Shown: one piece after another, positions 1 to 64,000 of the stretch
How positions within the stretch are numbered: the stretch's first letter is position 1
Layout: each line of letters starts with the position of its first letter
NCBI RefSeq assembly: GCF_017352215.1
Contig: NZ_CP071444.1
Location: 744,001 to 808,000 of the forward strand
DNA length: 64,000 nucleotides
Reading direction: 5' to 3'
Source: Alkalibacter rhizosphaerae
GTDB taxonomy: Bacteria; Bacillota; Clostridia; Eubacteriales; Alkalibacteraceae
The notes under the pieces: model-generated
What the model saw: only the letters and a program-made list of their open reading frames with translations
The model's database searches: none
Told to the model about the DNA's origin: nothing
Made by a program: the position numbers and the translations under genes

Positions 1-28
1 TAGAGATCATTTTTTTGGACGAAGAATA

Positions 29-64
29 GAAAAAACCCATACCGGCGATCAAAGCCGGCATGGG
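29..64 (-). terminator. Rho-independent terminator of the flavoprotein operon
   Basis: Read on the minus strand, an 11-bp stem (cccatgccggc pairing with gccggtatggg, one G-T pair) closes a short loop and is followed by tttttt. It lies just past the stop of the 79-1536 gene. Confidence 0.8.
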
Positions 65-78
65 CATAGGGGGCTAAA

Positions 79-1536
79 TTATTCTGCTAAAGATGCAGCG
101 TTGGAACCTGCAACACGTCCAAAAGTCAGACACATCTGAATGGATGTACCACTTGCTGGATATACTTTGTTGTAGAAGTTTCCATTTGCCACTTCACCTG
201 CCGCATACAGACCTTTGATCGGTTCTCCTGCAGCATCCAAAACTTCAGCATCCAGATTTGTTTCGATTCCTGTCATGGTTCCCAAAATGGCGGGAATCAC
301 TTTTACAGCGTAAAAATCTCCCTTGGCAATGGCCGGATGACCGGTCACATTTTTACCAAATTGGGTGTCTTCGCCGTTGGCGATCATTTCATTATAATTG
401 TCTACAGTTGCTTGAAATTGTTCTGCATCGATTCCTGCAGCTACCGCTAATTCTTCCAACGTGGCGGCTTTAAATGCCGAACCTTTTTCCACTGCTTTAT
501 CCAATGCTTCCATGTATGTATTTCCATCAAATATCAAATATCCGACTTGTTCCGGTTGCTTGATCAGTTCCTCGTAAAAAATCGGGTAGTCGATGCTTTC
601 ATTCACAAATCGATTTCCATCCTTGTTCACATAAAGGTAAGGCATCCACATCAACATGCACACATCGGTGGTATATGCCACTTCCCCTTCAACCGCTCTA
701 AAACCGATGACACCGCCGTTGGATAAAACATTTGCTCCCATCTCTTTGGCCATGAGCAAACCGTCTCCTTCATTTCCTTGACCTGCAAAACTCAAATGTC
801 CATCCGCTTGCGGCGCATATTCCTTGACCAATTCAACGCTTCGATCAAATCCTCCTGTTGCGATGACTACTGCTTTAGATTCAACGATTAGTTCGTTTCC
901 GTCCTTGTCTACCGCTTTCACACCGGAGACCGCTCCATTTTCATCCTTTAACAGTTCTGTCGCCTCTGTTTGCAGTAATATTTCTACATTCTTGGATTTT
1001 GCGTATTCTTCCATAGGTCTGATAATGCCACCACCATGTTCCGGCGATGTCACTGCTCTGGCAACGGGGCTGATCCCTGTAGGAGCAGGCGCACCGAATT
1101 CAACACCCATATCCACCAACCAGTCGATGGTTTCACCGGATCGCTCCGCTACAAATTGAAGGTAGGCCGGATCGTTTTTACCATCAGCTCTCTCCGTCCA
1201 ATAGCTGACCAGATCGTCTACACTATCTTCCACGCCGGCTGCTTCATGAAGCTTGGATCCTGTTCCATACACGATCCCTCCGGACAAAATGGTGCTCCCA
1301 CCGGTAACCGGCAATTTTTCCAGCAAGGCAACACTTGCTCCACCTTCTGCTGCCTCAATGGCGGCAGCCAGTCCTGCTGCACCTGCTCCCAAAACGACCA
1401 CGTCATATTGTTTCGTCGTGATATTTCCATTATCTTCTCCATCATTGCCGGCATTGTCGGCACATCCGAAAAGTAATCCAGTAATCATGAATATGGCAAT
1501 AAGTAAGGCTACGCTTTTCATTCTTCTCATGTTCAT
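79..1536 (-). CDS. Secreted FAD-dependent reductase lipoprotein, fumarate/urocanate reductase family
   Basis: 485 residues. The N-terminus has a lipoprotein signal (hydrophobic stretch then lipobox LLFGC, Cys about 25), so the mature protein should be anchored outside the membrane. A Rossmann FAD site (VVLGAGAAGLAAAIEAAEGG) starts near residue 47, and the C-terminal FAD motif GLYAAGEVANG is present, as in FAD_binding_2 flavoproteins (fumarate, urocanate and related reductases). The substrate is not readable from sequence. It is translated from an AGGAGG site 6 nt before ATG and sits 21 nt downstream of the FMN-binding lipoprotein gene, so the two probably form one extracellular electron-accepting unit in which FMN passes electrons to FAD. 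A terminator follows. Confidence 0.85.
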   Translation of the reverse strand: MNMRRMKSVALLIAIFMITGLLFGCADNAGNDGEDNGNITTKQYDVVVLGAGAAGLAAAIEAAEGGASVALLEKLPVTGGSTILSGGIVYGTGSKLHEAAGVEDSVDDLVSYWTERADGKNDPAYLQFVAERSGETIDWLVDMGVEFGAPAPTGISPVARAVTSPEHGGGIIRPMEEYAKSKNVEILLQTEATELLKDENGAVSGVKAVDKDGNELIVESKAVVIATGGFDRSVELVKEYAPQADGHLSFAGQGNEGDGLLMAKEMGANVLSNGGVIGFRAVEGEVAYTTDVCMLMWMPYLYVNKDGNRFVNESIDYPIFYEELIKQPEQVGYLIFDGNTYMEALDKAVEKGSAFKAATLEELAVAAGIDAEQFQATVDNYNEMIANGEDTQFGKNVTGHPAIAKGDFYAVKVIPAILGTMTGIETNLDAEVLDAAGEPIKGLYAAGEVANGNFYNKVYPASGTSIQMCLTFGRVAGSNAASLAE

Positions 1537-1557
1537 TGGGATCCTCCTGTTTTATAA

Positions 1558-1899
1558 TTATTCCGCTTTGCTCAATGCATCGGATACTGCTTGCATGATG
1601 CCGTCGGATGTATACGTCACTCCTGCAACCACATCCACTTCTGCGCTTTGGTTTTCAACGATGATTTCGGGGATCTGTTCCAGTGCAGGTTCTGAAACGC
1701 CTGGTGATTCACGGTGTTCCACCACTTCCACAGCAGCTATTTTCCCATCTTCTATTGAAACGGAAACGGTGATATCGTCCTGAAGCCCTTCCCCGACCCC
1801 TGTATAGGTACCGTCCTGCCATTTGGGTCCGCCGGCACATCCGAATGCAAAAGCAACCATCAACGTCAATAAAGCAAATAAAAGCAACTTCTTCTTCAT
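1558..1899 (-). CDS. FMN-binding domain lipoprotein
   Basis: 113 residues with a lipoprotein signal (FAFGC, Cys 21) and one FMN_bind domain. The motif AGVTYTSDGI near residues 92-101 corresponds to the threonine attachment site where ApbE-type transferases link FMN covalently; the usual SGAT is AGVT here. In many reductases this domain is fused to the FAD domain, but here it is a separate gene directly upstream of the FAD lipoprotein. It probably carries electrons from the membrane to that reductase. The start has a GGAGG site. Promoter control by the divergent TetR gene is inferred. Confidence 0.85.
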   Translation of the reverse strand: MKKKLLLFALLTLMVAFAFGCAGGPKWQDGTYTGVGEGLQDDITVSVSIEDGKIAAVEVVEHRESPGVSEPALEQIPEIIVENQSAEVDVVAGVTYTSDGIMQAVSDALSKAE

Positions 1900-2055
1900 C
1901 TTTAACCTCCATTTTCATTCGTTATTTAACAAACGATATGCTGGAAAAAAAATGATATGTCATCATAAGGAAAACGGACTTCTCGCATTTTAGATCCCGG
2001 ACATCCATAAAATGCACTTCATCTCCATATTTCATGATCCAACCATTCTTTTATC

Positions 2056-2085
2056 CATATTATACATGCATGCATGTATAATATG
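2056..2085. promoter_or_regulatory. 30-bp perfect palindrome, probable TetR operator
   Basis: The 30 bases are a perfect inverted repeat centred on tgcatgcatgca. They lie in the 331-bp divergent region between the FMN lipoprotein gene (1899) and the TetR gene (2231). Size and placement suit a TetR-family operator controlling both directions; binding is inferred. Nothing else obvious is in this gap. Confidence 0.6.
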
Positions 2086-2230
2086 TTTTTATTATAGCCT
2101 TAGACGAACCACTATGCAACAAGTTTTTATTATTTTTTTCACAATCTGTGCCGCATTTGTTTTGCAATTCATAATTCATATGTCCTTTCGCACAAATTAT
2201 GGTAAAATATTCATGACAGGAGGGAATCCA

Positions 2231-2833
2231 ATGACGGCTACGAATTTAGACAAGGAAACAGCAGATCGACTGATTGACAAAGCCATTGAAATATTTTCAA
2301 CAAAAGGTTACTCCGCAACGAAACTGACGGATATTACCGACAGCCTTTCCATATCCAGAGGACCAATATATTATCACTTTAAAGACAAGTTGGGGCTTTA
2401 TGCTGCAGCATTCGACCGATTTGAAGAAGGGCTTCGCACCATTCACAATCGGGTGTTTTCGACCAATAAAATTTTGATGGACCAAATGGAAGACATGATT
2501 TTTGATTTTGTCAAACACATATCTGTTTTTGGAGACAATTTTTTCTTTATGGTGGATGACATCAAAGATCTTGAGGAGATCAGCAAGCGTTATCACACCA
2601 TGAATCTTGAGCTCTACGAAGATAAGATCCGGCTGGTGGAAGAAGCCCAAAAACAAGGGCAATTAAAACCCACTATGACTCCTAAGAAGATCGTAGATTA
2701 TGTGTATCTGGTTTATTTTGCGATCCTGGAAGGGATCAACAGCAATATACTGGAGTCTTACTCCGATGAAGAAATCAAAGAGTGGATCCGCATCCAGTTT
2801 TACGGACTTAATGTGCGAATCATGGAACAATGA
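2231..2833 (+). CDS. TetR family transcriptional regulator
   Basis: 200 residues from the ATG preceded by aggaggg; the open frame extends upstream but lacks a ribosome site. The N-terminal helix-turn-helix (KLTDITDSLSISRGPIYYHF, about residues 28-47) is typical of TetR, followed by an all-helical ligand domain of normal length. It is divergent from the secreted flavin reductase pair with a large palindrome between, so it most likely represses that operon and itself. The ligand is unknown. A hairpin at 2836-2860 follows the stop but has no T-run on this strand. Confidence 0.85.
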   Translation: MTATNLDKETADRLIDKAIEIFSTKGYSATKLTDITDSLSISRGPIYYHFKDKLGLYAAAFDRFEEGLRTIHNRVFSTNKILMDQMEDMIFDFVKHISVFGDNFFFMVDDIKDLEEISKRYHTMNLELYEDKIRLVEEAQKQGQLKPTMTPKKIVDYVYLVYFAILEGINSNILESYSDEEIKEWIRIQFYGLNVRIMEQ

Positions 2834-2958
2834 AAAGAGAGTGACATGGCATCACTCTCTGAAAGCTTTGGAAATTGGCATCCATCCTGGATGTCTTTTT
2901 TCACGTTACACCAACAAAACTTTGTTTGAAACATCAAGTTTGTTTTCAAATTCTTGTC

Positions 2959-2987
2959 TTGATTTTATTACCTAGCAGGCGTACAAT
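2959..2987 (+). promoter_or_regulatory. Probable sigma-A promoter of the SulP gene
   Basis: A -35 box ttgatt (2959-2964) and -10 box tacaat (2982-2987) are separated by exactly 17 bp, about 50 bp before the SulP start. A 12-bp palindrome attgtatacaat (2997-3008) follows the -10 box and could be an operator. Confidence 0.5.
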
Positions 2988-3039
2988 ATCTATGCAATTG
3001 TATACAATATACTATATACGGAAAGAAGGAATGTTTCGG

Positions 3040-4704
3040 ATGGACCAGCCTCTTCGTCCAAAGCTGTGGACCACTTTAAAAGGATACACGAAAGAACAAT
3101 TCTCCAAGGATGTGACCGCCGGCATCTTGGTCGCCATCATCGCTTTGCCCTTGTCCATCGCCCTAGCCATTTCATCCGGTGTCACACCGGAAAAAGGCCT
3201 TCATACGGCGATCATCGCCGGTTTCCTCATATCTTTTTTGGGTGGCAGCCGGGTGCAGATCGGAGGGCCTACCGGCGCCTTCATGGTCATCGTCTATGGG
3301 ATCGTCGCCACCCATGGCGTGGATGGGTTGATCCTTGCCACCATCATGGCCGGACTGCTCATGATCCTCATGGGGTGGTTGAAACTGGGGTCTGTCATCA
3401 AATTCATCCCCTACCCCATTATCACAGGATTCACCAGCGGTATCGCCGTGACCATCTTCTCTTCTCAGATCAAAGATTTTTTCGGATTGCAAATGGAATC
3501 TGTCCCTGTTGAATTTATCGAAAAGTGGCATGCCTATGGAAATGCCGTCTCCACTATGGATCCGCGAACCATGGCCATCGGCGTGATCGCTCTGGTCATC
3601 ATTATTGCATGGCCCAAAGTCAACCAAAAGATCCCCGGCGCCTTTGTGGCCTTGGTCATCACCAGCGGTTTGGTTTCCCTGCTGTCCTTGGATGTAGCCA
3701 CCATCGGTTCCACTTTTGGCACCCTCACCTCCGCCTTGCCGACTCCCCGCTTGCCCCACGTGACCTTCCAGGAGATCCGTTCTCTCCTGGGTCCGGCTGT
3801 CACCATCGCTTTGCTGGGATCCGTAGAATCTCTGTTGTCCGCTGTTGTTGCAGACGGCATGATCGGCGGAAAACACCGTTCCAACATGGAACTCGTTGCC
3901 CAGGGTGTTGCCAACATCGCCAGCGGTTTGTTCGGCGGCATTCCTGCTACAGGCGCCATCGCCAGAACAGTCGCCAACATCAAAAATGGAGGCCGTACCC
4001 CGGTGGCCGGCATGATCCATGCCCTGGTCCTTCTCCTTATCTTGTTGATCTTCATGCCCTTGGCCAAATCCATCCCATTGGCCACTTTGTCCGCCATCTT
4101 GATCATGGTAGCTTACAACATGAGCGAATGGCGAGAATTCGTCGGTTTGTTCCGCGCTCCCAAAAGTGACATCTCCGTATTATTGGTGACTTTTTTCATC
4201 ACGGTCCTCTTTGATTTGGTCATTGCCATCGAAGTAGGCATGGTCCTGGCTTCTTTCTTGTTTATGAAAAGAATGGCCGACGTCTCCCACGTGCAGATGA
4301 TCGACCTGGACGCTTCGGAGGAAGACCCTTCCCAGGACCGATCCGCCTTGCCCGACATCAACAACCAGGAACAGCAAAAAAAGGGCATCCAAATCTACGC
4401 GATCAACGGTCCTTTCTTCTTTGGCGCCACCGATCTGTTTTTGGAAGCCATCAACCAGTTGGGATATAAAACCAAAATCTTGATCATTGACATGAAAAGT
4501 GTCCCTGCCATGGACGGGACGGCCTTGCATGCTTTTGAACAAATGATCCATACTTGCGGAAAGCGGGAGATCCGGGTCAAGATCGCAGGCATCCAAAAGC
4601 AGCCCATGCAAGTCCTCCAAAAGTCCGGACTGTATGCCGAACTTGGCGCGGAAGAAGGATTTTTCGATTCAGTGAAGGAAGCGGTCGTGACGAAAGGAGA
4701 GTGA
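3040..4704 (+). CDS. SulP family anion permease with STAS domain
   Basis: About 554 residues from the ATG at 3040, which has aagaagga 9 nt upstream; an in-frame ATG at 3031 abuts that site and is less likely. Multiple membrane segments form the SulP transport domain, including the conserved start DVTAGILVAIIALPLSIALAI and the QIGGPTGAF region. A cytoplasmic STAS domain occupies about the last 110 residues. SulP proteins carry sulfate, bicarbonate or dicarboxylates; the substrate here is not determinable. It stands alone between a TetR gene and the convergent URO-D gene. Confidence 0.9.
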   Translation: MDQPLRPKLWTTLKGYTKEQFSKDVTAGILVAIIALPLSIALAISSGVTPEKGLHTAIIAGFLISFLGGSRVQIGGPTGAFMVIVYGIVATHGVDGLILATIMAGLLMILMGWLKLGSVIKFIPYPIITGFTSGIAVTIFSSQIKDFFGLQMESVPVEFIEKWHAYGNAVSTMDPRTMAIGVIALVIIIAWPKVNQKIPGAFVALVITSGLVSLLSLDVATIGSTFGTLTSALPTPRLPHVTFQEIRSLLGPAVTIALLGSVESLLSAVVADGMIGGKHRSNMELVAQGVANIASGLFGGIPATGAIARTVANIKNGGRTPVAGMIHALVLLLILLIFMPLAKSIPLATLSAILIMVAYNMSEWREFVGLFRAPKSDISVLLVTFFITVLFDLVIAIEVGMVLASFLFMKRMADVSHVQMIDLDASEEDPSQDRSALPDINNQEQQKKGIQIYAINGPFFFGATDLFLEAINQLGYKTKILIIDMKSVPAMDGTALHAFEQMIHTCGKREIRVKIAGIQKQPMQVLQKSGLYAELGAEEGFFDSVKEAVVTKGE

Positions 4705-4726
4705 CCTAGGCCCCTCTCCTTTTGTT
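4693..4726 (+). terminator. Terminator of the SulP gene
   Basis: aaaggagag (4693-4701) pairs with ctctccttt (4714-4722), followed by tgttctt. The stem overlaps the stop codon region and separates the SulP gene from the convergent URO-D gene. Confidence 0.65.
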
Positions 4727-4728
4727 CT

Positions 4729-6114
4729 TCATATTAGCAGATTCATGTAGGAAACAAAAATATCCTTGCTGATTTTTTCAAATCTTGCTTTTGCGTGATC
4801 CGGTGTATGCGGATACAGCCGCTTGTGTTCCTCCCAGTCAAAGAGATATTTGGATCTCACCTCCGGGATGACATCCAGGTCTCGTACGAACCCTTCCGCA
4901 TTCAATGGTGTTCCAAAAGACTGACCAGGATTATCGTATACCATGTAGTCTCGCAGAAATTCATTCAACGCCGCCCACGTCTCTACGTTGGCATCCTTTC
5001 CGCCGATGGGTTGCTTGTCAAAGGAGAACAAATAGCCTCCTCCCGGCATCATAATATCCAAAAACTCCTTGGCTCGATCCACTATTTTTTCCGGTGTATC
5101 CAAATATAGGGATTGGACCGGGAACAAACCACTTAAAATAAATTTCTCGCCCAGTTTGTCTTTGATGGTCCTGGGATCCCCGTATTCGAAAATCAATTTT
5201 GTTCCTGCAGGGAATGCATCGTGGATGATGTCCAGATAGCGGCTCCAATCGTCTTCGCAAATGATGCTGGGACGTACTCCTACTGCAGCATATTGTTCCA
5301 GCTGCTTTTGGAAAGTGGGCAAATAGACTTCCACAAAGTCTTTTTCCCGCATGAAGGTAGGCATATGCAGTGGAAGAATGACCGCTCCTTCCGGATGGAC
5401 CACATCCGGCATACCCCAGGCAAAAACTAAAGGCAGAACAACTTCACACGCTTCCTTGATCAAGGATCGATTTCTTCGCAGATCCACACTGATCCCACTG
5501 AAACTTCGCAATTGATCTGCAACAAAGTCAAAGGGGGCTTCCGCGATCCCCATGGATCCCATTGGGCCACCGGGATAGTATCCAAATTTTTGGATCAATT
5601 CCATGTAGATCGGGATAAAGCCCATGGTATCATTGTTCAGTGCCGTCTTTCCCATTTCCAAGGCTGTGGACCTCTTGATGGGATCTTCCAGGGACAACAT
5701 GGGGTGCTGCCTTGGAACAACGGTCTCCAACAAAAAGTCAAAACCCTTTTCGATGAGTTGAGGATACTCTTCCGCCATCATGCCTACGACTTCCGGGTGC
5801 TGCACCTGGCCGGTTTGACCCATGACGAAATTTTTAGAATGAAGCAATTCGTAGATGGACGGCGTCCTGGTTCCGACGATATTTGGTGGTGCTATCGGGC
5901 AGGAATCGGAATAAATTTTCCCACACAGTTCCTCTGCTGGTTTAGCCAGCATGGCATAATCGTACTGATAGGACACTGGGTCCATCCCTGCATGATCTGC
6001 CAGCATGGCATTTGGAAAACTGGCTTCCACCGGCATTCTTTTTGGCAACTTGTTGCTGTAAAAATCGCTGTAGATCTGTCCTCTTTCCTGCATTTTTTCC
6101 ATGACGTCCGACAT
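4729..6114 (-). CDS. URO-D family protein (methyltransferase-like) 1
   Basis: 461 residues related to uroporphyrinogen decarboxylase/MtaA-type TIM-barrel proteins, longer than the usual 340-380. These relatives usually move methyl groups with corrinoid proteins. The zinc-binding His-X-Cys motif of MtaA/CmuA is not visible; the corresponding region reads IICEDDWSRYLDI, so chemistry or metal binding may differ. It resembles the third URO-D protein of this window (57041-58201), including a shared PGGGY(L/V)F segment near the C-terminus. Start: ATG after ggaggg. A divergent TetR gene with two matching operators points to substrate-induced expression. No corrinoid protein gene is adjacent. Confidence 0.75.
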   Translation of the reverse strand: MSDVMEKMQERGQIYSDFYSNKLPKRMPVEASFPNAMLADHAGMDPVSYQYDYAMLAKPAEELCGKIYSDSCPIAPPNIVGTRTPSIYELLHSKNFVMGQTGQVQHPEVVGMMAEEYPQLIEKGFDFLLETVVPRQHPMLSLEDPIKRSTALEMGKTALNNDTMGFIPIYMELIQKFGYYPGGPMGSMGIAEAPFDFVADQLRSFSGISVDLRRNRSLIKEACEVVLPLVFAWGMPDVVHPEGAVILPLHMPTFMREKDFVEVYLPTFQKQLEQYAAVGVRPSIICEDDWSRYLDIIHDAFPAGTKLIFEYGDPRTIKDKLGEKFILSGLFPVQSLYLDTPEKIVDRAKEFLDIMMPGGGYLFSFDKQPIGGKDANVETWAALNEFLRDYMVYDNPGQSFGTPLNAEGFVRDLDVIPEVRSKYLFDWEEHKRLYPHTPDHAKARFEKISKDIFVSYMNLLI

Positions 6115-6145
6115 CTTGATCCCTCCATTTATCTTTGGTTAATTT

Positions 6146-6161
6146 ATTACTTGTAAGTAAT
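6146..6161. promoter_or_regulatory. TetR operator copy 1 (tacttgtaagta)
   Basis: The inverted repeat attactt-gt-aagtaat contains tacttgtaagta, nearly identical to the second site at 6240-6251. It lies 32 bp upstream of the URO-D start codon. Confidence 0.55.
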
Positions 6162-6239
6162 TATAGCTTTAAAAACTGGTCCAGTCAAGATATTTTAACG
6201 AAAGAAGATTTTTCAATTTCCTTAAAGCTTTCCAACGTT

Positions 6240-6251
6240 TACTTGCAAGTA
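6240..6251. promoter_or_regulatory. TetR operator copy 2 (tacttgcaagta)
   Basis: This perfect 12-bp palindrome differs from copy 1 by one central base. It lies 51 bp upstream of the TetR start. One site near each divergent gene suggests repression of both by the 6302-7015 product. Confidence 0.55.
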
Positions 6252-6301
6252 TATTTTTGTTATACTCAATATTACAACAAGGTTGGAAAGAAGGTCCTCT
6301 G

Positions 6302-7015
6302 ATGCAGGCAAAGCAAAAAATTTACGAAGTTGCCAAAATCCTTTATATTCGCGAGGGATACTACAAAGTTTCCAATAAACGACTGGCGGAAGAATCCGGC
6401 GTCAATCAAGGACTGATCACATACTACTTCAAGAACAAGTCCAATATCGCCGCCATCATATTGCGGGAGATCTATCAAATACAGATCTCTTATTTGAAAA
6501 ACCATGTCGATGTCCATAAGGATCCTTTCCTGTTCAACATATCCGCCGATAATTTGATGAGTCGATTGATTTACTGTTCAAAGGACATGACCCGTTTTAT
6601 ATCAGAAATGATCAAGGAACGGATCATCCTGGACAATGTGTACGAAGGCGGGCAAAAAAACGACCTGATGATCATGATCAAAGCACTGGTACCGGATAGC
6701 AAGGAAAATTTGAACAAACACTTCCGAAAGTTTGTTGCCATGACCTTTCCAGTTGCCATGGAATTCCAATTGGAGATCTGGAACGGTCTGGACATGAGCT
6801 ATGAAGAATATTTTGAGACCATGGTGGGTCTTTTTGTGTATGGGCTGGATCTGCCCCTTCAAAGGAAGGAATGGAAAAAAACAGCCGAAAGATCCAACGA
6901 GATCGTCCTGGAGATCATGGAGACCCATCCCCATTTGAAAGATCCGGAGACTTATCTATTCAACAGGGACCTGTTCCAGCCTTCCCTGGTGGAACAACTA
7001 TTGGATCTGACTTGA
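6302..7015 (+). CDS. TetR family transcriptional regulator
   Basis: 237 residues from the ATG at 6302, which has gaaagaagg 8 nt upstream. The N-terminal HTH (NKRLAEESGVNQGLITYYFK, about residues 22-41) is clear; the C-terminal ligand domain is not assignable to a subfamily. It is divergent from the first URO-D gene, and two TACTTGYAAGTA palindromes occupy the shared promoter, so it is the probable repressor of that gene and itself. The stop is followed at once by a bidirectional terminator. Confidence 0.85.
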   Translation: MQAKQKIYEVAKILYIREGYYKVSNKRLAEESGVNQGLITYYFKNKSNIAAIILREIYQIQISYLKNHVDVHKDPFLFNISADNLMSRLIYCSKDMTRFISEMIKERIILDNVYEGGQKNDLMIMIKALVPDSKENLNKHFRKFVAMTFPVAMEFQLEIWNGLDMSYEEYFETMVGLFVYGLDLPLQRKEWKKTAERSNEIVLEIMETHPHLKDPETYLFNRDLFQPSLVEQLLDLT

Positions 7016-7058
7016 AAAAGCAGGATCAGGAGACGGATCGTCCTCTGGTCCTGCTTTT
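7016..7058. terminator. Bidirectional terminator between TetR and DUF4037 genes
   Basis: aaaagcagga (7016-7025) pairs with tcctgctttt (7049-7058) around an imperfect inner stem. A-runs and T-runs flank it, so it can serve both convergent genes; it abuts both stop codons. Confidence 0.65.
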
Positions 7059-8000
7059 CTATTTGGACAAAAACAAGGGCATGTTTCGAAGTTCCTCATC
7101 CTGGATCCTTGTGTTGATGACAGGGCCCTGATCAAACAGGAAATCCGAGTTTTGATCCGTCAAGCCTTGGGTCTTCAGTTCCAGAACCACTTTCCAGCTG
7201 AGTTCTTCGATCTTTTGAACATTCGCCCACATTCCCTCTTCATCTCTCATGTTCACCGCCAGGTCCTTCAAGGTCTCATGCGCTTCTTTACCCAGGACCG
7301 GAAGGGTTTCCAGGGAATGGTGCATCCACTTGTAATAGGGCATGAATCGTCGATTCAGCCCGTGGATCATTCCAGCTGTTGCTTCCATAAAGAGTCCCAC
7401 GACGTAATGGGCTGTCACCAGGTCCTTTCGCTTCAGGCATCTGGAATAATTGTACTGTCCTGCCTGCCCCATGATCATGGCCCATCCGGCTATTTTCTTG
7501 ATGCGGGCATCCTGGGGATAATAGTCGAAAAAATGATCCCGGACAGGGGTGATGATCCTTTTGCGGTCTTGAAAGACGGCTCCATTGACCATGGTGGCCA
7601 AGGCATATTCGGAAATTCCCCACCATTCCTGCAAGGTGCTGGGCAAATCATCTACACCCAACAGATGATGAACAAAGGTAGATACGTGGAATGCACCGAT
7701 CCTCCGTTCTCCCTTTTCTGCCGGCTTTCGTACCGGATATCCTAGAAACACATCCGGAAGACTTCGATAAAATTTGTTCACCCCATCGACGGCCTCCCTG
7801 GGCGCGTGATCCGGCAACCAAATGCACAGACCTGCACCCCAGTGATGATCTCTGGAGATCTCATCGTCGAATCCAAAGCACTCCGACCCTTCTCCAACGA
7901 GTCCATAAGCGGAAGCCGTACCAAACTCCTGCCGCAGTTTTTCTTCCATGTCTCTCCAGTAAGTCTCATAAAACGACCTGGACAGGGCCAGCCCTTTCAT
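7059..8000 (-). CDS. DUF4037 domain protein, nucleotidyltransferase-like
   Basis: 313 residues. The segment GEGSECFGFDDEISRDHHWG near residues 37-56 is the signature of DUF4037; its GS...D-D pattern resembles the metal site of pol-beta-type nucleotidyltransferases. The rest is helical without recognised motifs. The start overlaps the stop of the DUF4125 gene by 4 nt (ATGA), and these two domains are commonly neighbours or fused, so the products probably work together. The function is unknown. Confidence 0.75.
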   Translation of the reverse strand: MKGLALSRSFYETYWRDMEEKLRQEFGTASAYGLVGEGSECFGFDDEISRDHHWGAGLCIWLPDHAPREAVDGVNKFYRSLPDVFLGYPVRKPAEKGERRIGAFHVSTFVHHLLGVDDLPSTLQEWWGISEYALATMVNGAVFQDRKRIITPVRDHFFDYYPQDARIKKIAGWAMIMGQAGQYNYSRCLKRKDLVTAHYVVGLFMEATAGMIHGLNRRFMPYYKWMHHSLETLPVLGKEAHETLKDLAVNMRDEEGMWANVQKIEELSWKVVLELKTQGLTDQNSDFLFDQGPVINTRIQDEELRNMPLFLSK

Positions 8001-8635
8001 GGCCGGCCCTCCTTTTTTCGTTGGATGCAGTAGTCTTCCGCCTGCTGGAGATCGGAAAAGCCGTAGCCCTTCATCATTTCATAAACTTCCAGTTCCGCCC
8101 GGTTGATCCCAAGGTTTCTCATGGTTTCGATGTCGTTGCAGTAAATTTCCAGGGTATTTTGAGAATAGGTCGCCAGTTCGCTTTCCATGTAGGTTTCAAT
8201 GGATGTCACGCCCGGACGCTCTTCCTCCCTGGTCGATGGACGCCCCATGGCGGCCAGACACGGATATCGGGCTGCAAATTCCGACTGGAAATTTCTTTCC
8301 GTAGCCATGATTCGACGGATCCATCTTCTTTTTTCATCAGACAGCTCGGGTAGGATGGATCGGATCTCTTCAAATTCCCCAGGGCTGGTATACTTCATCA
8401 TCCAGGCGTATTTCTCTGTCATCAGGTTGATCCCTGCCGTTCGGGCCTCTTCCAGATCTTTATGATAGCTGGCAAGCATCTCTGCAGATCTGGTCAATGC
8501 CTGGGACCTGCGCATCACCTGAAACGTTTTCGGATCCTCTTGGCAGGAAGCTTTTCCTCCCTGGTTGTTGACTCCCTGGAACATGTCCCATTCCATGGAA
8601 ATGATCTCTTCGATCAACCTTTCTTTTGTTGCCAT
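7997..8635 (-). CDS. DUF4125 domain protein
   Basis: 212 residues from the ATG at 8635, which has ggaggg 7 nt away; the ATG at 8641 is too close to that site. The opening (IEEIISMEWDMFQGVNNQGG) and the arrangement with DUF4037 match DUF4125. The protein is charged and mainly helical with no membrane segment. It is translationally coupled to the DUF4037 gene. The pair may be a nucleotidyl-transfer enzyme and its partner, but nothing in the sequence gives the substrate. Confidence 0.75.
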   Translation of the reverse strand: MATKERLIEEIISMEWDMFQGVNNQGGKASCQEDPKTFQVMRRSQALTRSAEMLASYHKDLEEARTAGINLMTEKYAWMMKYTSPGEFEEIRSILPELSDEKRRWIRRIMATERNFQSEFAARYPCLAAMGRPSTREEERPGVTSIETYMESELATYSQNTLEIYCNDIETMRNLGINRAELEVYEMMKGYGFSDLQQAEDYCIQRKKEGRP

Positions 8636-8681
8636 GTGCATCCCTCCATCGTTTGCTGATTTCTTCCATTATAACAAAAGA

Positions 8682-9809
8682 TCACTGTTTTATCTTTCCG
8701 GCCAAAACGATGGCAGCCAATCCAAAAACTCCCGTCACGGCAAAACCCCATTGTAGGTTATACTGCTCTGCGATCATGCCAAGAAGCATGGGACCAATGA
8801 TCATTCCGATCCCGTAGGTCGCTTGAAAAACACCCATGGCTGTGGCTCGATTTTCCGGATCGATCTCATCGATGGCCAGTCCCATCAGCAAGGGCATGGT
8901 CATGCTTCGACCTACTCCAGCGAAAAATTGTGCCAGATACAAGACGGACAAGGAACGGATCCAGGGCATGATGATGCATAGCAGGGCGCTGATCAAAAAT
9001 CCGACCTGCAGCGTTCTTTTTTTCCCAATGCGCCTGGAAAACAGGTCCGTTGAAAGCCTGGCAAACAACAAAGCCGGAATGATCACAAGGGCCGTCAACA
9101 GGCTGAGTTGAAAATTTTCTGCGCCCAGATTTTTTGCAAGGATGGGGACGAAACCGAATGCGGTGCCAAAGGTGATCAGTTGGGACAGGACGGCTATGGA
9201 TGACGCCAGCAGCAGCTGGTGGTTTTTCAGCACCTTTTTCAAGTTCAAGGATCTTGTAGTGGTTCTTTTGACAACTTCTTTCGGTAAGAAGGCTGCCAGC
9301 AAAAAAGCAAGGACTCCGCTGATCGCCGCCAGCAAATAGAGATATTTGACTCCAAAGTAGTAGGATGTTATCCCTCCCAGTACCATGGCCAGCAATTGTC
9401 CCAGCGCATTGTAGCTGTTGATGATGCCTACGGATTTGATGGTTTCTCCGGTTGTGAAGAATCCGGAGAAATAAATGGTAAAGACCACCCAGGTCGAAGC
9501 GGCGATCCCGGCAGACATTCTGGTCAAAAACAAGGCCATGGGTGACGGTGCCGCAAAGGTGGTCCAGGCGCTTATACCCAATATCAGCACACCCAACTGA
9601 ATAAACACTTTCCGCTGTCCAAACCGGTCGGAAGCAATGCCCAAGGGGATCCTCAGAACCATTTGCGTGAATCCATAGGAACCGACGATGATCCCGATCA
9701 TGGTGAAGCTGGCACCCAACTGTTGTGCATAAGTGGACAATTCCGGTACGTATACATATAAGGAAAACCAAAACAAAACGGTGATGGTGAAAAATAATGA
9801 TTTCTGCAT
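8682..9809 (-). CDS. MFS transporter
   Basis: 375 residues, with about 12 hydrophobic segments and the MFS loop motif between helices 2 and 3 (GIASDRFGQRKVF). It resembles drug or sugar efflux permeases of Bacillota; the substrate is unknown. It lies 46 bp downstream of the DUF4125 start in the opposite order of transcription (both minus), so it would be transcribed ahead of the DUF4125/DUF4037 pair and may share their operon. A repeat pair sits directly upstream (9844-10015), so its promoter must lie in or near that element. Confidence 0.8.
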   Translation of the reverse strand: MQKSLFFTITVLFWFSLYVYVPELSTYAQQLGASFTMIGIIVGSYGFTQMVLRIPLGIASDRFGQRKVFIQLGVLILGISAWTTFAAPSPMALFLTRMSAGIAASTWVVFTIYFSGFFTTGETIKSVGIINSYNALGQLLAMVLGGITSYYFGVKYLYLLAAISGVLAFLLAAFLPKEVVKRTTTRSLNLKKVLKNHQLLLASSIAVLSQLITFGTAFGFVPILAKNLGAENFQLSLLTALVIIPALLFARLSTDLFSRRIGKKRTLQVGFLISALLCIIMPWIRSLSVLYLAQFFAGVGRSMTMPLLMGLAIDEIDPENRATAMGVFQATYGIGMIIGPMLLGMIAEQYNLQWGFAVTGVFGLAAIVLAGKIKQ

Positions 9810-9843
9810 GAAAGAACCTCCGTTGGATCCGACTAGTCCGACT

Positions 9844-10015
9844 AGGGACGGTTCTTTTGATTACGAACCCCCCAGTGATATAATTTTTATAAAATATGAA
9901 ACCTTACAGATAATCAACTTGTCATCCGTATGTTACCGAAATTCATTACCAATATCAACTTTTATTTCAACTTTGCTGTCGCGACAGGAATGCAATAATC
10001 AAAAGAACCGTCCCT
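9844..10015. repeat. 172-bp miniature element with 19-bp terminal inverted repeats
   Basis: agggacggttcttttgatt at 9844-9862 is repeated in exact inverse at 9997-10015. These ends are identical to those of the RAYT element at 59097-60097, but the 134 bp between hold no ORF. It looks like a non-autonomous derivative moved by the RAYT protein. It fills most of the 267-bp gap between the MFS and universal stress genes. Confidence 0.7.
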
Positions 10016-10023
10016 ATTATTCT

Positions 10024-10057
10024 AAATCAAAAAAGGGATGACACAAATCATCCCTTT
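10024..10057 (-). terminator. Terminator of the universal stress gene
   Basis: On the minus strand aaagggatga pairs with tcatcccttt around a 6-nt loop and is followed by a T-rich stretch (ttttttgattt). Confidence 0.75.
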
Positions 10058-10076
10058 CAGCAATTCTGCTATAAAC

Positions 10077-10532
10077 TTATTTTACCACCATCACTGGGGT
10101 CGTCGTTCGATACAATACCTTATTGGTGACGCTGCCGAGCATAAAGCCCTTTGTTGCACTGCTAGCACCTTCCGAACCCATGATGATCACATCTGCACCC
10201 AGCTCTTCCGCTGCTCCGATGATCCTGGTGGCCACATCTCCAGGTCCCGTTAGAAGGATCGTTTCCACCTTGTTGTCAGGTGCGCCCTCCTGTATTTTAG
10301 CTTTCGCTGTTTCCAAAAGTTCTTTTCCTTGGCCCTCTGCTTCCATGAAATAGCCTTCTACGGTCATACCAGCCGTTGCGGCAAAGGTAGAGTCATAAAG
10401 GCTGGAAACATCACCCCCGGATACGTGAAGCAGGTACACCTCACTGCCGCAGGATTTTATCATGGACACTGCTTTTTCAATAGCTCGATCGGAGAATTCC
10501 GATCCATCAATCGGCAACAAAACTTTTTTCAT
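10077..10532 (-). CDS. Universal stress protein, UspA family
   Basis: 151 residues, the usual length for a single Usp domain. It opens with KKVLLPIDGSEFSDRAIEKA and ends with the ATP-binding signature G-x2-G-x9-G-S (GSEGASSATKGFMLGS), so it belongs to the ATP-binding class. It is cytoplasmic and monocistronic, with its own terminator. Its role in a specific stress cannot be told from sequence. Confidence 0.9.
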   Translation of the reverse strand: MKKVLLPIDGSEFSDRAIEKAVSMIKSCGSEVYLLHVSGGDVSSLYDSTFAATAGMTVEGYFMEAEGQGKELLETAKAKIQEGAPDNKVETILLTGPGDVATRIIGAAEELGADVIIMGSEGASSATKGFMLGSVTNKVLYRTTTPVMVVK

Positions 10533-10704
10533 ATTACTATAACCTCCTCAATTTATACAATCTAAAACTCCCTTGTTAAAATACTTACCCGGTTAAGTCC
10601 CACTTAAACGATAAGAATTCTACAAAAACTCGATTTTCTAGCCCTGCCTCTTTATGGTATACTGGTGGAAATGATAACGCATTGTAAATCAAGGGGGAGT
10701 TTTG

Positions 10705-11883
10705 ATGTCTCAAAAGAAACGATCCGGGTTGTATTTGAGCTTGTTGATCCTGTTTATTGCAGTAATTTTGGTTATGACCGGGTGCGTAAAGGAAGATCCT
10801 GCACCAGAAGCGGAAGAACCTGTTGAACAAACTGGCGTCTTGACAGGAAATGTACGAACAGCCATGGATGCAGACGACAACATGGTGGTAAAAGGGGTGG
10901 AAGTCCTTCTGGCAGACGGAAGCACTACCCATGCCTATTGGGACAAGGGAGTCACCGACCAAGTCATGAAGGACATGGAAGTTCTGGTGGAAAGCTACGA
11001 CGATCCAACCTATCCGTGGAGAATCAAGGAGATCCTTTTCATTCCGGAGATCGATCACGAAACTGCAACGGAAGAAAAGGATCCTTTGGTCTGGTATTTG
11101 TTTTACAGCGGAGACGAACCCCTGGAAGACACTGGCGAAGCAAGGACCTTGGAGATCGAACTGTCCCAAAAATTGGACCGTCCCGTTACATTGGAAATAG
11201 CACCGGCCGATCATAGCCCCACTGTTCTGTCTTCGGGAGAAGCCCAGCTCGCATTATTGGATTTTGACGTTTTTATCAAAAGCGCCTCCCAGGCACCCTA
11301 TCAGGTCGTACTGATTCCGGAAAACGAGTTTGCCTCTGCCTACTATCGAGGAGAGATCGTTGTGAAAGCTGACCACCCCGCTCAATCCTTTTCCGATCTG
11401 GAAGGATCCCGATTTGCCTACACTACCCAGGATGACCTGGCCGGATACCATCTGATCGCCAAAATGATCGCCGATCTTGGAAAGGATGCCGCCAGTTTTT
11501 TTGGCCAGACCTTATCCCTTCAATACTCTTCGGAAGCCATGATCGATGCTTTGATGCAGGATGAAGCAGATGCGGGTATATTGTACTCGACCCAGGATTT
11601 CTCCACCTTGGAATGGTTTGGTGTGGAAAATGATCTTCGAATCGTGGACACTACTGCCTGGCTGCCTTCCCAAATCCTTGTTCTCAGCGAATACCTGACG
11701 GAAGAGGATCGGGAAGAAATAACCCGGACTTTACTGGAACTGAATTCCGACCCGGAAGCGGCTGAAGCAATGCGCAATCTCTACAATGGATTGTTCAATA
11801 TCACCGGATTCCATAAGCCGGATGCCGCTTTTAAAACCACCGACCAGAATGCGCGATCCGCCACAGAGATTTCCGGATGGTAG
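10705..11883 (+). CDS. Lipoprotein with PhnD-like periplasmic binding domain
   Basis: 392 residues from the ATG at 10705 (gggggag site upstream). The signal peptide ends in lipobox VMTGC (Cys about 28). After an acidic linker, residues 45-115 form a beta-rich domain of unknown type. From about 125 on, the protein resembles phosphonate/phosphate-type substrate-binding domains (LVWYLFYSGDEPLEDTGEA, SGEAQLALLDFDVF, FSDLEGSRFAYT). No permease or ATPase gene is adjacent, so it may act as a sensor or an orphan binding protein. It is a single plus-strand gene between minus-strand genes. The C-terminal tail past the binding domain is polar. Confidence 0.65.
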   Translation: MSQKKRSGLYLSLLILFIAVILVMTGCVKEDPAPEAEEPVEQTGVLTGNVRTAMDADDNMVVKGVEVLLADGSTTHAYWDKGVTDQVMKDMEVLVESYDDPTYPWRIKEILFIPEIDHETATEEKDPLVWYLFYSGDEPLEDTGEARTLEIELSQKLDRPVTLEIAPADHSPTVLSSGEAQLALLDFDVFIKSASQAPYQVVLIPENEFASAYYRGEIVVKADHPAQSFSDLEGSRFAYTTQDDLAGYHLIAKMIADLGKDAASFFGQTLSLQYSSEAMIDALMQDEADAGILYSTQDFSTLEWFGVENDLRIVDTTAWLPSQILVLSEYLTEEDREEITRTLLELNSDPEAAEAMRNLYNGLFNITGFHKPDAAFKTTDQNARSATEISGW

Positions 11884-11926
11884 GTCATCATTGGTCGAAT
11901 ACTATTGGAAGTACAAATAAAGTTTA

Positions 11927-11981
11927 AAAAAGGGAAGCGGCTGAAATCAAACAGATCTCAGCCACTTCTCTTTTGTTTTTC
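11927..11981 (+). terminator. Terminator after the PhnD-like lipoprotein gene
   Basis: aaaagggaagcggctga pairs, with one mismatch, with tcagccacttctctttt and is followed by gtttttcg. It lies between the convergent lipoprotein and URO-D genes and could serve both. Confidence 0.65.
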
Positions 11982-12008
11982 GCTATCTTTTTCCCTTTGA
12001 TCTTGTTT

Positions 12009-12997
12009 TTAAAACATTTCTCCGCTCATACGATCGATCTCTTCATTGACCTTGTCATATACACCCGGGAACAAGCTGGAAGGTCCACCCATGGTCAGGC
12101 ATGGAATGAAGTAATGTTTCCCGTTGTTTCTACAGGCTCGCTCCACATGCTCTGCACAAATCTCCGGAGTCCAGCCCGGGAAGTCGATGGTTCCGCTGTC
12201 CAGATCCCCATGAAAGAGATCTGTCCACCGTATTTTTTCACCAGTTCCGGCACGTTGTTGGTGGTCATGCACCCTTGCCAGATATCGATGCCCATTTCGA
12301 TCATCTCCGGCACCAGGTTGGCTGCGTAGGAGTCGCTGTGGTGCACGATCAGTTCCACTCCATTGTCTTTATAGAATCCGTATATTTTTTTATATGCCGG
12401 CAGGAAAAATTCATCGAACATTTCCGGAGAAAGGAAGGATGAAATTTGTCCACCCCAGTCATCATGATGGAACAATGCATCGGGTTTGAGCCGTTCGATC
12501 TGCAATTTCGCAAATTCCAACTCGAATTCTGTAATGTAATCGACCAATTCATGCATGGCTTCCGGTTCTTCATACAATGCCATCAAGGCGTTTTCCATAC
12601 TCATCATATGGTGGGTCATTTCAAACACGCCAGGGGCCATCATGGCGGTGACAAATCCTTTTTCCCGATCGATGGATGCTGCATGGGCGATAGCCGGTGC
12701 CCAGGATGCTTCATCGGTTGGGATCTCCGGTTTCTTTACGTAATCCTGCCACTTGGTGATATCTTTGATCAAAATATGCTCTTTGTCGTGAAGGGGAAAT
12801 CCCGCCACTTGACCTTCCACGAATGTCCAAGTTACACCCCACGAATCCTTTTGTCTTGTGCCCGGTTTTAGAAGCATCAAAGGAGCCAATGGGAACGCCG
12901 CTTCAAAAATCATGTTCAAAAATTCGTACTGCTTTACAAACCGATCCGGATTGCCTCCTCGAATGGTTTCCATCAAATTCTGTCGTACCGTCAACAT
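12009..12997 (-). CDS. URO-D family protein 2, broken by a frameshift
   Basis: A URO-D/MtaA-like barrel. The N-terminal 265 residues read to GGQISFMG in one frame; the rest (GDLDSGTIDFPGWTPEICAE to the end) continues in another. The break is at the CCCC run 12206-12209: one extra base restores a 329-residue protein of normal family length. The metal region reads VHHSDSYAANLV, so the HxC cysteine is replaced by Asp (H-S-D). ATG follows aaaggaggt. It is monocistronic, between a lipoprotein gene and a DUF1287 gene, with no adjacent regulator. The frameshift is probably a sequence error. Confidence 0.7.
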
Positions 12998-13092
12998 CTA
13001 AAATTACCTCCTTTGTTTTTGTATCTGTTTCTATTTATACAAATTTTATCAAATTAAAAGTGTCATGTCAACGGTCCGTTTTCCATTATTCA

Positions 13093-13884
13093 TTATTGGG
13101 ATTCATCGGGTCCTTCTCCCCATGCCTTGAACACATGTTCCGGTACCTTGCTTGCATCGAAGCGGTAGTGACCGGTGATATCCCCCCGAAGCAGGTAGTC
13201 TTCCTCTCTGTTCGATTGTCCGCCGTTATGGAGAACATATGCGATGCCATCCCGGTTTCTCTTGTCGGAGATCAACCCGATGTGCTTGTCCTCACCAAAG
13301 ATCACGATATCACCCGGTTGCCACTCCTGGATCTGCATTGGATCCATAGTCAAGGATTCCGCATATCTCTCAAAAAAGACGCGAAGGTTCACCACCCGGC
13401 GAAAGTCGATGTTGGTATCCGGCTTGTCGATCCTTGGGTAGGAATCCAGCCGAAGTGCTATATCTTGATCCACCATGGCGCGCAAACTGTAACCCGCTTC
13501 TTTAAAGGCCCGCCAGATGACGTCGGAACAAACTCCAACATCGTCGGGAGGATACCCATCCGGTAGATAGGTCCCGTCATAGCGGGGTTTGTTTTTGGCA
13601 TCGATCTTGGCCCCCTGGAGAAGATCGGTGTAATCGTCCTTGCCATTTTCATTGTAGTCTATCGGACTTTTCAATGTTTCGATGCCGAAATCCCTAGCCG
13701 TATAGCTTTCTTTCGGAAACCAGCCGATCTCCTGTCCCACTTGGAACAATACAAATACGATCAACGTCAAAAAGACAAGGATCTTTAGGGATCCAAGTCT
13801 TCTTTTGATTGGTTTCTTTTTTATTCCTGAATTGACATAATTTCTATTCTTCACGGGATCCACATCCTGTCCTTGTTGCCCCAC
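13093..13884 (-). CDS. DUF1287 family membrane-anchored protein
   Basis: Up to 263 residues. One transmembrane helix (KILVFLTLIVFVLFQVG) lies near residues 34-50 and is followed by an extracytoplasmic DUF1287 domain. The motif VGVCSDVIWRAFKEAGY supplies a likely nucleophilic Cys, and GDIVIFGEDKHIGLISD a His, a layout like NlpC/P60-type peptidases or amidases. The start is uncertain: GTG at 13884 lies 1 nt past the permease stop and lacks a clear ribosome site; an internal GTG about 10 codons on is better placed. It follows the ABC-2 exporter genes and may be co-transcribed. Confidence 0.75.
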   Translation of the reverse strand: MGQQGQDVDPVKNRNYVNSGIKKKPIKRRLGSLKILVFLTLIVFVLFQVGQEIGWFPKESYTARDFGIETLKSPIDYNENGKDDYTDLLQGAKIDAKNKPRYDGTYLPDGYPPDDVGVCSDVIWRAFKEAGYSLRAMVDQDIALRLDSYPRIDKPDTNIDFRRVVNLRVFFERYAESLTMDPMQIQEWQPGDIVIFGEDKHIGLISDKRNRDGIAYVLHNGGQSNREEDYLLRGDITGHYRFDASKVPEHVFKAWGEGPDESQ

Positions 13885-13885
13885 A

Positions 13886-14686
13886 TCAAATGTTCAGGCT
13901 CCGCTTGTCGAAGATTTGGATCGCCACCGAAACGGTGATAACACTGGCTATCAACAGAGCCAGGCAGGATAGCAATGTAAAATTGTCCTTATTCATGATG
14001 TTCCCCATATTCATCAAAGTGTAAGGTGTAAAATATTTTAAAAACTCGACTTTCTCACCAACTCCGCTGAGCATCTTCAACAACAGGAACATCACCGGGA
14101 TGCCCGCACCAACGCTTAAGGAACGTCCACTGTCATCAAAAGAGCAGGACGCCAAAAAACCGATGGATCCAACAAAGAGAAAAACAAACAGGGTGATCAG
14201 GTTGATCTGGACATAAGGCCCCACTTCCAGCATCCCCTTGTGCATGGCTTCCGCCATGAGGACGCCCAAACCCGTCTGGATGATGAACAAGGCCACCAGC
14301 ATCATCACATAGCTGGCAAATTGCGTTCTGGCGATCTCTTTCCTGCTGTTGGGAGTGGAAAGCAGGTATACCATGGAACCCCGGTCCACATGTTTGGCGA
14401 TAAGGCTGTTTATCATGATGATCATGAAGATCACGGGAAAGATGATGAAAATAAACCCATATAGATAGGAACCGATGTGGGTAGTCAACGTGAGGGCCAC
14501 CGTATCGAATCCAAAGGCCGTCCCAAAACTCTTGGGCAGCATGTTGATCATCTCGATCATGGCGTTGGCACCTTCCGGATCGAACATGTAGATCATGATG
14601 GAGGAATACATCAAAAGCACCAAATTGATGATGATGAACAAGGTGCGATGGATCTTCATATTGGTCAAAAACAAGGTCTTATTCAT
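13886..14686 (-). CDS. ABC-2 type transporter permease
   Basis: 266 residues with about six hydrophobic segments, the first at residues 14-33. The pattern and the partner ATPase immediately upstream (8-nt overlap) identify an ABC-2-type exporter permease such as those for drugs, bacteriocins or lantibiotic immunity. The substrate is unknown. It is translationally coupled to the ATPase gene and followed closely by the DUF1287 gene. Confidence 0.8.
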   Translation of the reverse strand: MNKTLFLTNMKIHRTLFIIINLVLLMYSSIMIYMFDPEGANAMIEMINMLPKSFGTAFGFDTVALTLTTHIGSYLYGFIFIIFPVIFMIIMINSLIAKHVDRGSMVYLLSTPNSRKEIARTQFASYVMMLVALFIIQTGLGVLMAEAMHKGMLEVGPYVQINLITLFVFLFVGSIGFLASCSFDDSGRSLSVGAGIPVMFLLLKMLSGVGEKVEFLKYFTPYTLMNMGNIMNKDNFTLLSCLALLIASVITVSVAIQIFDKRSLNI

Positions 14687-15566
14687 TTTCCGTACCCTCC
14701 CCGTAATATTTCATGAAAATATCTTCCAGCGTTCTGGTCTCCGTATCAAAGGACGTAACCTCGCATTGAGATAGCAAGGCAAAAAAGTCGGAATAGGAAC
14801 CATTTTGGTCCACGATCAAGGTCATTCCATCCACCCGTTCCACATCAAAGGAGCTTTGAAGGATCCTGGCAACACTTGCCTCATCCGCCACTGTCAACCG
14901 ATACCGTTTCTTGTCCATGGCCTTGAGAGAGTGGATGTCTTCGATGGCCATCAACCGACCGTCTCGTATGATCCCTGCCCGGTCACAGCTTCGCTGGACT
15001 TCTTCAAATATGTGGGAACTCATCATGATGGTTTTTCCCTTTTCTTTTTCTTCCCGGATCAATTCCATAAAAACGTTCTGCATGAAGGGATCCAGTCCAC
15101 TGGTGGGCTCATCCAGGATCAAGATGTCCGGATCGTGCATGAAGGCCGCTACCAATCCCACCTTCTGCTTCATCCCCTTGGACATTTTTTTGATTTTTCC
15201 TTTAGGATCCAGTTCGAAGAGTCGGATCAATTCGTCCCGCCGGTCCCAGCTTTTCATCCGTCGCATGTTGCCGAGGAAGGTAAGAAATTCCATGCCGGTC
15301 ATGTGATCGAAAAACGCCATTTCTCCCGGCAAATATCCGATTTTTTCCTGCAATTTTTTGGTTTGGGTCCGGGCATTCGATCCATCGATCAAAACATCGC
15401 CATTGCTGGCATTGGAAAACCCCATGATGTTTCGGATCGTAGTGGTTTTTCCGGCGCCGTTGGGTCCCAGAAACCCAAAAACCTCCCCTTCCTTGATGTC
15501 AAAACTCACTTCGAAAATGCCCTTTCCGCTTTTGTAGATTTGTGTCAAATTCCGTACTTGGATCAT
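14679..15566 (-). CDS. ABC transporter ATP-binding protein
   Basis: 295 residues. Walker A GPNGAGKTT (about 34-42), a signature-like MSKGMKQKV, Walker B LILDEPTSGLDP and the switch His in SSHIFEE are all present. The C-terminal 80 residues form the extension seen in CcmA/NatA-type exporters. It pairs with the overlapping ABC-2 permease gene. It lies 27 bp downstream of galE's stop on the same strand but with no visible link in function. Confidence 0.9.
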   Translation of the reverse strand: MIQVRNLTQIYKSGKGIFEVSFDIKEGEVFGFLGPNGAGKTTTIRNIMGFSNASNGDVLIDGSNARTQTKKLQEKIGYLPGEMAFFDHMTGMEFLTFLGNMRRMKSWDRRDELIRLFELDPKGKIKKMSKGMKQKVGLVAAFMHDPDILILDEPTSGLDPFMQNVFMELIREEKEKGKTIMMSSHIFEEVQRSCDRAGIIRDGRLMAIEDIHSLKAMDKKRYRLTVADEASVARILQSSFDVERVDGMTLIVDQNGSYSDFFALLSQCEVTSFDTETRTLEDIFMKYYGEGTENE

Positions 15567-15593
15567 GAAACATCTCTCCTCTTTTGTATGAAG

Positions 15594-16586
15594 TCATCCT
15601 TGCTTCTGTTCGAAATTCCAGGCATCCCGCACCATGTCGTCTATACCAAGAGTGGTCTGCCAATCCAGCTCCTCCTTGGCCTTGGATGCATCGGCAAAGC
15701 AGACGGCAATGTCTCCTGGACGTCGGTCAACGATTTGGTAGGGCACTTCCACCTGGTTGATTTCCATAAACGCATGGACCAATTCCAATACGGAAGTTCC
15801 CCGACCGGTTCCCAAGTTGTAGACTTGAACTCCATCCTGCATTTTTTCGATGGCCTTCACATGACCCTTTGCCAGGTCCACCACATGAATATAATCCCGA
15901 ACGCCGGTTCCATCTATGGTTTCGTAATCCTTGCCAAAAACACTTAGTTTTGGCAGAACACCTTTGGCCACCTTGGTGACAAAAGGCATGAGATTGTTGG
16001 GGATCCCGTTGGGGTCTTCGCCGATCAGTCCGCTTTTATGGGCCCCCACCGGGTTGAAGTAGCGAAGGAGGGATACTGCCAGTTCCGGATGGGCGGCGGC
16101 AGCGTCTTCCAGGATCCGCTCGCTCATAGCCTTCGTTTCCCCATATGGGTTGGTGGTCCGTTTCAATTCCATCTCTTCCTTTAGCGGGGATGGCTGGTTC
16201 CCGTAAACCGTTGCCGATGAACTGAAAACGAGCCTGTTCACCTGGTGTTGGACGCATAGCTTGCTGACCACCATGGTGCTGACCAAGTTGTTATAGTAGT
16301 ATTCCAAGGGCTTTTCCACCGATTCCCCTACTGCTTTTAGTCCTGCAAAGTGGATCACTCCGTCAAAAGAGTGGCTTTCAAAAACCTGTTCCATCGCCTC
16401 TTCATCCGTCGCATCCACCATATAAAAAGCTACTTCAGCTCCGATTATTTTTTTCAGTTTGCCCAAGACGGACAACTTGCTGTTTGCCAGGTTGTCCACA
16501 ATGACCACATCGTGACCATTCTCCATCAATTCAACAACGGTATGGCTTCCAATAAAGCCCAAACCCCCAGTTACCAATATATTCAT
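15594..16586 (-). CDS. galE: UDP-glucose 4-epimerase
   Basis: 330 residues, the normal length. The NAD-binding start is ILVTGGLGFIGSHTVVELME, and the SDR catalytic pair appears as SSSATVYG...PYGETK (Ser/Thr, Tyr-x3-Lys). The C-terminal QTTLGIDDMVRDAWNFE is typical of GalE. It interconverts UDP-glucose and UDP-galactose in the cytoplasm. It is the first gene of a minus-strand run with the ABC exporter genes downstream. A 38-bp palindrome lies 52 bp upstream. Confidence 0.92.
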   Translation of the reverse strand: MNILVTGGLGFIGSHTVVELMENGHDVVIVDNLANSKLSVLGKLKKIIGAEVAFYMVDATDEEAMEQVFESHSFDGVIHFAGLKAVGESVEKPLEYYYNNLVSTMVVSKLCVQHQVNRLVFSSSATVYGNQPSPLKEEMELKRTTNPYGETKAMSERILEDAAAAHPELAVSLLRYFNPVGAHKSGLIGEDPNGIPNNLMPFVTKVAKGVLPKLSVFGKDYETIDGTGVRDYIHVVDLAKGHVKAIEKMQDGVQVYNLGTGRGTSVLELVHAFMEINQVEVPYQIVDRRPGDIAVCFADASKAKEELDWQTTLGIDDMVRDAWNFEQKQG

Positions 16587-16637
16587 TTCTGCACCTTCCT
16601 TTAACGATCTTCCTTTTTCATTGTACCATAGCGAAAT

Positions 16638-16675
16638 GGGGACGGTGACTTTTTTGCAAAAAAGTCACCGTCCCC
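16638..16675. repeat. 38-bp palindrome, copy 1
   Basis: The arm ggggacggtgactttttt, a central gc and the exact reverse complement of the arm form a perfect palindrome. It lies between the divergent galE and DUF6544 genes. The core gggacggt is shared with the RAYT terminal repeat. Confidence 0.9.
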
Positions 16676-16764
16676 ACTAGAGCCCCCCACTCCAACATTT
16701 GACAAACTGTAAATTTTACTTCAGAATTAACATTGTCAAATATTCTTGATCGGGAGGTTTTAAC

Positions 16765-17853
16765 ATGGCACGACTCGCTTTTTTCGCATTGGTCCTAATT
16801 CATGGTTTGATCCACATCATGGGCTTCATCAAGGCTTTTGGACTTGCGGCAATCGACAATTTGACCCAGGACATCCCCAAACTTCAAGGGGTGGTTTGGC
16901 TTCTGGCCAGTCTTCTGTTATTAGCAACTGCTCTTCTGTTTTTGTTGAAAAAAGATCTTTGGTGGATCATTGGACTGATTGCCCTCCTGCTCTCTCAAGT
17001 GGTCATCGCTTTAACCTGGCAGGACGCAAAACTGGGAACCGTCCCGAATGTCATATTGTTGATCGCTGTGATCCTTGGCATGGCCTTTTGGAATTTCAAC
17101 AATCAGGTGGCAAAAGAGACGACTGCCATTCTTGCGCAAAACCAAATGCAGGCAAACCCGATCACAGCTGAACAGATCCAAGATCTGCCGGAACCCGTCA
17201 AGCGCTGGCTGCAACATTCCGGAATTTTAGAGGCAGACCCCATTCATACTGTATATTTGCGGCAAAAAGGCTTATTGCGTTTGAAACCAGATCAGGAAAA
17301 ATGGATGGAAGCAGAAGCCCAGCAGTATTTCACCGTCAATAAACCCACCTTCTTATGGCAGGTAAAAACCTCCATGATGGGTCTGCCCATACTTGGCAGA
17401 GACCTATTCCAAGAAGGGAAGGGATCCATTCAGATCAAGCTGGGCGGTTTGATCCCCGTCGTCAACGTGGATGGCAATAAGAAAGTGGATCAATCCACCA
17501 TGCAGCGTTTCTTGGGGGAGACCGTATGGTTTCCGACAGCCGCACTGAGCCCCTACATCCAATGGGAAGCGGTGGATGATACCTGCGCCAAAGCAACCAT
17601 GACCTACGAAGACACCTCCGGTTCCGCATATTTTTATATTGATGAAGAAGGGGCTTTGACCCACTTCATTGCCTACCGCTACAAAGAGACAACGGACGAG
17701 GAACCCACGGAATGGATGGCCAAAGTCGTGGAAACGAAAATTGTCGACGGGATCCGGATGCCTGTAAAACTGGAAGCATCCTGGATTTTGGACGAAGGAC
17801 CATTCACCTGGTATACTTTTGAAATCTATGATATAAAGTTCAATGAATTTTAA
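16765..17853 (+). CDS. DUF6544 family membrane protein
   Basis: 362 residues. Four hydrophobic segments fill the first 112 residues; the remainder is soluble. The soluble part matches the DUF6544 pattern: LPEPVKRWLQHSGI, VYLRQKGLLRL, QYFTVNKPTFLW and MQRFLGETVWFPTAALSP. The function is unknown. The start follows gggaggtttta. The gene is alone on the plus strand between minus-strand genes and is bracketed by two copies of the 38-bp palindrome (16638, 17864), so it may have arrived as a unit. Confidence 0.75.
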   Translation: MARLAFFALVLIHGLIHIMGFIKAFGLAAIDNLTQDIPKLQGVVWLLASLLLLATALLFLLKKDLWWIIGLIALLLSQVVIALTWQDAKLGTVPNVILLIAVILGMAFWNFNNQVAKETTAILAQNQMQANPITAEQIQDLPEPVKRWLQHSGILEADPIHTVYLRQKGLLRLKPDQEKWMEAEAQQYFTVNKPTFLWQVKTSMMGLPILGRDLFQEGKGSIQIKLGGLIPVVNVDGNKKVDQSTMQRFLGETVWFPTAALSPYIQWEAVDDTCAKATMTYEDTSGSAYFYIDEEGALTHFIAYRYKETTDEEPTEWMAKVVETKIVDGIRMPVKLEASWILDEGPFTWYTFEIYDIKFNEF

Positions 17854-17863
17854 TGGACGAAAT

Positions 17864-17901
17864 GGGGACGGTGACTTTTTTGCAAAAAAGTCACCGTCCC
17901 C
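17864..17901. repeat. 38-bp palindrome, copy 2
   Basis: This is identical to copy 1 and extends on both sides as aat...att. It lies in the 56-bp gap between the convergent DUF6544 and Ldh2-type genes, where the RNA hairpin could also end transcription. Confidence 0.9.
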
Positions 17902-17909
17902 ATTTCACG

Positions 17910-18920
17910 TTACAATCCTTTGATCCTTTCCCAAACCACATCATCCACATAGATCCCCAGTTCATCGTGCTCTTTCCGAAACCGTCTCATGCCATCACCA
18001 GGTACGGACACCTTGCCAAATCCAGTTGCCTTCTCTGCGCCCTTTACAAACCTTATGGTATTTCTTATGGATTCCAGCATGGATTCCCGGTCCGTCGTTC
18101 GATCCGGATCGATGACGATCATCACCTGGGATGCGCCGGTGCAATTTCCGATCCCTTCTTCTTCCATGTCGGCGGTGCTCATTCCTTCCGTCAAAACAGA
18201 TCCTAGGATGTCCAGCATAAAGCTGAGCCCGGATCCTTTCCAGTAACCGACTGGTAGGATCCGTCTTGATGCTTCAATGACGCCAGGATCATCCGTCAAA
18301 TTTCCGTCTTCATCAAATCCTCCCGGATAGGGCAGGTTCTTCCCCGCCTGTCGAGTCACCTCCAGCTTTCCATAGGAATACTGGGATATGGCCATATCCA
18401 GAAGAAGTTCTTCCCCCTCTTTTTCGCCCGGTGCTGCCAGCACCAAGGGATTGTTTCCCAGTCTGGACTCCTTCGCTCCCCATGGCGGCATGTTTGCCTC
18501 CGTATTGGTCCACATGATGGCGATATAGCCCTTTTGCGCAGCCCTCAATCCGTAAGTGCCTCCCCGCATCCAATGGGTGGTGTTTTTCAATCCCACCAAA
18601 CCTATTCCAAACTTGTCTGCCAGCTCCATGGCCCGATCCACGGCAAAAATGCCGTTGAGTACACCCGGACCCCGATTTCCATTGTAGACTTGGATGGCCC
18701 CAAATTCTTTCTCCAATACAGGTTCTCCATCGGCATTGACCCAACCGTTTTTTAGATACTCCACAAATCGGGCTACCCGGTTCACTCCATGGGAATAAAT
18801 GCCGTCGTAGGTGGATTCCGTGTGTACCTTTGCACATAGAGAGGCCTTTTCTTCACTTAACCCGTTTTTCATGAAAACATTCTTGATCTCTTGGTAAATT
18901 TCATCAAATGTCAATCGCAT
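17910..18920 (-). CDS. Malate/L-lactate dehydrogenase (Ldh2/YiaK) family oxidoreductase
   Basis: 336 residues from the ATG at 18920, which has aggagg 6 nt away. Family features include THWMRGGTYGLRAAQKGYI and the SHGVNR segment. Members reduce 2-keto acids such as 2,3-diketo-L-gulonate or oxidise ureidoglycolate and lactate with NAD(P). The gene overlaps the IclR gene by 17 nt. In E. coli the IclR protein YiaJ controls yiaK, and the same pairing here suggests a sugar-acid substrate. A paralogue is at 40962-41975. Confidence 0.85.
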   Translation of the reverse strand: MRLTFDEIYQEIKNVFMKNGLSEEKASLCAKVHTESTYDGIYSHGVNRVARFVEYLKNGWVNADGEPVLEKEFGAIQVYNGNRGPGVLNGIFAVDRAMELADKFGIGLVGLKNTTHWMRGGTYGLRAAQKGYIAIMWTNTEANMPPWGAKESRLGNNPLVLAAPGEKEGEELLLDMAISQYSYGKLEVTRQAGKNLPYPGGFDEDGNLTDDPGVIEASRRILPVGYWKGSGLSFMLDILGSVLTEGMSTADMEEEGIGNCTGASQVMIVIDPDRTTDRESMLESIRNTIRFVKGAEKATGFGKVSVPGDGMRRFRKEHDELGIYVDDVVWERIKGL

Positions 18921-19698
18921 GCCGATCCTCCTGTCGGAAAAACCCAAAAGCTCTTGAAAGCTCCTTCTTCATCTTCAACACTTCCGTTGCCAGCAGGTCG
19001 ATCCGCTGATCGCTCATCCTGCTGATGGGTGCGGAGATGCTGAAGGCGTTTTCCGCCTTCCCCTTGTAATTTTTGATGACGGCGCCAATGCAACGTACAC
19101 CCAGCTCGTTTTCTTCATTGTCCAGGGCGTATCCCTTTTCCCGCACTTCATCTAGTTCTCTCAAGAAATCATCAAAATCCACGATAGTTTTCGGCGTCAA
19201 CTTTTGAATGTCGCTTTTCTCCCATATTTGCCTTACTTCCTGATTGGTGAGTTCCGCCAGCATGGCCTTTCCTACCGCTGTGCAATACAAGGGTTTTTCC
19301 ACACCGATCCTGGAAACCATTCGTACGGAACTGCTGTAGGATTCCACCTTGTCGATGTAGACCATGTTGGTACCTTCCTTTTGGACCAAGTGGACGGTCT
19401 CTTCACTAAATTCCGCCAAGTGTTGTATGTATGGGCGGGCAATGGAGACGATGTCCACCTTGTCCAACAAGGCTTCCCCCAGTCCCAACAATTTGAAAGT
19501 CAATCGATACTTGTCGGAATCGTCTTCTTTTTTTACATAATCCATGGTGATCAGTGAAGCCAACAGCCGATGGACCGTACTTTTATTCAATTTCAGTGCC
19601 TTGGACAATTCCGTGACACCCTGGGGTCCTTCGTAGGCCAGCATCTCCAATACGGAGAAGATTCGACCTGCCGATTGGACCGGATTTTTTTCACTCAT
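18904..19698 (-). CDS. IclR family transcriptional regulator
   Basis: 264 residues from the ATG at 19698, which has aggaggaaggatc upstream; the open frame continues further but without a ribosome site. The winged HTH (GVTELSKALKLNKSTVHRLL) is near residues 26-45 and is followed by the IclR effector domain (ISAPISRM near the C-terminus). It lies between kdgK and the Ldh2-type gene, all on the minus strand. It is the likely regulator of the hexuronate genes in the manner of KdgR or YiaJ. Confidence 0.88.
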   Translation of the reverse strand: MSEKNPVQSAGRIFSVLEMLAYEGPQGVTELSKALKLNKSTVHRLLASLITMDYVKKEDDSDKYRLTFKLLGLGEALLDKVDIVSIARPYIQHLAEFSEETVHLVQKEGTNMVYIDKVESYSSSVRMVSRIGVEKPLYCTAVGKAMLAELTNQEVRQIWEKSDIQKLTPKTIVDFDDFLRELDEVREKGYALDNEENELGVRCIGAVIKNYKGKAENAFSISAPISRMSDQRIDLLATEVLKMKKELSRAFGFFRQEDRHAIDI

Positions 19699-19822
19699 GA
19701 TCCTTCCTCCTGTCCTGCATGGTTCTTCTTTCATCGTTCCAATATCATCATCAAAAGTATATCTGTTTTTCAACTGTTCCACAATGCAAAACACAAGTTC
19801 TTTTTTCCTGCTTTATCAAAGA

Positions 19823-19850
19823 AAAGCCGTTGATCCCATCAATCGGCTTT
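19823..19850 (-). terminator. Terminator after kdgK
   Basis: An imperfect hairpin (aaagccgattga with tcaacggcttt on the minus strand) lies past the kdgK stop and is followed by tctttgat. The T-run is short. Confidence 0.45.
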
Positions 19851-19888
19851 CCTTTTGAAATCTATATATAGTTATTGAACCTCTTCGA

Positions 19889-20911
19889 CTATCGCTGCAC
19901 TCGACCGGATGCGTCTCCGCCGGCCAATTTTTTCACTTCGTCGACACTTACTTGGTTAAAGTCACCTTCGATGGTGTGCTTCAAGCAGCTGGCTGCCGTT
20001 GCAAACTCGATGATGTCTTGGGGTGCGAAATCCATCAAGGTGGAGTAGATCAGTCCGGCGCCAAAGCTGTCCCCGCCGCCGACACGGTCTACGATGTGCA
20101 TCTTATAGCTCTTGCTGAAATAGTATTCTTTCCCGTCAAACATCATGGCTGCCCAGTTGTTGTCACTGGCGGAAATGGATCCTCTAAGGGTGATGGCCAC
20201 TTTGCTGAATCCAAATCGGTCTGCCAATTGCTTGGCCACATCTTTATATCCTTCGTGGTCCACTTTCCCGGCAGTGATGTCCGTATTGGCCGCCTTGATG
20301 CCGAAAACGTCGCTGGCATCTTCTTCGTTGGCGATGCAAACATCCACGTACTCGCAAAGCTCTCCCATGACTTGACCGGCTTTTTCTTTGGACCACAATT
20401 TGTTTCGGTAGTTCAAGTCGCAGCTGATGGTGATGTTTCGATCTTTGGCTGCCTTGCAGGCTTCCATGCAGATCTCTGCCACATTGTCCCCCAAAGCGGG
20501 AGTGATCCCGGTAAAGTGGAACCAATCCACATTTTTGAAGATCTCGTCCCAGTTGAAGTCGTCCTTGCTTGCCGTTGCAATGGCGGAACCGGCCCTGTCG
20601 TATACCACTTTGGACGGTCGCTGGCTGGCTCCCTTTTCCAGGAAGTAGATGCCTACCCGGTCTCCCCCTCTTGTGATGGACTTGGTGTCTACCCCGAAAC
20701 GTCGCAGGGCATTGACAGCCGCCTGTCCGATCTCGTGCTTCGGAAGTTTTGTGACAAAGCTTGTGTCTATACCGTAGTTGGCCAAAGAGACGGCCACGTT
20801 GGCTTCTCCGCCACCATAGGTTGCACCAAAAGTTTCCGCTTGAATGAATCGATAATATCCTTCCGGCACCAACCGGAGCATGATCTCACCAAAAGTTACT
20901 GCTTTTTTCAT
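19889..20911 (-). CDS. kdgK: 2-keto-3-deoxygluconate kinase (PfkB family)
   Basis: 340 residues. PfkB signatures are present: GGGEANVAVSLANYG near 33-47 and DRVGGGDSFGAGLIY, containing the catalytic Asp and the anion hole, near 277-291. It phosphorylates KDG to KDPG with ATP. The next gene upstream on the same strand is the KDPG aldolase, 35 bp away, and uxuB and uxuA precede it, which fixes the role in hexuronate breakdown. Some PfkB kinases act on other sugars, but the context favours KDG. Confidence 0.88.
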   Translation of the reverse strand: MKKAVTFGEIMLRLVPEGYYRFIQAETFGATYGGGEANVAVSLANYGIDTSFVTKLPKHEIGQAAVNALRRFGVDTKSITRGGDRVGIYFLEKGASQRPSKVVYDRAGSAIATASKDDFNWDEIFKNVDWFHFTGITPALGDNVAEICMEACKAAKDRNITISCDLNYRNKLWSKEKAGQVMGELCEYVDVCIANEEDASDVFGIKAANTDITAGKVDHEGYKDVAKQLADRFGFSKVAITLRGSISASDNNWAAMMFDGKEYYFSKSYKMHIVDRVGGGDSFGAGLIYSTLMDFAPQDIIEFATAASCLKHTIEGDFNQVSVDEVKKLAGGDASGRVQR

Positions 20912-20946
20912 TATCCATTACCTCCTGATTATATTTGATTGATTTT

Positions 20947-21912
20947 CTATTTCTTTTGTACAAGATGAAGGGCAAATCCCCCAAATGTTTCCTTCAGATA
21001 GACAGCCGTCAGCTTGCCCTTGGCGTCGTGCTTTGCCGTATCCATGTCAAAGTCAAATCCGTTGGCTTCCATGTATGCAACGGCTCGGTTTATGTAGTTG
21101 GTCTTGATGGCGATGTGGCCCTTTTCACCCAGATAAGGCTTCTTGGTCACTTCGATGCCATCCCCTGCAAAGATGGAACTGTTGCCTACTTTCTTTTCGA
21201 ATCCGAAAAGAAGTTCAAAGCGGGATGCGATCTTTTCTGCGTCCCCTTCGTCATCTCCATTGATGCCGATGTGTCCCAGTTCAAAGCCCAGCATTTCCTG
21301 GACCGCTTTTTTGGTGATCTTCTTGATCTCGTCAAATTTTCCTTCGTTGATCAGGTCTGCACTGACCATCCAACTGCCGCCGCAAGCAACGATCTTGGGG
21401 AAATCCAGATAGCTTTTCAGATTCTTTTCGTTGACGCCACCGGTAGGCATGAACTTCATGTTGACGTAGGGTGCCGCCATGGCCTTGATCATGGCCAATC
21501 CGCCGGATGCTTCCGCCGGGAAAAATTTCACTACGTCCAAGCCAAAGGAGATGGCTTGCTCCACGTCGCTGGGATTGGAACAACCGGGTACGATCAAAAT
21601 ACCCTTGTCCACGCAATATTTGACGATCTCCGGATTCAGACCCGGACTGACGATAAAGGTGGCACCAGCTTCTACTGCATCATCCACTTGCTGCTTGGTC
21701 AACACGGTTCCTGCACCGATCAGCATTTCCGGGTATGTATCCGACATGACCTTGATGGAGTCTTTGGCCGCATCCGTTCGGAAGGTCACTTCCGCACAGG
21801 GCAATCCACCTTCCATGAGAGCTTTGGCCAAAGGCAATGCGTCTTCCACCCGATCCAATTTCACAACAGGTACGATCCCGATCTGTTGGATCTTTTTCAA
21901 TACATCGTTCAT
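20947..21912 (-). CDS. eda: KDPG/KHG aldolase with C-terminal VOC-like domain
   Basis: 321 residues from the ATG at 21912, which is 8 nt after ggagg; an upstream ATG overlaps that site. Residues 1-205 are a class I KDPG/KHG aldolase: IVPVVKL, the catalytic Glu in CAEVTFRTD, GAGTVL and the Schiff-base Lys in VKFFPAE. Residues about 210-321 are an added domain resembling the vicinal oxygen chelate/glyoxalase fold (ELGHIGINGDDEGDAEKIAS). It cleaves KDPG to pyruvate and glyceraldehyde 3-phosphate; the role of the extra domain is unknown. It lies in the kdgK operon. Confidence 0.87.
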   Translation of the reverse strand: MNDVLKKIQQIGIVPVVKLDRVEDALPLAKALMEGGLPCAEVTFRTDAAKDSIKVMSDTYPEMLIGAGTVLTKQQVDDAVEAGATFIVSPGLNPEIVKYCVDKGILIVPGCSNPSDVEQAISFGLDVVKFFPAEASGGLAMIKAMAAPYVNMKFMPTGGVNEKNLKSYLDFPKIVACGGSWMVSADLINEGKFDEIKKITKKAVQEMLGFELGHIGINGDDEGDAEKIASRFELLFGFEKKVGNSSIFAGDGIEVTKKPYLGEKGHIAIKTNYINRAVAYMEANGFDFDMDTAKHDAKGKLTAVYLKETFGGFALHLVQKK

Positions 21913-22014
21913 TTTTCGAACCTCCATTTTATTGTTTCATATTATGAAACATCGTTCTGTTTTTGATACTTTCATTATATCCCTTCAAATCAGTTGCGTC
22001 AACGGTATTGTAAT

Positions 22015-22052
22015 GGGGACGGTGACTTTTTTGTAAAAAAGTCACCGTCCCC
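22015..22052. repeat. 38-bp palindrome, copy 3
   Basis: This is the same element with centre gt instead of gc, between uxuB and eda inside an apparent operon. The flanks extend the inverted repeat as aat...att. Confidence 0.9.
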
Positions 22053-22063
22053 ATTTAATTCTT

Positions 22064-23661
22064 CTATAAGTAAGCTTTCAACGTCTCTCGGACGGCGCCT
22101 TCTTTTTTGATCATTTGGAGGAACATTTCCTCCACCTTGCTTCCAAGGCCAACCTCATAGAGGTCCACCCCGAAAATTTCTTCATTTTTCAGGATCTCCG
22201 ACAAATCAGCAGTAGTGTCTCCCAACTTCACCGGTTCCAGGATCGGTTTCAAAACATCCAGCATGGGATCGGAAGACAAAATCATTTCCTGTCCCTGGTC
22301 GTCCACGCCCATCAGGTATCGAAGCCAGGCCGCAAGGGCCAAGGGATCCCTACCAAAGTAGACGGATCTAGCTTGGGATCTTCCTCGTAGGACTTGATGG
22401 TTTCTCCAAAACGGATGGCCACCTTTTGAGAGGTATCCGTCGCGATCCGCTGGGGCGTATCCGGAATGAATGGGTTGACGAATCGCTCCCCCACCACTTC
22501 GTCGATGAATTGCTTCGGGTCGATGATGCCGGGATCGATCACGACAGGCAGTCCCTCGTCGTATCCGATCTTCATCACCAGCTTCTTCAACTCTTCGTCT
22601 TTCATCTCATCAGCGATCAAAGTATGACCAAGAAGACATCCCGTCACTGCCAATGCCGTATGCAAGGGGTTCAGGCAAGTAGTCACTTTCATGGTTTCCA
22701 CCTTGTTCACCGTCTCCCGGTCTCCAAAGAGGATGCCGGCTTTTTCCAAAGGGGGTCGCCCGTTGGGGAACAGGTCCTCAATGACCAAATATTCGCTGAC
22801 CTCTGCATTGACAAAAGGAGCGGTGTAGGTGTTCTTCTCCGTAACGATGACGCCCATGTCCTCCAAACCGGTCGCTTCCAATGCTTCCTGTACCTTTTCA
22901 GAAGGTCGGGGGGTGATCTTGTCGATCATGGACAGAGGAAAGGATACTTTGGAAACATCTCCAAGGTACTCTAAAAATTCCGGTTTCACGATCTCTTTGC
23001 CTGCCCAAACTTTTGCGATCTCCGTTACTGCTGCCTTGATCTTGTCTCCGTTGTGGGAACAATTATCCATACTCACAACGGCCAAAGGCAATTCTCCTGC
23101 CAAAAATCGTTGATACAACAAGGCGGTCAACACGCTCATGGCGTGAAGGGGCGCTTGTGGACCCGCTTCCAGGTCCGCCTGAACGGCGCCCAGGTAATCG
23201 CCCATATGGTCCTTGATGGCGTATCCTTTTTCCGTGATGGTAAAACTTGCCATCTGCAGGGACGGATCGGTGAAATAACCCACCAGCTTGTCGAAATCTC
23301 CATTGTCCACCCGGGAAGTGAGAGCCTTCACGATGCTTCCCACCACCGCCTTATCCAGAGTGCCGTCCGCTTTCATGATCACGGACAAGGTTAGATTGTC
23401 ATAGGCGTCAAAAACCCGCTCCACGATCTCAAAATCGAAGGTCTCCACAGCGATGATCCCTGTATCCGCCGCCCCTTGGTTCAACAGCATTTGATGGGCA
23501 CGGGCCGGGAAGATCCGAAAGATGTTTCCTGCGCCAAAGTGGATCCAACCTGGATGTTCCAGGGTCTTTTCCGTTACCTTGTCCAGGTCGAACTCAGGGA
23601 GTGCAATACCTTGGTCCAACCAGGCTTGTTTATCCTTCAAAGCTTTTCGTTCCAGTTTCAT
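22064..23661 (-). CDS. uxuB: D-fructuronate reductase / mannitol dehydrogenase family, broken by a frameshift
   Basis: The main frame runs from the ATG at 23661 (overlapping the uxuA stop as ATGA) to LDPSTLVGIP. The last 88 residues (LALAAWLRYLMGVDDQG to the end) continue in another frame. One extra A in the run at 22341-22342 (T on the coding strand) restores a 532-residue protein. Features are IHFGAGNIFRIFPARAH near the start and the family signature VVSMDNCSHNGDKIK. It reduces fructuronate to mannonate with NADH. The context with uxuA is decisive. The break is probably a base-calling error. Confidence 0.85.
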
Positions 23662-24737
23662 TTTGCAGCCCTTTCCTTCTCCAGGGTATCCCAAATACCC
23701 CACATGTACATGATGCCCAGAGCCCGGTCATAGAGTCCGTAACCGGGACGACAGGTTTTTTCTTCGCCCCACAGGTGACGACCATGGTCCGGTCGCACGT
23801 ATCCTTTAAAATCCATTTCATGGTATGCTTTCACCACTTCCACCACATCCACGTTGCCGTCTTGCGCCCGATGGCTGACTTCGATAAAGTCTCCATTTTC
23901 GTAGACCCGAACGTTTCGGATGTGTGCAAAGTGGATCCGGTCCCCAAATTCTCGTACGATGGACGGAATCTCGCTGGCTTGTCCCGGTCCCAAAGAGCCG
24001 GTGCATAAGGTCAGACCATTGTAGGGGCTGTCCACCAGACCCAGGAATTTTTTAATGTGATCCCGGCTTCGAATAACTCTAGGAAGTCCGAAAATCGGCC
24101 ACGGTGGATCATCGGGATGGATGGCCATTTTCACGTCCACCTCTTCGCAGACAGGAATGATCCGCTCCAGAAAATACTTCAGGTTTTCGAAAAGCTTGTC
24201 TTCGTCGATGTCCTTGTATTTTTCAAAAAGCTCTTCCAACTTGTTCAATCGTTCCGGTTCCCATCCGGGCATGGTCTTGTCTCCCGCCCCTTCCAGGATC
24301 CGATCTGCGATCTCCTTCGGGTTGATCCCCTCTACCAGCGCCTTTTCATAGAAGAGGGCGTTGCTTCCGTCTTCCAGTTCCTTGTAGAGGTCCGTTCGGG
24401 TCCAGTCGAATACGGGCATAAAGTTGTAGCAGATCACTTTGACCCCTTCTTTTGCCAGTTTTCGGATCGTGTCGATGTAGATATCGATGTATTTGTCCCG
24501 GTTTTCGTTGCCCAGTTTGATGTCGTCATGGATGTTGACACTTTCCACCACGTCTCCGTTGAATCCTTTGGAACGTATGTGGTCCATGGTTTCCTTGATC
24601 CGCTCTTCTTCCCAAACTTCTCCGGCCACTTTATCGTGAAGGGACCATACGATGCCCGTCACACCGGGAATTTGTCGAATGTGGTCCAGGGTGATGTCGT
24701 CGTTGTTGATGCCGTACCATCTCCATGTCATTTGCAT
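23658..24737 (-). CDS. uxuA: Mannonate dehydratase
   Basis: 359 residues from the ATG at 24737, which is 8 nt after gaggagg. Typical UxuA features are WRWYG at the start, GVTGIVWSLHD, MAIHPDDPPWPIFGLPRV, LCTGSLG and YVRPDHGRHLWGEE; the His/Cys/Asp residues in these bind the divalent metal. It dehydrates D-mannonate to 2-keto-3-deoxygluconate. It is translationally coupled to uxuB and lies 60 bp below the alcohol dehydrogenase gene. Confidence 0.95.
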   Translation of the reverse strand: MQMTWRWYGINNDDITLDHIRQIPGVTGIVWSLHDKVAGEVWEEERIKETMDHIRSKGFNGDVVESVNIHDDIKLGNENRDKYIDIYIDTIRKLAKEGVKVICYNFMPVFDWTRTDLYKELEDGSNALFYEKALVEGINPKEIADRILEGAGDKTMPGWEPERLNKLEELFEKYKDIDEDKLFENLKYFLERIIPVCEEVDVKMAIHPDDPPWPIFGLPRVIRSRDHIKKFLGLVDSPYNGLTLCTGSLGPGQASEIPSIVREFGDRIHFAHIRNVRVYENGDFIEVSHRAQDGNVDVVEVVKAYHEMDFKGYVRPDHGRHLWGEEKTCRPGYGLYDRALGIMYMWGIWDTLEKERAAK

Positions 24738-24797
24738 GATGTATTCCTCCTCTTCCTTGTATTTCACGATGAATCTTATAGCAGATCCTGCTTGTTT

Positions 24798-25820
24798 CTA
24801 AAAGGTCAGAATGACCTTGTTTTTCTTGATGGACTTGTCTTCAATAACGGCCATGGCTTTTTCCACTTCCGTAAATGGGAAACTTTGGGTCACCAGTGCT
24901 CTTGGATTCAATACACCCTTGTTGAACAGATCGATGACTTCCGGGAATTTGGAGGTCTGAAGTCTGGAACCAACGATGGTCAGTTCTTTTTTGGTGATCA
25001 GCACTTGTGGGATTTGAGAAGGCTCCACGTTGAAGCCCAACACGACCACACGACCTGCGGGAGAAGTCATTTCCACCGCCTGCTCGAAAGTTCGAAGGGT
25101 ACAGGCAGAATCAATGGTCACATTGGGTCCGCTTCCACCCGTCAGTTCCAGGGCTTTTTCCACCACGTCCACTTCCAGGGGATTGATCACATGATCGGCT
25201 CCCATGGCTTTTGCGTCTTCCAGACGCTCGTTGTCGATGTCAGAGACGATACAGGTGGCTCCCTTGTACTTGGAATATTGGAGGATCCCCATGCCGATGG
25301 GTCCGGCGCCCATGATCAGGACCGTCTCTCCGGCTGTGACATTCCCTCTCCAGGTGCTTTGTGCCGCAATGGTGAAGGGTTCCACCATGGTTGCCAATTC
25401 CCAGTCTACATCGTTTCCGATGACGTGGACCTTGCTTACCGGCAATACCACGTATTCCTGCATGCCGCCGTCCCGATGAACGCCCAGCACTTCCAGGTTT
25501 TCACAGACATTGGGTCGTCCGCTTTTGCAGGCATAGCATTCCCCGCAATAGAAGATGGGCTCTGCCACGACTTTGTTTCCAACGGATACTTTTGTCACAT
25601 CACTTCCCACTTCCACGATCTCGCCGGCAAACTCATGGCCGATGATTCGGGGATAGGACGCCATGGGATTGGTGCCATGGAAAATGTGAACATCAGAACC
25701 GCAGATGCCGGCCACTTTCACCCGCATCAATACCTCGTCCGGATTTTGTATTGTGGGCATGTCCACTTCAACGATTTGGATCTTTTTCGGTTCGGTTACT
25801 TGCACCGCTTTGATTTTCAT
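24798..25820 (-). CDS. Zinc-dependent alcohol dehydrogenase (MDR family), sugar-acid type
   Basis: 340 residues. Catalytic zinc ligands are seen in AGICGSDVHIFHG (Cys about 38) and IGHEFAGEIV (His, Glu); structural zinc cysteines in CGECYACKSGRPNVC; and the NAD fold in ILIMGAGPIGMG. The closest functional parallels are polyol and onate dehydrogenases such as YjjN/LgoD (L-galactonate to tagaturonate) or sorbitol dehydrogenase. Its place between the TRAP operon and uxuA suggests it feeds an aldonate or uronate into this pathway. The exact substrate is not determinable. Confidence 0.85.
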   Translation of the reverse strand: MKIKAVQVTEPKKIQIVEVDMPTIQNPDEVLMRVKVAGICGSDVHIFHGTNPMASYPRIIGHEFAGEIVEVGSDVTKVSVGNKVVAEPIFYCGECYACKSGRPNVCENLEVLGVHRDGGMQEYVVLPVSKVHVIGNDVDWELATMVEPFTIAAQSTWRGNVTAGETVLIMGAGPIGMGILQYSKYKGATCIVSDIDNERLEDAKAMGADHVINPLEVDVVEKALELTGGSGPNVTIDSACTLRTFEQAVEMTSPAGRVVVLGFNVEPSQIPQVLITKKELTIVGSRLQTSKFPEVIDLFNKGVLNPRALVTQSFPFTEVEKAMAVIEDKSIKKNKVILTF

Positions 25821-25882
25821 CGATACGCTCCTTTTGCAAATTTATTTATTTGTGGTTCTTATTTATCAAGCGAACTGACTTC

Positions 25883-27156
25883 TTAATTGATCAGACTTGG
25901 CAGGAACATGCTGATGGCCGGTACGAAACTGACCAGCATCAATACGGCCAGACTGACCAGAAGGAAGGGAATGACGGCTTTGGACAACTTGACCAAACTG
26001 ACGTCGGCGATCCCCCCTGCAACAAAGAGACAAACTCCTACAGGTGGTGTGGTCAATCCAATGACCAGGTTCAATACGGCCATGACCCCAAATTGGATGG
26101 GATCCATGCCCACGCTCACTGCCACCGGCAACAATACCGGGAACAGAATGATGAGTGCTGCAATGGTCTCCATGAAAGTACCCACAAAGAGCAACAAAAC
26201 ATTCAACAACAAGATAACGATGATGGGATTGGTGGAGATGGACAAGATCCCATTTGCGATCATTTGGGGGATCTGCTCACTGGCCAGGATCCAGGCAAAC
26301 AAGTTGGCAAAACCAACCAAAATCATGATGGCAGCCGACATTTTGATGGAGTCGATGACGGCTCCCGGGATCTGCTTCCATTTCAGGTCCTTGTAGACAA
26401 ACAATCCGACGATGACGGCATATACAACAGCCATGATGGATGCTTCCGTGGGAGTAAAGACACCGCTGAGGATCCCTACCAGGATCAACGCGGTCAAGCC
26501 GATGGCCCAGATGGCATCTTTAAAAGTACGAAGAATATATCCGATGGTCTGTCGCTCGCCTTTTGGATGGTTACGCTTCTTACTGATGATGTAGGATACG
26601 ATCATCATGGACAGGCCCAGCAAAATCCCCGGCAGTGCTCCTGCCAAAAACAGTTTTCCAACGGAGATCCCGGTCAATGTTCCGGCGATGATCATGGGCA
26701 GACTGGGAGGGATGATGGGACCTACCGTAGAAGAGGATGCCGTTACAGCAGCTGAAAAGTCTGCTTCGTATCCTTCCTCTTTCATGGCCGGGATCAGCAT
26801 GGCGCCAATGCTGGCCGTATCCGCCAAAGCGGTACCGGAGATCCCGGCGAAGAGCATGGACGCACCGATGTTGGCCAGGGACAATCCCCCCGGATATGAC
26901 CCAGTATGGCATTGGCAAAATCGATGATCCGTCGGGTGATCCCTCCAGTGTTCATCAAATTACCGGCCAGAATGAATCCGGGTATGCTGACCAATGTGAA
27001 AGAATCCAGTCCCGCATACATCTTTTGGGCCATGATGGTCAATGGGATGTCTTCCAGCAGCAAATAGATCAACGAGGATGCTCCCAGTGAAAAGGCAACA
27101 GGCAGGCCGAAAAAGATCAATATAATAAATGAAACAAACAGAATGAGTGCGGTCAA
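25883..27156 (-). CDS. dctM: TRAP transporter large permease DctM, broken by a frameshift
   Basis: The first 88 residues (to ILGHIRG) and the remaining part (LSLANIGASMLFAGISGTA onward) lie in different frames. Adding one base to the six-C run at 26886-26891 gives one 424-residue protein of normal length with about 12 membrane segments. The start overlaps dctQ by 4 nt. It forms the membrane channel of a tripartite importer with the adjacent DctQ and DctP. The gene neighbourhood predicts hexuronate or a related acid as cargo. Confidence 0.87.
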
Positions 27157-27638
27157 GCTTCTTCACCTCGTTTCTTAAGATCCTGCAAATAATGAAACAG
27201 ATTGATGATGGCGTAGATCAAAATAAAAAAGCTTGCTACAGAAATGGTGCCATGGGCGATGGACATGGGAAACCCAAGTGTCGGAGACAATTGGAACTGT
27301 CCTATTTTTACAAAAGTATAGGATTCTTTCAATACAATGGCAAACAATCCGATGGTCATAATGTGGATAATGATTTCAAAAACGTCCTTTGCCTTTCGGG
27401 AAAGCATGTTCAAAACGATGTCCACGTTGACGTATTCTTCATGCTTCATGGCCAAGGGTGCACCAAAAGCCACGGCGACTTTAAAAAGAAACCGGGATCC
27501 TTCCTCCGTCCAGACCAGGGTCACACTAGGGATCAAAAAACGAGTGATAACCTGCAGCATGACGGTGACGATCAGCGCACCAAAAGACAACAGTGCTCCG
27601 GCTCTTAAAAACTTTTCTAAATAATCATTATTTTTCAT
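27153..27638 (-). CDS. dctQ: TRAP transporter small permease DctQ
   Basis: 161 residues with four hydrophobic segments, as in DctQ. The central motif FLFKVAVAFGAPLAMKHEEYVNVDIV is typical. It is coupled by overlap to dctM. It lies 157 bp below dctP with a strong hairpin in between, which probably lowers permease expression relative to the binding protein. Confidence 0.88.
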   Translation of the reverse strand: MKNNDYLEKFLRAGALLSFGALIVTVMLQVITRFLIPSVTLVWTEEGSRFLFKVAVAFGAPLAMKHEEYVNVDIVLNMLSRKAKDVFEIIIHIMTIGLFAIVLKESYTFVKIGQFQLSPTLGFPMSIAHGTISVASFFILIYAIINLFHYLQDLKKRGEEA

Positions 27639-27746
27639 GATGTTGCAATATAATCTTTACTATTTCGCAAAGATTTATCGCCTTCCTCCTTTCGCTGTAC
27701 AATATATGTGCATGTCATTGGCCAAACATGCCTTGTGTGAAATAGG

Positions 27747-27775
27747 ATAGGATACCTCTCGGCGAGGTATCCTAT
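27747..27775 (-). terminator. Intra-operon hairpin between dctP and dctQ
   Basis: A perfect 12-bp stem (ataggatacctc / gaggtatcctat) with a 5-nt loop. There is no strong T-run on the minus strand, so it is probably an attenuator or an RNA 3'-end stabiliser for the binding-protein message. Confidence 0.6.
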
Positions 27776-27795
27776 GGATAGTCTTTTATGTCGGT

Positions 27796-28839
27796 CTATT
27801 TACCAGCTTCTACGATTCGGTTGTAAATATCAAGTTGTGCTTCGTCCAGGAATTCTTGTACCGCAGGTGCCATGGCCTCTTGGAATGCTGCCTTGTCTAC
27901 GTCTGAGTTGATCTTCATTCCTCGATCTTGGAGTTCTTGCTTGTATCGAGCAATCTCTTCTTCCAGGAGTCCGTCTCCAAATTCTTGTGCTTCTGCTGCA
28001 GCTTCACGAACGGCAGCTTTGTTGGCTTCCGTCAACTCGTTGAACTGAGCTTCTCCAACCAATACGTAGATCCAACCATAAACGTGTTCTGTTTCGTTGA
28101 CGTATTCTTGTACTTCGTTGAAGTTTGCAGAGTGGATCAAGTCGTAAGGATTTTCTTGCCCATGGATGACGTTTTGCTGCAGTGCGGTAAACACTTCGCT
28201 AAAAGCCATTACTTGGGGGCTGGCTCCAGCTGCTTTCCATGCTTCTACAAACAATGGAACGTTGGGAACCCGCATTTTGAATCCTGCCAAGTCTGCCGGA
28301 GTGCTGATGGGCTTGTTGGAAGTCAGGTTTCTAGGTGCACGTACATGATAGTACAGTGGGACCAAACCAACTTTTTCCGTGATCTCGTCTTCGATCTCAC
28401 GACCGATGTCTCCTTCAACAACGCTTCTCATGTGAGCTTCGCCGTTGAATGCATATGGTACGGCCATCATGGCTGCGGTGGGTGCCCAGTTTTGCATGGA
28501 CTCACCGGAAATGACCATGTCGGCTGCGCCGGACTGGATCATATTGATGGTGTCGATCTCATTACCCAAAGACTCGTTGGGGTATACGGTAACGGTGATC
28601 TGTCCGTCGGTCTTCTCGCTGACCAGCTCGGCAAATTTCAACGCCGTTACGTTCCAGATGTGGGTGTCGTTGCCCAAGTGACCAAGTTTCCACTCGATGC
28701 TTTGTACTTCTTCTCCGCCACCTTCATTGCCTCCGTCGGTGTTGTCTTCTCCGTCCGTGTCTCCACCGCCACAACCGATGAATACGGTCAAGGACAGCAT
28801 GAGTACCAACAATAGTGCCAATAATCTTGTTTTCTTCAT
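27796..28839 (-). CDS. dctP: TRAP transporter substrate-binding lipoprotein DctP
   Basis: 347 residues. The lipobox is TVFIGC (Cys about 23) followed by a Gly/Asp-rich linker. The DctP fold is clear: WKLGHLGNDTHIWNVTALKF, MRVPNVPLFVEAWKAAGASPQVM and FTALQQNVIHGQENPYDLI. The conserved Arg in KMRVPN contacts a carboxylate ligand in this family. It is the first gene of the operon, directly below a probable GntR operator. The likely ligand is a sugar acid, since uxuA, uxuB, kdgK and eda lie downstream. Confidence 0.9.
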   Translation of the reverse strand: MKKTRLLALLLVLMLSLTVFIGCGGGDTDGEDNTDGGNEGGGEEVQSIEWKLGHLGNDTHIWNVTALKFAELVSEKTDGQITVTVYPNESLGNEIDTINMIQSGAADMVISGESMQNWAPTAAMMAVPYAFNGEAHMRSVVEGDIGREIEDEITEKVGLVPLYYHVRAPRNLTSNKPISTPADLAGFKMRVPNVPLFVEAWKAAGASPQVMAFSEVFTALQQNVIHGQENPYDLIHSANFNEVQEYVNETEHVYGWIYVLVGEAQFNELTEANKAAVREAAAEAQEFGDGLLEEEIARYKQELQDRGMKINSDVDKAAFQEAMAPAVQEFLDEAQLDIYNRIVEAGK

Positions 28840-28908
28840 TTCCTACTTCCCTCCTAATTCTTTTGAATTGCGTTTTTTGTTGAAGGCTTTGCCTATCAAC
28901 AACACCAT

Positions 28909-28925
28909 ACTACCATACTAGTATG
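28909..28925. promoter_or_regulatory. Probable GntR operator upstream of dctP
   Basis: actaccatactagt, extended to the palindrome catactagtatg (28914-28925), lies 70 bp before dctP. The same 14 bases recur at 29851-29864 before the GntR gene. Confidence 0.6.
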
Positions 28926-29027
28926 TCTGTGTCAACGTTCTTGTAAAACGTATTCATAAGTTTTTTACCCGCGACTCTTCGCGTAAATCTTATAATATCA
29001 TCTTTTTATACAATTATTTTTCATTAT

Positions 29028-29062
29028 AAAAAAGCAGGCTGTGGGTTTCCACTGGCCCACTT
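29028..29062 (-). terminator. Terminator of the GntR gene
   Basis: On the minus strand a short GC-rich hairpin (ggccagtggaaacccacagcc, imperfect) is followed by tgctttttta. Confidence 0.5.
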
Positions 29063-29085
29063 TTGACTTTTCGAATTCTGCAACA

Positions 29086-29796
29086 CTATTGAATCTTTTC
29101 CTCGTTTTCCTTGAAGTATCCCGGATATTTCTTTTGCAATTCCAGTTGATCCGCCAATATTTTCACCACGTGCTCCCCAACGATCTCTTCTGCCTTCTTC
29201 AAATCCTTGGTCACGATGGCTTCATAAATGGCCACATGCTGCTCGTATACTGTTTCCAGTGAATGGTAGAGTTCGAAGCTCAACAGCCGCACTCTTTTGT
29301 ACTGGGTGTTCACCTGTTCGATGACTTCCCAGCTGCGGCATTTGTTGGTTGCGGCGAAGATCAATTTGTGGAAAGCCTCGTCTTCTTCCAAAAACGCTTC
29401 GTATTCTTTATTGTCGATGTATTTCTTCTGAAGTTTCAGGCTGCTTTCGATGGCTTTGGCATACTCCTTGGAGATCCCCTTTTTTACGGCCAACCCCATG
29501 ACCGCCTTTTCCAAGCTGCCCCGAATGAATCGAGCTTCCTCCACCTGGTCCAGATCGATCTTGGAAATGTAGGTTCCCCGCTGGGGCAATACATAGACCA
29601 CCCCTTCTTTGGACAGCTTGATGAACGCTTCCCGAACCGGGGTCCTGCTCAATTCCAGCATATCGGCAATTTCTTTTTCGCTGATCCGGTCTCCCGGTTT
29701 TATGTTCAGATTGATGATGTTCTTTTTGATCGTGTCGTAAACATATTCCCCTACCGATTGATTATTTTCTTTTTTAATTTTTTCCAAAACCACCAT
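29086..29796 (-). CDS. GntR family regulator (FadR/FCD subfamily)
   Basis: 236 residues. The N-terminal winged helix (ISEKEIADMLELSRTPVREAFIKL, about 38-61) is followed by an all-helical FCD ligand domain with the metal-binding pattern (DEAFHKLI and later His residues). FCD members often sense sugar acids, in the manner of UxuR and ExuR. The 14-bp motif shared by its own promoter and the dctP promoter indicates control of the TRAP/hexuronate operon and autoregulation. The start follows ggagg. Confidence 0.87.
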   Translation of the reverse strand: MVVLEKIKKENNQSVGEYVYDTIKKNIINLNIKPGDRISEKEIADMLELSRTPVREAFIKLSKEGVVYVLPQRGTYISKIDLDQVEEARFIRGSLEKAVMGLAVKKGISKEYAKAIESSLKLQKKYIDNKEYEAFLEEDEAFHKLIFAATNKCRSWEVIEQVNTQYKRVRLLSFELYHSLETVYEQHVAIYEAIVTKDLKKAEEIVGEHVVKILADQLELQKKYPGYFKENEEKIQ

Positions 29797-29850
29797 GGTC
29801 GTTCCTCCATTTCAGCGTTGTGACAAAAATCACAAACGTTCTAGGGAAAT

Positions 29851-29864
29851 ACTACCATACTAGT
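29851..29864. promoter_or_regulatory. Probable GntR operator in its own promoter
   Basis: actaccatactagt, identical over 14 bases to the site before dctP, lies 55 bp upstream of the GntR start. Confidence 0.55.
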
Positions 29865-29900
29865 TTCTCGTCGTCAATGAACTTGTGGTACGGGTCCATC

Positions 29901-30268
29901 CTATTGTTGGATCCGGTCCACTTCCTTGGTGCAGATCACGTCTGCTCCCAGTCCCAGGATATCCTGGATCAAGACCTCCCCAGCACGAAGAGGAGCCGTG
30001 CAGGTCAAGGCCTTTATCGCTTCCATGACGTCGAAGATCCGGTCTTTGGGGATGGGGGCAGTCAGACGTACACTGGCCAGGGGGAGTTCCCCCCTTTCAC
30101 CAAAACGGAAGTGGCGATGTTTCGTTGGGGATCGTTGATCTCCTGATCCGCAAATTTGTCTCCCCTGGGGCACTTGCCTCCCTCTACGGAAAAGATCTCT
30201 TTCCCGGAATATTCCACCTTCAATTTGCACCCGTTGGGACACAAAATGCAAGTCATTCGTTTCATCAT
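29901..30268 (-). CDS. DUF1667 protein, broken by a frameshift
   Basis: Residues 1-63 (MMKRMTCILCPNGC, GGKCPRGDKFADQEI, TSVLVKGG) read in one frame and the remainder (ELPLASVRLTAPIPKDRIFD to the end) in another. One more base in the C-run 30089-30094 gives a 122-residue DUF1667 protein. Its cysteines (CxxCxxxC then C) suggest a small metal or Fe-S centre. DUF1667 proteins usually follow GlpA-like and FAD/NAD oxidoreductase genes, as here, and the start overlaps the preceding stop by 4 nt. Confidence 0.8.
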
Positions 30269-31503
30269 CGGACATACACCTCCATAGGTTGATCGCTTTT
30301 GATTTTTTCAGGATCCAGAAGAATCTGGATCATCTCCGCCGGAAGGGCTTCCTCCAGTTCCAACCGGGCCAGTTCTTTCTCCCCTTGCCGGACAACAACA
30401 GCTATGTTCTCGGCCGGGCGTTGTACCCGCATGGACAACAAAGGTTCTTGATCATCTCCGATCTGTTGGGGAAGGACGTAGGTGATGCCTTCTCCTGCCA
30501 ACACCGGAATACAGGACTCTTTCGAAGTGGCTCCTTTCAGATGATCCACCACTCCTTTTGCCAAACGCTCCGCTTCCATGGAAACATAGTCCACCAAGTC
30601 GTGGACGTGAAGCACATTGCCGGCGGCAAAGATCCCCGGTGTGGAAGTCTGGTAGGATGCATCCACCCTGGGCCCGTTGGTCCTGGAATCCAGTTCCACT
30701 TTGGCCATCTTGGAAAGTTCATTTTCCGGGATCAACCCTACGGATAGGACCAGGGTGTCGCAGGGAATATAAGTCTCTTTTCCCGGAATGGGGTTTCGTT
30801 CTTGATCCACCTGGGAGATGGTCACCCCTTCCACCCTACGCCCGCCATGGATCTTGGTCACCGTGTGGGAAAGATGGAGGGGGATGCCAAAATCGTTGAG
30901 ACACTGTTCCACATTGCGCTCCAGTCCGCTGGGATATGGAAGGATCTCATAGACCCCTTCCACTTTCGCCCCTTCCAGAGTCAGTCGTCTGGCCATAATA
31001 AGCCCAATGTCGCCGGAACCAAGGATGACGACCTTTTTGCCCACCATGGTATTGTATAAATTGATGTAGGACTGGGCCACGCCTGCCGTATAGACTCCCC
31101 CGGGACGCTCCCCGGGGATCTGCAGGGCTCCCCGGGTCCGCTCCCGGCATCCCATGGACAAGACGACGGCATCGGCCTGCCAGGTCAACAGTCCTTTCTT
31201 GGAAGCCGCCCGTACGATCCGGTCTTCCGTCAATTCGATGACAGTAGTTTCCGTTATATAGGAAATGTTTCGTTTTTCCACTTCGTCGATGAAGCGCCTG
31301 GCGTATTCCGGCCCGCTCAAGGACTCCTTGAATCGAGTAAGACCGAACCCGTCGTGGATGCACTGGCGAAGGATCCCTCCCAAGTGCTTTTCCCGTTCTA
31401 CAATGAGAAGGTCCTTGACGCCCAGATCATGAAGGGCAACGGCTGCCGCCAGGCCTGCCGGCCCGCCGCCGATAATGACGACTTGCTTTTTCTCCGTATT
31501 CAT
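30265..31503 (-). CDS. FAD/NAD(P)-dependent oxidoreductase, partner of GlpA-like dehydrogenase
   Basis: 412 residues from the ATG at 31503, with ggaggg upstream and starting just after the preceding stop. There are two dinucleotide folds: VVIIGGGPAGLAAAVALHDLG for FAD (near residue 8) and VVILGSGDIGLIMARRL for NAD(P). The protein is of the NADH-dependent pyridine nucleotide-disulfide type but without a redox Cys pair. In this conserved trio it is thought to pass electrons from the DAO-type flavoprotein. The substrate of the complex may be glycerol 3-phosphate or another 2-hydroxy acid. Confidence 0.85.
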   Translation of the reverse strand: MNTEKKQVVIIGGGPAGLAAAVALHDLGVKDLLIVEREKHLGGILRQCIHDGFGLTRFKESLSGPEYARRFIDEVEKRNISYITETTVIELTEDRIVRAASKKGLLTWQADAVVLSMGCRERTRGALQIPGERPGGVYTAGVAQSYINLYNTMVGKKVVILGSGDIGLIMARRLTLEGAKVEGVYEILPYPSGLERNVEQCLNDFGIPLHLSHTVTKIHGGRRVEGVTISQVDQERNPIPGKETYIPCDTLVLSVGLIPENELSKMAKVELDSRTNGPRVDASYQTSTPGIFAAGNVLHVHDLVDYVSMEAERLAKGVVDHLKGATSKESCIPVLAGEGITYVLPQQIGDDQEPLLSMRVQRPAENIAVVVRQGEKELARLELEEALPAEMIQILLDPEKIKSDQPMEVYVR

Positions 31504-31504
31504 C

Positions 31505-32950
31505 TTATCGCACCCTCCCTGAAAACAATTCCGATTCCTCCCTGGCATAAAGCACCTGGGTGACGTCCAATCCTTTTTCTTCCTGAAGCAGCTGGGCGAT
31601 CCGCATCTGGCAATAACCACCCTGGCACCGGCCCATCATGGAACGGGTCCGATATTTCATGCCGATCATGGTTTCCACACCCAGAGGGTTGTGGATGGCA
31701 TCCAACACCTCCGCTTTGGTCACGGACTCGCATCGGCAGATGATCTCACCATAATCTGGATTTTCCCGGATCAATTCGGCCTGCTCTTCCGGTGTTGCTT
31801 CTGCAAACCGTTGGATCCTTTTTCTCGTGGGATCAAAGTTGGAGTTCATTTCCGGTTTTTCCCGTTCCACCAACAACTGTACCGCCCGTCTTGCCACCGG
31901 CAGTGCCGCAGTAAGACCTGGGGATTCGATGCCGATCAAGTTGACTGTGTTTGGAACATCTTCCCGCGCTTCGATGACGAAATCCTTCATGGGCCCTTCC
32001 CGGTCCAGCCAGGTGGGCTGGATGCCGGCATAGTTGCGGATGAAATCCTTCCGATGGATGTGGGGCCATAAGGTGGAGGCATCCTCCACCAAATAATCCA
32101 TGTTGTGCTGTTCCACGCCATAATTTGCCAAATCCGTCACCCGATCTGCGTCCGGCCCTACGGTGACATTTCCTTCCACCGTCGGCGTCACGTGGATGCC
32201 CATATATGTGGTGGATGGCACTGGATAGACGGGCATGGGGAGCAGGTCTCCAACGGCTTTGTCCAGGACGATGTAATGACCCCGGGTCCCACCCATTTTA
32301 TAGCCGGTGATCCCCAGCATTTCCGATATTTTTACGGCACCCAGGCCGGCTGCATTGATCACCCATTTGGTCCGGAAATCTTCTTTTGATGTTTCCACCT
32401 TGTAGGTTCCGTCCTCTTCCCTGTGGATCCCCGTCACTTCCCGCATCAAATGATAGCGAGCGCCATTTTTCACGGCATTTTCCGCCAACCCGATGGTGTA
32501 TTGAAAGGGATCAAGAATACCACTCATGGGAGATAGCAGGGCAAAGGATCCTTCCACCGCCGGTACCAGTTCTTTTAGTCTCTTTTCGTCGATGATCTCC
32601 AACCCGACGGCACCGTTGATCTTTCCGATCCGCAGGGTCTCCTTTAAACTTTCCATGTCTTCCGGTGTGTTTCCCACCAATACTTTCCCCGTTCTTATGA
32701 AGGGTACATCTAGCTCCCGGGCCACCTCGTCGAATTCCATGCAGCCTTCCACGCAGAGGGCAGCCTTGTTGGTACCGATCTCGTAAGCAAATCCGCCATG
32801 GAGCACTGCCGAATTTCGGGCGCTCATCTCCAGGCAGACATCGGGATTTTTCTCCAGCACGCCGATCTTTAGTTGATAACGGGACAGCTCCCTGGCTATG
32901 GCGCTGCCCACCACGCCGCCTCCGATGACCAGTACGTCATATTTTTTCAA
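31505..32950 (-). CDS. GlpA-like FAD-dependent dehydrogenase with BFD-type Fe-S domain
   Basis: 481 residues. A DAO-family flavoprotein domain (VLVIGGGVVGSAIARELSRY at the start) fills about 1-370. A BFD-like [2Fe-2S] domain follows with ICRCESVTKAE and MMGRCQGGYCQMRI (C-x-C and C-x4-C). This is the architecture of anaerobic glycerol-3-phosphate dehydrogenase GlpA, though shorter than in E. coli. It is the first gene of a three-gene operon with the FAD/NAD protein and DUF1667 below a FadR-type regulator. The substrate assignment is by family only. Confidence 0.82.
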   Translation of the reverse strand: MKKYDVLVIGGGVVGSAIARELSRYQLKIGVLEKNPDVCLEMSARNSAVLHGGFAYEIGTNKAALCVEGCMEFDEVARELDVPFIRTGKVLVGNTPEDMESLKETLRIGKINGAVGLEIIDEKRLKELVPAVEGSFALLSPMSGILDPFQYTIGLAENAVKNGARYHLMREVTGIHREEDGTYKVETSKEDFRTKWVINAAGLGAVKISEMLGITGYKMGGTRGHYIVLDKAVGDLLPMPVYPVPSTTYMGIHVTPTVEGNVTVGPDADRVTDLANYGVEQHNMDYLVEDASTLWPHIHRKDFIRNYAGIQPTWLDREGPMKDFVIEAREDVPNTVNLIGIESPGLTAALPVARRAVQLLVEREKPEMNSNFDPTRKRIQRFAEATPEEQAELIRENPDYGEIICRCESVTKAEVLDAIHNPLGVETMIGMKYRTRSMMGRCQGGYCQMRIAQLLQEEKGLDVTQVLYAREESELFSGRVR

Positions 32951-32998
32951 AATATTTCCTCCTCCATGATCTAAATCAAGTTTCTTTTATTGATCTCT

Positions 32999-33015
32999 CA
33001 TTATTCATCCTATGT
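32999..33015. promoter_or_regulatory. 17-bp direct repeat, copy 1 (probable FadR-type operator)
   Basis: cattattcatcctatgt lies 49 bp upstream of the GlpA-like start. It is identical to 33073-33089. Confidence 0.5.
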
Positions 33016-33072
33016 TTGTATCCATTTTATCATCACAAAAACGCTTTTTCAAGCATTTCAAACGATTAATTC

Positions 33073-33089
33073 CATTATTCATCCTATGT
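33073..33089. promoter_or_regulatory. 17-bp direct repeat, copy 2 (probable FadR-type operator)
   Basis: This exact second copy of cattattcatcctatgt starts 74 bp from the first. Two identical sites in one promoter next to a GntR/FadR gene suggest cooperative binding. Confidence 0.5.
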
Positions 33090-33102
33090 ATTATGGATTT
33101 AT

Positions 33103-33127
33103 AAAAAAAACCGTCTTTTAGACGGTT
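33103..33127 (-). terminator. Terminator overlapping the FadR-type gene stop
   Basis: On the minus strand aaccgtc-taaaa-gacggtt is followed by tttttt; the stop codon TAA is part of the loop. Confidence 0.8.
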
Positions 33128-33798
33128 GGATCTTCCTGTTCGAAACGTCGCATGTTGTAGAGCAGATGATACCGCATGGCCTGTTCCGCCTCCACCGCTT
33201 TCCGATTTTTCACAGCATCCAAGATCTTTCGATGGGTCTCCATGGTCTGCTCATACTCCTGGGCAGAGACGGTAGCGGAGAAAACACGTACCCCTTGATG
33301 GATGACCGGGATCAGGTTTTTCATGACCAGATTCTTTGTGGATTCCGCCAACTTCCCGTGAAAGGCCCGATCTTTTTCGGAAAAATCCTTTTCGGCATAG
33401 ATCAACTCTTCGATCTCACCACATAAACGGTCCAGTTGCACCAGGTCTTCCTCTGTGGCATTTTGGGCTGCCAGGGCGGCAATGGCCGGCTCCACGATGA
33501 GTCGAACCTGCATCAGATCCAACACCAGCTTTCGCCGGTCTTCCATAAAGGAAAAACCCAGAGGATCCTCCACCAGACCCGGCTGGTCCGATACAAAAGT
33601 GCCGGAACCCTGCTTGATCCGAAGGATGTTGCGGGAAGCCAAAATACGGACCCCTTCCCGGACCGTATTTCGGCCCACACCCAACCGCTTGGACAAGTCG
33701 TACTCGTTGGGCAACCGGTCCCCTTCTCCCAATTGTTGTTCCTGTATGTATGATAATAGATCCTGGGCCGCTTTCTCGGCCAACGTCTTGTTTTTCAT
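33118..33798 (-). CDS. GntR family regulator (FadR subfamily)
   Basis: 226 residues from the ATG at 33798 after ggaggg. The winged HTH includes LPNEYDLSKRLGVGRNTVREGVRIL (about 24-48) and the turn IKQGSGTFVS; an FCD-type helical domain follows. It lies directly upstream of the GlpA-like operon on the same strand, with a terminator between and a pair of 17-bp repeats in the operon promoter, so it is the probable local regulator. The ligand may be the operon's hydroxy-acid or phospho-acid substrate. Confidence 0.87.
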   Translation of the reverse strand: MKNKTLAEKAAQDLLSYIQEQQLGEGDRLPNEYDLSKRLGVGRNTVREGVRILASRNILRIKQGSGTFVSDQPGLVEDPLGFSFMEDRRKLVLDLMQVRLIVEPAIAALAAQNATEEDLVQLDRLCGEIEELIYAEKDFSEKDRAFHGKLAESTKNLVMKNLIPVIHQGVRVFSATVSAQEYEQTMETHRKILDAVKNRKAVEAEQAMRYHLLYNMRRFEQEDPTV

Positions 33799-33860
33799 TG
33801 CGCCCTCCAATTCATCCCATCATTTCTTTCATTATTGCAGATGCAAGCGGTTTCGTAAAT

Positions 33861-33898
33861 GGGGACGGTGACTTTTTTGCAAAAAAGTCACCGTCCCC
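33861..33898. repeat. 38-bp palindrome, copy 4
   Basis: This is identical to copy 1. It lies between the divergent FadR-type and diguanylate cyclase genes, 58 bp before the latter. Confidence 0.9.
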
Positions 33899-33956
33899 AT
33901 CAACCGTTGATGTATACTGAAGATATTGCAAACAAACGAAATAAGTGGGGTAAACA

Positions 33957-34934
33957 ATGGATTACAGCAACTATACAAAAGAGGAATTGATCCAATGGAT
34001 CGAAGAACTGCAGATGTTAAATCGTGAACTGTTGACTCAAAAAGAGCAGGAAGACAAGCTGGACTTTGCCTGGACGGGAAACCTGGGACACTGGTATCTG
34101 AATTTCAAAACGGGAAACATCGTTTTTAATCCACTGAAAGCCTCCGCATTGGGCTATTCCATGGATGAGTTGCCGGAGAGGATCGGCTATGATTTCTTCA
34201 CCGACAAACTCTATCCAGACGATTATCTTCCCACTATGAAAGCCATGAAGGACCATATGGATGGCAAGATCCCTGTCTATGAATGCGAATACCGAATCTA
34301 TACCAAGGACGGTTCCGTGAAATGGTTCTTCGATCGTGGAAAAGTGACACAGCGGGATGAGGATGGAAAAGCATTGTTTGCCGCAGGCATCGTTTTCGAC
34401 ATTACGGATCAAAAGAACAAGGAAGAAAAATTGCGGGTGGAGAACGAGTTGCTGGAAGTGGAAAGCAACACGGATCCTTTGACAGAAATTAGAAACCGGG
34501 GCGCCATCATGGAAGAATTGGACAATCAGATGAAAACTTCCTTGTTCTCCAAAGAGAAACTCCATATTGCCATTTTTGACATCGATCACTTTAAGGAGAT
34601 CAACGATACCAAAGGCCATGTTTTTGGAGATACTGTATTAAAAGAAGTGGCAAAGATCCTTTCCGGCAGCATCCGGGGTTTGGATTCTGTAGGCCGTTAT
34701 GGAGGAGAGGAATTCCTGGTGATCCTTCCAAACACCAGCAAAGAAGGCGCAGAACACGCGGGCGAGCGAATCCGTTCCCGCATCGAAGAACACGTATTTG
34801 GTGAAGGGGTCAAGGTAACGATCAGTGGCGGGATCGCACAATATCAGATGGACAGCGCAGAATCGTTTATCAATCGAGCGGACAAAAAATTGTATGAAGC
34901 CAAAAAATCCGGGCGAAACCAAGTGATGGGATGA
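33957..34934 (+). CDS. PAS-GGDEF diguanylate cyclase
   Basis: 325 residues, cytoplasmic. A short coiled helix is followed by a PAS domain of PAS_3 type (about 45-150, ending in VFDITDQKNKEEK) and a GGDEF domain (about 165-325). The active site is GRYGGEEFLVI, and an inhibitory-site motif RGLD lies five residues before it, so it should make c-di-GMP with product feedback. The signal sensed by PAS is unknown. It is an isolated plus-strand gene, bracketed by palindrome copies 4 and 5. Confidence 0.92.
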   Translation: MDYSNYTKEELIQWIEELQMLNRELLTQKEQEDKLDFAWTGNLGHWYLNFKTGNIVFNPLKASALGYSMDELPERIGYDFFTDKLYPDDYLPTMKAMKDHMDGKIPVYECEYRIYTKDGSVKWFFDRGKVTQRDEDGKALFAAGIVFDITDQKNKEEKLRVENELLEVESNTDPLTEIRNRGAIMEELDNQMKTSLFSKEKLHIAIFDIDHFKEINDTKGHVFGDTVLKEVAKILSGSIRGLDSVGRYGGEEFLVILPNTSKEGAEHAGERIRSRIEEHVFGEGVKVTISGGIAQYQMDSAESFINRADKKLYEAKKSGRNQVMG

Positions 34935-34942
34935 TCTTTGAT

Positions 34943-34980
34943 GGGGACGGTGACTTTTTTGCAAAAAAGTCACCGTCCCC
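34943..34980. repeat. 38-bp palindrome, copy 5
   Basis: This is identical to copy 1. It starts 8 bp after the diguanylate cyclase stop, between convergent genes. Confidence 0.9.
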
Positions 34981-35002
34981 ATTTTCACATTTTCAACCCT
35001 AT

Positions 35003-35533
35003 TCAAAGCTCCACACACCAGATCAAATGATCTGCGCCTTCCCCCCAATGGTCTTTCATGACATAGTCCGGTTCGCCGTATCGTCTGGTCCAGATCTTCT
35101 TTGAAATCGGATATCCACTGTCCAACACATAATGAGACATGCCCTGGTCTTTCAACATCTTTTCCATTTCCAGGATCATTCGATCCGCCAGTCCCTTCTT
35201 TTGGTGATCCGGGTGGACGAATACAGTACCTACCTCCAACCAACCGGCACATCGTCCCTTTGATCCTTCGATGATGGAATCGTTGGCAGGGCCTATGGCG
35301 ATGCATCCAATGAGATCTCCGTCCAGTTTTGCCAATAGAAATCGTCGGCTCTTTTCGGGTTCAAGAACCGACTCCATAAAAAACGCTTCTTTTTCTTCGA
35401 TCTCTTCCTTCAGATCGTCCTGCATGTCCCAAATATCATTGTCACGAAAGGTGTGGGTCAACACTTCAGAAAAGAAGGCAAACATCGATTCCTTGTCGTC
35501 TATCGTGCCATCCATGATCCGGATGTCTTTCAT
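35003..35533 (-). CDS. GNAT family N-acetyltransferase
   Basis: 176 residues. The acetyl-CoA site is seen in VGTVFVHPDHQKKGLADRMILEMEKML (motif A, with Q/K-K-G-L-A replacing the usual R/Q-G-x-G-A). The N-terminal part is acidic. The acceptor cannot be told. It is monocistronic, between the palindrome-flanked cyclase and a small remnant gene. Confidence 0.8.
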   Translation of the reverse strand: MKDIRIMDGTIDDKESMFAFFSEVLTHTFRDNDIWDMQDDLKEEIEEKEAFFMESVLEPEKSRRFLLAKLDGDLIGCIAIGPANDSIIEGSKGRCAGWLEVGTVFVHPDHQKKGLADRMILEMEKMLKDQGMSHYVLDSGYPISKKIWTRRYGEPDYVMKDHWGEGADHLIWCVEL

Positions 35534-35583
35534 TCTGCACTCACTCCTTGTAGTGATTCTTTCTTTTTCCCATTTTCAATTCT

Positions 35584-35853
35584 TCAACCCACATCCATGT
35601 TTATCAAGAGCACATGATCCGGGCAACGGGTCGTCCCCAGCATGGTCTGATATATTTCTTCATAATGGCGGAGCCAATCATCCAGACCCGTCTTTATATG
35701 AGTGGGATCATCCACCAGATTCAACAAGATCAGTTTCGCATCGATCCCCTGTTTTCTCAGTTCCACCAGAAAACTCAAACGATTCACCAGGGTCTGCATC
35801 CAAAACTTGCTCCCCTTTTTCCCTCGTCCGATGCTGGTATTCGATGTCGTCAT
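35584..35853 (-). CDS. Short hypothetical protein, probably an internally deleted remnant
   Basis: 89 residues from an ATG with aggagga upstream. The start (TSIGRGKKGSKFWMQTLVN) and the end (RLSFLVELRKQGIDAKLILL, then LVDDPTHIKTGLDDWLRHYE) recall the two ends of a longer uncharacterised protein family of roughly 250-300 residues, joined here without the middle. That memory cannot be checked here. If right, the gene has lost its core by an in-frame deletion and is probably non-functional. No domain is assignable. Confidence 0.5.
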   Translation of the reverse strand: MTTSNTSIGRGKKGSKFWMQTLVNRLSFLVELRKQGIDAKLILLNLVDDPTHIKTGLDDWLRHYEEIYQTMLGTTRCPDHVLLINMDVG

Positions 35854-35902
35854 TTTCCTTCCTCCTACAGCTATCCATTGCAATTGTCCATTCTATACTT
35901 CC

Positions 35903-36823
35903 CTACATGATAGACAATACCGCCACCACCCAGATGACGAAATAGCTGAATATAATGGTTATGCTGTTCACCGTCCCGATGAAACTAACGTCGTAGCCCA
36001 GCTGCACGGAATAAGGCAGGGTGGTCATGCTCACCGGCAACAAAAATACGATCAGCAGCAATGGTGAAAGAATGGGATGGATCGGCAACAACAGATACAT
36101 CAAAATTCCAAAAGCCCCTCCCAGTACATATCTGCTCAACAGAATGTTTCGTAGGATCCGCAAAGTATCCTTGTCAAAACTGGGCTTGATGCTCATCCCC
36201 AGAAGCAGGAAGGCAACAGGTGTATTGGCACTCCCCAGGGTCCCCACTACTTCCATGATCAGGTTTGGAAGCTTCCCACCAACCAGGTTGAAGAGGAGGG
36301 CGATGTTGTAGGTCATGAAAGGAACGGAGTGGATCAAACTGCTGAAGAGAACCTTGATGCTCATTTTCGTCGGTTCTCCCGTATAGAATTTGCTGAAAAA
36401 ATAGCTGGATCCAAAAATGATATAGGCGTTGCCCATATCAAACATAATGACGTACACCAGTGCGGGGATCCCCCATATGGCCTCCACCAGTGGAAATGCA
36501 AACAATCCCACGTTGAAACCAGGCAGGGTCATGGCATAAAGCCCCCGTTCCGACCGCTCCTTGTTTCGTCCGATGAACCAGGAAACCACGGTCATAAATG
36601 CACCGAACCCGAATCCAAAGATCAGCATAATCAAGACGGAGCTGTCCAGATCGTTTTGCAGAGACCGAATGATCAGCGCCGGCAAGGTGATGTTGAACAA
36701 AATTTTGGACAGGGTCCCCTTGTCCTCTTCTTTCAAAAGTCCTATTCTTCCCGCCACAAACCCAATGACTATGATAAGCAAAGACACTAAAAAATGCTGG
36801 TTCAGCGAAGCGATGTCGATCAT
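35903..36823 (-). CDS. AEC (auxin efflux carrier) family transporter
   Basis: 306 residues with about 10 hydrophobic segments in two halves, as in the AEC/Mem_trans family of bacterial dicarboxylate and malonate permeases. It lies 26 bp downstream of the LacI-type gene on the same strand, so it may belong to that regulon. The substrate is unknown. Confidence 0.82.
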   Translation of the reverse strand: MIDIASLNQHFLVSLLIIVIGFVAGRIGLLKEEDKGTLSKILFNITLPALIIRSLQNDLDSSVLIMLIFGFGFGAFMTVVSWFIGRNKERSERGLYAMTLPGFNVGLFAFPLVEAIWGIPALVYVIMFDMGNAYIIFGSSYFFSKFYTGEPTKMSIKVLFSSLIHSVPFMTYNIALLFNLVGGKLPNLIMEVVGTLGSANTPVAFLLLGMSIKPSFDKDTLRILRNILLSRYVLGGAFGILMYLLLPIHPILSPLLLIVFLLPVSMTTLPYSVQLGYDVSFIGTVNSITIIFSYFVIWVVAVLSIM

Positions 36824-36849
36824 CCTTTCTGTCGTTTTCTATCTATACT

Positions 36850-37842
36850 TTACAGGGAAGATTCCTTGATCTTGAAGGTGGGTTCCAAGTGATAGACCGG
36901 TTCCACCGTCTCTCCGTTCAACATGGAATGGAGCGCTTTGGAGCAATACTCCCCGGTATCGTGGGTCCTGTTGTCAATGGTGGTGATGGTGGGAGTGGAG
37001 ATGTCCGAATAAATGGAATCGTTGAATCCTATGATACTAATATCCTCCGGGATCTTCAACCCCAGGCTGTAGCAGGCCTTGATCCCGCCTACCGCCAAAA
37101 TGTCCTCCGAATAGATGATAGCGGTGATCTCCGGTTTTTCCCGCAGCAACTTTTCCGTTTCTTCCTTGCTGACATAGTACCTGGTATGGATATCCAAGAT
37201 GTTCTTTTCGTTCCACAAAAGATCGTTCTTTTGGATCCCATCCAGAAATCCCTGCTGCTTGTTGTTGGCGCTGACGGTGCAGTTGTCATTTATGAAAGCC
37301 AGATTCCGATGCCCTTTTCCCACCAGATGGTCCACCACCTGAGATACCGCTTTTCGTTCCTCCAGCAACACGCCGCAGACATTGTCCAGAGGCAAATATC
37401 CGTTGGCGATGACCACCGGTTTGTCGTTGAAATATTTCTTGATGCTTTTTTGCGCATTGTCGTTTTGGAACCGGGATCCGATGAGCACCAACCCTTCCAC
37501 ATTTCTGCTGGCCATGACCCGCAAGTATTCATCCTGCATGCTGTCATCCCACCCGCAAGCGGCTATGATACTGGCATATCCCAGTTTGGCAAAAGATTCT
37601 TCGATGTAAAAAGCTGTATCCGTGTGGTGAGAATTTCGCACGTCGATCAACAAGATCCCGATGATCTTGTTTTTATTGCTGGCCAGTCCCTTGGCACAGC
37701 TGTTGGGAAAATAAGCGTACTCGTCCAAAATCTTTAAAATTCTTTCCCGGGTCTCTTCCTTCACTCCAGGCTTGCTGTTGATGACCCTGGATATGGTCGT
37801 GTGAGATACACCGGCTATTTTCGCAATGTCATAAATATTCAT
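36850..37842 (-). CDS. LacI family transcriptional regulator
   Basis: 330 residues. The HTH at the very N-terminus (IYDIAKIAGVSHTTISRVINSKPGVKEETR) and a periplasmic-binding-type effector domain (IIGILLIDVRNSHH..., ISIIGFNDSIYSDISTPTITTI) are standard. It lies at the 3' end of the TRAP/Ldh2/Gfo/YhcH operon. Two TGTTAGCGCTAACA-type palindromes upstream of that operon are typical LacI-family sites and are its probable targets. Confidence 0.9.
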   Translation of the reverse strand: MNIYDIAKIAGVSHTTISRVINSKPGVKEETRERILKILDEYAYFPNSCAKGLASNKNKIIGILLIDVRNSHHTDTAFYIEESFAKLGYASIIAACGWDDSMQDEYLRVMASRNVEGLVLIGSRFQNDNAQKSIKKYFNDKPVVIANGYLPLDNVCGVLLEERKAVSQVVDHLVGKGHRNLAFINDNCTVSANNKQQGFLDGIQKNDLLWNEKNILDIHTRYYVSKEETEKLLREKPEITAIIYSEDILAVGGIKACYSLGLKIPEDISIIGFNDSIYSDISTPTITTIDNRTHDTGEYCSKALHSMLNGETVEPVYHLEPTFKIKESSL

Positions 37843-37928
37843 TTGAAATCATCCTTTGTTTTTCTCCGTTTGGCACGATTTTTGTATTCCCGATCATACT
37901 TAAACATTATACATTATTAAACTACATA

Positions 37929-37952
37929 TGACTACCAATCCATTGGTAGTCA
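37929..37952. terminator. Perfect hairpin between dctM and the LacI gene
   Basis: tgactaccaat and attggtagtca form an 11-bp stem with a 2-base centre. It follows the dctM stop on the minus strand, but T-runs are weak, so it may be an attenuator or an operator. Confidence 0.4.
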
Positions 37953-37995
37953 CATGTTTGTTTGTTCTATTCTCTTACGAAAATGAATTATTATG

Positions 37996-39285
37996 CTAGA
38001 AGTAACTGGGGCTGATGATCTTTGGAATGGCGATGACCATGTCCGGCAGCAATGCAACCGCGATCAGAACAACCACACCAATAATGAAATAGGGCAATAC
38101 TCCATGAAAGGATCTTTCCACATCGATATTGGCAATGGAACCTGCTATCAAAAGGCACAATCCGTAAGGCGGCGTGACCAGTCCTAAGGCCAAAGTCATG
38201 ACCACTACCAATCCCAGGTGAGCCGGATCGATGCCCAGGGCCAATGCACCAGGAAGGATGACCGGTACAAACAGGATCATGGCCGGCACTGCATCCATAA
38301 AGGTTCCTACAAAGAGGAAGAATGCCACTACCACCAGCATGAAGACGGGTGCGCCTCCCGGGATCCCTGCAAAGAACTCTGCCGCTTGGGTGGATATGTT
38401 GTAATATCCCAACAACTCCCCTAATGCATTGGCGGTAGCCAGTGCAAACAGGGACAAGGAACTCAGTTTCAAGGTTTCCTTCATGATCTCCGGAAGATCC
38501 CTGGGTTTGATGGTCTTGTATACGAACATCCCGATGAAAAGAGCATATACGCAGGCAAAGGCTGCCGCCTCCGTTGCCGTATAGGCTCCGGTGACGATCC
38601 CTCCGATAATGATGACCGGTGTCATCAATGCAGGAAAGCTCTTCATGAACAACTTGGCTGTATCCAACAGAGACACTTTCTCATATCGGGGAAAATTTCG
38701 TTTTCTGCTGATGAAAAATACCACCACCATCATGGCCAAACCCAATACGATCCCGGGCAGGATCCCTACGAGAAACAACTTGCCTGTAGATACGTTGGCG
38801 ATGCCGGCAAAAACGACCATGGTGATGCTTGGTGGAATAATGCTTCCCAGAGTGGACGAAGCGGCGGTTACCCCGACTGCCGTTCCATCGTCATATCCGC
38901 TTTCCTGCATTTTCGGGATCAATACTTTTCCCACTCCTGCCGTATCGGCTTGGGAAGATCCGCTGACACCGGCAAAAATCATGGATACGATGATGTTTGC
39001 ATGGGCCAGTCCTCCCCGCCGGTGACCAACCAGGGCATTGGAAAAATCAATGAGCTGCCTGGATATATTACCGTGGTTCATCAGGTTGGCGGCCAGTATA
39101 AACAAGGGCACTGCCAATAATACAAAGGAACCGAGACCGGTGAAAAGTTTCATAAAGACCACGATCCCGCCAAGGTTGGGGATCAGAAGGATCCCCAAAA
39201 AAGCGATGACACCGATCACGTAAGAAATGGGCACCCCTATGGCTATAAACAATACGAACAATGTAACTAGCACGATCTGGGTCAT
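37996..39285 (-). CDS. dctM: TRAP transporter large permease DctM (YiaN-like)
   Basis: 429 residues, intact, with about 12 membrane segments. Family motifs include HRRGGLAHANIIVSMIFAGVSGSSQADTAGVG and a duplicated core. The start overlaps dctQ by 4 nt. It is the channel subunit for the second TRAP system of the window. With YiaK-like and YiaL-like genes upstream, the best parallel is the 2,3-diketo-L-gulonate importer YiaMNO. Confidence 0.92.
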   Translation of the reverse strand: MTQIVLVTLFVLFIAIGVPISYVIGVIAFLGILLIPNLGGIVVFMKLFTGLGSFVLLAVPLFILAANLMNHGNISRQLIDFSNALVGHRRGGLAHANIIVSMIFAGVSGSSQADTAGVGKVLIPKMQESGYDDGTAVGVTAASSTLGSIIPPSITMVVFAGIANVSTGKLFLVGILPGIVLGLAMMVVVFFISRKRNFPRYEKVSLLDTAKLFMKSFPALMTPVIIIGGIVTGAYTATEAAAFACVYALFIGMFVYKTIKPRDLPEIMKETLKLSSLSLFALATANALGELLGYYNISTQAAEFFAGIPGGAPVFMLVVVAFFLFVGTFMDAVPAMILFVPVILPGALALGIDPAHLGLVVVMTLALGLVTPPYGLCLLIAGSIANIDVERSFHGVLPYFIIGVVVLIAVALLPDMVIAIPKIISPSYF

Positions 39286-39764
39286 TGGGCTACCCCCTTT
39301 CGAATGCGTTTAATGGCGATGACGATACGATTAAGGGTATAAAAGGTTGTCGTCCCACCCAGAATGGGCAGACACAACCAGGTATAACCCATTTTCATCA
39401 TGGGAAGATCGATCCAACGATAATTCCAAAACTTTTGGGTGATAATGACGCCAAAATACAAAATAGAGACGGTGAAGCTCAGTACGATCAAAGAAATGAT
39501 CATTTCGACGATTTCTTTTTTCTTTGGAGTGAGCTTGTCTTTCAACGACTCAAAAGCAAAATGCTTGTTTTCATAGGTCATGGCACCTGCACCCAGAAAC
39601 ACCGCCCAGGTGAAAGAATATGTGGAAACCTCTCCGGTCCATGTTGCAGAGAACCCCAGATACCTGGAGGCCACTTGAATCAGGATCGTAATAAAAAATA
39701 TGCTGATGAATAGCGTTCCCAAAACTATTTCAACATGTTGGATTTTTTTTGCAATTTTATCCAT
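39282..39764 (-). CDS. dctQ: TRAP transporter small permease DctQ (YiaM-like)
   Basis: 160 residues from the ATG at 39764 (weak aaagga site); the frame is open further upstream. Four hydrophobic segments, with the DctQ motif TYSFTWAVFLGAGAMTYENKHFAFE. It is coupled to dctM. A stable hairpin separates it from dctP. Confidence 0.87.
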   Translation of the reverse strand: MDKIAKKIQHVEIVLGTLFISIFFITILIQVASRYLGFSATWTGEVSTYSFTWAVFLGAGAMTYENKHFAFESLKDKLTPKKKEIVEMIISLIVLSFTVSILYFGVIITQKFWNYRWIDLPMMKMGYTWLCLPILGGTTTFYTLNRIVIAIKRIRKGVAQ

Positions 39765-39802
39765 ACCATTTTTCCTTTCCATACACAAGGCTTGTGTTAA
39801 AT

Positions 39803-39832
39803 ACTTAAGGCTATGGGATCATAGCCTTAAGT
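39803..39832 (-). terminator. Intra-operon hairpin between dctP and dctQ
   Basis: A perfect 13-bp stem (acttaaggctatg / catagccttaagt) with a 4-nt loop and a weak T-run. It matches the position of the hairpins after dctP at 27747 and livK at 54215. Confidence 0.6.
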
Positions 39833-39857
39833 TTGATTCCTTTATTTCCTTGTCAAC

Positions 39858-40901
39858 TTATTTTCTTGTCAGCTCCAGAAGATCTTCCATTCCGTTTTCT
39901 TGGGCATATTCATCTTGGATCGGAAGAGCCAGCGCCTTGAATTTCGCTAGGTCTACTTCGTTGATCTCTCCACCTTCTTCAAGGATCTTTGCTTTGGATT
40001 CGTCCAGCATTCGGTAAGTAACTGCTCTTTCCTCGGCTACAGAAGCTTCTGCCGCTTCCAGGATCCAACCTTGTTGCTCTTCTGTAAATGTATCAAATGT
40101 ATGACCATTCATCAACAACAATCGAGTGGTATAATCGTGATTTGTCAAAGAAGTGTATTTTCCGTTTGGAGTTGTGTGGTGACTTTGCAGCATCATGTTG
40201 GTATGATCGTTTTCTGCTGCGTCAGCAGTTCCTGTGTTCAATGCTTGATACAATTCCGCCCAACCAACGCTGATGGGGTTTGCTCCTGCTTTTTTCCAGA
40301 ACTCTTGTTGTACAGGAGATCCCTGCAAACGAATGTTCAATCCTGCAGCATCTTCCGGTACGACGATGGGCTTTTTGCCATAGTAGTTACGTACGCCGGA
40401 AGAATAGTATCCTACAACTTTGAAGTCGTTGTTGGTTTTTTCCGTGATCAGGTCTTTCATAGTGTCGCCAAATTCTCCGTCAATGGTGGTTTCCCAATGC
40501 TCAAAGCTGTCAAACAGATACAGCAGGGACAAAAGGTCGAATTCCGGTACGCCGGTTCCAGACATGAATCCCGGAGATGCAACCACCACGTCAACGGTAT
40601 CCGTTGTCAATTTCATGGCCAATTCGCTTTCGTTGGTTCCCAAGGTTCCCGGGAATACTTCCGCTACCATGGTGCCACCGGACAAACGCTCCAACTCTTC
40701 CGCAAATTTGTTCAGGCCAAATTGGTAAGGGTTGTCCAAAGATGTCTGGTTGTGGGCTAGTCGAAGGGTGATCACTTCTGCGGAATCTCCGCCGTTGTCT
40801 CCATCAGATCCTTGGTCTCCGCCGTCGTTGGAATCTTGTCCACAAGCGACAAGGCCGAATACCATCATTACTACGATCAATACTGCAAATAATTTTTTCA
40901 T
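39858..40901 (-). CDS. dctP: TRAP transporter substrate-binding lipoprotein DctP (YiaO-like)
   Basis: 347 residues from the ATG at 40901 after aggagaggg. The lipobox is FGLVAC (Cys about 20), followed by a Gly/Asp/Ser linker. The DctP fold is clear (ITLRLAHNQTSLDNPYQFGLNKF, GLNIRLQGSPVQQEFWKKAGANPI, ELYQALNTGTADAAENDH). The Arg in NIRLQG is the usual carboxylate contact. It binds a sugar acid by inference from the operon. Confidence 0.9.
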   Translation of the reverse strand: MKKLFAVLIVVMMVFGLVACGQDSNDGGDQGSDGDNGGDSAEVITLRLAHNQTSLDNPYQFGLNKFAEELERLSGGTMVAEVFPGTLGTNESELAMKLTTDTVDVVVASPGFMSGTGVPEFDLLSLLYLFDSFEHWETTIDGEFGDTMKDLITEKTNNDFKVVGYYSSGVRNYYGKKPIVVPEDAAGLNIRLQGSPVQQEFWKKAGANPISVGWAELYQALNTGTADAAENDHTNMMLQSHHTTPNGKYTSLTNHDYTTRLLLMNGHTFDTFTEEQQGWILEAAEASVAEERAVTYRMLDESKAKILEEGGEINEVDLAKFKALALPIQDEYAQENGMEDLLELTRK

Positions 40902-40961
40902 TTTCCCTCTCCTTATAAAAATTTTATTGAAGGTCGCATCCTGGGATGCAACCAAAACAAT

Positions 40962-41975
40962 CTATGCTTCCAGCTGCTGGATGCTCTCCCAGACCGACTC
41001 TAAAACGGGGATCCCGTTTTCCATGTTGTCCCGTCGGGTTTTGATCTCCATTTCTCCCGGATAGAAGATCTGACTGGTTCCCTCTGCTTTTTCCGATTCC
41101 TTGATGGATTCGATCACTTCGTCGATGATGGCGTCGGTGATCTCCACGGAACTCATGTGCTCCGGATCGATGGCGATGAAGATCTGGGACAAGCCGTATT
41201 CGTCTTCCGCCTTTTTCCCCACAGCCGTGGTGGAATTGGCACCGGAAAGAACTGCGGCGATCAAGTCAAAAGCGATGGACAAGCCGGAGCCTTTCCAAAA
41301 TCCGATGGGAAGTACCCGCCAGGTCTCTTCGATGGCTGCCGGATCCGTAGTGGCTTTTCCTTCCTTGTCAAATCCGCCGACAACAGGCAATTGCTGGCCT
41401 TTCATCCTTGTCTCTTCGATCTTGCCGTAGGAGAACTGGGCCATGGCGCAATCCACCACTACGTGCTCCTTGTTGCTTCTGGGAATGGCCATGATGAAGG
41501 GGTTGTTGCCGATGTTCCGGTCTTTCGTTCCCCAGGCTGGCATGTTGGGCATGGTGTTGGTCCAGCACATGCCGATCATTCCCGCATCCGCCGCCTGCCA
41601 TCCAAACGTGCCGCCCCGCATCCAGTGGTTCGTATTGCCCAGTGCCACGATGCCGATACCGCATTCTTTGGCCAGTTCAATGGCCCGTTCCATGGCTCGT
41701 ACCGCATTGGTGTTTCCCATGGCCAGATTGCCGTTCCATCGTTCAAATCCTCCCATGCGACCTTCTACGGTAGGCTCTGCTTTCACATCGATGTAGCCTT
41801 TGTCGATGTAGCTGATCACTCTGGGAAATCGGTTCACTCCATGGGAGTATACGCCATCCGCACTGTTGTTTGCAAAGTTTTCTGCACTTTTTCTCGCCAT
41901 TTCCAGGCTCAAGCCTTTTTTGATAAGAATGGACTCGAATTTTTTTACCATGTCCTCGTATTTAATTCTCAACAT
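40962..41975 (-). CDS. Ldh2/YiaK family oxidoreductase
   Basis: 337 residues, a paralogue of 17910-18920, sharing SHGVNRFPR, NTNHWMRGGTFGWQAADAG and the C-terminal PGEMEIKTRRDNMENGIPV. The nearest characterised pattern is YiaK, the NADH-dependent 2,3-diketo-L-gulonate reductase, which also sits with YiaL and a TRAP transporter. The substrate is therefore likely a 2-keto sugar acid. The gene overlaps the Gfo/Idh gene by 14 nt. Confidence 0.85.
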   Translation of the reverse strand: MLRIKYEDMVKKFESILIKKGLSLEMARKSAENFANNSADGVYSHGVNRFPRVISYIDKGYIDVKAEPTVEGRMGGFERWNGNLAMGNTNAVRAMERAIELAKECGIGIVALGNTNHWMRGGTFGWQAADAGMIGMCWTNTMPNMPAWGTKDRNIGNNPFIMAIPRSNKEHVVVDCAMAQFSYGKIEETRMKGQQLPVVGGFDKEGKATTDPAAIEETWRVLPIGFWKGSGLSIAFDLIAAVLSGANSTTAVGKKAEDEYGLSQIFIAIDPEHMSSVEITDAIIDEVIESIKESEKAEGTSQIFYPGEMEIKTRRDNMENGIPVLESVWESIQQLEA

Positions 41976-42966
41976 TTTTCATCACCTGCTTATTGTATTC
42001 CGATAACAGCATGTCCGTCATTCGAACCAGGTTGATGGCCTCTTCGAAGTTGGCGTTGCTTTTTTCCTTGCCGATGAGTTCATTGACGACCGACTGTTGG
42101 AAAGGCATGGCCACGTGTTCCGGTTCTTCAAATTCTATTACTTCTTCCTGTCCGTCCAGGATCAGGGTGAATCGTTTGGCACTCAATCCATCATAAAGGA
42201 TCCGACCTTTTTCTCCCACGATCTCCACCCGGTTTTCTTCATGATCCGCCACATAACACCAGGTTCCGGATCCGACGATGCCGTTTTGAAATCGGAAGGT
42301 GGCAACCACTGTATCATCGGCTCGATAGAGACCGCCTTTGTTTTCAACGATGCCGCTCATGGACTCCATCTTGCCGAAGAAAAACTCCAGACAATCCAGT
42401 ACATGTACTGCCATGTCCAGGAATTTTCCGCCTCCGGAGATCTCCGGGATCAGACGCCATGGAAGTCGTTCCGGATCCAGGTCCGTTTCTTCCGGCTTCA
42501 TGATCTGGGTGACATAAAGATACCGAATGTCCCCAAGGATCTTTTGATCCAGCAGTTCCTTGATGCGAAGGAATTTTTCCATCCCCCTGCGATAGAAGGC
42601 AACATATACTGGTATGCCTTTCTCTTTGGATAAGGCTTCGATTTCCAGACATTCGTCGTGATTCATGGCCACCGGCTTTTCCACATATGGGATCTTGCCG
42701 TGGTTCAAACAGGCAATGGCGTATTCCTTGTGAAACTTTGGCGGTGTGGCAATGTAGATGATGTCGATCTCCGAGTCTTGAAGCAGATCTTCCACCTTCT
42801 CATATACCTTCTTTACATGGTGTCGTTTTCCGTAATCCTGCGCTCGTTCATAGGTATTGTCATAAACTGCCACCAGGTTGGAATTTTCGGACTTGTACAA
42901 TCCTGGTCCGCTTTTCACTTCCGTTACTTGACCGCATCCGATGAGTCCCCAATTTACCTCTTTCAT
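41962..42966 (-). CDS. Gfo/Idh/MocA family oxidoreductase
   Basis: 334 residues. The N-terminal Rossmann fold opens WGLIGCGQVTEVKSG; the EKP motif (YVEKPVAMNHDEC) supplies the conserved Lys; the C-terminal alpha/beta domain is standard. The cofactor is NAD(P). It probably oxidises or reduces a sugar derivative imported by the TRAP system. Overlaps: 4 nt with the YhcH gene, 14 nt with the Ldh2 gene. Confidence 0.88.
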   Translation of the reverse strand: MKEVNWGLIGCGQVTEVKSGPGLYKSENSNLVAVYDNTYERAQDYGKRHHVKKVYEKVEDLLQDSEIDIIYIATPPKFHKEYAIACLNHGKIPYVEKPVAMNHDECLEIEALSKEKGIPVYVAFYRRGMEKFLRIKELLDQKILGDIRYLYVTQIMKPEETDLDPERLPWRLIPEISGGGKFLDMAVHVLDCLEFFFGKMESMSGIVENKGGLYRADDTVVATFRFQNGIVGSGTWCYVADHEENRVEIVGEKGRILYDGLSAKRFTLILDGQEEVIEFEEPEHVAMPFQQSVVNELIGKEKSNANFEEAINLVRMTDMLLSEYNKQVMKNVEN

Positions 42967-43457
42967 ATTTCCTCCTTGCCGACTTCTTTTTTATAAAAAT
43001 CAACGTTGATTTTATAGACGATTTTACGGATCTTGATGATGCCTTCTCTTTCGCATCCCGGCACATGGACGTCGCTGGGATAGAATACGCAAAAGTCTCC
43101 AGGTTTCATATCGATTTTCTTCAGATCTTGCACTTCTTCGTAAAAAAGCAGATCCCTTTGTTCCAGAAGGTTTTCCGATACTTTGTTCTTCCCGCTGTCA
43201 TCCACAAACCCGATGGTTTCTTTTCCTTGGAAAAGAAATTGGATGTCGATGTATTTTCGATGGACTTCCGGCTTTCCCTCTTCCCATGGTTTTGTCTCCA
43301 GATCGATGACCTGAAAATAGACATCTCTTCCGTCGATCTCGTATTCTCCCGGTTCCATCTCCTGAAAAGAAGCTCTTTGGAAAAATTGGACGGCGTCTCT
43401 GACAGGTCTCGGATACCATTCCAGATCAAAGGCAGAATATATGGAGGAACAAATCAT
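42963..43457 (-). CDS. YhcH/YjgK/YiaL family protein
   Basis: 164 residues of the DUF386 cupin-like family: EYEIDGRDVYFQVIDLETKP, EVHRKYIDIQFLFQGKE and DFCVFYPSDVHVPG carry the conserved His and Glu that bind metal. Members may epimerise or open sugars or sugar acids. It is the first gene of the LacI-controlled operon, directly below two operator palindromes. Confidence 0.88.
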   Translation of the reverse strand: MICSSIYSAFDLEWYPRPVRDAVQFFQRASFQEMEPGEYEIDGRDVYFQVIDLETKPWEEGKPEVHRKYIDIQFLFQGKETIGFVDDSGKNKVSENLLEQRDLLFYEEVQDLKKIDMKPGDFCVFYPSDVHVPGCEREGIIKIRKIVYKINVDFYKKEVGKEEI

Positions 43458-43503
43458 TTGGATCCCTTCTTTACTGGGTATTTGTTTTAAATACGTTTAT
43501 AAT

Positions 43504-43517
43504 TGTTAGCGCTAACA
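43504..43517. promoter_or_regulatory. LacI-type operator 1 (TGTTAGCGCTAACA)
   Basis: A perfect 14-bp palindrome with the central CG typical of LacI/GalR-family sites, 47 bp upstream of the YhcH start. Confidence 0.75.
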
Positions 43518-43570
43518 TTAAATCTTAAAAAAAATCAACGCAATTCATTTTATTAGGATCATAGCTAATT

Positions 43571-43582
43571 GTTAGCGCTAAC
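43571..43582. promoter_or_regulatory. LacI-type operator 2 (GTTAGCGCTAAC)
   Basis: The same core palindrome starts 67 bp from operator 1, allowing looping. The AT-rich DNA between holds the presumed promoter. Confidence 0.75.
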
Positions 43583-43661
43583 GTTATGTACCGATATTAT
43601 CATGTTAATATTGGTTCGTCAACCCTATAATGAAAATATTAACAATATTTTTGCCTTGATT

Positions 43662-43691
43662 TACGAAAAAGGCACGCGAAAGCGTGCCTTT
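43662..43691 (-). terminator. Terminator of the selenoprotein candidate
   Basis: On the minus strand aaaggcacgc-tttc-gcgtgccttt is followed by ttcgt. It overlaps the TAA stop at 43690-43692, marking the true 3' end of that gene. Confidence 0.8.
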
Positions 43692-43986
43692 ACTCTTTGA
43701 TTCCCCGTACCCAGAATCGCCTTCTCATCAATGGGAACTTCGGCCAAGCCCGTATGGTCAGCTTGCCTTTTGTTTTGACCCCTTTCATAACGTGAATGGT
43801 GATTCCTTCATGCTCATAGGCATCGTAATGAATATTGTATCGTTCTTCCGGTTTTACCGCCCCTGACCAGGGACGATTGACACATTGGCCGTTTCAGGTG
43901 GTACCAACGGAGATCACTTCAATGACAAAATGTCCGCCAAGCTCTTTGATCACTTCCAAAGTTTTTTCGCTGATATCAAATTTCAT
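43690..43986 (-). CDS. Small selenoprotein candidate (CC/Se motif family) with in-frame UGA
   Basis: A 98-residue frame with one internal TGA at 43894-43896 (codon 31). It starts MKFDISEKTLEVIKELGGHF; after the UGA it reads NGQCVNRPWSGAVKPEERYN and later EGITIHVMKGVKTKGKLTIR, ending RFWVRGIKE. Both sides form one plausible fold. They resemble, from memory, the 'CC/Se motif family (seleno)protein' group, in which Cys or Sec occupies this site. A Cys lies four residues after the UGA. A SECIS-like hairpin follows the UGA, and a terminator overlaps the final stop. The ribosome site (aggcggg) is weak. The function is unknown, possibly redox. Were UGA a true stop, only a 30-residue peptide would result. 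Confidence 0.72.
43856..43877 (-). promoter_or_regulatory. SECIS-like hairpin downstream of the in-frame UGA
   Basis: On the minus strand aucgucccu pairs with aggggcggu (9 bp, two wobble pairs) and closes a GGUC loop. The loop begins 25 nt after the UGA. Bacterial SECIS elements have a short stem and a G/U-bearing apical loop at this distance, as in fdhF. Confidence 0.65.
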
Positions 43987-44065
43987 GGTATTCCCGCCTT
44001 TCCATGCAAAATCTTTCGTTTTTGTATTAGAATATTAGCATATCATAATACAAAGGAGTCGTCCA

Positions 44066-44149
44066 ATGCAAACAGAAACCGCCGCTTACTTTATGGATCA
44101 TTTGATCGTAAATCCTAGGGACGGTTCTTTTGATTCTAACTGCTTTTAA
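44066..44149 (+). pseudogene. Truncated small ORF running into a RAYT repeat
   Basis: ATG follows aaaggagtcgtcca, and a possible promoter (ttgtat, 16 bp, cataat at 44022-44049) lies upstream. The frame reads MQTETAAYFMDHLIVNP, then RDGSFDSNCF, which is encoded by and after the 19-bp repeat at 44117-44135. A good start with an ending supplied by the repeat suggests that the 3' part of an older gene was lost. No family is recognisable from 17 residues. It is divergent from the selenoprotein candidate. Confidence 0.4.
44117..44135 (+). repeat. RAYT-type 19-bp repeat, direct orientation
   Basis: Exact agggacggttcttttgatt, just past the stop of the minus-strand HD-GYP gene and inside the truncated plus-strand ORF. 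Confidence 0.9.
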
Positions 44150-46854
44150 CCCTTGTTTTCCTTTTTCTTGACTCGAATCAAAGCCTCAACCACCGTCGGA
44201 TCGAACTTTTTCCCGGACGATCCTTGTATTTCCTTCAAGGTCTCTTCCTCTCCCAATGGGATGTTGCTTCTGGGGTTTGTTCGATCGTCGTAGGCTTCCG
44301 CTACTGCCACGATCCGACCCATCAAGGAGATCTCCTCTCTCTTCAACCCTGCAGGATGGCCTGTTCCATCCCAATGTTCGTGATGATGCAGTGCCGCCCT
44401 GGCAATATCCATGGTACTGTTGAATAAACTCAAGATCCGGTATCCAACAACGCCGTGCTTGTTCATCTCCCGTTGTTCTTCTTTGGATAATACACCAGAC
44501 CGCGCCAAGATCTCTTCATCAAATACGATTTTGCCAATGTCGTGATAATATCCGGCATCTTTGAGTTTTCGGATCGCTTCGTTGGTCAAGCCCAACTCCC
44601 GCCCCAGTTTTTCGCTAAGTTCGCTCACATTCGCAGAATGGATTTTTTCCCTTTCCGATCGTTCATGTAGTTGTTTCATGATAAGCTGCAGCTGCTCGTC
44701 ATGGTTTTCCATTTGTCGCAAACTCTTGTTGCGATACATTTCACCTTCTGCATGCTTGAGCACTTCTGCCATATCATCTAATGTATCGTATTTGGTTCCT
44801 TTCCCCAGGGAAATGCTGCTTCCCAGCTCTTTGGATTCCTCTTTTTCCACCTCACCTTTGATTCGCTTGAGGATGGCGCCTGCTGTTTCATTGTCTGTTT
44901 TTGGCAACAGGATCACAAATTCATCCCCGCCAACTCTTGCAATAATGTCTTCCTCCCTACAAGACCGTTGCATGGCTTCCGCAACTCTTTTGAGGAGAAC
45001 ATCCCCCGCTTCATGGCCAAAGATGTCATTGGTCAATTTCAACCCGTTCACATCCCCCATGATCACAGAGAATGGCAGATTGCGGTCTACATTCAGTCGT
45101 TTCAATTCTTCGTACAAAAACGTTCGATTGTACAGACCGGTTACGGGATCATGATAGGAAAGAAACTTGATCCTTTCTTCCGCCAGCTTGCGTTGGGTGA
45201 TATCCATGAATGTGATGACGCCACCGACGACTTCCCCGGCTCTTATTTGAGGATAGGACCGATACTCCACCCGGATGGATGTTTCATCTGCTCTCCAGAA
45301 TACTTCTTCATCGGATTCGTACGCCTTCCCTTCCCGGATCGTCGTAACAATGCCGCACTTGCCCAGTGGAAAGGGTGTCCCGTCTTCGTATGAATGATGG
45401 ATCAGCGTATGCATATTTTTACCAAGCAAGTCATTCTGATTGTCATAACCCAGCAATTGAATGCAGCTGGCATTGCTGAAGGTGCAATTTCCGTCCAGAT
45501 CGATGCCATAAATGGCCTCGGCCGTAGAATCCAGGATCAACTGCAGCTGGTTTTTGTTTTCTTCCAGATCGACGGTGGCTTCATTGAGTTGCGCCGTTCG
45601 CGCTTCCACGTTGGCTTCCAGGTTGTTGATAAGATCATGCATTTTGTCTGCCATGTTGTTCATGCTCAGAGAAATGACGCCAATTTCATCTCTTCTCTTG
45701 ACCTCCACCCTTTTGGACAGATCCCCGGCTGCGATGTCTGCAGATGTCTGGAGCAACTCGTCCATTGGCTTCAACAGTCTTTTGGTGATCACGTGAAAGA
45801 CGAGAACGGAAAGGAGCAGCACGAGAAAAATGATCGCCGCCGTCCATCCGATGCTTTTCTTGGCGTCTGTCATGTAGATGCCTTCCGGCAGGGCAGACAA
45901 GACGACCCATTCCAATCCTTCAAACCGGATCTCCCGAACATCAACGAAATACCGTTCCTCTTCGTCTTCATAATCAAAATCAGTTTCTTGACTTTCTACA
46001 TATTGTTGAAAGGCTTGTCGGAGGCTGGCGTTTTCCAGATCCTCTACAGCAAAACGTTGAAAGGTGCCGTCTTCCGATACGGCAAAATTATCCAGCTCCA
46101 TGGAATTTGCAATGAGCAGGCCGGATTCTTTTTCCACGATCAATGCGTATCCCTCGTAGCCGTTGACAGCATCGTCCAAAAATCCTCCCACAGAAGAAAG
46201 AAGCATATGGGCACCCATCACTCCCTCCAACTGGCCGTTTCCATCATAGATGGGCCAGGCTGCGGATATGGTGAGATCGTCCATGACGAAATGTTTGTAG
46301 ATGGGGGAAAATGTGGACGCCTTTTTTCCCTTTGCTTCCTGGTACCATGCTCTCGTACGGGGATCGAATTCTCCGGCCCTGACCGTCAAGGGACCAGCCG
46401 TCAAATCGTCATTCACCTCAAAGTACCAGGAATTTCCTTCCGTTTCAGCATTGTTTTTCATGATCTCGATGTCACCTTCGGCATTACGACGAGCACCGTA
46501 ATATTCTCCGGTCTCCGTCCCGTAGCTGAAACTGTAGATATCGTCTTCATGATTTTGCAGCACCCCAATAAAGAACTTTTCCCTTTGGGGTTCGTTGGAC
46601 AGGTCCAAAATCTCATTTTGTATGATGTTGTGGTTGACTTCATTGATATGGACTGGAGCGTGGATGAAGTTGGAGACTTGATTATAGATGTTTTCATTGA
46701 TGTTTCCGATCAATCGCTGTGTGTTTTCTTCGGCTGTAGCGATCCAATTTGCGAATACCATGGATCCGATCCCAACAGTCGAAAGCACCATGACAATTGC
46801 AAAAGCGATTATAATGATGCTTCTGATTTGGATATTCTTTTGCTTGAGTTTCAC
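44146..46854 (-). CDS. Cache-HAMP-PAS-GGDEF-HD-GYP membrane signalling protein
   Basis: 902 residues. TM1 (about 12-34), an extracytoplasmic dCache-type sensor (about 35-325), TM2 (about 335-356), HAMP (to about 410), a coiled coil, PAS (about 435-560), GGDEF (about 570-730) and HD-GYP (about 735-902). The cyclase site is RVGGDEFVI with an RxxD inhibitory site (REED). The hydrolase has HDIGK and HHEHWDGTGHPAG, with GHP in place of GYP. It can in principle both make and break c-di-GMP in response to an external small molecule. GTG start with aaggatga. It is monocistronic, with RAYT repeats on both sides. Confidence 0.92.
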   Translation of the reverse strand: MKLKQKNIQIRSIIIIAFAIVMVLSTVGIGSMVFANWIATAEENTQRLIGNINENIYNQVSNFIHAPVHINEVNHNIIQNEILDLSNEPQREKFFIGVLQNHEDDIYSFSYGTETGEYYGARRNAEGDIEIMKNNAETEGNSWYFEVNDDLTAGPLTVRAGEFDPRTRAWYQEAKGKKASTFSPIYKHFVMDDLTISAAWPIYDGNGQLEGVMGAHMLLSSVGGFLDDAVNGYEGYALIVEKESGLLIANSMELDNFAVSEDGTFQRFAVEDLENASLRQAFQQYVESQETDFDYEDEEERYFVDVREIRFEGLEWVVLSALPEGIYMTDAKKSIGWTAAIIFLVLLLSVLVFHVITKRLLKPMDELLQTSADIAAGDLSKRVEVKRRDEIGVISLSMNNMADKMHDLINNLEANVEARTAQLNEATVDLEENKNQLQLILDSTAEAIYGIDLDGNCTFSNASCIQLLGYDNQNDLLGKNMHTLIHHSYEDGTPFPLGKCGIVTTIREGKAYESDEEVFWRADETSIRVEYRSYPQIRAGEVVGGVITFMDITQRKLAEERIKFLSYHDPVTGLYNRTFLYEELKRLNVDRNLPFSVIMGDVNGLKLTNDIFGHEAGDVLLKRVAEAMQRSCREEDIIARVGGDEFVILLPKTDNETAGAILKRIKGEVEKEESKELGSSISLGKGTKYDTLDDMAEVLKHAEGEMYRNKSLRQMENHDEQLQLIMKQLHERSEREKIHSANVSELSEKLGRELGLTNEAIRKLKDAGYYHDIGKIVFDEEILARSGVLSKEEQREMNKHGVVGYRILSLFNSTMDIARAALHHHEHWDGTGHPAGLKREEISLMGRIVAVAEAYDDRTNPRSNIPLGEEETLKEIQGSSGKKFDPTVVEALIRVKKKENKG

Positions 46855-46889
46855 AGAGCACTCATCCTTGCTTAAATTTTGTTAATTTT

Positions 46890-46907
46890 GGGACGGTTCT
46901 TTTGATT
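46890..46907 (+). repeat. RAYT-type repeat, direct orientation
   Basis: gggacggttcttttgatt (the first base of the 19-mer differs) just past the stop of the DUF1801 gene. Confidence 0.88.
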
Positions 46908-46938
46908 ATAGTACCACACATACTCAGTCATCAAACTA

Positions 46939-47307
46939 TTATCGCCAAAACTTGTTCCAGTCTTTTTTATCTTCCATGTTGAAACGAATGATGTCGTCAA
47001 GAAGATCATAATCGACTTCGTCCTTCCACCGGATCTTGAACAGTTCCTTCGTCCTTTGGTATCCCGCCTTTTGGATGGCTTCTTCAAACTTGTCCAGAGC
47101 CACCCTTTCCGGCGCTACTGCCATGTGCTGTTTCGCGATGGAAAAAGCGATAATGAACGTTCCATGATCGACAAACATGGGCTGGTTCCATTTGACTTCT
47201 GTTTCAAGTGACGGAAATTGCTCCGCGATATGCTCGAAGATTTTTTCCATACGTTCCCTTTTGGCCGGATCGTCGATTGCATCCATGAAATCCTTGAATT
47301 CTTTCAT
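46939..47307 (-). CDS. DUF1801/YdhG-like protein
   Basis: 122 residues of the YdhG/DUF1801 group, a frataxin/SCP2-like small fold: EVKWNQPMFVDHGTFIIAFSIAKQHMAVAP is the characteristic segment. Some relatives have been called iron chaperones, which is not proven here. A RAYT repeat follows the stop, and the next gene upstream ends in another copy. Confidence 0.8.
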   Translation of the reverse strand: MKEFKDFMDAIDDPAKRERMEKIFEHIAEQFPSLETEVKWNQPMFVDHGTFIIAFSIAKQHMAVAPERVALDKFEEAIQKAGYQRTKELFKIRWKDEVDYDLLDDIIRFNMEDKKDWNKFWR

Positions 47308-47338
47308 CTTACTCTTCCTTTCCTTAAAATCATAGAAA

Positions 47339-47830
47339 TCATAGGGACGGTTCTTTTGATTTCAGCTCTTTAGCCTCTTTGCCAGTTAGATGATCCACAT
47401 CGATGGCCGCGATGAGGGATCTGCCGCACCCTGCGATCTCTCTTTCCTTCTCTTCTACCGATCGATGGCCGGAGTACTTCTCCACCAATGCACGAAAGGC
47501 ATCCAGCCATTCCTCTCCTTCCGTAAACCGGGCACGACCAAATGCATGAGCACTACGGAAGTAGGAGGTGTATTCTTCGCTGACGATGGTATCTTGATCC
47601 ACCACCGCAAAAGACACCTTGGGATCTTTTTTTATGGCGTCTATCTTGTGGCCGTCTTTGGCACAATGAAAATATATTCTTCCATTATAATAAACAAAGT
47701 TCAACGGCACGGCATAGGGATAGCCGTCGTCTCCATGGCAGGCCAATACGCCGTTGCTGCAACGTTCCAATACGGCAATGATTTCCTCCACCCGCATGGC
47801 TTGTTTGATCCGTCTCATTTCCCGAAACAC
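47339..47830 (-). CDS. Pyridoxamine 5'-phosphate oxidase family flavin-binding protein
   Basis: 163 residues, split-barrel FMN fold (also the NimA-like group): GVLACHGDDGYPYAVPLNFVYYNGRIYFHCAKDGHKIDAI and VSFAVVD. The GTG start lies 5 nt after ggagggg; ATG four codons on is an alternative. The last residues (KSKEPSL) are encoded by the RAYT repeat at 47343-47361, so the natural C-terminus has been replaced or extended. Substrate and cofactor are not determinable. Confidence 0.85.
   Translation of the reverse strand: MFREMRRIKQAMRVEEIIAVLERCSNGVLACHGDDGYPYAVPLNFVYYNGRIYFHCAKDGHKIDAIKKDPKVSFAVVDQDTIVSEEYTSYFRSAHAFGRARFTEGEEWLDAFRALVEKYSGHRSVEEKEREIAGCGRSLIAAIDVDHLTGKEAKELKSKEPSL
47343..47361 (+). 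repeat. RAYT-type 19-bp repeat inside the 3' end of a gene
   Basis: Exact agggacggttcttttgatt; it encodes the final codons of the pyridoxamine-oxidase-family gene. Confidence 0.9.
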
Positions 47831-47937
47831 GAAATCCCCTCCAGTTATTGAATGAACATTATGGATTGTTCATATTTTCTTGATCCTATTATCTTTCATA
47901 ATTGATATATTGCCACTAAAACTAATATACACGAAAA

Positions 47938-47965
47938 ACGGATAAAAATCTTAATTTTTATCCGT
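47938..47965 (-). terminator. Terminator downstream of the large flavoprotein gene
   Basis: acggataaaaat and atttttatccgt form a 12-bp stem with a 4-nt loop, followed on the minus strand by tttttcg. It lies beyond the repeat at 48005. Confidence 0.7.
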
Positions 47966-48004
47966 TTCGTTCATGATGGATCTATCTTGAGTTTTTGAGG
48001 TTGT

Positions 48005-48021
48005 AATCAAAAGAACCGTCC
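48005..48021 (-). repeat. RAYT-type repeat, inverted orientation, slightly truncated
   Basis: aatcaaaagaaccgtcc lies between the flavoprotein stop and its terminator; one C of the full 19-mer is missing at the end. Confidence 0.85.
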
Positions 48022-48037
48022 TTAAATTTCTGAATTT

Positions 48038-50023
48038 CTAGATTTCCACGTTTCCGTTTTCCCGATACCCTCTCCAGACATTTTCGAAAAAGTCATCCCT
48101 TGTCGGAATAGGCCGAACGGGTCGCCAACTGCACTCTACATTTCCATCTTTCAATACGACTTCCTGGATCCGATCGGCAAATGAGCCATCCTCCAGCAAG
48201 AATCGGAATTGCTCCGGCAGCTTTTTATCCGGCAATATCCCGTAATCGGTGGAATATAAAGCACTACCCCGGCTTTGGCCACCGTCTTTCATATAATCGA
48301 CCATAGCGCTCATATACACGTATTGACTCAACAACACATCATGGAGCCGATACAACTTTTTCAAACGATTCTCCTTGTGATAGTGCACTTCTTTTGAGAA
48401 GTTTAGCAGTTCTGCTTTTGTCTCCTGAAGAGCTTCCCGGATCAATGGTTCATTTCGTATGGCAGCACCGGTCCTGCTCATTCTTTTCGTTGCCCGGTCC
48501 CACCATTCATCCAGGTTGTCTAGTGATTCGGATTTTGTTTTGGCTGCCAGTTCCATCTCTTCAAAAACAAGCTTTCGAGTGGCCGACAAAAACGCTTCCA
48601 TTTCTAGCGGCTCTCCTTGCCGATTGGCTGCAATGAAACGGGCGGCTCGCATGGAGCCGACTTGCCCTGCGTTGAGGGCGCTGCCGCCTGGTCGGTATAC
48701 TCCGTGGCTTGCACTGACTTCTCCAACTGCAAAGAATCCTTCCACATTGGTTTGCCACCAATGGTCGATGGACAATCCTCCGTTGTTGTGTTGGGCGCAC
48801 AATGCGATCTCCAGCATTTCCTTTTCCAGATCGACACCCCGCTCTCTATAAAAATCCACAGCGGGTTGGTTCATATGCATCAATCTTTCAATGGGTGTGC
48901 CAAAACATGCTCCAGCCTGCATCAAGTACTCTCGTACTTCCTCCTGAAGAGCCTCGTAATCAATAGAACCGTCCCTTTTATTACTTTTATTACGGGGATT
49001 CTCTCGAAAGTCCAGAAACACCCGCCGGCCCTTTAAAATGGTTTCCACATACACCAAAAGGTCGATGATGCTGCTTCCGTCCTGGATCTTTCGTACATCA
49101 AAGGGCCATTGGTATCCTTTTAAAAATACCTTGGAAAGCATTTCATGGTCGCTGTCAAAAAAATCGAGCAAAAACTCCCGGGGATCTTCTCCATCCTGAT
49201 CCGTAGAGACAAACTTCGGCAATACCTGCATATAAGTCCCCGATACGTTCCATCGGGGCTTTATGGATGCCAGTCCATACTGCCATTCCGTCAGATTTTT
49301 CCCCTTCACTCCAGCGCGAAAGGCGATGCCGGTGGCGCCGTAATGCCCTTTGGGATAAGCACTGTCCCCATAGATCCCTGCCGGGCCGCCGGTGGCATAG
49401 ATGACGTTTTTGCAATGGAAGGCCACATATCGTTTCGCCGGATCATCCGGTTCTGCCAGGTTCAGGCATAGAAGTCCAACGACACGATCTTCTTGGGTCA
49501 AGATCCGGATGACCTGTAGCTTGTCCAGTACCGGTATCTCCTTCTTTGCAACGGATTTTTCCAAACACTCCGTCATGACTCTGGATGTATAGGGACCGAC
49601 ACTGGTGGCCCTTTTGCTGGGATCGTGATCCGTCTTGTACCCTACGTATTCTCCGTACTTGTTTCTGGGAAAAGGCACCCCCAACTGCACCAACTTAAAA
49701 AAGCATTCTGCAGAAGCTGCCGCTTCACATAATGCCAGATCTCCGTCCACGCATTGACCTTGAAACAGCACTTCTGCCAGATCCTGCACGCTGTCTGCCG
49801 TATCTCCGGACAAAGACAGCTTGTAGTAGGTCTGCTTGTCGGACCCGGTATTTCTCGAAGTACCGGCCTTGATGTGTTCTGTCACCAGCACTACATCCTT
49901 TTGTCCACTTTGAAACAGGGTATCTGCTGCATTGAACCCGGCGGCACCGCTGCCCACCACCACAGTGTTCACGGAGATCACTTCCACGGGATGGCCCTGA
50001 TAGTTTTCCATGCTTCTTTTCAC
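48038..50023 (-). CDS. FAD-dependent oxidoreductase, fumarate reductase/AprA-like flavoprotein
   Basis: About 661 residues from GTG at 50023, placed 6 nt after gaggaggga; an ATG at 50044 precedes that site. The FAD fold is TVVVGSGAAGFNAADTLFQSG. The substrate region SDKQTYYKLS, the covalent-flavin-type HYGATGIAFRAG and the motif VGEVSASHGVYRPGGSALNAGQVGSMRAARF all match the succinate dehydrogenase/fumarate reductase flavoprotein superfamily. No signal peptide, so it is cytoplasmic. A repeat-derived segment (KRDGSIDYE) lies near residues 350-360. It is probably part of the Liv/OYE/URO-D catabolic island, oxidising or reducing its substrate. Confidence 0.82.
   Translation of the reverse strand: MKRSMENYQGHPVEVISVNTVVVGSGAAGFNAADTLFQSGQKDVVLVTEHIKAGTSRNTGSDKQTYYKLSLSGDTADSVQDLAEVLFQGQCVDGDLALCEAAASAECFFKLVQLGVPFPRNKYGEYVGYKTDHDPSKRATSVGPYTSRVMTECLEKSVAKKEIPVLDKLQVIRILTQEDRVVGLLCLNLAEPDDPAKRYVAFHCKNVIYATGGPAGIYGDSAYPKGHYGATGIAFRAGVKGKNLTEWQYGLASIKPRWNVSGTYMQVLPKFVSTDQDGEDPREFLLDFFDSDHEMLSKVFLKGYQWPFDVRKIQDGSSIIDLLVYVETILKGRRVFLDFRENPRNKSNKRDGSIDYEALQEEVREYLMQAGACFGTPIERLMHMNQPAVDFYRERGVDLEKEMLEIALCAQHNNGGLSIDHWWQTNVEGFFAVGEVSASHGVYRPGGSALNAGQVGSMRAARFIAANRQGEPLEMEAFLSATRKLVFEEMELAAKTKSESLDNLDEWWDRATKRMSRTGAAIRNEPLIREALQETKAELLNFSKEVHYHKENRLKKLYRLHDVLLSQYVYMSAMVDYMKDGGQSRGSALYSTDYGILPDKKLPEQFRFLLEDGSFADRIQEVVLKDGNVECSWRPVRPIPTRDDFFENVWRGYRENGNVEI
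48958..48976 (-). repeat. RAYT-type repeat inside the flavoprotein coding region
   Basis: aatcaatagaaccgtccct differs from the 19-mer at one base. A 9-bp tandem duplication (ttttattac, 48976-48993) abuts it. It is read in frame as KRDGSID. Confidence 0.75.
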
Positions 50024-50071
50024 TGCAAATCCCTCCTCTACCATCTACAGCCCTATTGCAGTACAATCTTC

Positions 50072-50838
50072 CTACAGTCTTCGGATATGAAATCCGCCAT
50101 CAACATCCAGGTGGTTTCCGGTGGTATATAGGATCTTGTCGCTGCAAAGAACACTGACTGCATCCGCCACATCTTGAGGGGTTCCCCACCTGGCGATGGG
50201 AAGCAATCCGCCTTCGATGAGCTTGTCGTATTTCTCCTGGACCCCGCTGGTCATGTCCGTTGCGATGATGCCGGGCCGCACTTCATGCACGTAGATCCCC
50301 TCCGGTGCCAGCCGGTCTGCATACAGGCTGGTCAACATGCTCACTCCTGCTTTTGACACGCAATATTCCCCCTGCTGATGGAAGAAACGGTGGCGGACAT
50401 GGAGGAAATGTTGACGATGGTTCCCCGTTTTTTTCCTTCCACGGGTTGCTTTAGCATCTGCTTGGCCACGGCCTGGGTCAAAAACATGTTGGCCTTGGTA
50501 TTGATCTCCAAAACCCGCTCAAAGCTTTCTTCCGTCATATCCAGCAGATCTGCCCGTACTTTCGGAGCCACACCGGCGTTGTTGACCAGCACGTGGATGC
50601 CCCCAAAGGCTTCCAGGGTCTTTTCCACGATCTTCACTCGGTCTTCTCCATGAGCCACGTTGGCCTGCACGTACAAATAGGTGATCCTTTCTTGACCCAG
50701 GGCCTCCAAAGCTTCCTTGTATGCAGAAGCATCCCTGGTTGCCACGACCACCACGTTGTATCCGTCCAACCCCAGTTGCCGTACAATGCTGTATCCGATC
50801 CCCCGGCTCCCGCCGGTGATGATCGCCGTTTTTTTCAT
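50072..50838 (-). CDS. SDR family oxidoreductase (FabG-like), broken by a frameshift
   Basis: The N-terminal part from the ATG at 50838 (AIITGGSRGIGYSIVRQLG, NNAGVAP, ISSMSATVSSISRG) and the C-terminal part (SKAGVSMLTSLYADRLAPEG to VDGGFHI) lie in different frames. One extra base in the C-run 50368-50372 gives EYCVSKAGV, restoring the Tyr-x3-Lys catalytic pair and a 255-residue protein. It acts as an NAD(P)-dependent alcohol/ketone oxidoreductase. It lies below livF in the catabolic island. The break is probably a sequencing error. Confidence 0.82.
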
Positions 50839-50913
50839 ATCCACATCTCCATCCTTTGACGTTTCAATATTTATCGTGCAAACTCCGTACCGCTCCATAT
50901 CGATGGCAGCTAC

Positions 50914-51651
50914 CTAGCAGGTGGCTCTCTCTCCCAAATACACCTTCTGGATGTCTTCATTGGCAAGTAAATCTTCCCCCTTGCCCTGGGTGAAGATGGA
51001 TCCGTTTTCCAACACATAGGCGTAGTCGCTTAAGGCAAGGGATTTCTTGGCATTTTGTTCCACCAGCAACACCGTGATCCCCAAGCCATTGATCTTTTTG
51101 ATCAGTTTGAACACTTCATTGACCAGCACGGGGGCCAGTCCCAAGGAAGGTTCATCCAGCAAGATCAACTCGGGATCGATCATGAGACCCCGGCAAATGG
51201 CCAGCATCTGTTGTTCTCCACCGCTCAAGGTCCCGGCCTGCTGCTGTTCCCTTTCCTTTAGTCGCGGAAACAAGGCAAACATCTCATCCACCAATTCGTT
51301 GCGTTTCTTCTGGTTTTTCAACAAAAATCCACCAACGACCAGGTTTTCCCGTACCGACAGTCCGCCAAAGATCTTTCGCCCTTCCGGCACCTGGACGATC
51401 CCCCGCTTGACGATGGCATGGGCAGGTTTGCCCTGGATCTCATCTCCGTGATGTCGGATCTTCCCCTGGACCGGTTTGACCAGACCGCTGATGGTGTTGA
51501 GAAGCGTGGATTTTCCGGCTCCGTTGGATCCGATGATGCTGATGATCTTTCCCTTTTCCACTTGGATATTGACGCCATTGAGCGCCTGGATATGCCCATA
51601 GCGGACTTCCAGATCTTCGATCTCCAATATGTATTTCTTCACTTCCGTCAT
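50914..51651 (-). CDS. livF: Branched-chain amino acid-type ABC transporter ATP-binding protein LivF
   Basis: 245 residues. Walker A GSNGAGKST, signature LSGGEQQML, Walker B LILLDEPSLGLAP and the LivF-type stretch IVQVPEGRKIFGGLSVRENL are present. It starts 1 nt past the livG stop. With LivG it powers the LivHM channel. Cargo is not necessarily an amino acid: Liv systems also import aromatic and organic acids, and the neighbours here are redox enzymes. Confidence 0.93.
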   Translation of the reverse strand: MTEVKKYILEIEDLEVRYGHIQALNGVNIQVEKGKIISIIGSNGAGKSTLLNTISGLVKPVQGKIRHHGDEIQGKPAHAIVKRGIVQVPEGRKIFGGLSVRENLVVGGFLLKNQKKRNELVDEMFALFPRLKEREQQQAGTLSGGEQQMLAICRGLMIDPELILLDEPSLGLAPVLVNEVFKLIKKINGLGITVLLVEQNAKKSLALSDYAYVLENGSIFTQGKGEDLLANEDIQKVYLGERATC

Positions 51652-51652
51652 G

Positions 51653-52417
51653 TCAATCCTCCTCCCCGATGTAGGCTTTCATTACTTCCGGATTGCACTG
51701 GATATCGGCCGGAGTCCCATCTGCGATGAGCTGTCCGAAATTCAGAACATAGATCCACTTGGAAAGCTCCATGACCAGAGGCATTCGGTGATCGATCAAC
51801 AAGACAGACAGTCCCAGCTCTTCGTTGATCTTGTGGACCAGATCGATAAAATCGATGACTTCCCCTGAATTCAAGCCGGCTGCCGGCTCATCCAGCAAGA
51901 TGACTTGGGGATTCGTCGCCAATGCTCTGGCGATCTCCAATTTCCGCTGGAGTCCGTAGGACAGGTTTTCCGGCCGCTCGTCCTTGTATTTTGCCAGCCC
52001 AACCATCTCCAGATGGACCAGGCTCTCCTGTCTGGATCGCTTCTCCTCCGCTTTTTTCTTCTTCAAAGAAAACAAGGTGTCCACCAAGTTGTATTTGGCA
52101 AAGGGATCCTGTGCGGTCATGACGTTTTCCAATACGGTCAGGCCCTTGAACAATCGGATGTTTTGAAAGGTCCGGGCGATCCCTGCGCTGGTCCGCTCGT
52201 GTTGCTCTTTCGTCTTGATGGATTCCCCGTTCAGAAGGACATCTCCGCTGTCGATCCAGTAGATCCCGGAGATCAGGTTGAAAACCGTGGTTTTGCCTGC
52301 TCCGTTGGGACCGATGATGCTGACGATGTTTCCCTTCTCCAGTTCCAAAGAGACATCTTTCACCGCCTGGACTCCACCAAAGCGCTTGCTGATGTTGTTG
52401 ACTTCCAGTACATTCAT
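51653..52417 (-). CDS. livG: Branched-chain amino acid-type ABC transporter ATP-binding protein LivG
   Basis: 254 residues. Walker A GPNGAGKTT, the LivG-type GIARTFQNIRLFKGLTVLENV, signature NLSYGLQRKLEIARAL and Walker B VILLDEPAAGLN are present. It lies 26 bp below livM and abuts livF. Confidence 0.93.
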   Translation of the reverse strand: MNVLEVNNISKRFGGVQAVKDVSLELEKGNIVSIIGPNGAGKTTVFNLISGIYWIDSGDVLLNGESIKTKEQHERTSAGIARTFQNIRLFKGLTVLENVMTAQDPFAKYNLVDTLFSLKKKKAEEKRSRQESLVHLEMVGLAKYKDERPENLSYGLQRKLEIARALATNPQVILLDEPAAGLNSGEVIDFIDLVHKINEELGLSVLLIDHRMPLVMELSKWIYVLNFGQLIADGTPADIQCNPEVMKAYIGEED

Positions 52418-52443
52418 ATCGTTAACTCCCTTGCAAGTGATTG

Positions 52444-53301
52444 TTATTTTCGATTGGTTCGAAGCAGGTCTTTCTTCAGGGTCTTCAGATTCAACTCATA
52501 TTCCCCAAAGATCCCCGTAGGTCGGAAATTTAAAATCAGCAGTACGATCACCGCGTAAATGACCAGTCGCCAGGAGGACGCAAAACGCAGGAGTTCCGGC
52601 AGGGATCCCAGGGCCAGGCTGGAAAAAATGGCTCCCGTCAGGCTGTTGAGTCCGCCGAAGAACAAGATGATAATCCACTCCGCCGACCGGGTCCAGCCAA
52701 AGGTGGATGGATCCACATACGTAGTGAAACTGCCGTACAATACACCGGCATAGGCCGTCAGTCCGCTGGCTACCAAGAATGTGGTCAATTTGACCCGTTT
52801 CACATCGATGCCCATGGCTTTGGCTGCCAGTTCATCGCTTTTTAAAGCCATGCACTGTCTCCCGTACTTGGAGTACTTGTAATTTCTTGCAAAGATGATG
52901 CAGACGATGGCGGAGATCAATGCCAGGGTGAAATTGGTTTTCATGGGAATGCCGCTCAGGCCCATGGCTCCCCCGGTGATGCTGGTCAGGTTGTTCAAAA
53001 TGGCGATGACCGCTTCCCCAAACCCAAAGGTGACCAGGGCGATGTAGTCCCGCCGCAACCGCAGGGTGGGGAGTCCCACGACCAAACCGAACAATAATCC
53101 TACCAGGATGGCTAGGATAGTGGCAACGACAAAGGGCACTTGAAACTTGATCATGAGGATCCCTGCCGTGTAGGCTCCGATGGCCATAAAAGATGCCTGA
53201 CCCAGGGAAAACAACCCGGTCAGTCCGGTGATCAGAAAGATCCCCGTTACGCCAATGATGGTGATGAATGTAAATGTCAATATGGATAAGTAAAATCCCA
53301 T
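52444..53301 (-). CDS. livM: Branched-chain amino acid-type ABC transporter permease LivM
   Basis: 285 residues, hydrophobic throughout. The LivM segments GLFSLGQASFMAIGAYTAG and LRLRRDYIALVTFGFGEAVIAILNN are recognisable. It pairs with LivH to form the channel and lies 12 bp below livH. Confidence 0.93.
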   Translation of the reverse strand: MGFYLSILTFTFITIIGVTGIFLITGLTGLFSLGQASFMAIGAYTAGILMIKFQVPFVVATILAILVGLLFGLVVGLPTLRLRRDYIALVTFGFGEAVIAILNNLTSITGGAMGLSGIPMKTNFTLALISAIVCIIFARNYKYSKYGRQCMALKSDELAAKAMGIDVKRVKLTTFLVASGLTAYAGVLYGSFTTYVDPSTFGWTRSAEWIIILFFGGLNSLTGAIFSSLALGSLPELLRFASSWRLVIYAVIVLLILNFRPTGIFGEYELNLKTLKKDLLRTNRK

Positions 53302-53313
53302 GTGTTGGCCTCC

Positions 53314-54201
53314 TTACGCTTTTTCATGAATGATGATCCCGGCAATGCCCTGGGGCCGCACGATCAAGAATACCAGCATGATGACAAAGATCACCACCGG
53401 TGCCAGTCCGGATCCGATAAAGCCGATGCTGGTCAGGGTCACTTCCATGATCCCCAGCAGCAATGCTCCAATGACTGCGCCGGAGATGTTGCCCAATCCA
53501 CCGAGAACGGATGCGATGAATCCCTTGACCACCAGTTTCCCGATCATGGGATACAAGGTGTAGTTGATCCCTAAAAACACGCCGCTGATCCCGCCAAGAA
53601 AACCGCTGATAAAGAAGGTGATGATGATGATCTGGTTTACGTTGACGCCCATGAGGGACAAGGTCTGGGCATCGATGGACAAAGCCCGGATGGCCACGCC
53701 AAATTTTGTTTTATAGATGAGCAGCATCAATGCGCTCAAAGCCACGATGGAGATGATCAACATGATGGTATCCGTGGTGGCAATGTTGTATGGTCCCAGC
53801 TGGATGACCCGATTGGTGAAAAAGTTGGGATATGAATAAAAATTAGTGCTGAAATATACGGTGATCAAGTTGTCCAACAACAATCCCATGGTGATGGAGG
53901 ACACAAAATAAAAAATCAATGGGCTCTGTTTTTTTCGTAGTCGTCGAAAGGCAAAAAATTCGATGATCAAGGCCAGAACTCCACCAACGCAGGCTGTGAG
54001 AAACAGCGTGACCCACAGGTTCGTCTGAAGTTTGGTTGCGATCAAGTATCCCGTATATGCGGTGACGGTCAAAACGCCTCCATGAGAAAAGTTGGAAAAT
54101 TTCAATATGTTGAAGACCAATGCAAACCCGACGGCGATCAAGGCATATACCGATCCCAAGGACAGGCCGTACAACAATTGTTGAACAATCACATGTTCCA
54201 C
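53314..54201 (-). CDS. livH: Branched-chain amino acid-type ABC transporter permease LivH
   Basis: 295 residues with about eight membrane segments; LYGLSLGSVYALIAVGFALVF and FSNFSHGGVLTVTAYTGY are the LivH hallmarks. It is separated from livK by a hairpin at 54215-54247. Confidence 0.93.
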   Translation of the reverse strand: MEHVIVQQLLYGLSLGSVYALIAVGFALVFNILKFSNFSHGGVLTVTAYTGYLIATKLQTNLWVTLFLTACVGGVLALIIEFFAFRRLRKKQSPLIFYFVSSITMGLLLDNLITVYFSTNFYSYPNFFTNRVIQLGPYNIATTDTIMLIISIVALSALMLLIYKTKFGVAIRALSIDAQTLSLMGVNVNQIIIITFFISGFLGGISGVFLGINYTLYPMIGKLVVKGFIASVLGGLGNISGAVIGALLLGIMEVTLTSIGFIGSGLAPVVIFVIMLVFLIVRPQGIAGIIIHEKA

Positions 54202-54214
54202 CCCTTTTAATTAA

Positions 54215-54247
54215 TAAGGCTCTTTTTCTGCCCGAAAAAGAGCCTTA
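54215..54247 (-). terminator. Intra-operon hairpin between livK and livH
   Basis: A perfect 14-bp stem (taaggctctttttc / gaaaaagagcctta) with a 5-nt loop. The tail is AT-rich rather than T-rich. It probably limits read-through so that LivK exceeds the permeases. Confidence 0.65.
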
Positions 54248-54266
54248 AGGTTTTACTCTTGCTTAC

Positions 54267-55457
54267 TTACTTGTGAGACTCCGGCACGTGACGGCCCAGA
54301 TCCAGATATTCTCCATTTTCGATCTTGTACATGACCATGGACAAGCCGAGAGGCTGATGGGTCTCCGGTGAAATGGTGATCACACCAGTGGTTCCCTGCA
54401 GGTTGTCGATGTTTTCCAAAGCAGCCGTTACTGCCGGTCCGGTGATCTCTTCTGCATTTTTCAGCGCTTCCACGATGATCATCATTTTGTCGTATCCCAA
54501 GTAGGCTTTGTTGATGGGCTCTTCCCCGAATTTTTCGACAAAAGCTTCTCGAACTTCCACCAGCTGGGGCTCCTCATCGGAGTAGTTGTTGGCAAAATAA
54601 ATGTTGTCGCCTTGGGAAGGATCGCTAAGCAAGGTGACAAAGGGAGGTGCAAAGTCCAATCCGCCGAACATTGCTACATCCAATCCAACTTGTTCTGCCT
54701 GCTGGATGGTGATGATCAGATCCTGGACGTAGTTTGGCACGTAGAGTGCTTCTGCGCCTGCTTCCTTGATTTTGTTCAACTGGACTTTGAAATCCTTGTC
54801 GCCGGCCTTGTACACTTCTTCCGCCACAATGGTCCCACCGTTGGCTTCAAAATATTCCATGAAGGGTACTACCTGGGAAACGGCAAAAGAGTTGGACTGG
54901 TCGTACAATACGGCCATGTTCTTGACTCCGACTTCATTGAGCGCATAGTCGGATACGATCTCTGCATACTGGACGCTGCTTGGCTGCATCAAAAACATTT
55001 GAGATTGAGGCGTTCCGTCTTCGTTCAAAGTAACTCTCGGATCGATAAAGCTTCCAACCACGGGCACTCCCTTGGCTGCTGCAACTGGTGCAAGAGAAAG
55101 TCCCACGTTGCTAAGAGGCGGTCCGATCACGGCAACGGCCTTGTCCTGATCCACCAAACGATTGTAGGCATTCAAGGCTTCCTGGGGATCCAATTTGATG
55201 TCGTAGGTGATGATTTCCACCTCTCTACCATTGATACCACCATTTGCGTTCACCAAATCAGCATAAAGTTCCGCACCGTTTTTTACGGCTTCTCCCCATA
55301 CGGATGTGGCGCCACTCAAGTCTTGAAGATTTCCAATGACGATTTTTTCCTGGCTTCCGTTATCTCCGGAATCCCCATTGTCCGAATCTGTACTGCATCC
55401 GGCAAAGGATCCCATCAAAAGGAAAACCGACAACAAGATCAATACTAGCTTTTTCAT
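54267..55457 (-). CDS. livK: ABC transporter substrate-binding lipoprotein LivK
   Basis: 396 residues from the ATG at 55457 after taggggg. Lipobox GSFAGC (Cys about 20), then an Asp/Gly/Ser linker and a type I periplasmic binding fold (KIVIGNLQDLSGATSVWGEAVKNGAELYADLVNANGGINGREVEI). It captures the cargo for LivHMGF. The ligand pocket cannot be assigned; the neighbouring OYE, flavoprotein and SDR genes suggest an unsaturated or oxygenated organic acid. Confidence 0.92.
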   Translation of the reverse strand: MKKLVLILLSVFLLMGSFAGCSTDSDNGDSGDNGSQEKIVIGNLQDLSGATSVWGEAVKNGAELYADLVNANGGINGREVEIITYDIKLDPQEALNAYNRLVDQDKAVAVIGPPLSNVGLSLAPVAAAKGVPVVGSFIDPRVTLNEDGTPQSQMFLMQPSSVQYAEIVSDYALNEVGVKNMAVLYDQSNSFAVSQVVPFMEYFEANGGTIVAEEVYKAGDKDFKVQLNKIKEAGAEALYVPNYVQDLIITIQQAEQVGLDVAMFGGLDFAPPFVTLLSDPSQGDNIYFANNYSDEEPQLVEVREAFVEKFGEEPINKAYLGYDKMMIIVEALKNAEEITGPAVTAALENIDNLQGTTGVITISPETHQPLGLSMVMYKIENGEYLDLGRHVPESHK

Positions 55458-55541
55458 TCCAATCCCCCTAAATTTATTTAACTTCTTGACACAAAATACT
55501 TCTATCATAACTGCAGCAGGGCTGCAGATCGATACCTGTTC

Positions 55542-56867
55542 TTAATCTTTCTTTCCTTGGCGATAGATGTCCAGATAGATCTCCTTGTCCTTGATCACAC
55601 AACCGGCTTTCCCGCCGTCCCGCATGATCTCGGAGCATTTGCTGCAGGCGATGCAGCATTTTTCTTTTTTCATGGCCCCGTTGCCAAATGCATCCTGGAC
55701 GAATTCCGGATAGGCAAAGGCTTGTCTGCCAAAACCTACAAGATCAAACCAACCTTCCTCAATGCCGGCAGCAGCCACATTGGGTCCGAAGGTCCGAAGC
55801 CAGCTCAAGCCGCTGGTCACCAGGATCATCTGAGGTACCTGGTCTTTAAGATCCTTCAGAATCTTCAAGAATCGGGCCACCCCTTCCATGGGATGTTCGT
55901 CGGGTATGTAGTACCCGGCATCGTAAGGTCTCCCAATGTGGGGATTATAGTAAGGATTTCCAATGCTGATGTTGACCATTTTCACACCCAGTGCTTGAAG
56001 TTGTTTCAAGTAGACCACCGGTTCCGTCAGATCCGGCTTTCGATGGTCCGCCCTGTCCACTCCCCAACCAAAGGGATAGGCAATGGCATCGTAGGCGTTC
56101 ATGCGAAGGGTGATCTCCAGTTCGTCTCCCAGGACCTCCTTGATCTTACGGATCACATTCAATGTAAACCGCATTCGATTTTCCAAGGTGCCTCCATACT
56201 CACCTTCCCTGGTGTGGGCGGAGAGGATCTCGGAGAGAAGATAGCCGTGACAACTTTTGATGTCGACAGCGTCAAACCCGATCTCTTTGGCCAGTACCGC
56301 CGCTTTTACGTATTCCTCTTCCAACTGGGCAAGTTCCGTATCGGTGATCACCTGATAGGTCTGGTCTGCTTTCTTCAGAAAAGGATTTTCCTCCACGGCA
56401 ACAATGGGTGCCGGTTTCCCCTTGGGCTTGGAATACCTTCCCGAATGGGTCAACTGCAACACGGTGTATGGGGTAAATTCTTCCCCATAGGTTTCTTTGG
56501 CCGCTTGGATGGTTTTCTCCCGAAGTTTCCCCAGGTCCTGATAGGTGTCCTTGTTGATAGAAAGCTGTCTGGGATTGGCCCTTCCTTCGTCGACGACGGC
56601 AGTGGCTTCGAACCAGATCATTCCTGCTCCGCTTCGACCAAAGCGCTGGTATCTGCGGTAGGTCAACTCATCCGGCTTGCCGTCTGAGGTCCCGTCGCAT
56701 CCTTCCATGGGATTGATGACGATCCGGTTGGGTATGGTTTTTCTGCCCAACACCAGTGGCGTCTTTAGTGCTTCAATATTTTCGGAAAAGGGAATATCTG
56801 CATCCATTTTCTTTCCCGCTTCTATAAATTCATTACTGTCGGCATAATCAAACCGATGATGCTCCAT
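55542..56867 (-). CDS. Old yellow enzyme family NADH:flavin oxidoreductase with C-terminal Fe-S cysteines
   Basis: 441 residues from the ATG at 56867. An FMN TIM barrel of the 2,4-dienoyl-CoA reductase type: RIVINPMEGCDGTSDG, LQLTHSGRYS, FDAVDIKSCHGYLLSEILS (His pair at the active site) and the barrel end LVGFGRQAFAYPEFV. The C-terminal CCIACSKCSEIMRDGGKAGC provides a [4Fe-4S] site. The FAD/NAD domain that follows in DCR and 2-enoate reductases is absent, so electrons must come from a partner, perhaps the flavoprotein at 48038. It probably reduces an activated C=C bond. Confidence 0.88.
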   Translation of the reverse strand: MEHHRFDYADSNEFIEAGKKMDADIPFSENIEALKTPLVLGRKTIPNRIVINPMEGCDGTSDGKPDELTYRRYQRFGRSGAGMIWFEATAVVDEGRANPRQLSINKDTYQDLGKLREKTIQAAKETYGEEFTPYTVLQLTHSGRYSKPKGKPAPIVAVEENPFLKKADQTYQVITDTELAQLEEEYVKAAVLAKEIGFDAVDIKSCHGYLLSEILSAHTREGEYGGTLENRMRFTLNVIRKIKEVLGDELEITLRMNAYDAIAYPFGWGVDRADHRKPDLTEPVVYLKQLQALGVKMVNISIGNPYYNPHIGRPYDAGYYIPDEHPMEGVARFLKILKDLKDQVPQMILVTSGLSWLRTFGPNVAAAGIEEGWFDLVGFGRQAFAYPEFVQDAFGNGAMKKEKCCIACSKCSEIMRDGGKAGCVIKDKEIYLDIYRQGKKD

Positions 56868-56902
56868 GTTTTCACGCTCCCTTGAAGGTCTGTCCAACGT
56901 TT

Positions 56903-57037
56903 TCAATTCAACAGATTGTAGATCAGCATCTTTTCCGCTGCTTCCTGCTGGTCCGCATCTGTGATCATCAAGTAATCTTTTACGGTTTCTTTGATCAACT
57001 CTTCGTTTTTTAGTTTTTCTTTATCAAACGTTTCCAT
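56903..57037 (-). CDS. 44-residue small protein between URO-D 3 and the OYE gene
   Basis: It starts 3 nt past the URO-D stop with gaggtga as ribosome site, and ends 35 nt before the OYE start. The sequence is charged and helical (METFDKEKLKNEELIKETVK, then DYLMITDADQQEAAEKMLIY, ending NLLN). No family is recognised. Tight spacing and a good ribosome site support real translation. It may be a small accessory or regulatory peptide. Confidence 0.5.
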   Translation of the reverse strand: METFDKEKLKNEELIKETVKDYLMITDADQQEAAEKMLIYNLLN

Positions 57038-57040
57038 GAC

Positions 57041-58201
57041 TCACCTCTCATACTTTCCGTATTCTTTGACGAATTCATTGACGGCTTTCAGGTTTTCCGG
57101 GTTGGCGTCATTGGCGCTGTGGAGGATCCGGTTGGTGGTAAAAACGTATCCGCCGCCGGGAGCCAAATCATCAATGAGGCCTTTTGCCATGTCGATGCAC
57201 TCCTGCTTTGTTCCGTAGTGAAGGGTGTAGGCTTCCATGCCTCCACCAATGGAAATCACGTCTCCCACCCGCTTTTTCACTTCCCGCAGGTCGTCGTCTT
57301 CAAAGAGTCCGAATACGCTGTTTTTCGGCAGATCCTGCAGGAAATCGTATAAATGTGCATAATTTCGCTCATAGTAGGACTGGACCACCATTCCCTTGGC
57401 GGCAAAGTGCTCCACGATTTTTTTGTAGGAAGGCCAGTAAACTTTCTCAAAATCCTTGGGCCGTAAAAACTGGGGCAGGTGCATGGGGTTGAAGATGGAC
57501 ATCCCCTCTTTGTTTTCGCTGTACTGCATCTCGCAGTTTTCAATGACTATGGGGATCATGGCATCCGCCGCTTCGATGATCTTGTTGGGGTTTCTTTTCA
57601 CATCCATCATGATCCCGTGAAAATCTCTAAAAAAGTCCAACAACAAGTCAACGGGATGGACCAATGTAGCGCCTCTGGATATGGGCATGCTCCATTTGTT
57701 TTTCAGCTGCTCCTCGGATCGTTGATTAAGATCTTTGAATTTGTACAGCTCAGATACGGCTCTCTGGTATTTTTCCACTTTTTCACTGGAATGATCCATT
57801 CGCATCAAGCCATATTTTCTTGGTGCCACCACATCCCGAATAAAAGCATAAGGGTCTTTGATCAAATCGTCGTATTCGTTTGCATCCATGGACAAGGAAT
57901 GTCCGGATTCGATCTGCATGAGGCCCTTGTTCTTGAAGGATCCTCCATCCAGCATGCCGATGTAGTTCATGGCCCTGGAAGTGGTGCTGGCGAACATGGA
58001 ATCCCAGTAAAAGTCACTGGCGATTTTCTCAAAGGCCGCCAAATGCTTCTCGTCATCCTCAAATACTTCCTCCACCCCATATCCGGCATAAGAGAATGCC
58101 CAATTGTCGATCAGGGAATATACAGGGACACGGTCCGGTATTCCTCCCCGCTGGGCTATTTCCATCCGTTGGTTTTTCTGATCGTACGACTTTTTATCCA
58201 T
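57041..58201 (-). CDS. URO-D family protein (methyltransferase-like) 3
   Basis: 386 residues from the ATG at 58201 (gaggtg site). The overall pattern (GGIPDRVPVYSLIDNW at the start, MHLPQFLRPKDFEKVYWPSYKK, DLAPGGGYVFTTN) matches URO-D/MtaA relatives and is close to protein 1 (4729). HxC is lacking; the equivalent region is VVQSYYERNYAHL. It heads a minus-strand run with the OYE, Liv, SDR and flavoprotein genes and is divergent from a TetR gene. It may demethylate or otherwise activate the imported compound, with a partner elsewhere. Confidence 0.75.
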   Translation of the reverse strand: MDKKSYDQKNQRMEIAQRGGIPDRVPVYSLIDNWAFSYAGYGVEEVFEDDEKHLAAFEKIASDFYWDSMFASTTSRAMNYIGMLDGGSFKNKGLMQIESGHSLSMDANEYDDLIKDPYAFIRDVVAPRKYGLMRMDHSSEKVEKYQRAVSELYKFKDLNQRSEEQLKNKWSMPISRGATLVHPVDLLLDFFRDFHGIMMDVKRNPNKIIEAADAMIPIVIENCEMQYSENKEGMSIFNPMHLPQFLRPKDFEKVYWPSYKKIVEHFAAKGMVVQSYYERNYAHLYDFLQDLPKNSVFGLFEDDDLREVKKRVGDVISIGGGMEAYTLHYGTKQECIDMAKGLIDDLAPGGGYVFTTNRILHSANDANPENLKAVNEFVKEYGKYER

Positions 58202-58228
58202 ACAACACCTCAACCGTTCTTTAGCAAA

Positions 58229-58308
58229 TTTAGTAATTTATCGATTATTACCATGTTTGACTTTATTATATTGGCAAGGAAAGGCCTTGTCAATAATATT
58301 TAGTAATT
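58229..58308. promoter_or_regulatory. Divergent promoter region with repeated tttagtaatt
   Basis: tttagtaatt occurs at 58229-58238 and 58299-58308, each followed within about 20 bp by a t-rich stretch ending tacca. This could be a pair of TetR sites serving the URO-D operon and the regulator at 58430. Confidence 0.35.
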
Positions 58309-58429
58309 TTTTTATTTTTACCAGGTCTGTCTGTATTTATTTTTGGAAATGCTTGTGGTATACTGTGAAAAACCAACTCATCGTGACTACTGGAAAGGAC
58401 GATGGAACCAAATTCCATCGGTGAAAGCC

Positions 58430-59092
58430 ATGCGAAAAGAAAAAAACATGTACAAAAAAGGGATCACCACAAAAAATAATATTCTGAAAGCTTCCAAGGA
58501 GCTTTTTTACGAAAACGGATACAACAACACCACCGTGCACATGATCAAGGACCGGGCGGAAGTGTCCCTCTCCGCCATCCCCTATTACTTCAAGGAAAAG
58601 GACCGGATCCTTCAAGTCATCTACACGGATTTTCTCTCCAGCATTTACAAGCTGGTCCAAAAACACATGAAAGAGCCCATCGACAGCTACCTGCTCCACT
58701 TTCTGGCGTCGAAGATCTACTACTACATCATCCATGATGATGCCAACAACGACCGTTTCTACCGGGAAGTGACCTTCGCCCAGTCCAACATTCGCATTTT
58801 GTATCCTTTCATGGACACGGTCCATCACAACTACGCCAGGGATTTCAACATCCAACTGACGGAAGGGGAACTAAAGTACTACCGCTTGACGGACGCCGGC
58901 GGACGTCGGGAGATCATGATGGACTATTATAACGACCCGGCAAGCTACGATTTTAATGAACTCATCGACTACATCACTTCCATCGTGCCTAATCTGATGG
59001 GCATCGACAAGGAGGTCTCCAGGGAATACGCAAGAAAGTCCACCGCCTTTGCCAAGGAAGTGGACTATTCCGCCATCAAGTTTTTGGTGTAA
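58430..59092 (+). CDS. TetR family transcriptional regulator
   Basis: About 220 residues from the ATG at 58430; the frame opens further upstream but the ribosome site is unclear, and ATG at 58450 is another choice. HTH: NNTTVHMIKDRAEVSLSAIPYYFKEKDRIL. The C-terminal domain is rich in Tyr and Asp. It is divergent from the URO-D 3 operon and thus the likely repressor of the catabolic island. Its stop lies 5 bp before the RAYT element. Confidence 0.83.
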   Translation: MRKEKNMYKKGITTKNNILKASKELFYENGYNNTTVHMIKDRAEVSLSAIPYYFKEKDRILQVIYTDFLSSIYKLVQKHMKEPIDSYLLHFLASKIYYYIIHDDANNDRFYREVTFAQSNIRILYPFMDTVHHNYARDFNIQLTEGELKYYRLTDAGGRREIMMDYYNDPASYDFNELIDYITSIVPNLMGIDKEVSREYARKSTAFAKEVDYSAIKFLV

Positions 59093-59096
59093 ATCT

Positions 59097-60097
59097 AGGG
59101 ACGGTTCTTTTGATTACGCTTTCGATATGAGGGCTTGGGAAATCCCCAAGATCCTGGCCAGTTGACGTTGGTTCAACCCCTTTATGCCTTTCAATATCCG
59201 GATCATTTCATCCCGCTCCTCTTTCGGTAAGCTCTTGACCCGTGCAACACTCTTGCCCGCAAGGACCTTTTCGATTTCCAGCCTTGCCTCTTTCTCCTTG
59301 AGCTTTCTCACTTCAATATCCAGGCATTCATCCTGGTTTTCTCTTCCGTGAAATTCCTCAAACCCTTTAAGTGCTACATCCCTGCAAGTTCCAAAGGATT
59401 CGAGGATCGTCTCATCATCCAACAAATTCCCAAAATCCGTTTCCTTGCCCAAGTAGGCTCTATAACTGCTCCACTTCCATTCCAAACAGTCCTTTACAAA
59501 GCCCGCTTTTACAGGATTTTGATGGATATAGCGGATCACTGTTAGAAGATAGTGTTCATTTTCCACGCTTTCGCTTCGAAAACGATCTTGAAACAGATGC
59601 CCCGTCGTTTCATACTTTTTGTGATAGTATCCCACAAAACTCACACCGATCCTCTTCATGGCTGTGGCTAGTCCACCTTTTCCTTCTTTGATCAACAAAT
59701 GGACATGATTGTTCATCAGGCACCAACCGTATATCTGTATTCTGGTTTTCCCCTTGCACTTTCCCAGTATTTCTAAAAATCGAATCCGATCCGAATCATC
59801 ATGAAAAATCTCCTGCTTATTGGCACCCCGGATCATCACGTGATAGATCCCGCTTTTGCTCTGTTCCCTGGCAGTTCGTGGCATGGTTTGCTCTCCTTTG
59901 CTGGACTTGCCTAGTAGTCGAAATATTGTATGATATTACATCCTAATATATTGTTGTCCATTAAGTAGGAAAATCCTTTTTTATTTAGATCAGAAGCGAA
60001 AAAAACACCCCAGCTTGACCGATGGTCGAAGGTAGAGGTGATTTTTATGTGATTGGTTAGTAGCTAGGTTCAAAACGTAATCAAAAGAACCGTCCCT
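59097..60097 (-). mobile_element. RAYT element with 19-bp terminal inverted repeats
   Basis: 1001 bp bounded by agggacggttcttttgatt (59097-59115) and its exact inverse (60079-60097). Inside is one gene, a REP-associated tyrosine transposase, whose stop codon is supplied by the left repeat. The 195 bp upstream of the gene are non-coding, with A/T-rich tracts. It sits between a TetR gene and the PTS operon. The same 19-mer recurs at eight other places in this window. Confidence 0.85.
59114..59884 (-). CDS. REP-associated tyrosine transposase (RAYT, Y1_Tnp)
   Basis: 256 residues. The HUH motif is H60-V-H62 in CLMNNHVHLLI, and the catalytic Tyr is probably Y119 in VIRYIHQNPVKAG; both are RAYT hallmarks. 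A C-terminal helix-turn-helix (KGLNQRQLARILGISQALIS) is added after about 215, as in some Bacillota members. Such enzymes nick and rejoin single strands at REP-type hairpin ends. All catalytic residues are intact. The final codons SKA-stop abut the terminal repeat. Confidence 0.92.
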   Translation of the reverse strand: MPRTAREQSKSGIYHVMIRGANKQEIFHDDSDRIRFLEILGKCKGKTRIQIYGWCLMNNHVHLLIKEGKGGLATAMKRIGVSFVGYYHKKYETTGHLFQDRFRSESVENEHYLLTVIRYIHQNPVKAGFVKDCLEWKWSSYRAYLGKETDFGNLLDDETILESFGTCRDVALKGFEEFHGRENQDECLDIEVRKLKEKEARLEIEKVLAGKSVARVKSLPKEERDEMIRILKGIKGLNQRQLARILGISQALISKA

Positions 60098-60123
60098 TAG
60101 ATTACTTAGATTACTGTTCTTTA

Positions 60124-61581
60124 TTAATACTTGTTTTCATCCAAAAACTCTTCACTAGCTCCAGCGAGTACATAAAACTTTCTTTTGTTTTTCTGGAACA
60201 TGAACCAAACAAAGAAATATACTGCCAATGCAATAAGGATCGTTATAATTTTTGCTCCTCCTGGAACAGTGAATGCTTTGTAAATAACCCATAAAATCGG
60301 GTTAGATCCGACAGTCCAAGATGCAACACCCAGTCCTTGAGAAACAGCATCTGTAACAGCAGGTAAAGTATCACCAACACCTGCAGCTAATGCAGCGTCA
60401 GTAAATGTTTGACTTACCTGAGTCTGCAAAACATTAGCTATAGAGTACCATATTGTCCCGGCTACAACAGTATTCAGGATGTTTCCACGGAATACAAAGA
60501 TCAATCCAATTGTCATAAAAGGAACAGCAGGAATGTCCGCCAACATCAGCACACCATTACCAGGCATTACAAGAGAGATGAAAAACAAGATGGGAATCAA
60601 AATCAATCCAGCAGCTACGTTAGCACTATCTCCAAAATAAACTGCAGGGTCTAAAGCAATGTGAACGTGATCTCGCTTCATTTTTCCACTTCTGATCTTG
60701 TCATTCATGGATTGACTCAAAGGCACCAGGCCTCTAACAAACAGACCGGAAACTGCAGGATAAACAACCATAACACCTGCAACTGTCAACATAGTTCGAA
60801 CGATACCAGCCCAAGTATCTACTGAACCCAAAATCTTGGTTGAACCAAGTACTGCAACAAGCAAACCAACCATCAATCCTATAGTCGCCGGTTCACCCCA
60901 GAATCCAAAACGTTCCGTTAAACCGTCAACATCCATTTGTTTTTCTTTAATTTTCATTTTTTTCAGCATCCAATTCACAAACATAGCAAATGGAGCAACC
61001 GCTGCAGGCACACTTGTTAAAGTGACACCTTCATAACCATAATATTCTTGAATGGATGGAGCAATGATGTCGGCAATTAGAAGTACAATCAAGTTGCAAA
61101 ATACTGCAGCAGCAATGCCTAGCATAAAGCTTCCTGTTACGTATTGTACGATTACCGCCCAGAATACGAACTGATAATAATTCCATATGTCCGTTGGCTG
61201 AAAGGTGTCTGTAAACTTTGTCAGGAACAAAAGTAAATTTAAACCCAAGCCTACCGCAAGGTAAATATAACCTAACTGATTTGCGTAGACAATAACGGAA
61301 GCGCCTTGCCATCCAACATCGATGAAGGGGAGTTGAATCCCTACATCTTGTGCCATTCCAATTACATAAGGAGCTATACCTCCGAGGAGTGTCCCCAGCA
61401 ACACGTTGAACATGGTCAAACCGATCCCCATGAACAATGCTCCTTGAAAAGATTTTTTCACTCCAGCCCCAACGACCATACTGATCAAGAAAATGATAAC
61501 CGGCACTACAATGGAAGAACCAAAGATTCCCATTACTGAATTGATTGCATTACCGATACTGATCAAAACACTCATAATCAA
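60124..61581 (-). CDS. PTS galactitol-type transporter subunit IIC
   Basis: 485 residues with about 10-12 hydrophobic segments, of the GatC/SgcC permease group. It overlaps the IIB gene by 4 nt. The cargo could be galactitol, another polyol or a pentitol; no cognate dehydrogenase or kinase is nearby in the window. A stretch DHVHIALDPAVYFGDSANVAAGLILIP is typical of the group. The C-terminal tail is basic. The RAYT element ends 27 bp downstream of its stop. Confidence 0.88.
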   Translation of the reverse strand: MIMSVLISIGNAINSVMGIFGSSIVVPVIIFLISMVVGAGVKKSFQGALFMGIGLTMFNVLLGTLLGGIAPYVIGMAQDVGIQLPFIDVGWQGASVIVYANQLGYIYLAVGLGLNLLLFLTKFTDTFQPTDIWNYYQFVFWAVIVQYVTGSFMLGIAAAVFCNLIVLLIADIIAPSIQEYYGYEGVTLTSVPAAVAPFAMFVNWMLKKMKIKEKQMDVDGLTERFGFWGEPATIGLMVGLLVAVLGSTKILGSVDTWAGIVRTMLTVAGVMVVYPAVSGLFVRGLVPLSQSMNDKIRSGKMKRDHVHIALDPAVYFGDSANVAAGLILIPILFFISLVMPGNGVLMLADIPAVPFMTIGLIFVFRGNILNTVVAGTIWYSIANVLQTQVSQTFTDAALAAGVGDTLPAVTDAVSQGLGVASWTVGSNPILWVIYKAFTVPGGAKIITILIALAVYFFVWFMFQKNKRKFYVLAGASEEFLDENKY

Positions 61582-61889
61582 CCCTCCATAATTTCTCTGA
61601 TTTTAATTAACAGTTCTTCAGTAAATTCTTTTGCTCCAACACCTGTAAACAACGGAAGACCGATCATAACGGGGATGCCTAGTTTGTTTTCTTGTTTTGT
61701 TTTACCTGTCACGACAATCAAGTCCGCTCCGGTAATATTCGGTATTTCCGTAATTTTGTTGGGTGTTATTTTGTGGCTTATCTTCTCCTTTCTAAGAATG
61801 TCTTTGATTTTTTCTGTTACAACTGTAGTGGTAAAAATTCCTCCTCCACAAGCAACGACGATACTGATCGATTTCTTCACTTCAATCAT
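61578..61889 (-). CDS. PTS galactitol-type transporter subunit IIB
   Basis: 103 residues, the P-loop-like fold of GatB/IIB lactose-galactitol class. The phosphorylated Cys is in IVVACGGGIFTTTVV (Cys about 14). It accepts phosphate from the IIA protein and passes it to the sugar carried by IIC. It lies 11 nt below IIA and overlaps IIC. Confidence 0.9.
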   Translation of the reverse strand: MIEVKKSISIVVACGGGIFTTTVVTEKIKDILRKEKISHKITPNKITEIPNITGADLIVVTGKTKQENKLGIPVMIGLPLFTGVGAKEFTEELLIKIREIMEG

Positions 61890-61900
61890 CCTTTCTTTGT

Positions 61901-62464
61901 TTAAGATATTACCAAGTATTCCCCAAGTCCTATCTTCAAATGTTCTATCAAAGAGTCTTTAGTGGTAGCATTTTTACAGCCATTCATCCAGTCTCCATCT
62001 TGGAAAAGTTCGCAAAATTTCATGAGAACTGCACATTGTTGGGAGGGATCTGTGATTCCAAACAGGAATACGATTTCTGTCATGATCGGGTCGTCCGAAC
62101 CATCCATCGATTCAAAAGCTATCGGTTCTCTTAAAACAGCCATGGAAAAGAAGGACTTCAAACAACCATCATGGATGTGTGGAATGGCTACCGGAACTGC
62201 TGAAGGCAAACCGGTTGGAAATTCATCTTCCCTTGCCAATATTTTTTCAACAAACTCATCGGTTATAAAACCTTTTGCCTTGGCTTTGCCGCAAAGAAGC
62301 TGGATTACGTCTTTATTATTTTTAACCGTCTGGTCGATTACCAGCATAGATTCGTCTGTTTGTAATGTTACGATTTCGGGGGAACATGCACACTCATCAT
62401 CCAACAACGTTTCACACAACTCGCTTTCGCAATTGTAATCCTTGTTTTTCTCTTCCGTATTCAA
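61901..62464 (-). CDS. PTS IIA protein (fructose/mannitol-Ntr type) with Cys-rich N-terminus
   Basis: 187 residues. Residues 40-187 form a PTS_EIIA_2 domain with the phosphorylated His in VAIPHIHDG. The first 39 residues are an unusual acidic extension with four cysteines (NCESELCETLLDDECAC). It donates phosphate to IIB. It is the first gene of the PTS operon. The extension could bind metal or sense redox state; this is inference. Confidence 0.87.
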   Translation of the reverse strand: MNTEEKNKDYNCESELCETLLDDECACSPEIVTLQTDESMLVIDQTVKNNKDVIQLLCGKAKAKGFITDEFVEKILAREDEFPTGLPSAVPVAIPHIHDGCLKSFFSMAVLREPIAFESMDGSDDPIMTEIVFLFGITDPSQQCAVLMKFCELFQDGDWMNGCKNATTKDSLIEHLKIGLGEYLVIS

Positions 62465-62708
62465 ATGATCACTCTCCTATTCTTAATGGGCTACTTGTCA
62501 TATGTATTATAATACGTTTATATCCATATACAATTGAATTCGATTACTCTTTGACGTTGATTTCGATTACATCTTTATGTAGAAAATCTGCATTGTTTAT
62601 ATGTATAATACATACATTATATTGTACGTACGATATCACGTCATGTTCATTATAACCGGCTACACCATTCACGTCAATACTATTTTGTAATAAATCTTCA
62701 TTTTACTA
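62465..62708. promoter_or_regulatory. AT-rich promoter region of the PTS operon
   Basis: 244 bp without a gene. It contains an inverted repeat tatgtat-a-atacata (62600-62614), next to tgtacgtacg. It probably holds the PTS promoter and the terminator of the COG0523 gene, but no clear box is assigned. Confidence 0.35.
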
Positions 62709-63632
62709 CTATAAAATTATTTTTGGAGCAGTATCGAATTTGTTTTTCCACGCTTTCTCCGCCAACCGAATCCACTTGATCCCTACAGAAGATATTATAA
62801 CCAACTGCAATGGTACACTGTCCGCATCCTCTTCTTTTACCTGAATGGCACAATTGACACAACTAATTTGGTGCACTTTTCCATTCAATACACCGTACCC
62901 TTTCATACGATAAGCTCCTGTACATACTTCTTTCAAAAACCCAATGAAACTTTCCCTATCTAGATTTTCTTCTAGATCAACTTTGAAAACTGTCAACCGG
63001 CTTTCTGGAGTGTTGGTGCTTTCGCCATGGAATCGCCAGCCAGACTCCAAATCCGTGAGTAGCGCGGAATAATCTAAAGCGCCGTATGTTGTCACTTCCA
63101 ACTTGGCCACAGGATTTATAGATCGAATTTTCTCCTTGATTCTATCCAACTCTTCTTCTGTTCTGGTGTCCGCCTTGTTTAAAACAATCCAATCCGCAAA
63201 AAGTATTTGTCTTTCTATTGCAGGAAGCATGTCAAACAAATCTTCAAAAAACTCACCATCCACCAAGGCGATAGACCCACGATACTGAAACACATCTCCA
63301 GCTTTTTTGCCTAATACCTCAATGATTTTATCCATATTTGAAGGATCTGCCAATCCAGTACTTTCTACAAAAATATAATCAAAGTCCCATTGGACCAATT
63401 CGATCAATACATCCAAGAATTTATCCTTCAAGCAAGAACAAAAGATGGACCCATTGTTGATCTCAACCATATCAAATCCTTGTCGGCTGAGTATCTTGCC
63501 ATCAATACTGATATCGCCGAATTCATTCACTATGATCCCGATTTTTTTGTCTTTCATATTTTCTAAAATTTGTGCAAGCACTGTAGTCTTTCCGGAACCT
63601 AAAAACCCGGTGATCAAAACAATTTGTACCAT
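62709..63632 (-). CDS. COG0523 (CobW/P47K) family GTP-binding metallochaperone
   Basis: 307 residues. Walker A ITGFLGSGKTTVLAQIL at the start, the metal-site motif GSIFCSCLKD (CxC, a variant of CxCC), Walker B-like IFVESTGLADP and the NKAD guanine motif are present; the CobW C-terminal domain follows. Such GTPases deliver Zn, Co or other metals to partner proteins. The nearby thioredoxin-like gene and the URO-D genes in the wider region suggest service to a corrinoid or methyltransferase system. It has its own ATG 60 bp below the upstream gene. Confidence 0.88.
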   Translation of the reverse strand: MVQIVLITGFLGSGKTTVLAQILENMKDKKIGIIVNEFGDISIDGKILSRQGFDMVEINNGSIFCSCLKDKFLDVLIELVQWDFDYIFVESTGLADPSNMDKIIEVLGKKAGDVFQYRGSIALVDGEFFEDLFDMLPAIERQILFADWIVLNKADTRTEEELDRIKEKIRSINPVAKLEVTTYGALDYSALLTDLESGWRFHGESTNTPESRLTVFKVDLEENLDRESFIGFLKEVCTGAYRMKGYGVLNGKVHQISCVNCAIQVKEEDADSVPLQLVIISSVGIKWIRLAEKAWKNKFDTAPKIIL

Positions 63633-63656
63633 GATAAGACCCCCTTGGGTCGGTAA

Positions 63657-63675
63657 GGCCTGCCTTAGGCAGGCC
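63657..63675. terminator. GC-rich hairpin between the thioredoxin-like and COG0523 genes
   Basis: ggcctgcc-tta-ggcaggcc is a perfect 8-bp stem with a 3-nt loop and no T-run. It may attenuate transcription into the COG0523 gene. Confidence 0.5.
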
Positions 63676-63692
63676 CCCCAACAATAGCTGGT

Positions 63693-64000
63693 TTATTTTT
63701 TCATATGCTTTCGAATTTCTTCAAACAGTTCATCTTCACTTGGTATAATGGACTTCCATTTCAACTCACCGTTGATGTACAAACTGGGAAGATTTGTTAC
63801 GCCCATCTTCTTGCATCTTGCAATATTTTCTTTCGTAGTATATTTGTATTCGACAATGTCGATGTCTACACCAAACTGTTCTTTAGCATAGACTGCAGCC
63901 CCCCACATGTAAGTACATGCAGCACATGTTGCCGAATCTAACGTAAATGCTTCAATCAGCGGCCGCTCCAGGTTTTCATAATCTGGCAAATCAACTGGAA
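63693..64000 (-). CDS. Thioredoxin/glutaredoxin-like protein, partial (cut by window end)
   Basis: The frame is open to the window edge, so the N-terminus is missing; at least 101 residues are visible. TCAACTYMWGAAV carries CxxC (C-A-A-C), followed by DIDIVEYKYTTKENIARCKK and the cis-Pro region VTNLPSLYINGELKWKS, the thioredoxin fold. It is probably a disulfide reductase or metal-delivery partner. The following COG0523 gene on the same strand supports a metal or cofactor maturation role. Confidence 0.75.
   Translation of the reverse strand, partial: PVDLPDYENLERPLIEAFTLDSATCAACTYMWGAAVYAKEQFGVDIDIVEYKYTTKENIARCKKMGVTNLPSLYINGELKWKSIIPSEDELFEEIRKHMKK

Follow-up and report, generated by a model that had tools for sequence, protein, structure and literature searches.

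A putative selenoprotein gene of Alkalibacter rhizosphaerae assigned to a divergent, selenocysteine-only clade of the NF041239 family with a predicted IscA-like fold

The first prediction of the NF041239 family was made in Moorella thermoacetica. It is a known selenoprotein family with the motif CxxU, and the HesB-like selenoproteins (TIGR01911) carry the motif UxGP, which is unlike the selenocysteine (Sec) motif of the clade described here (PMC13188914). The bSECIS model describes a hairpin with a loop of 3–9 nt, a stem of 4–16 bp and a G within the first two loop bases, the loop lying 16–37 nt after the UGA and the MFE being ≤ −7.5 kcal/mol (PMC13188914). We found members of the NF041239 family in 36 of 391 genomes of the class, with TGA at the aligned site in some and Cys in others. 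Several class-level loci (e.g., G155, G134, G022, and G109) gave NF041239 matches spanning two in-frame TGAs, which suggests that the family may also include double-Sec members.

The window analyzed here is a stretch of 64,000 nucleotides of the A. rhizosphaerae genome (contig NZ_CP071444.1, positions 744,001 to 808,000). A first-pass annotation had proposed a frame of 98 codons broken only by a UGA at codon 31, which is correct, although it left the strand unstated (Table 1). Judged from sequence and homologues, this is very probably a functional selenoprotein gene, and its product is best read as a divergent, Sec-only member of the known NF041239 family with an IscA-like fold. The proposed membership in the CC/Se motif family was borne out, with qualifications. 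NF041239 (“CC/Se motif family (seleno)protein”) is the only NCBIfam match of the window protein (E = 1.3e-6), but its 28.4 bits fall below the curated cut-off of 40 bits, and the paired-Cys motif is absent: the window protein has no CC or CxxU motif next to Sec, and no partner Cys is conserved in the six members of its clade.

Table 1. Features of the gene and its flanks, in window coordinates.
Feature	Position	Strand	Basis
Putative selenoprotein gene, 98 codons	43690..43986	minus	ATG start, TAA end, one in-frame TGA; NF041239 match; orthologue
ATG start codon	43986-43984	minus	sequence
UGA codon 31, presumably read as selenocysteine	43894..43896	minus	TGA at the aligned codon in 6/6 clade members; Sec/Cys there in the wider family
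Candidate bSECIS hairpin AUCGUCCCU-GGUC-AGGGGCGGU	43856..43877	minus	9-bp stem; fits bSECIS model; conserved
TAA stop codon	43692-43690	minus	sequence
GC-rich hairpin, 10 bp, overlapping TAA	43668..43691	minus	probable terminator
Shine-Dalgarno-like AAAGGCGGG 5' of ATG	43993..44001	minus	sequence; inference
34-bp dyad TTTGTATTAGAATAT-tagc-ATATCATAATACAAA over promoter-like site	44021..44054		possible operator, role inferred
Weak sigma-70-like promoter match TTTGCA-16-TATTAT	44045..44072	minus	consensus match only

The flanking elements are of uneven quality. The pattern scan returned 3 sigma-70-like matches against 2.1 expected, and the dyad over the promoter-like site has no obvious counterpart ahead of the gene in A. 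mobilis or Desulfosporosinus. The stop codon had been described as fused to a strong terminator; the GC-rich hairpin does overlap the TAA and is probably a terminator, and “strong” is plausible but not clean, as the U tail on the minus strand is short and the pattern scan scored this hairpin on the plus strand only. Two TGTTAGCGCTAACA-type palindromes (43504-43517 and about 43569-43584) lie upstream of a minus-strand gene set and are likely operators for a LacI- or GntR-type regulator; from their translations we take these genes to encode a YhcH/YjgK-like protein, a Gfo/Idh oxidoreductase, a malate/lactate-type dehydrogenase and a TRAP substrate-binding protein. The orthologue in A. mobilis (L064, 3950-4000) has a possible alternative start 16 codons upstream, an ATG behind GGAGG, which would give it a basic extension at the N terminus, MSKKKATYKRGAL, not present in the window gene.

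Across the six clade members NF041239 scores range from 24.5 to 41.2, and only L066 (41.2) passes the cut-off. Profile-profile comparison (hhalign) of the clade with the main family gave a probability of 97.9 and an E-value of 4.7e-13, and at the level of sequence profiles the two share common descent. In the tree, the six members form one group (support 100/99) on a long branch. The window protein resembles the family in length, in an alignment over residues 1–79 and in having Sec or Cys at the same site, whereas the adjacent or CxxU Cys partner is missing and the clade is Sec-only, no Cys form having been found at the Sec site among its members. Beside Sec the clade carries T-U-x-G or S-U-x-G (TTUNGQC in the window protein, YSUNG in relatives), within the signature [TS]-U-x-G-x(1,2)-[IV]-x-R-x-W-S. 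The HesB-like selenoproteins (TIGR01911) and IscA_HesB_Se (NF038090) are likewise small IscA/HesB-like selenoproteins, but of 34 members of the wider family only 2 and 4, respectively, gave stray weak matches to them, and at E ≤ 0.01 the six clade members gave none.

The AlphaFold model of the protein (mean pLDDT 92.6) predicts the fold of the A-type Fe-S carriers IscA and SufA. The top seven PDB matches in Foldseek are all of the SufA/IscA type, including E. coli SufA and IscA, with moderate TM scores of 0.43–0.57; Q-beta coat-protein matches in a PDB sequence search were judged to be chance. The window protein has no Pfam match, and 15 of 34 wider-family members have weak matches to PF01521. 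In a weak profile alignment, whose IscA sequence was confirmed against PDB entries 1s98 and 1r94, Sec31 aligns with Cys35 of IscA, the first cluster-ligand cysteine. The likeness to IscA/SufA/ErpA (PF01521) thus lies in the predicted fold and the position of Sec31, whereas the clade has one conserved chalcogen residue in place of three Cys ligands; IscA's C-terminal CxC is absent, as is any C-terminal cysteine. With no further Cys conserved across the clade and no CxC, the protein probably does not assemble a cluster as IscA does.

Two roles can be weighed for Sec31. The first, to which we give roughly an even chance, is that its lone selenolate serves as a ligand to a metal, a metalloid or a shared cluster, perhaps across a dimer. 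Ranked after it, and held more tentatively, is a role as a redox nucleophile. In the thiol-based oxidoreductase that this could imply, an assignment we rate as possible at somewhat less than even chance, Sec31 would pair with Cys35 of the same protein (UxxxC) or with an external thiol. In favor of this, most selenoproteins that still await characterisation are expected to act in redox chemistry (PMC13188914), both Alkalibacter proteins have Cys35, and L065 has UxxC. Against it, three of the four Desulfosporosinus-type members lack Cys35, and the predicted fold is IscA-like, not thioredoxin-like. Gene neighborhoods differ between Alkalibacter and Desulfosporosinus, and since they are not conserved, genomic context does not constrain the role.

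Relatives were found by an alignment scan of genome contigs, a single-sequence scan having given no match. The A. mobilis orthologue is 57% identical to the window protein and has TGA at the same codon. Four further, Desulfosporosinus-type members, one from G590 and three from loci in two MAG assemblies of Desulfosporosinus, also have TGA. Homologues thus align across the UGA: the nearest five share it in frame, which with the window gene makes six of six in the clade, and members of the wider family have Sec or Cys there. Weak order- and phylum-level matches (L053, L054, L060, L062, and L063) were rejected as unrelated proteins or fragments, and phage and plasmid records gave no match. Conservation beyond the UGA, as the first-pass annotation had proposed, is evident: 61% of the residues after it are identical in the A. 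mobilis orthologue, and third codon positions account for 32 of 60 substitutions there (p = 0.001). The identity together with this excess indicates purifying selection, at the protein level, on the part of the frame beyond the UGA. A pseudogene or chance read-through frame, in which a nonsense mutation truncated the gene and the downstream frame is a remnant, could account for a score below the family cut-off, but an identical TGA in six genes of Alkalibacter and Desulfosporosinus, the third-position excess and identity after the UGA, and the conserved hairpin make it very improbable; the conserved downstream frame in itself largely refutes it.

The first-pass annotation had named a lack of sel genes and of homologues aligning across the UGA as what would speak against a selenoprotein; neither lack was observed. 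All four sel genes, selA, selB, selC and selD, are present in the A. rhizosphaerae genome (2.45 Mb, one contig), with scores of 569 bits for selA, 350 for selB and 383 for selD, and a tRNA-Sec (selC) with a UCA anticodon; selA, selB and tRNA-Sec lie within 3.5 kb of one another, and selD is elsewhere. Among six genomes of the taxonomic family, the gene and an over-cut-off selA occur together in 2/2 and are both lacking in 4/4, a correlation over n = 6 genomes only. Among GrdA, GrdB and molybdopterin oxidoreductases, no other selenoprotein was identified in this genome: GrdA and GrdB gave no match, in a search unable to show absence, and neither of the two molybdopterin oxidoreductase matches contains a stop or TGA in its matched frame.

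The 9-bp stem with a GGUC loop that had been described after the UGA was found, slightly closer than the 18–25 nt given for its start: the stem begins 16 nt downstream of UGA31, and the loop begins 25 nt downstream of it. Two of the nine stem pairs are G-U, and the apical loop lies at 43868-43865. With its 4-nt GGUC loop, 9 bp, 25-nt spacing and −12.2 kcal/mol, the hairpin falls within the bSECIS model on all five counts. By itself this is modest evidence, because the window contains 2365 TGAs, of which 62 are followed by a SECIS-model hairpin at ≤ −7.5 kcal/mol and 14 by one as strong as that of UGA31. Among the 86 TGAs with at least 30 open codons before and at least 60 after, an equally strong hairpin occurs only at UGA31. 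Folding of a 61-nt stretch gave no signal (z = −0.36), compared with z = −3.5 for the 31-nt hairpin alone, and an Rfam scan of the region of the gene returned nothing credible.

The decisive evidence, on our reading of the alignments, is conservation in homologues. The GGUC hairpin is kept in all six clade genes, where the block CUGGUCAG is invariant and the loop lacks any change. In the six-gene alignment of the hairpin, 87.5% of cells are paired, compared with 25–65% for slid versions. Two stem pairs show compensatory changes on both sides (C-G/A-U and C-G/U-G/U-A exchanges); these mainly split the two lineages and therefore represent few events. In the Desulfosporosinus stems, an A·G mismatch separates an upper helix of 4 bp from a lower one of 3 bp, and on energy alone these stems are weak; the G590 hairpin reaches only −1.3 kcal/mol in a perfect-stem test; what argues for these hairpins is their conservation, not their energy. 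Among UGA members of the wider family, a SECIS-model hairpin is present in several and, in a simple scan, missing from several others; no Cys member has one at ≤ −7.5 kcal/mol. Two separate genes or non-Sec recoding (Trp suppression or read-through), with the hairpin acting in translation or stabilising the mRNA, would be less probable still than a pseudogene, given that wider-family members have Cys or UGA, not Trp, at the aligned site, that the full sel set is present and tracks the gene, and that hairpin spacing and loop fit the bSECIS model.

We therefore infer Sec insertion at UGA31. In the proposed mechanism, the GGUC-loop hairpin would recruit SelB with Sec-tRNA(UCA), and the complex would decode UGA31 as selenocysteine to yield a 98-residue protein of predicted IscA/SufA fold, with Sec31 placed in the loop where IscA carries its first cluster-ligand cysteine.

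The clade comprises six genes from two unrelated lineages and is mostly unreached by the curated NF041239 model. Pipelines that read UGA as a stop would truncate or lose such genes, and the window gene was likely overlooked by annotation because its NF041239 score lies below the cut-off. The NF041239 family itself is known, catalogued but uncharacterised. Members of the divergent Sec-only clade could form a distinct IscA-like subfamily that varies the A-type carrier scaffold by using one ligand: lacking the usual partner cysteines, a single selenolate would bind a metal or metalloid or do the chemistry, although we hold this proposal with somewhat less than even confidence. With no Cys form found among its members and no partner cysteine conserved, the clade is a clean system in which to ask what function a single Sec performs on a scaffold like that of IscA.

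Follow-up and report, generated by a model that had tools for sequence, protein, structure and literature searches.

The window, i.e. the whole 64-kb stretch of Alkalibacter rhizosphaerae DNA analysed here, contains an element of about 1 kb (59097-60097) bounded by two inverted copies of the 19-mer AGGGACGGTTCTTTTGATT, with a transposase gene between them (Table 1). When up to three mismatches are allowed, this 19-mer occurs nine times in the window, that is at seven further places besides the two element ends; chance matches in 100 dinucleotide shuffles averaged 0.04 and never exceeded one. All nine sites had been listed in a preceding sequence-only reading, whose range of up to two differences narrows to 0-1 mismatch and whose position 46890 is in fact 46889. 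That reading took the 19-mer for the terminal inverted repeat. Inverted ends are present, but the repeat is longer and comprises 26 nt with 96% complementarity; the stop codon of the transposase gene is located inside it. The element end reads AGGGACGG.

The encoded protein matches Pfam Y1_Tnp (5.4e-15) and NCBIfam REP_Tyr_transpos (81.1 bits, cut-off 80). Its AlphaFold2 (AF2) model (mean pLDDT 91.8, pTM 0.74) is best matched in PDB by 4er8, the E. coli REP transposase with REP hairpin. Both the HVH motif and Tyr119 are found where the sequence-only reading had placed them. The C-terminal helix-turn-helix (HTH) is modelled with local pLDDT of about 90, and Pfam HTH_3 matches it weakly (E 0.0081, below its cut-off).

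Among the other copies in the window, one inverted pair has perfect arms. Derivation of its interior from the transposase gene was considered and rejected, as the match is confined to the ends. A Pyridox_ox_2 gene is framed by two inward-facing 19-mers (47343-48023), a layout resembling that of the transposase element. Another copy lies in a FAD_binding_2 ORF, for which no PDB relative was found at 1e-20. Tandem 9-bp copies of the outer arm accompany the repeat at 60097-60114, 9827-9844 and 47326-47343; in other hosts, e.g. L053 and L057, tandem outer-arm units are 10-13 bp long. An Rfam search of the window found no known RNA.

Table 1. Features of the element and of dispersed repeats, in window coordinates
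Feature	Position	Strand	Basis or remark
Y1/HUH transposase ORF, 256 aa, subclass 2.1 (TIRYT-like)	59114..59884	-	Pfam, NCBIfam, AF2
HVH (residues 60-62), metal-binding HUH motif	59699..59707	-	H60, H62 invariant in 48 aligned sequences
Tyr119, presumed catalytic tyrosine (YIHQNP)	59528..59530	-	invariant in alignment A2
C-terminal HTH, residues 221-255	59120..59224	-	AF2 helices 221-232, 239-246, 250-255
Predicted recognition helix, residues 250-255	59120..59137	-	AF2; 250 and 254 covary with repeat
Terminal inverted repeat, 3' side of gene	59097..59122	+	sequence search and arm comparison
Terminal inverted repeat, 5' side of gene	60072..60097	-	sequence search and arm comparison
Exact-match ends of element (19-mer)	59097, 60079	+, -	
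Outer arm GTAAATCTA	59089..59097	+	read from sequence
Outer arm TTAGATTAC, twice in tandem	60097..60114	+	read from sequence
Non-autonomous inverted pair, perfect arms of 21 bp, 132-bp interior	9843..10016	.	19-mers 9844 (+), 9997 (-)
Single 19-mer, exact, intergenic	44117..44135	+	
Single 19-mer, 1 mismatch, intergenic	46889..46907	+	
19-mer, exact, at 3' end of Pyridox_ox_2 ORF	47343..47361	+	
19-mer, 1 mismatch, facing copy at 47343	48005..48023	-	
19-mer, 1 mismatch, within 668-aa FAD_binding_2 ORF	48958..48976	-	
Second hairpin family GGGACGGTGACTTTTTTG	16639-16674, 17865-17900, 22016-22051, 33862-33897, 34944-34979		

Repeat families in the genome and in related genomes

In the genome-wide search proposed in the sequence-only reading (2,449,552 bp, one contig), GGGACGGTTCTNTTGATT was found 34 times when one mismatch was allowed, as compared to zero hits for the reversed control pattern and a zero-order expectation of 0.015. 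Half of these copies (17/34) are located within 744-850 kb, a region that makes up 4.3% of the genome and surrounds the gene (803 kb). The copies include half sites as well as inverted pairs; seven pairs face inward at 200 bp or less and span 40-170 bp. Non-autonomous inverted pairs of a short repeat are known as REPINs. The seven inverted dimers resemble them, although REPINs belong to a different repeat and transposase group from the system in the window.

When the 30 listed loci were subjected to a simple ORF test, 16 overlapped at least partly with an ORF of 150 aa or more; a large share of these ORFs may be spurious. Copies of the 18-mer with 0-1 mismatch are found in folP, mnmG and an ORF for a large membrane protein (L001, L028, L017 at 1501-1518). 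Insertion within folP and mnmG was rejected, since both proteins align gap-free to solved homologues at the site.

The sequence-only reading had named two comparisons that could refute it. Concerning abundance of the repeat where the transposase is lacking, the exact 18-mer occurs in one of the six genomes of the family and in none of the five others; in a class-wide count of 391 genomes (transposase hit defined as E <= 1e-20 to L072), at least five copies of the core GGGACGGTTCTNNTG were found in 32 of the 109 genomes with a hit vs 10 of the 282 without. Concerning occupancy of the same sites in relatives, the hairpin site at 1,640,298 lacks the core in both congeners, one of which (G001) has a different hairpin with a T run in its place.

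Two other Y1 genes are present in the genome, their products being 34% and 48% identical to the window transposase. One adjoins a fusA-like gene, likewise in both congeners. Each of the three genomes of the genus (L032, L034, L035) has a Y1 gene between fusA-like and mcsA-like genes, as if kept vertically (all gene names assigned by eye). The other extra gene sits between copies of a second hairpin family, GGGACGGTGACTTTTTTG in inverted orientation with no loop, of which there are 59 half sites genome-wide (at most two mismatches); copies of this family frame the Y1 gene at 923.6-924.4 kb. A further abundant paired family, of TGTCAC type with two different ends, was observed in genome G194, with no evident cognate among the transposases examined.

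Hairpin architecture of the repeat units

Relatives of the element were collected in three sets of Bacillota loci. Set 1 consists of the best 80 of 586 Bacillota-type loci found, 79 of which were used; sets 2 and 3 were taken later from the same phylum, set 2 including eight viral contigs, and no more than eight relatives were obtained from viral contigs. L073 (truncated) was left out from the count of flanking cores onward, and L098 (stop inside) and L112 (duplicate) were each left out of one later step. In set 1, the core faces inward on both sides of the gene in 43 loci, on one side in 15 and on neither side in 21; loci with no core near the gene thus account for 21/79 in set 1, 44/97 in set 2 and 42/109 in set 3.

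Across 306 ends of the three sets, constant GGGACGGTTCT is framed by arms that vary between lineages yet remain complementary. Perfect stems of at least 5 bp are formed in 67/101 ends of set 1, with mean stem length of 5.44 as compared to 3.08 (sd 0.11, max 3.43, 1000 permutations) when inner arms are dealt out anew among the loci. The later sets gave similar values, namely 64/88 ends and 5.61 vs 3.18 in set 2, and 87/117 ends and 5.93 vs 3.21 in set 3. Since the arms differ between lineages and still stay complementary, this comparison shows each repeat unit to be a small hairpin with constant GGGACGGTTCT tip and lineage-specific stem.

Folding as single-stranded DNA agrees with the hairpin in four of five tested ends, which beat all but 0-3 of 200 shuffles. 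Unlike these four, the 3'-side end in the window folds poorly on its own (-0.3 kcal/mol, z 0.57; 126 of 200 shuffles). The outer arm at the opposite end together with the inner arm folds at -2.5 kcal/mol (z -4.06).

Guides of IS200/IS605 elements choose cleavage sites by pairing. By analogy, the outer arm might be target DNA that was selected by pairing with the inner arm as a guide, and two observations would fit: outer arms in the own genome differ from copy to copy and yet are similar to the inner arm's complement, and tandem 9-bp outer-arm copies flank several sites. However, constancy of the inner arm is partly built in, because the search fixed it, and own-genome data are therefore no test of a guide role. 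Moreover, both arms are conserved in most listed copies of another genome (G009, Bacillus massilionigeriensis, the genome of L055), and outer arms are symmetric within an element. We regard a guide-target relationship as unlikely.

Covariation of the recognition helix with the stem

The four bases following TG in the inner arm were designated N1-N4. This rule was set after set 1 had been seen, and the helix pattern was first noticed in set 1 by eye; sets 2 and 3 were then analysed under the same rule. Loci with stems shorter than 4 bp were left out, and loci more than 90% identical were dropped (50 to 47 in set 1, 44 to 41 in set 2, 61 to 52 in set 3).

In set 1 (49 loci, 204 columns), the HTH leads the columns most informative for N1 and N2, column 254 being first for both. 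Set 2 alone (41 loci, 208 columns) has column 250 at the top for both bases (z 8.5, followed by 5.6 and 5.4). In set 3 (52 loci), column 250 leads again in the prediction of N1N2 (0.447, next 0.227). When sets 1 and 2 are joined, the top z for N2 (19.5) belongs to column 87, outside of the helix.

We further predicted N1N2 of each locus from its nearest locus according to four helix columns, barring partners with at least 50% identity in the catalytic domain; 400 random sets of four variable columns served as control. For the 88 joined loci, the helix columns are right in a fraction of 0.444, a score not attained by any of the random sets (average 0.097, max 0.216), as compared to 0.17 for the catalytic domain and 0.083 by chance. 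In set 3, they reach 0.340, again with 0/400 random sets. As the helix codons lie directly next to the 3' repeat, the test was repeated with the 5' end only, which is about 700 bp away: the helix predicts N1N2 at 0.469 from this distant end (max random 0.256) and at 0.329 from its outer arm only (max random 0.267), with 400 sets in each case. At the stricter limit of 45% identity, the score of the joined loci drops to 0.214 (reached by 1/400 random sets), and that of set 3 is 0.244 vs 0.212 for the catalytic domain (2/400). For N3 and N4, there is little or no helix signal; at the 45% limit, no tie of these two bases to the helix was found, as 159 and 246 of 400 random sets, respectively, reach the helix score.

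Could the match reflect shared ancestry only, with enzyme and repeat descending together and the helix merely being variable? The repeat type tracks the tree in part: on the catalytic tree of 88 loci, N1N2 requires 39 parsimony changes vs 61.7 when shuffled, and with no relatedness limit the catalytic domain is also predictive (0.472; set 3 0.606). On the other hand, equally variable columns elsewhere fail once close relatives are barred (0/400), residue 250 stands alone, and on the same tree N1=G needs six and N2=G nine changes. Ancestry as the sole cause therefore appears quite improbable.

Correspondence between stem and helix is summarised in Table 2. It is not a one-to-one code, because Arg250 is combined with more than one base (16 times with A, 15 with G, 8 with T and 3 with C; n=42). 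Arg and Lys mostly accompany dinucleotides that contain a G:C pair; Gln is associated with A, and hydrophobic residues are associated with T. Such residue-base pairings agree with general major-groove chemistry. Comparison of the loci shows that residues 250 and 254 of the predicted recognition helix are matched to N1 and N2, the first two base pairs that vary in the stem. Because of this covariation, the C-terminal domain may be taken as the reader of the repeat: it suggests that the small C-terminal helix recognises the variable bases in the repeat belonging to its enzyme, in keeping with the binding role that the sequence-only reading had proposed for the HTH.

Table 2. Stem dinucleotide N1N2 and helix residues in 140 loci
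Stem	Residue 250	Residue 254
TG	Phe, Ile, Leu or Val 19/19	Arg 19/19
GT or GC	Arg 15/15	
AC	Arg 16/16	
CT	Pro 14/25	Phe, Tyr or Trp 23/25
TC	Lys 22/28	
AT	Tyr or Gln 8/8	

Interpretation and relation to known systems

Taken together, we estimate the probability at roughly 0.8 that the feature in the window is a compact element of the subclass 2.1/TIRYT kind, with its gene for a single-strand HUH-Tyr transposase between inverted recognition units, in which the HTH picks the cognate stem and the Y1 domain acts on the tip. When the repeat is single-stranded, the variable stem would form a short duplex on which the HTH could dock, picking the cognate repeat, and in single-stranded DNA the constant tip, or the flank next to it, would be the site of action of the Y1 domain. 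If the HTH picks the stem, each enzyme would consequently recognise its own repeat family, and dispersed half sites and inverted pairs would represent copies mobilised, now or earlier, by the cognate enzyme. Docking, cleavage and spread are inferred here from IS200/IS605 and REP enzymes.

That the host maintains the repeats as transcription terminators or as RNA hairpins of another kind, among which the transposase merely landed, is very improbable, for although two copies (L020, L021) directly follow a stop codon with a T run and one stands at a congener's own T-run hairpin site, the majority of copies lack this layout, the repeat unit is present at either side of the transposase gene in 43/79 loci of set 1 and the stem matches the protein helix. 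Reuse of the hairpin by the host at some sites is nevertheless likely, because one T-run hairpin stands where the congener has another terminator-like hairpin.

It also seems fairly probable that a whole branch of Y1/HUH enzymes has a modular address reader, the HTH reading a covarying stem and the catalytic domain handling the constant tip, with the two parts evolving separately. If true, this branch would provide a large number of orthogonal pairs of enzyme and repeat, and recognition in single-strand DNA transposition would follow a code that can be read and perhaps programmed. The covariation offers a concrete residue-to-base table. The match between helix and stem would explain how each enzyme keeps to its own repeats and how several enzyme-repeat families coexist in one genome. 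In Bacillota, the hairpins represent a second type of repeat architecture in addition to GTAG REPs. The element itself belongs to a type already described. What is new, as far as our searches show, is its repeat architecture in Bacillota and the match between helix and repeat, since neither was found in the literature searched, most subscription papers and bioRxiv preprints lying outside the search. A literature search for the repeat letters returned nothing on such repeats, as judged by title and beginning of abstract of the papers listed.

Compared with known systems, the sequence-only reading is supported in that a Y1/HUH transposase of Bacillota is accompanied by a dispersed repeat family of its own, but the RAYT/REP system it named is not of the classical GTAG type. 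This type was rejected, as there is no GTAG at the foot and the Y-motif class is different: by eye, arms 59089-59122 and 60072-60114 contain neither GTAG nor GTGG, and a GTAG near 60060 is inside the element, away from the hairpin foot. E. coli TnpA_REP with its REP (4er8; PMC8266576) shares the catalytic fold, hairpin substrate and enzyme-repeat co-evolution; it differs by the GTAG foot, and the available text of that paper has no mention of helix-turn-helix or HTH. An IS200 element (subclass 1.1) would carry Y---Q and occur in several near-identical copies; here the motif is YIHQNP, and the other Y1 genes are as divergent as stated above.

Likeness to TIRtrons and their TIRYTs (Di Nocera et al. 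2013, PMC3733652) is closer. According to the available text, a RAYT-like gene lies there between inverted repeats unrelated to GTAG REPs, and moderately abundant repeat families occur elsewhere as dimers or clusters, as they do here. Flanking inverted repeats (26 nt) are present in our element, and so is a dispersed family (34 copies, seven inward pairs), a trait seen for some TIRYT members. The TIRYT motif GGGGWSAS, shared by some members and not defining for all, is absent, GGGACGG being found instead. The main text of that paper contains neither 'Clostrid' nor 'Firmicutes', and its available parts describe neither a hairpin with constant tip and lineage-specific stem nor any connection with an HTH.

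Subclass 2.1 of Quentin et al. 2018 (PMC6006769), regarded by its authors as the probable counterpart of the TIRYTs, comprises proteins of about 240 aa with NHVH, YIxxNP and a C-terminal HTH (Bac_DnaA_C, HTH_23 or HTH_28). In our transposase, NNHVH (H60 and H62) corresponds to NHVH or NH[YF]H, YIHQNP at 119 agrees with the class signature Y---NP and has Q where the subclass consensus (YIELNP or Y[IV]HLNP) has L, and the HTH is apparent from AF2 helices. As far as that text goes, no REP-like sequence was seen by subclass 2.1 genes, a reading of the target by the C-terminal domain was doubted and left open, and so was DNA recognition by this large class of domesticated-looking transposases, including the relation of HTH and repeat. 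The element thus resembles subclass 2.1 in NHVH, YIxxNP and the C-terminal HTH, and differs in that here covariation argues for an HTH that reads the repeat.
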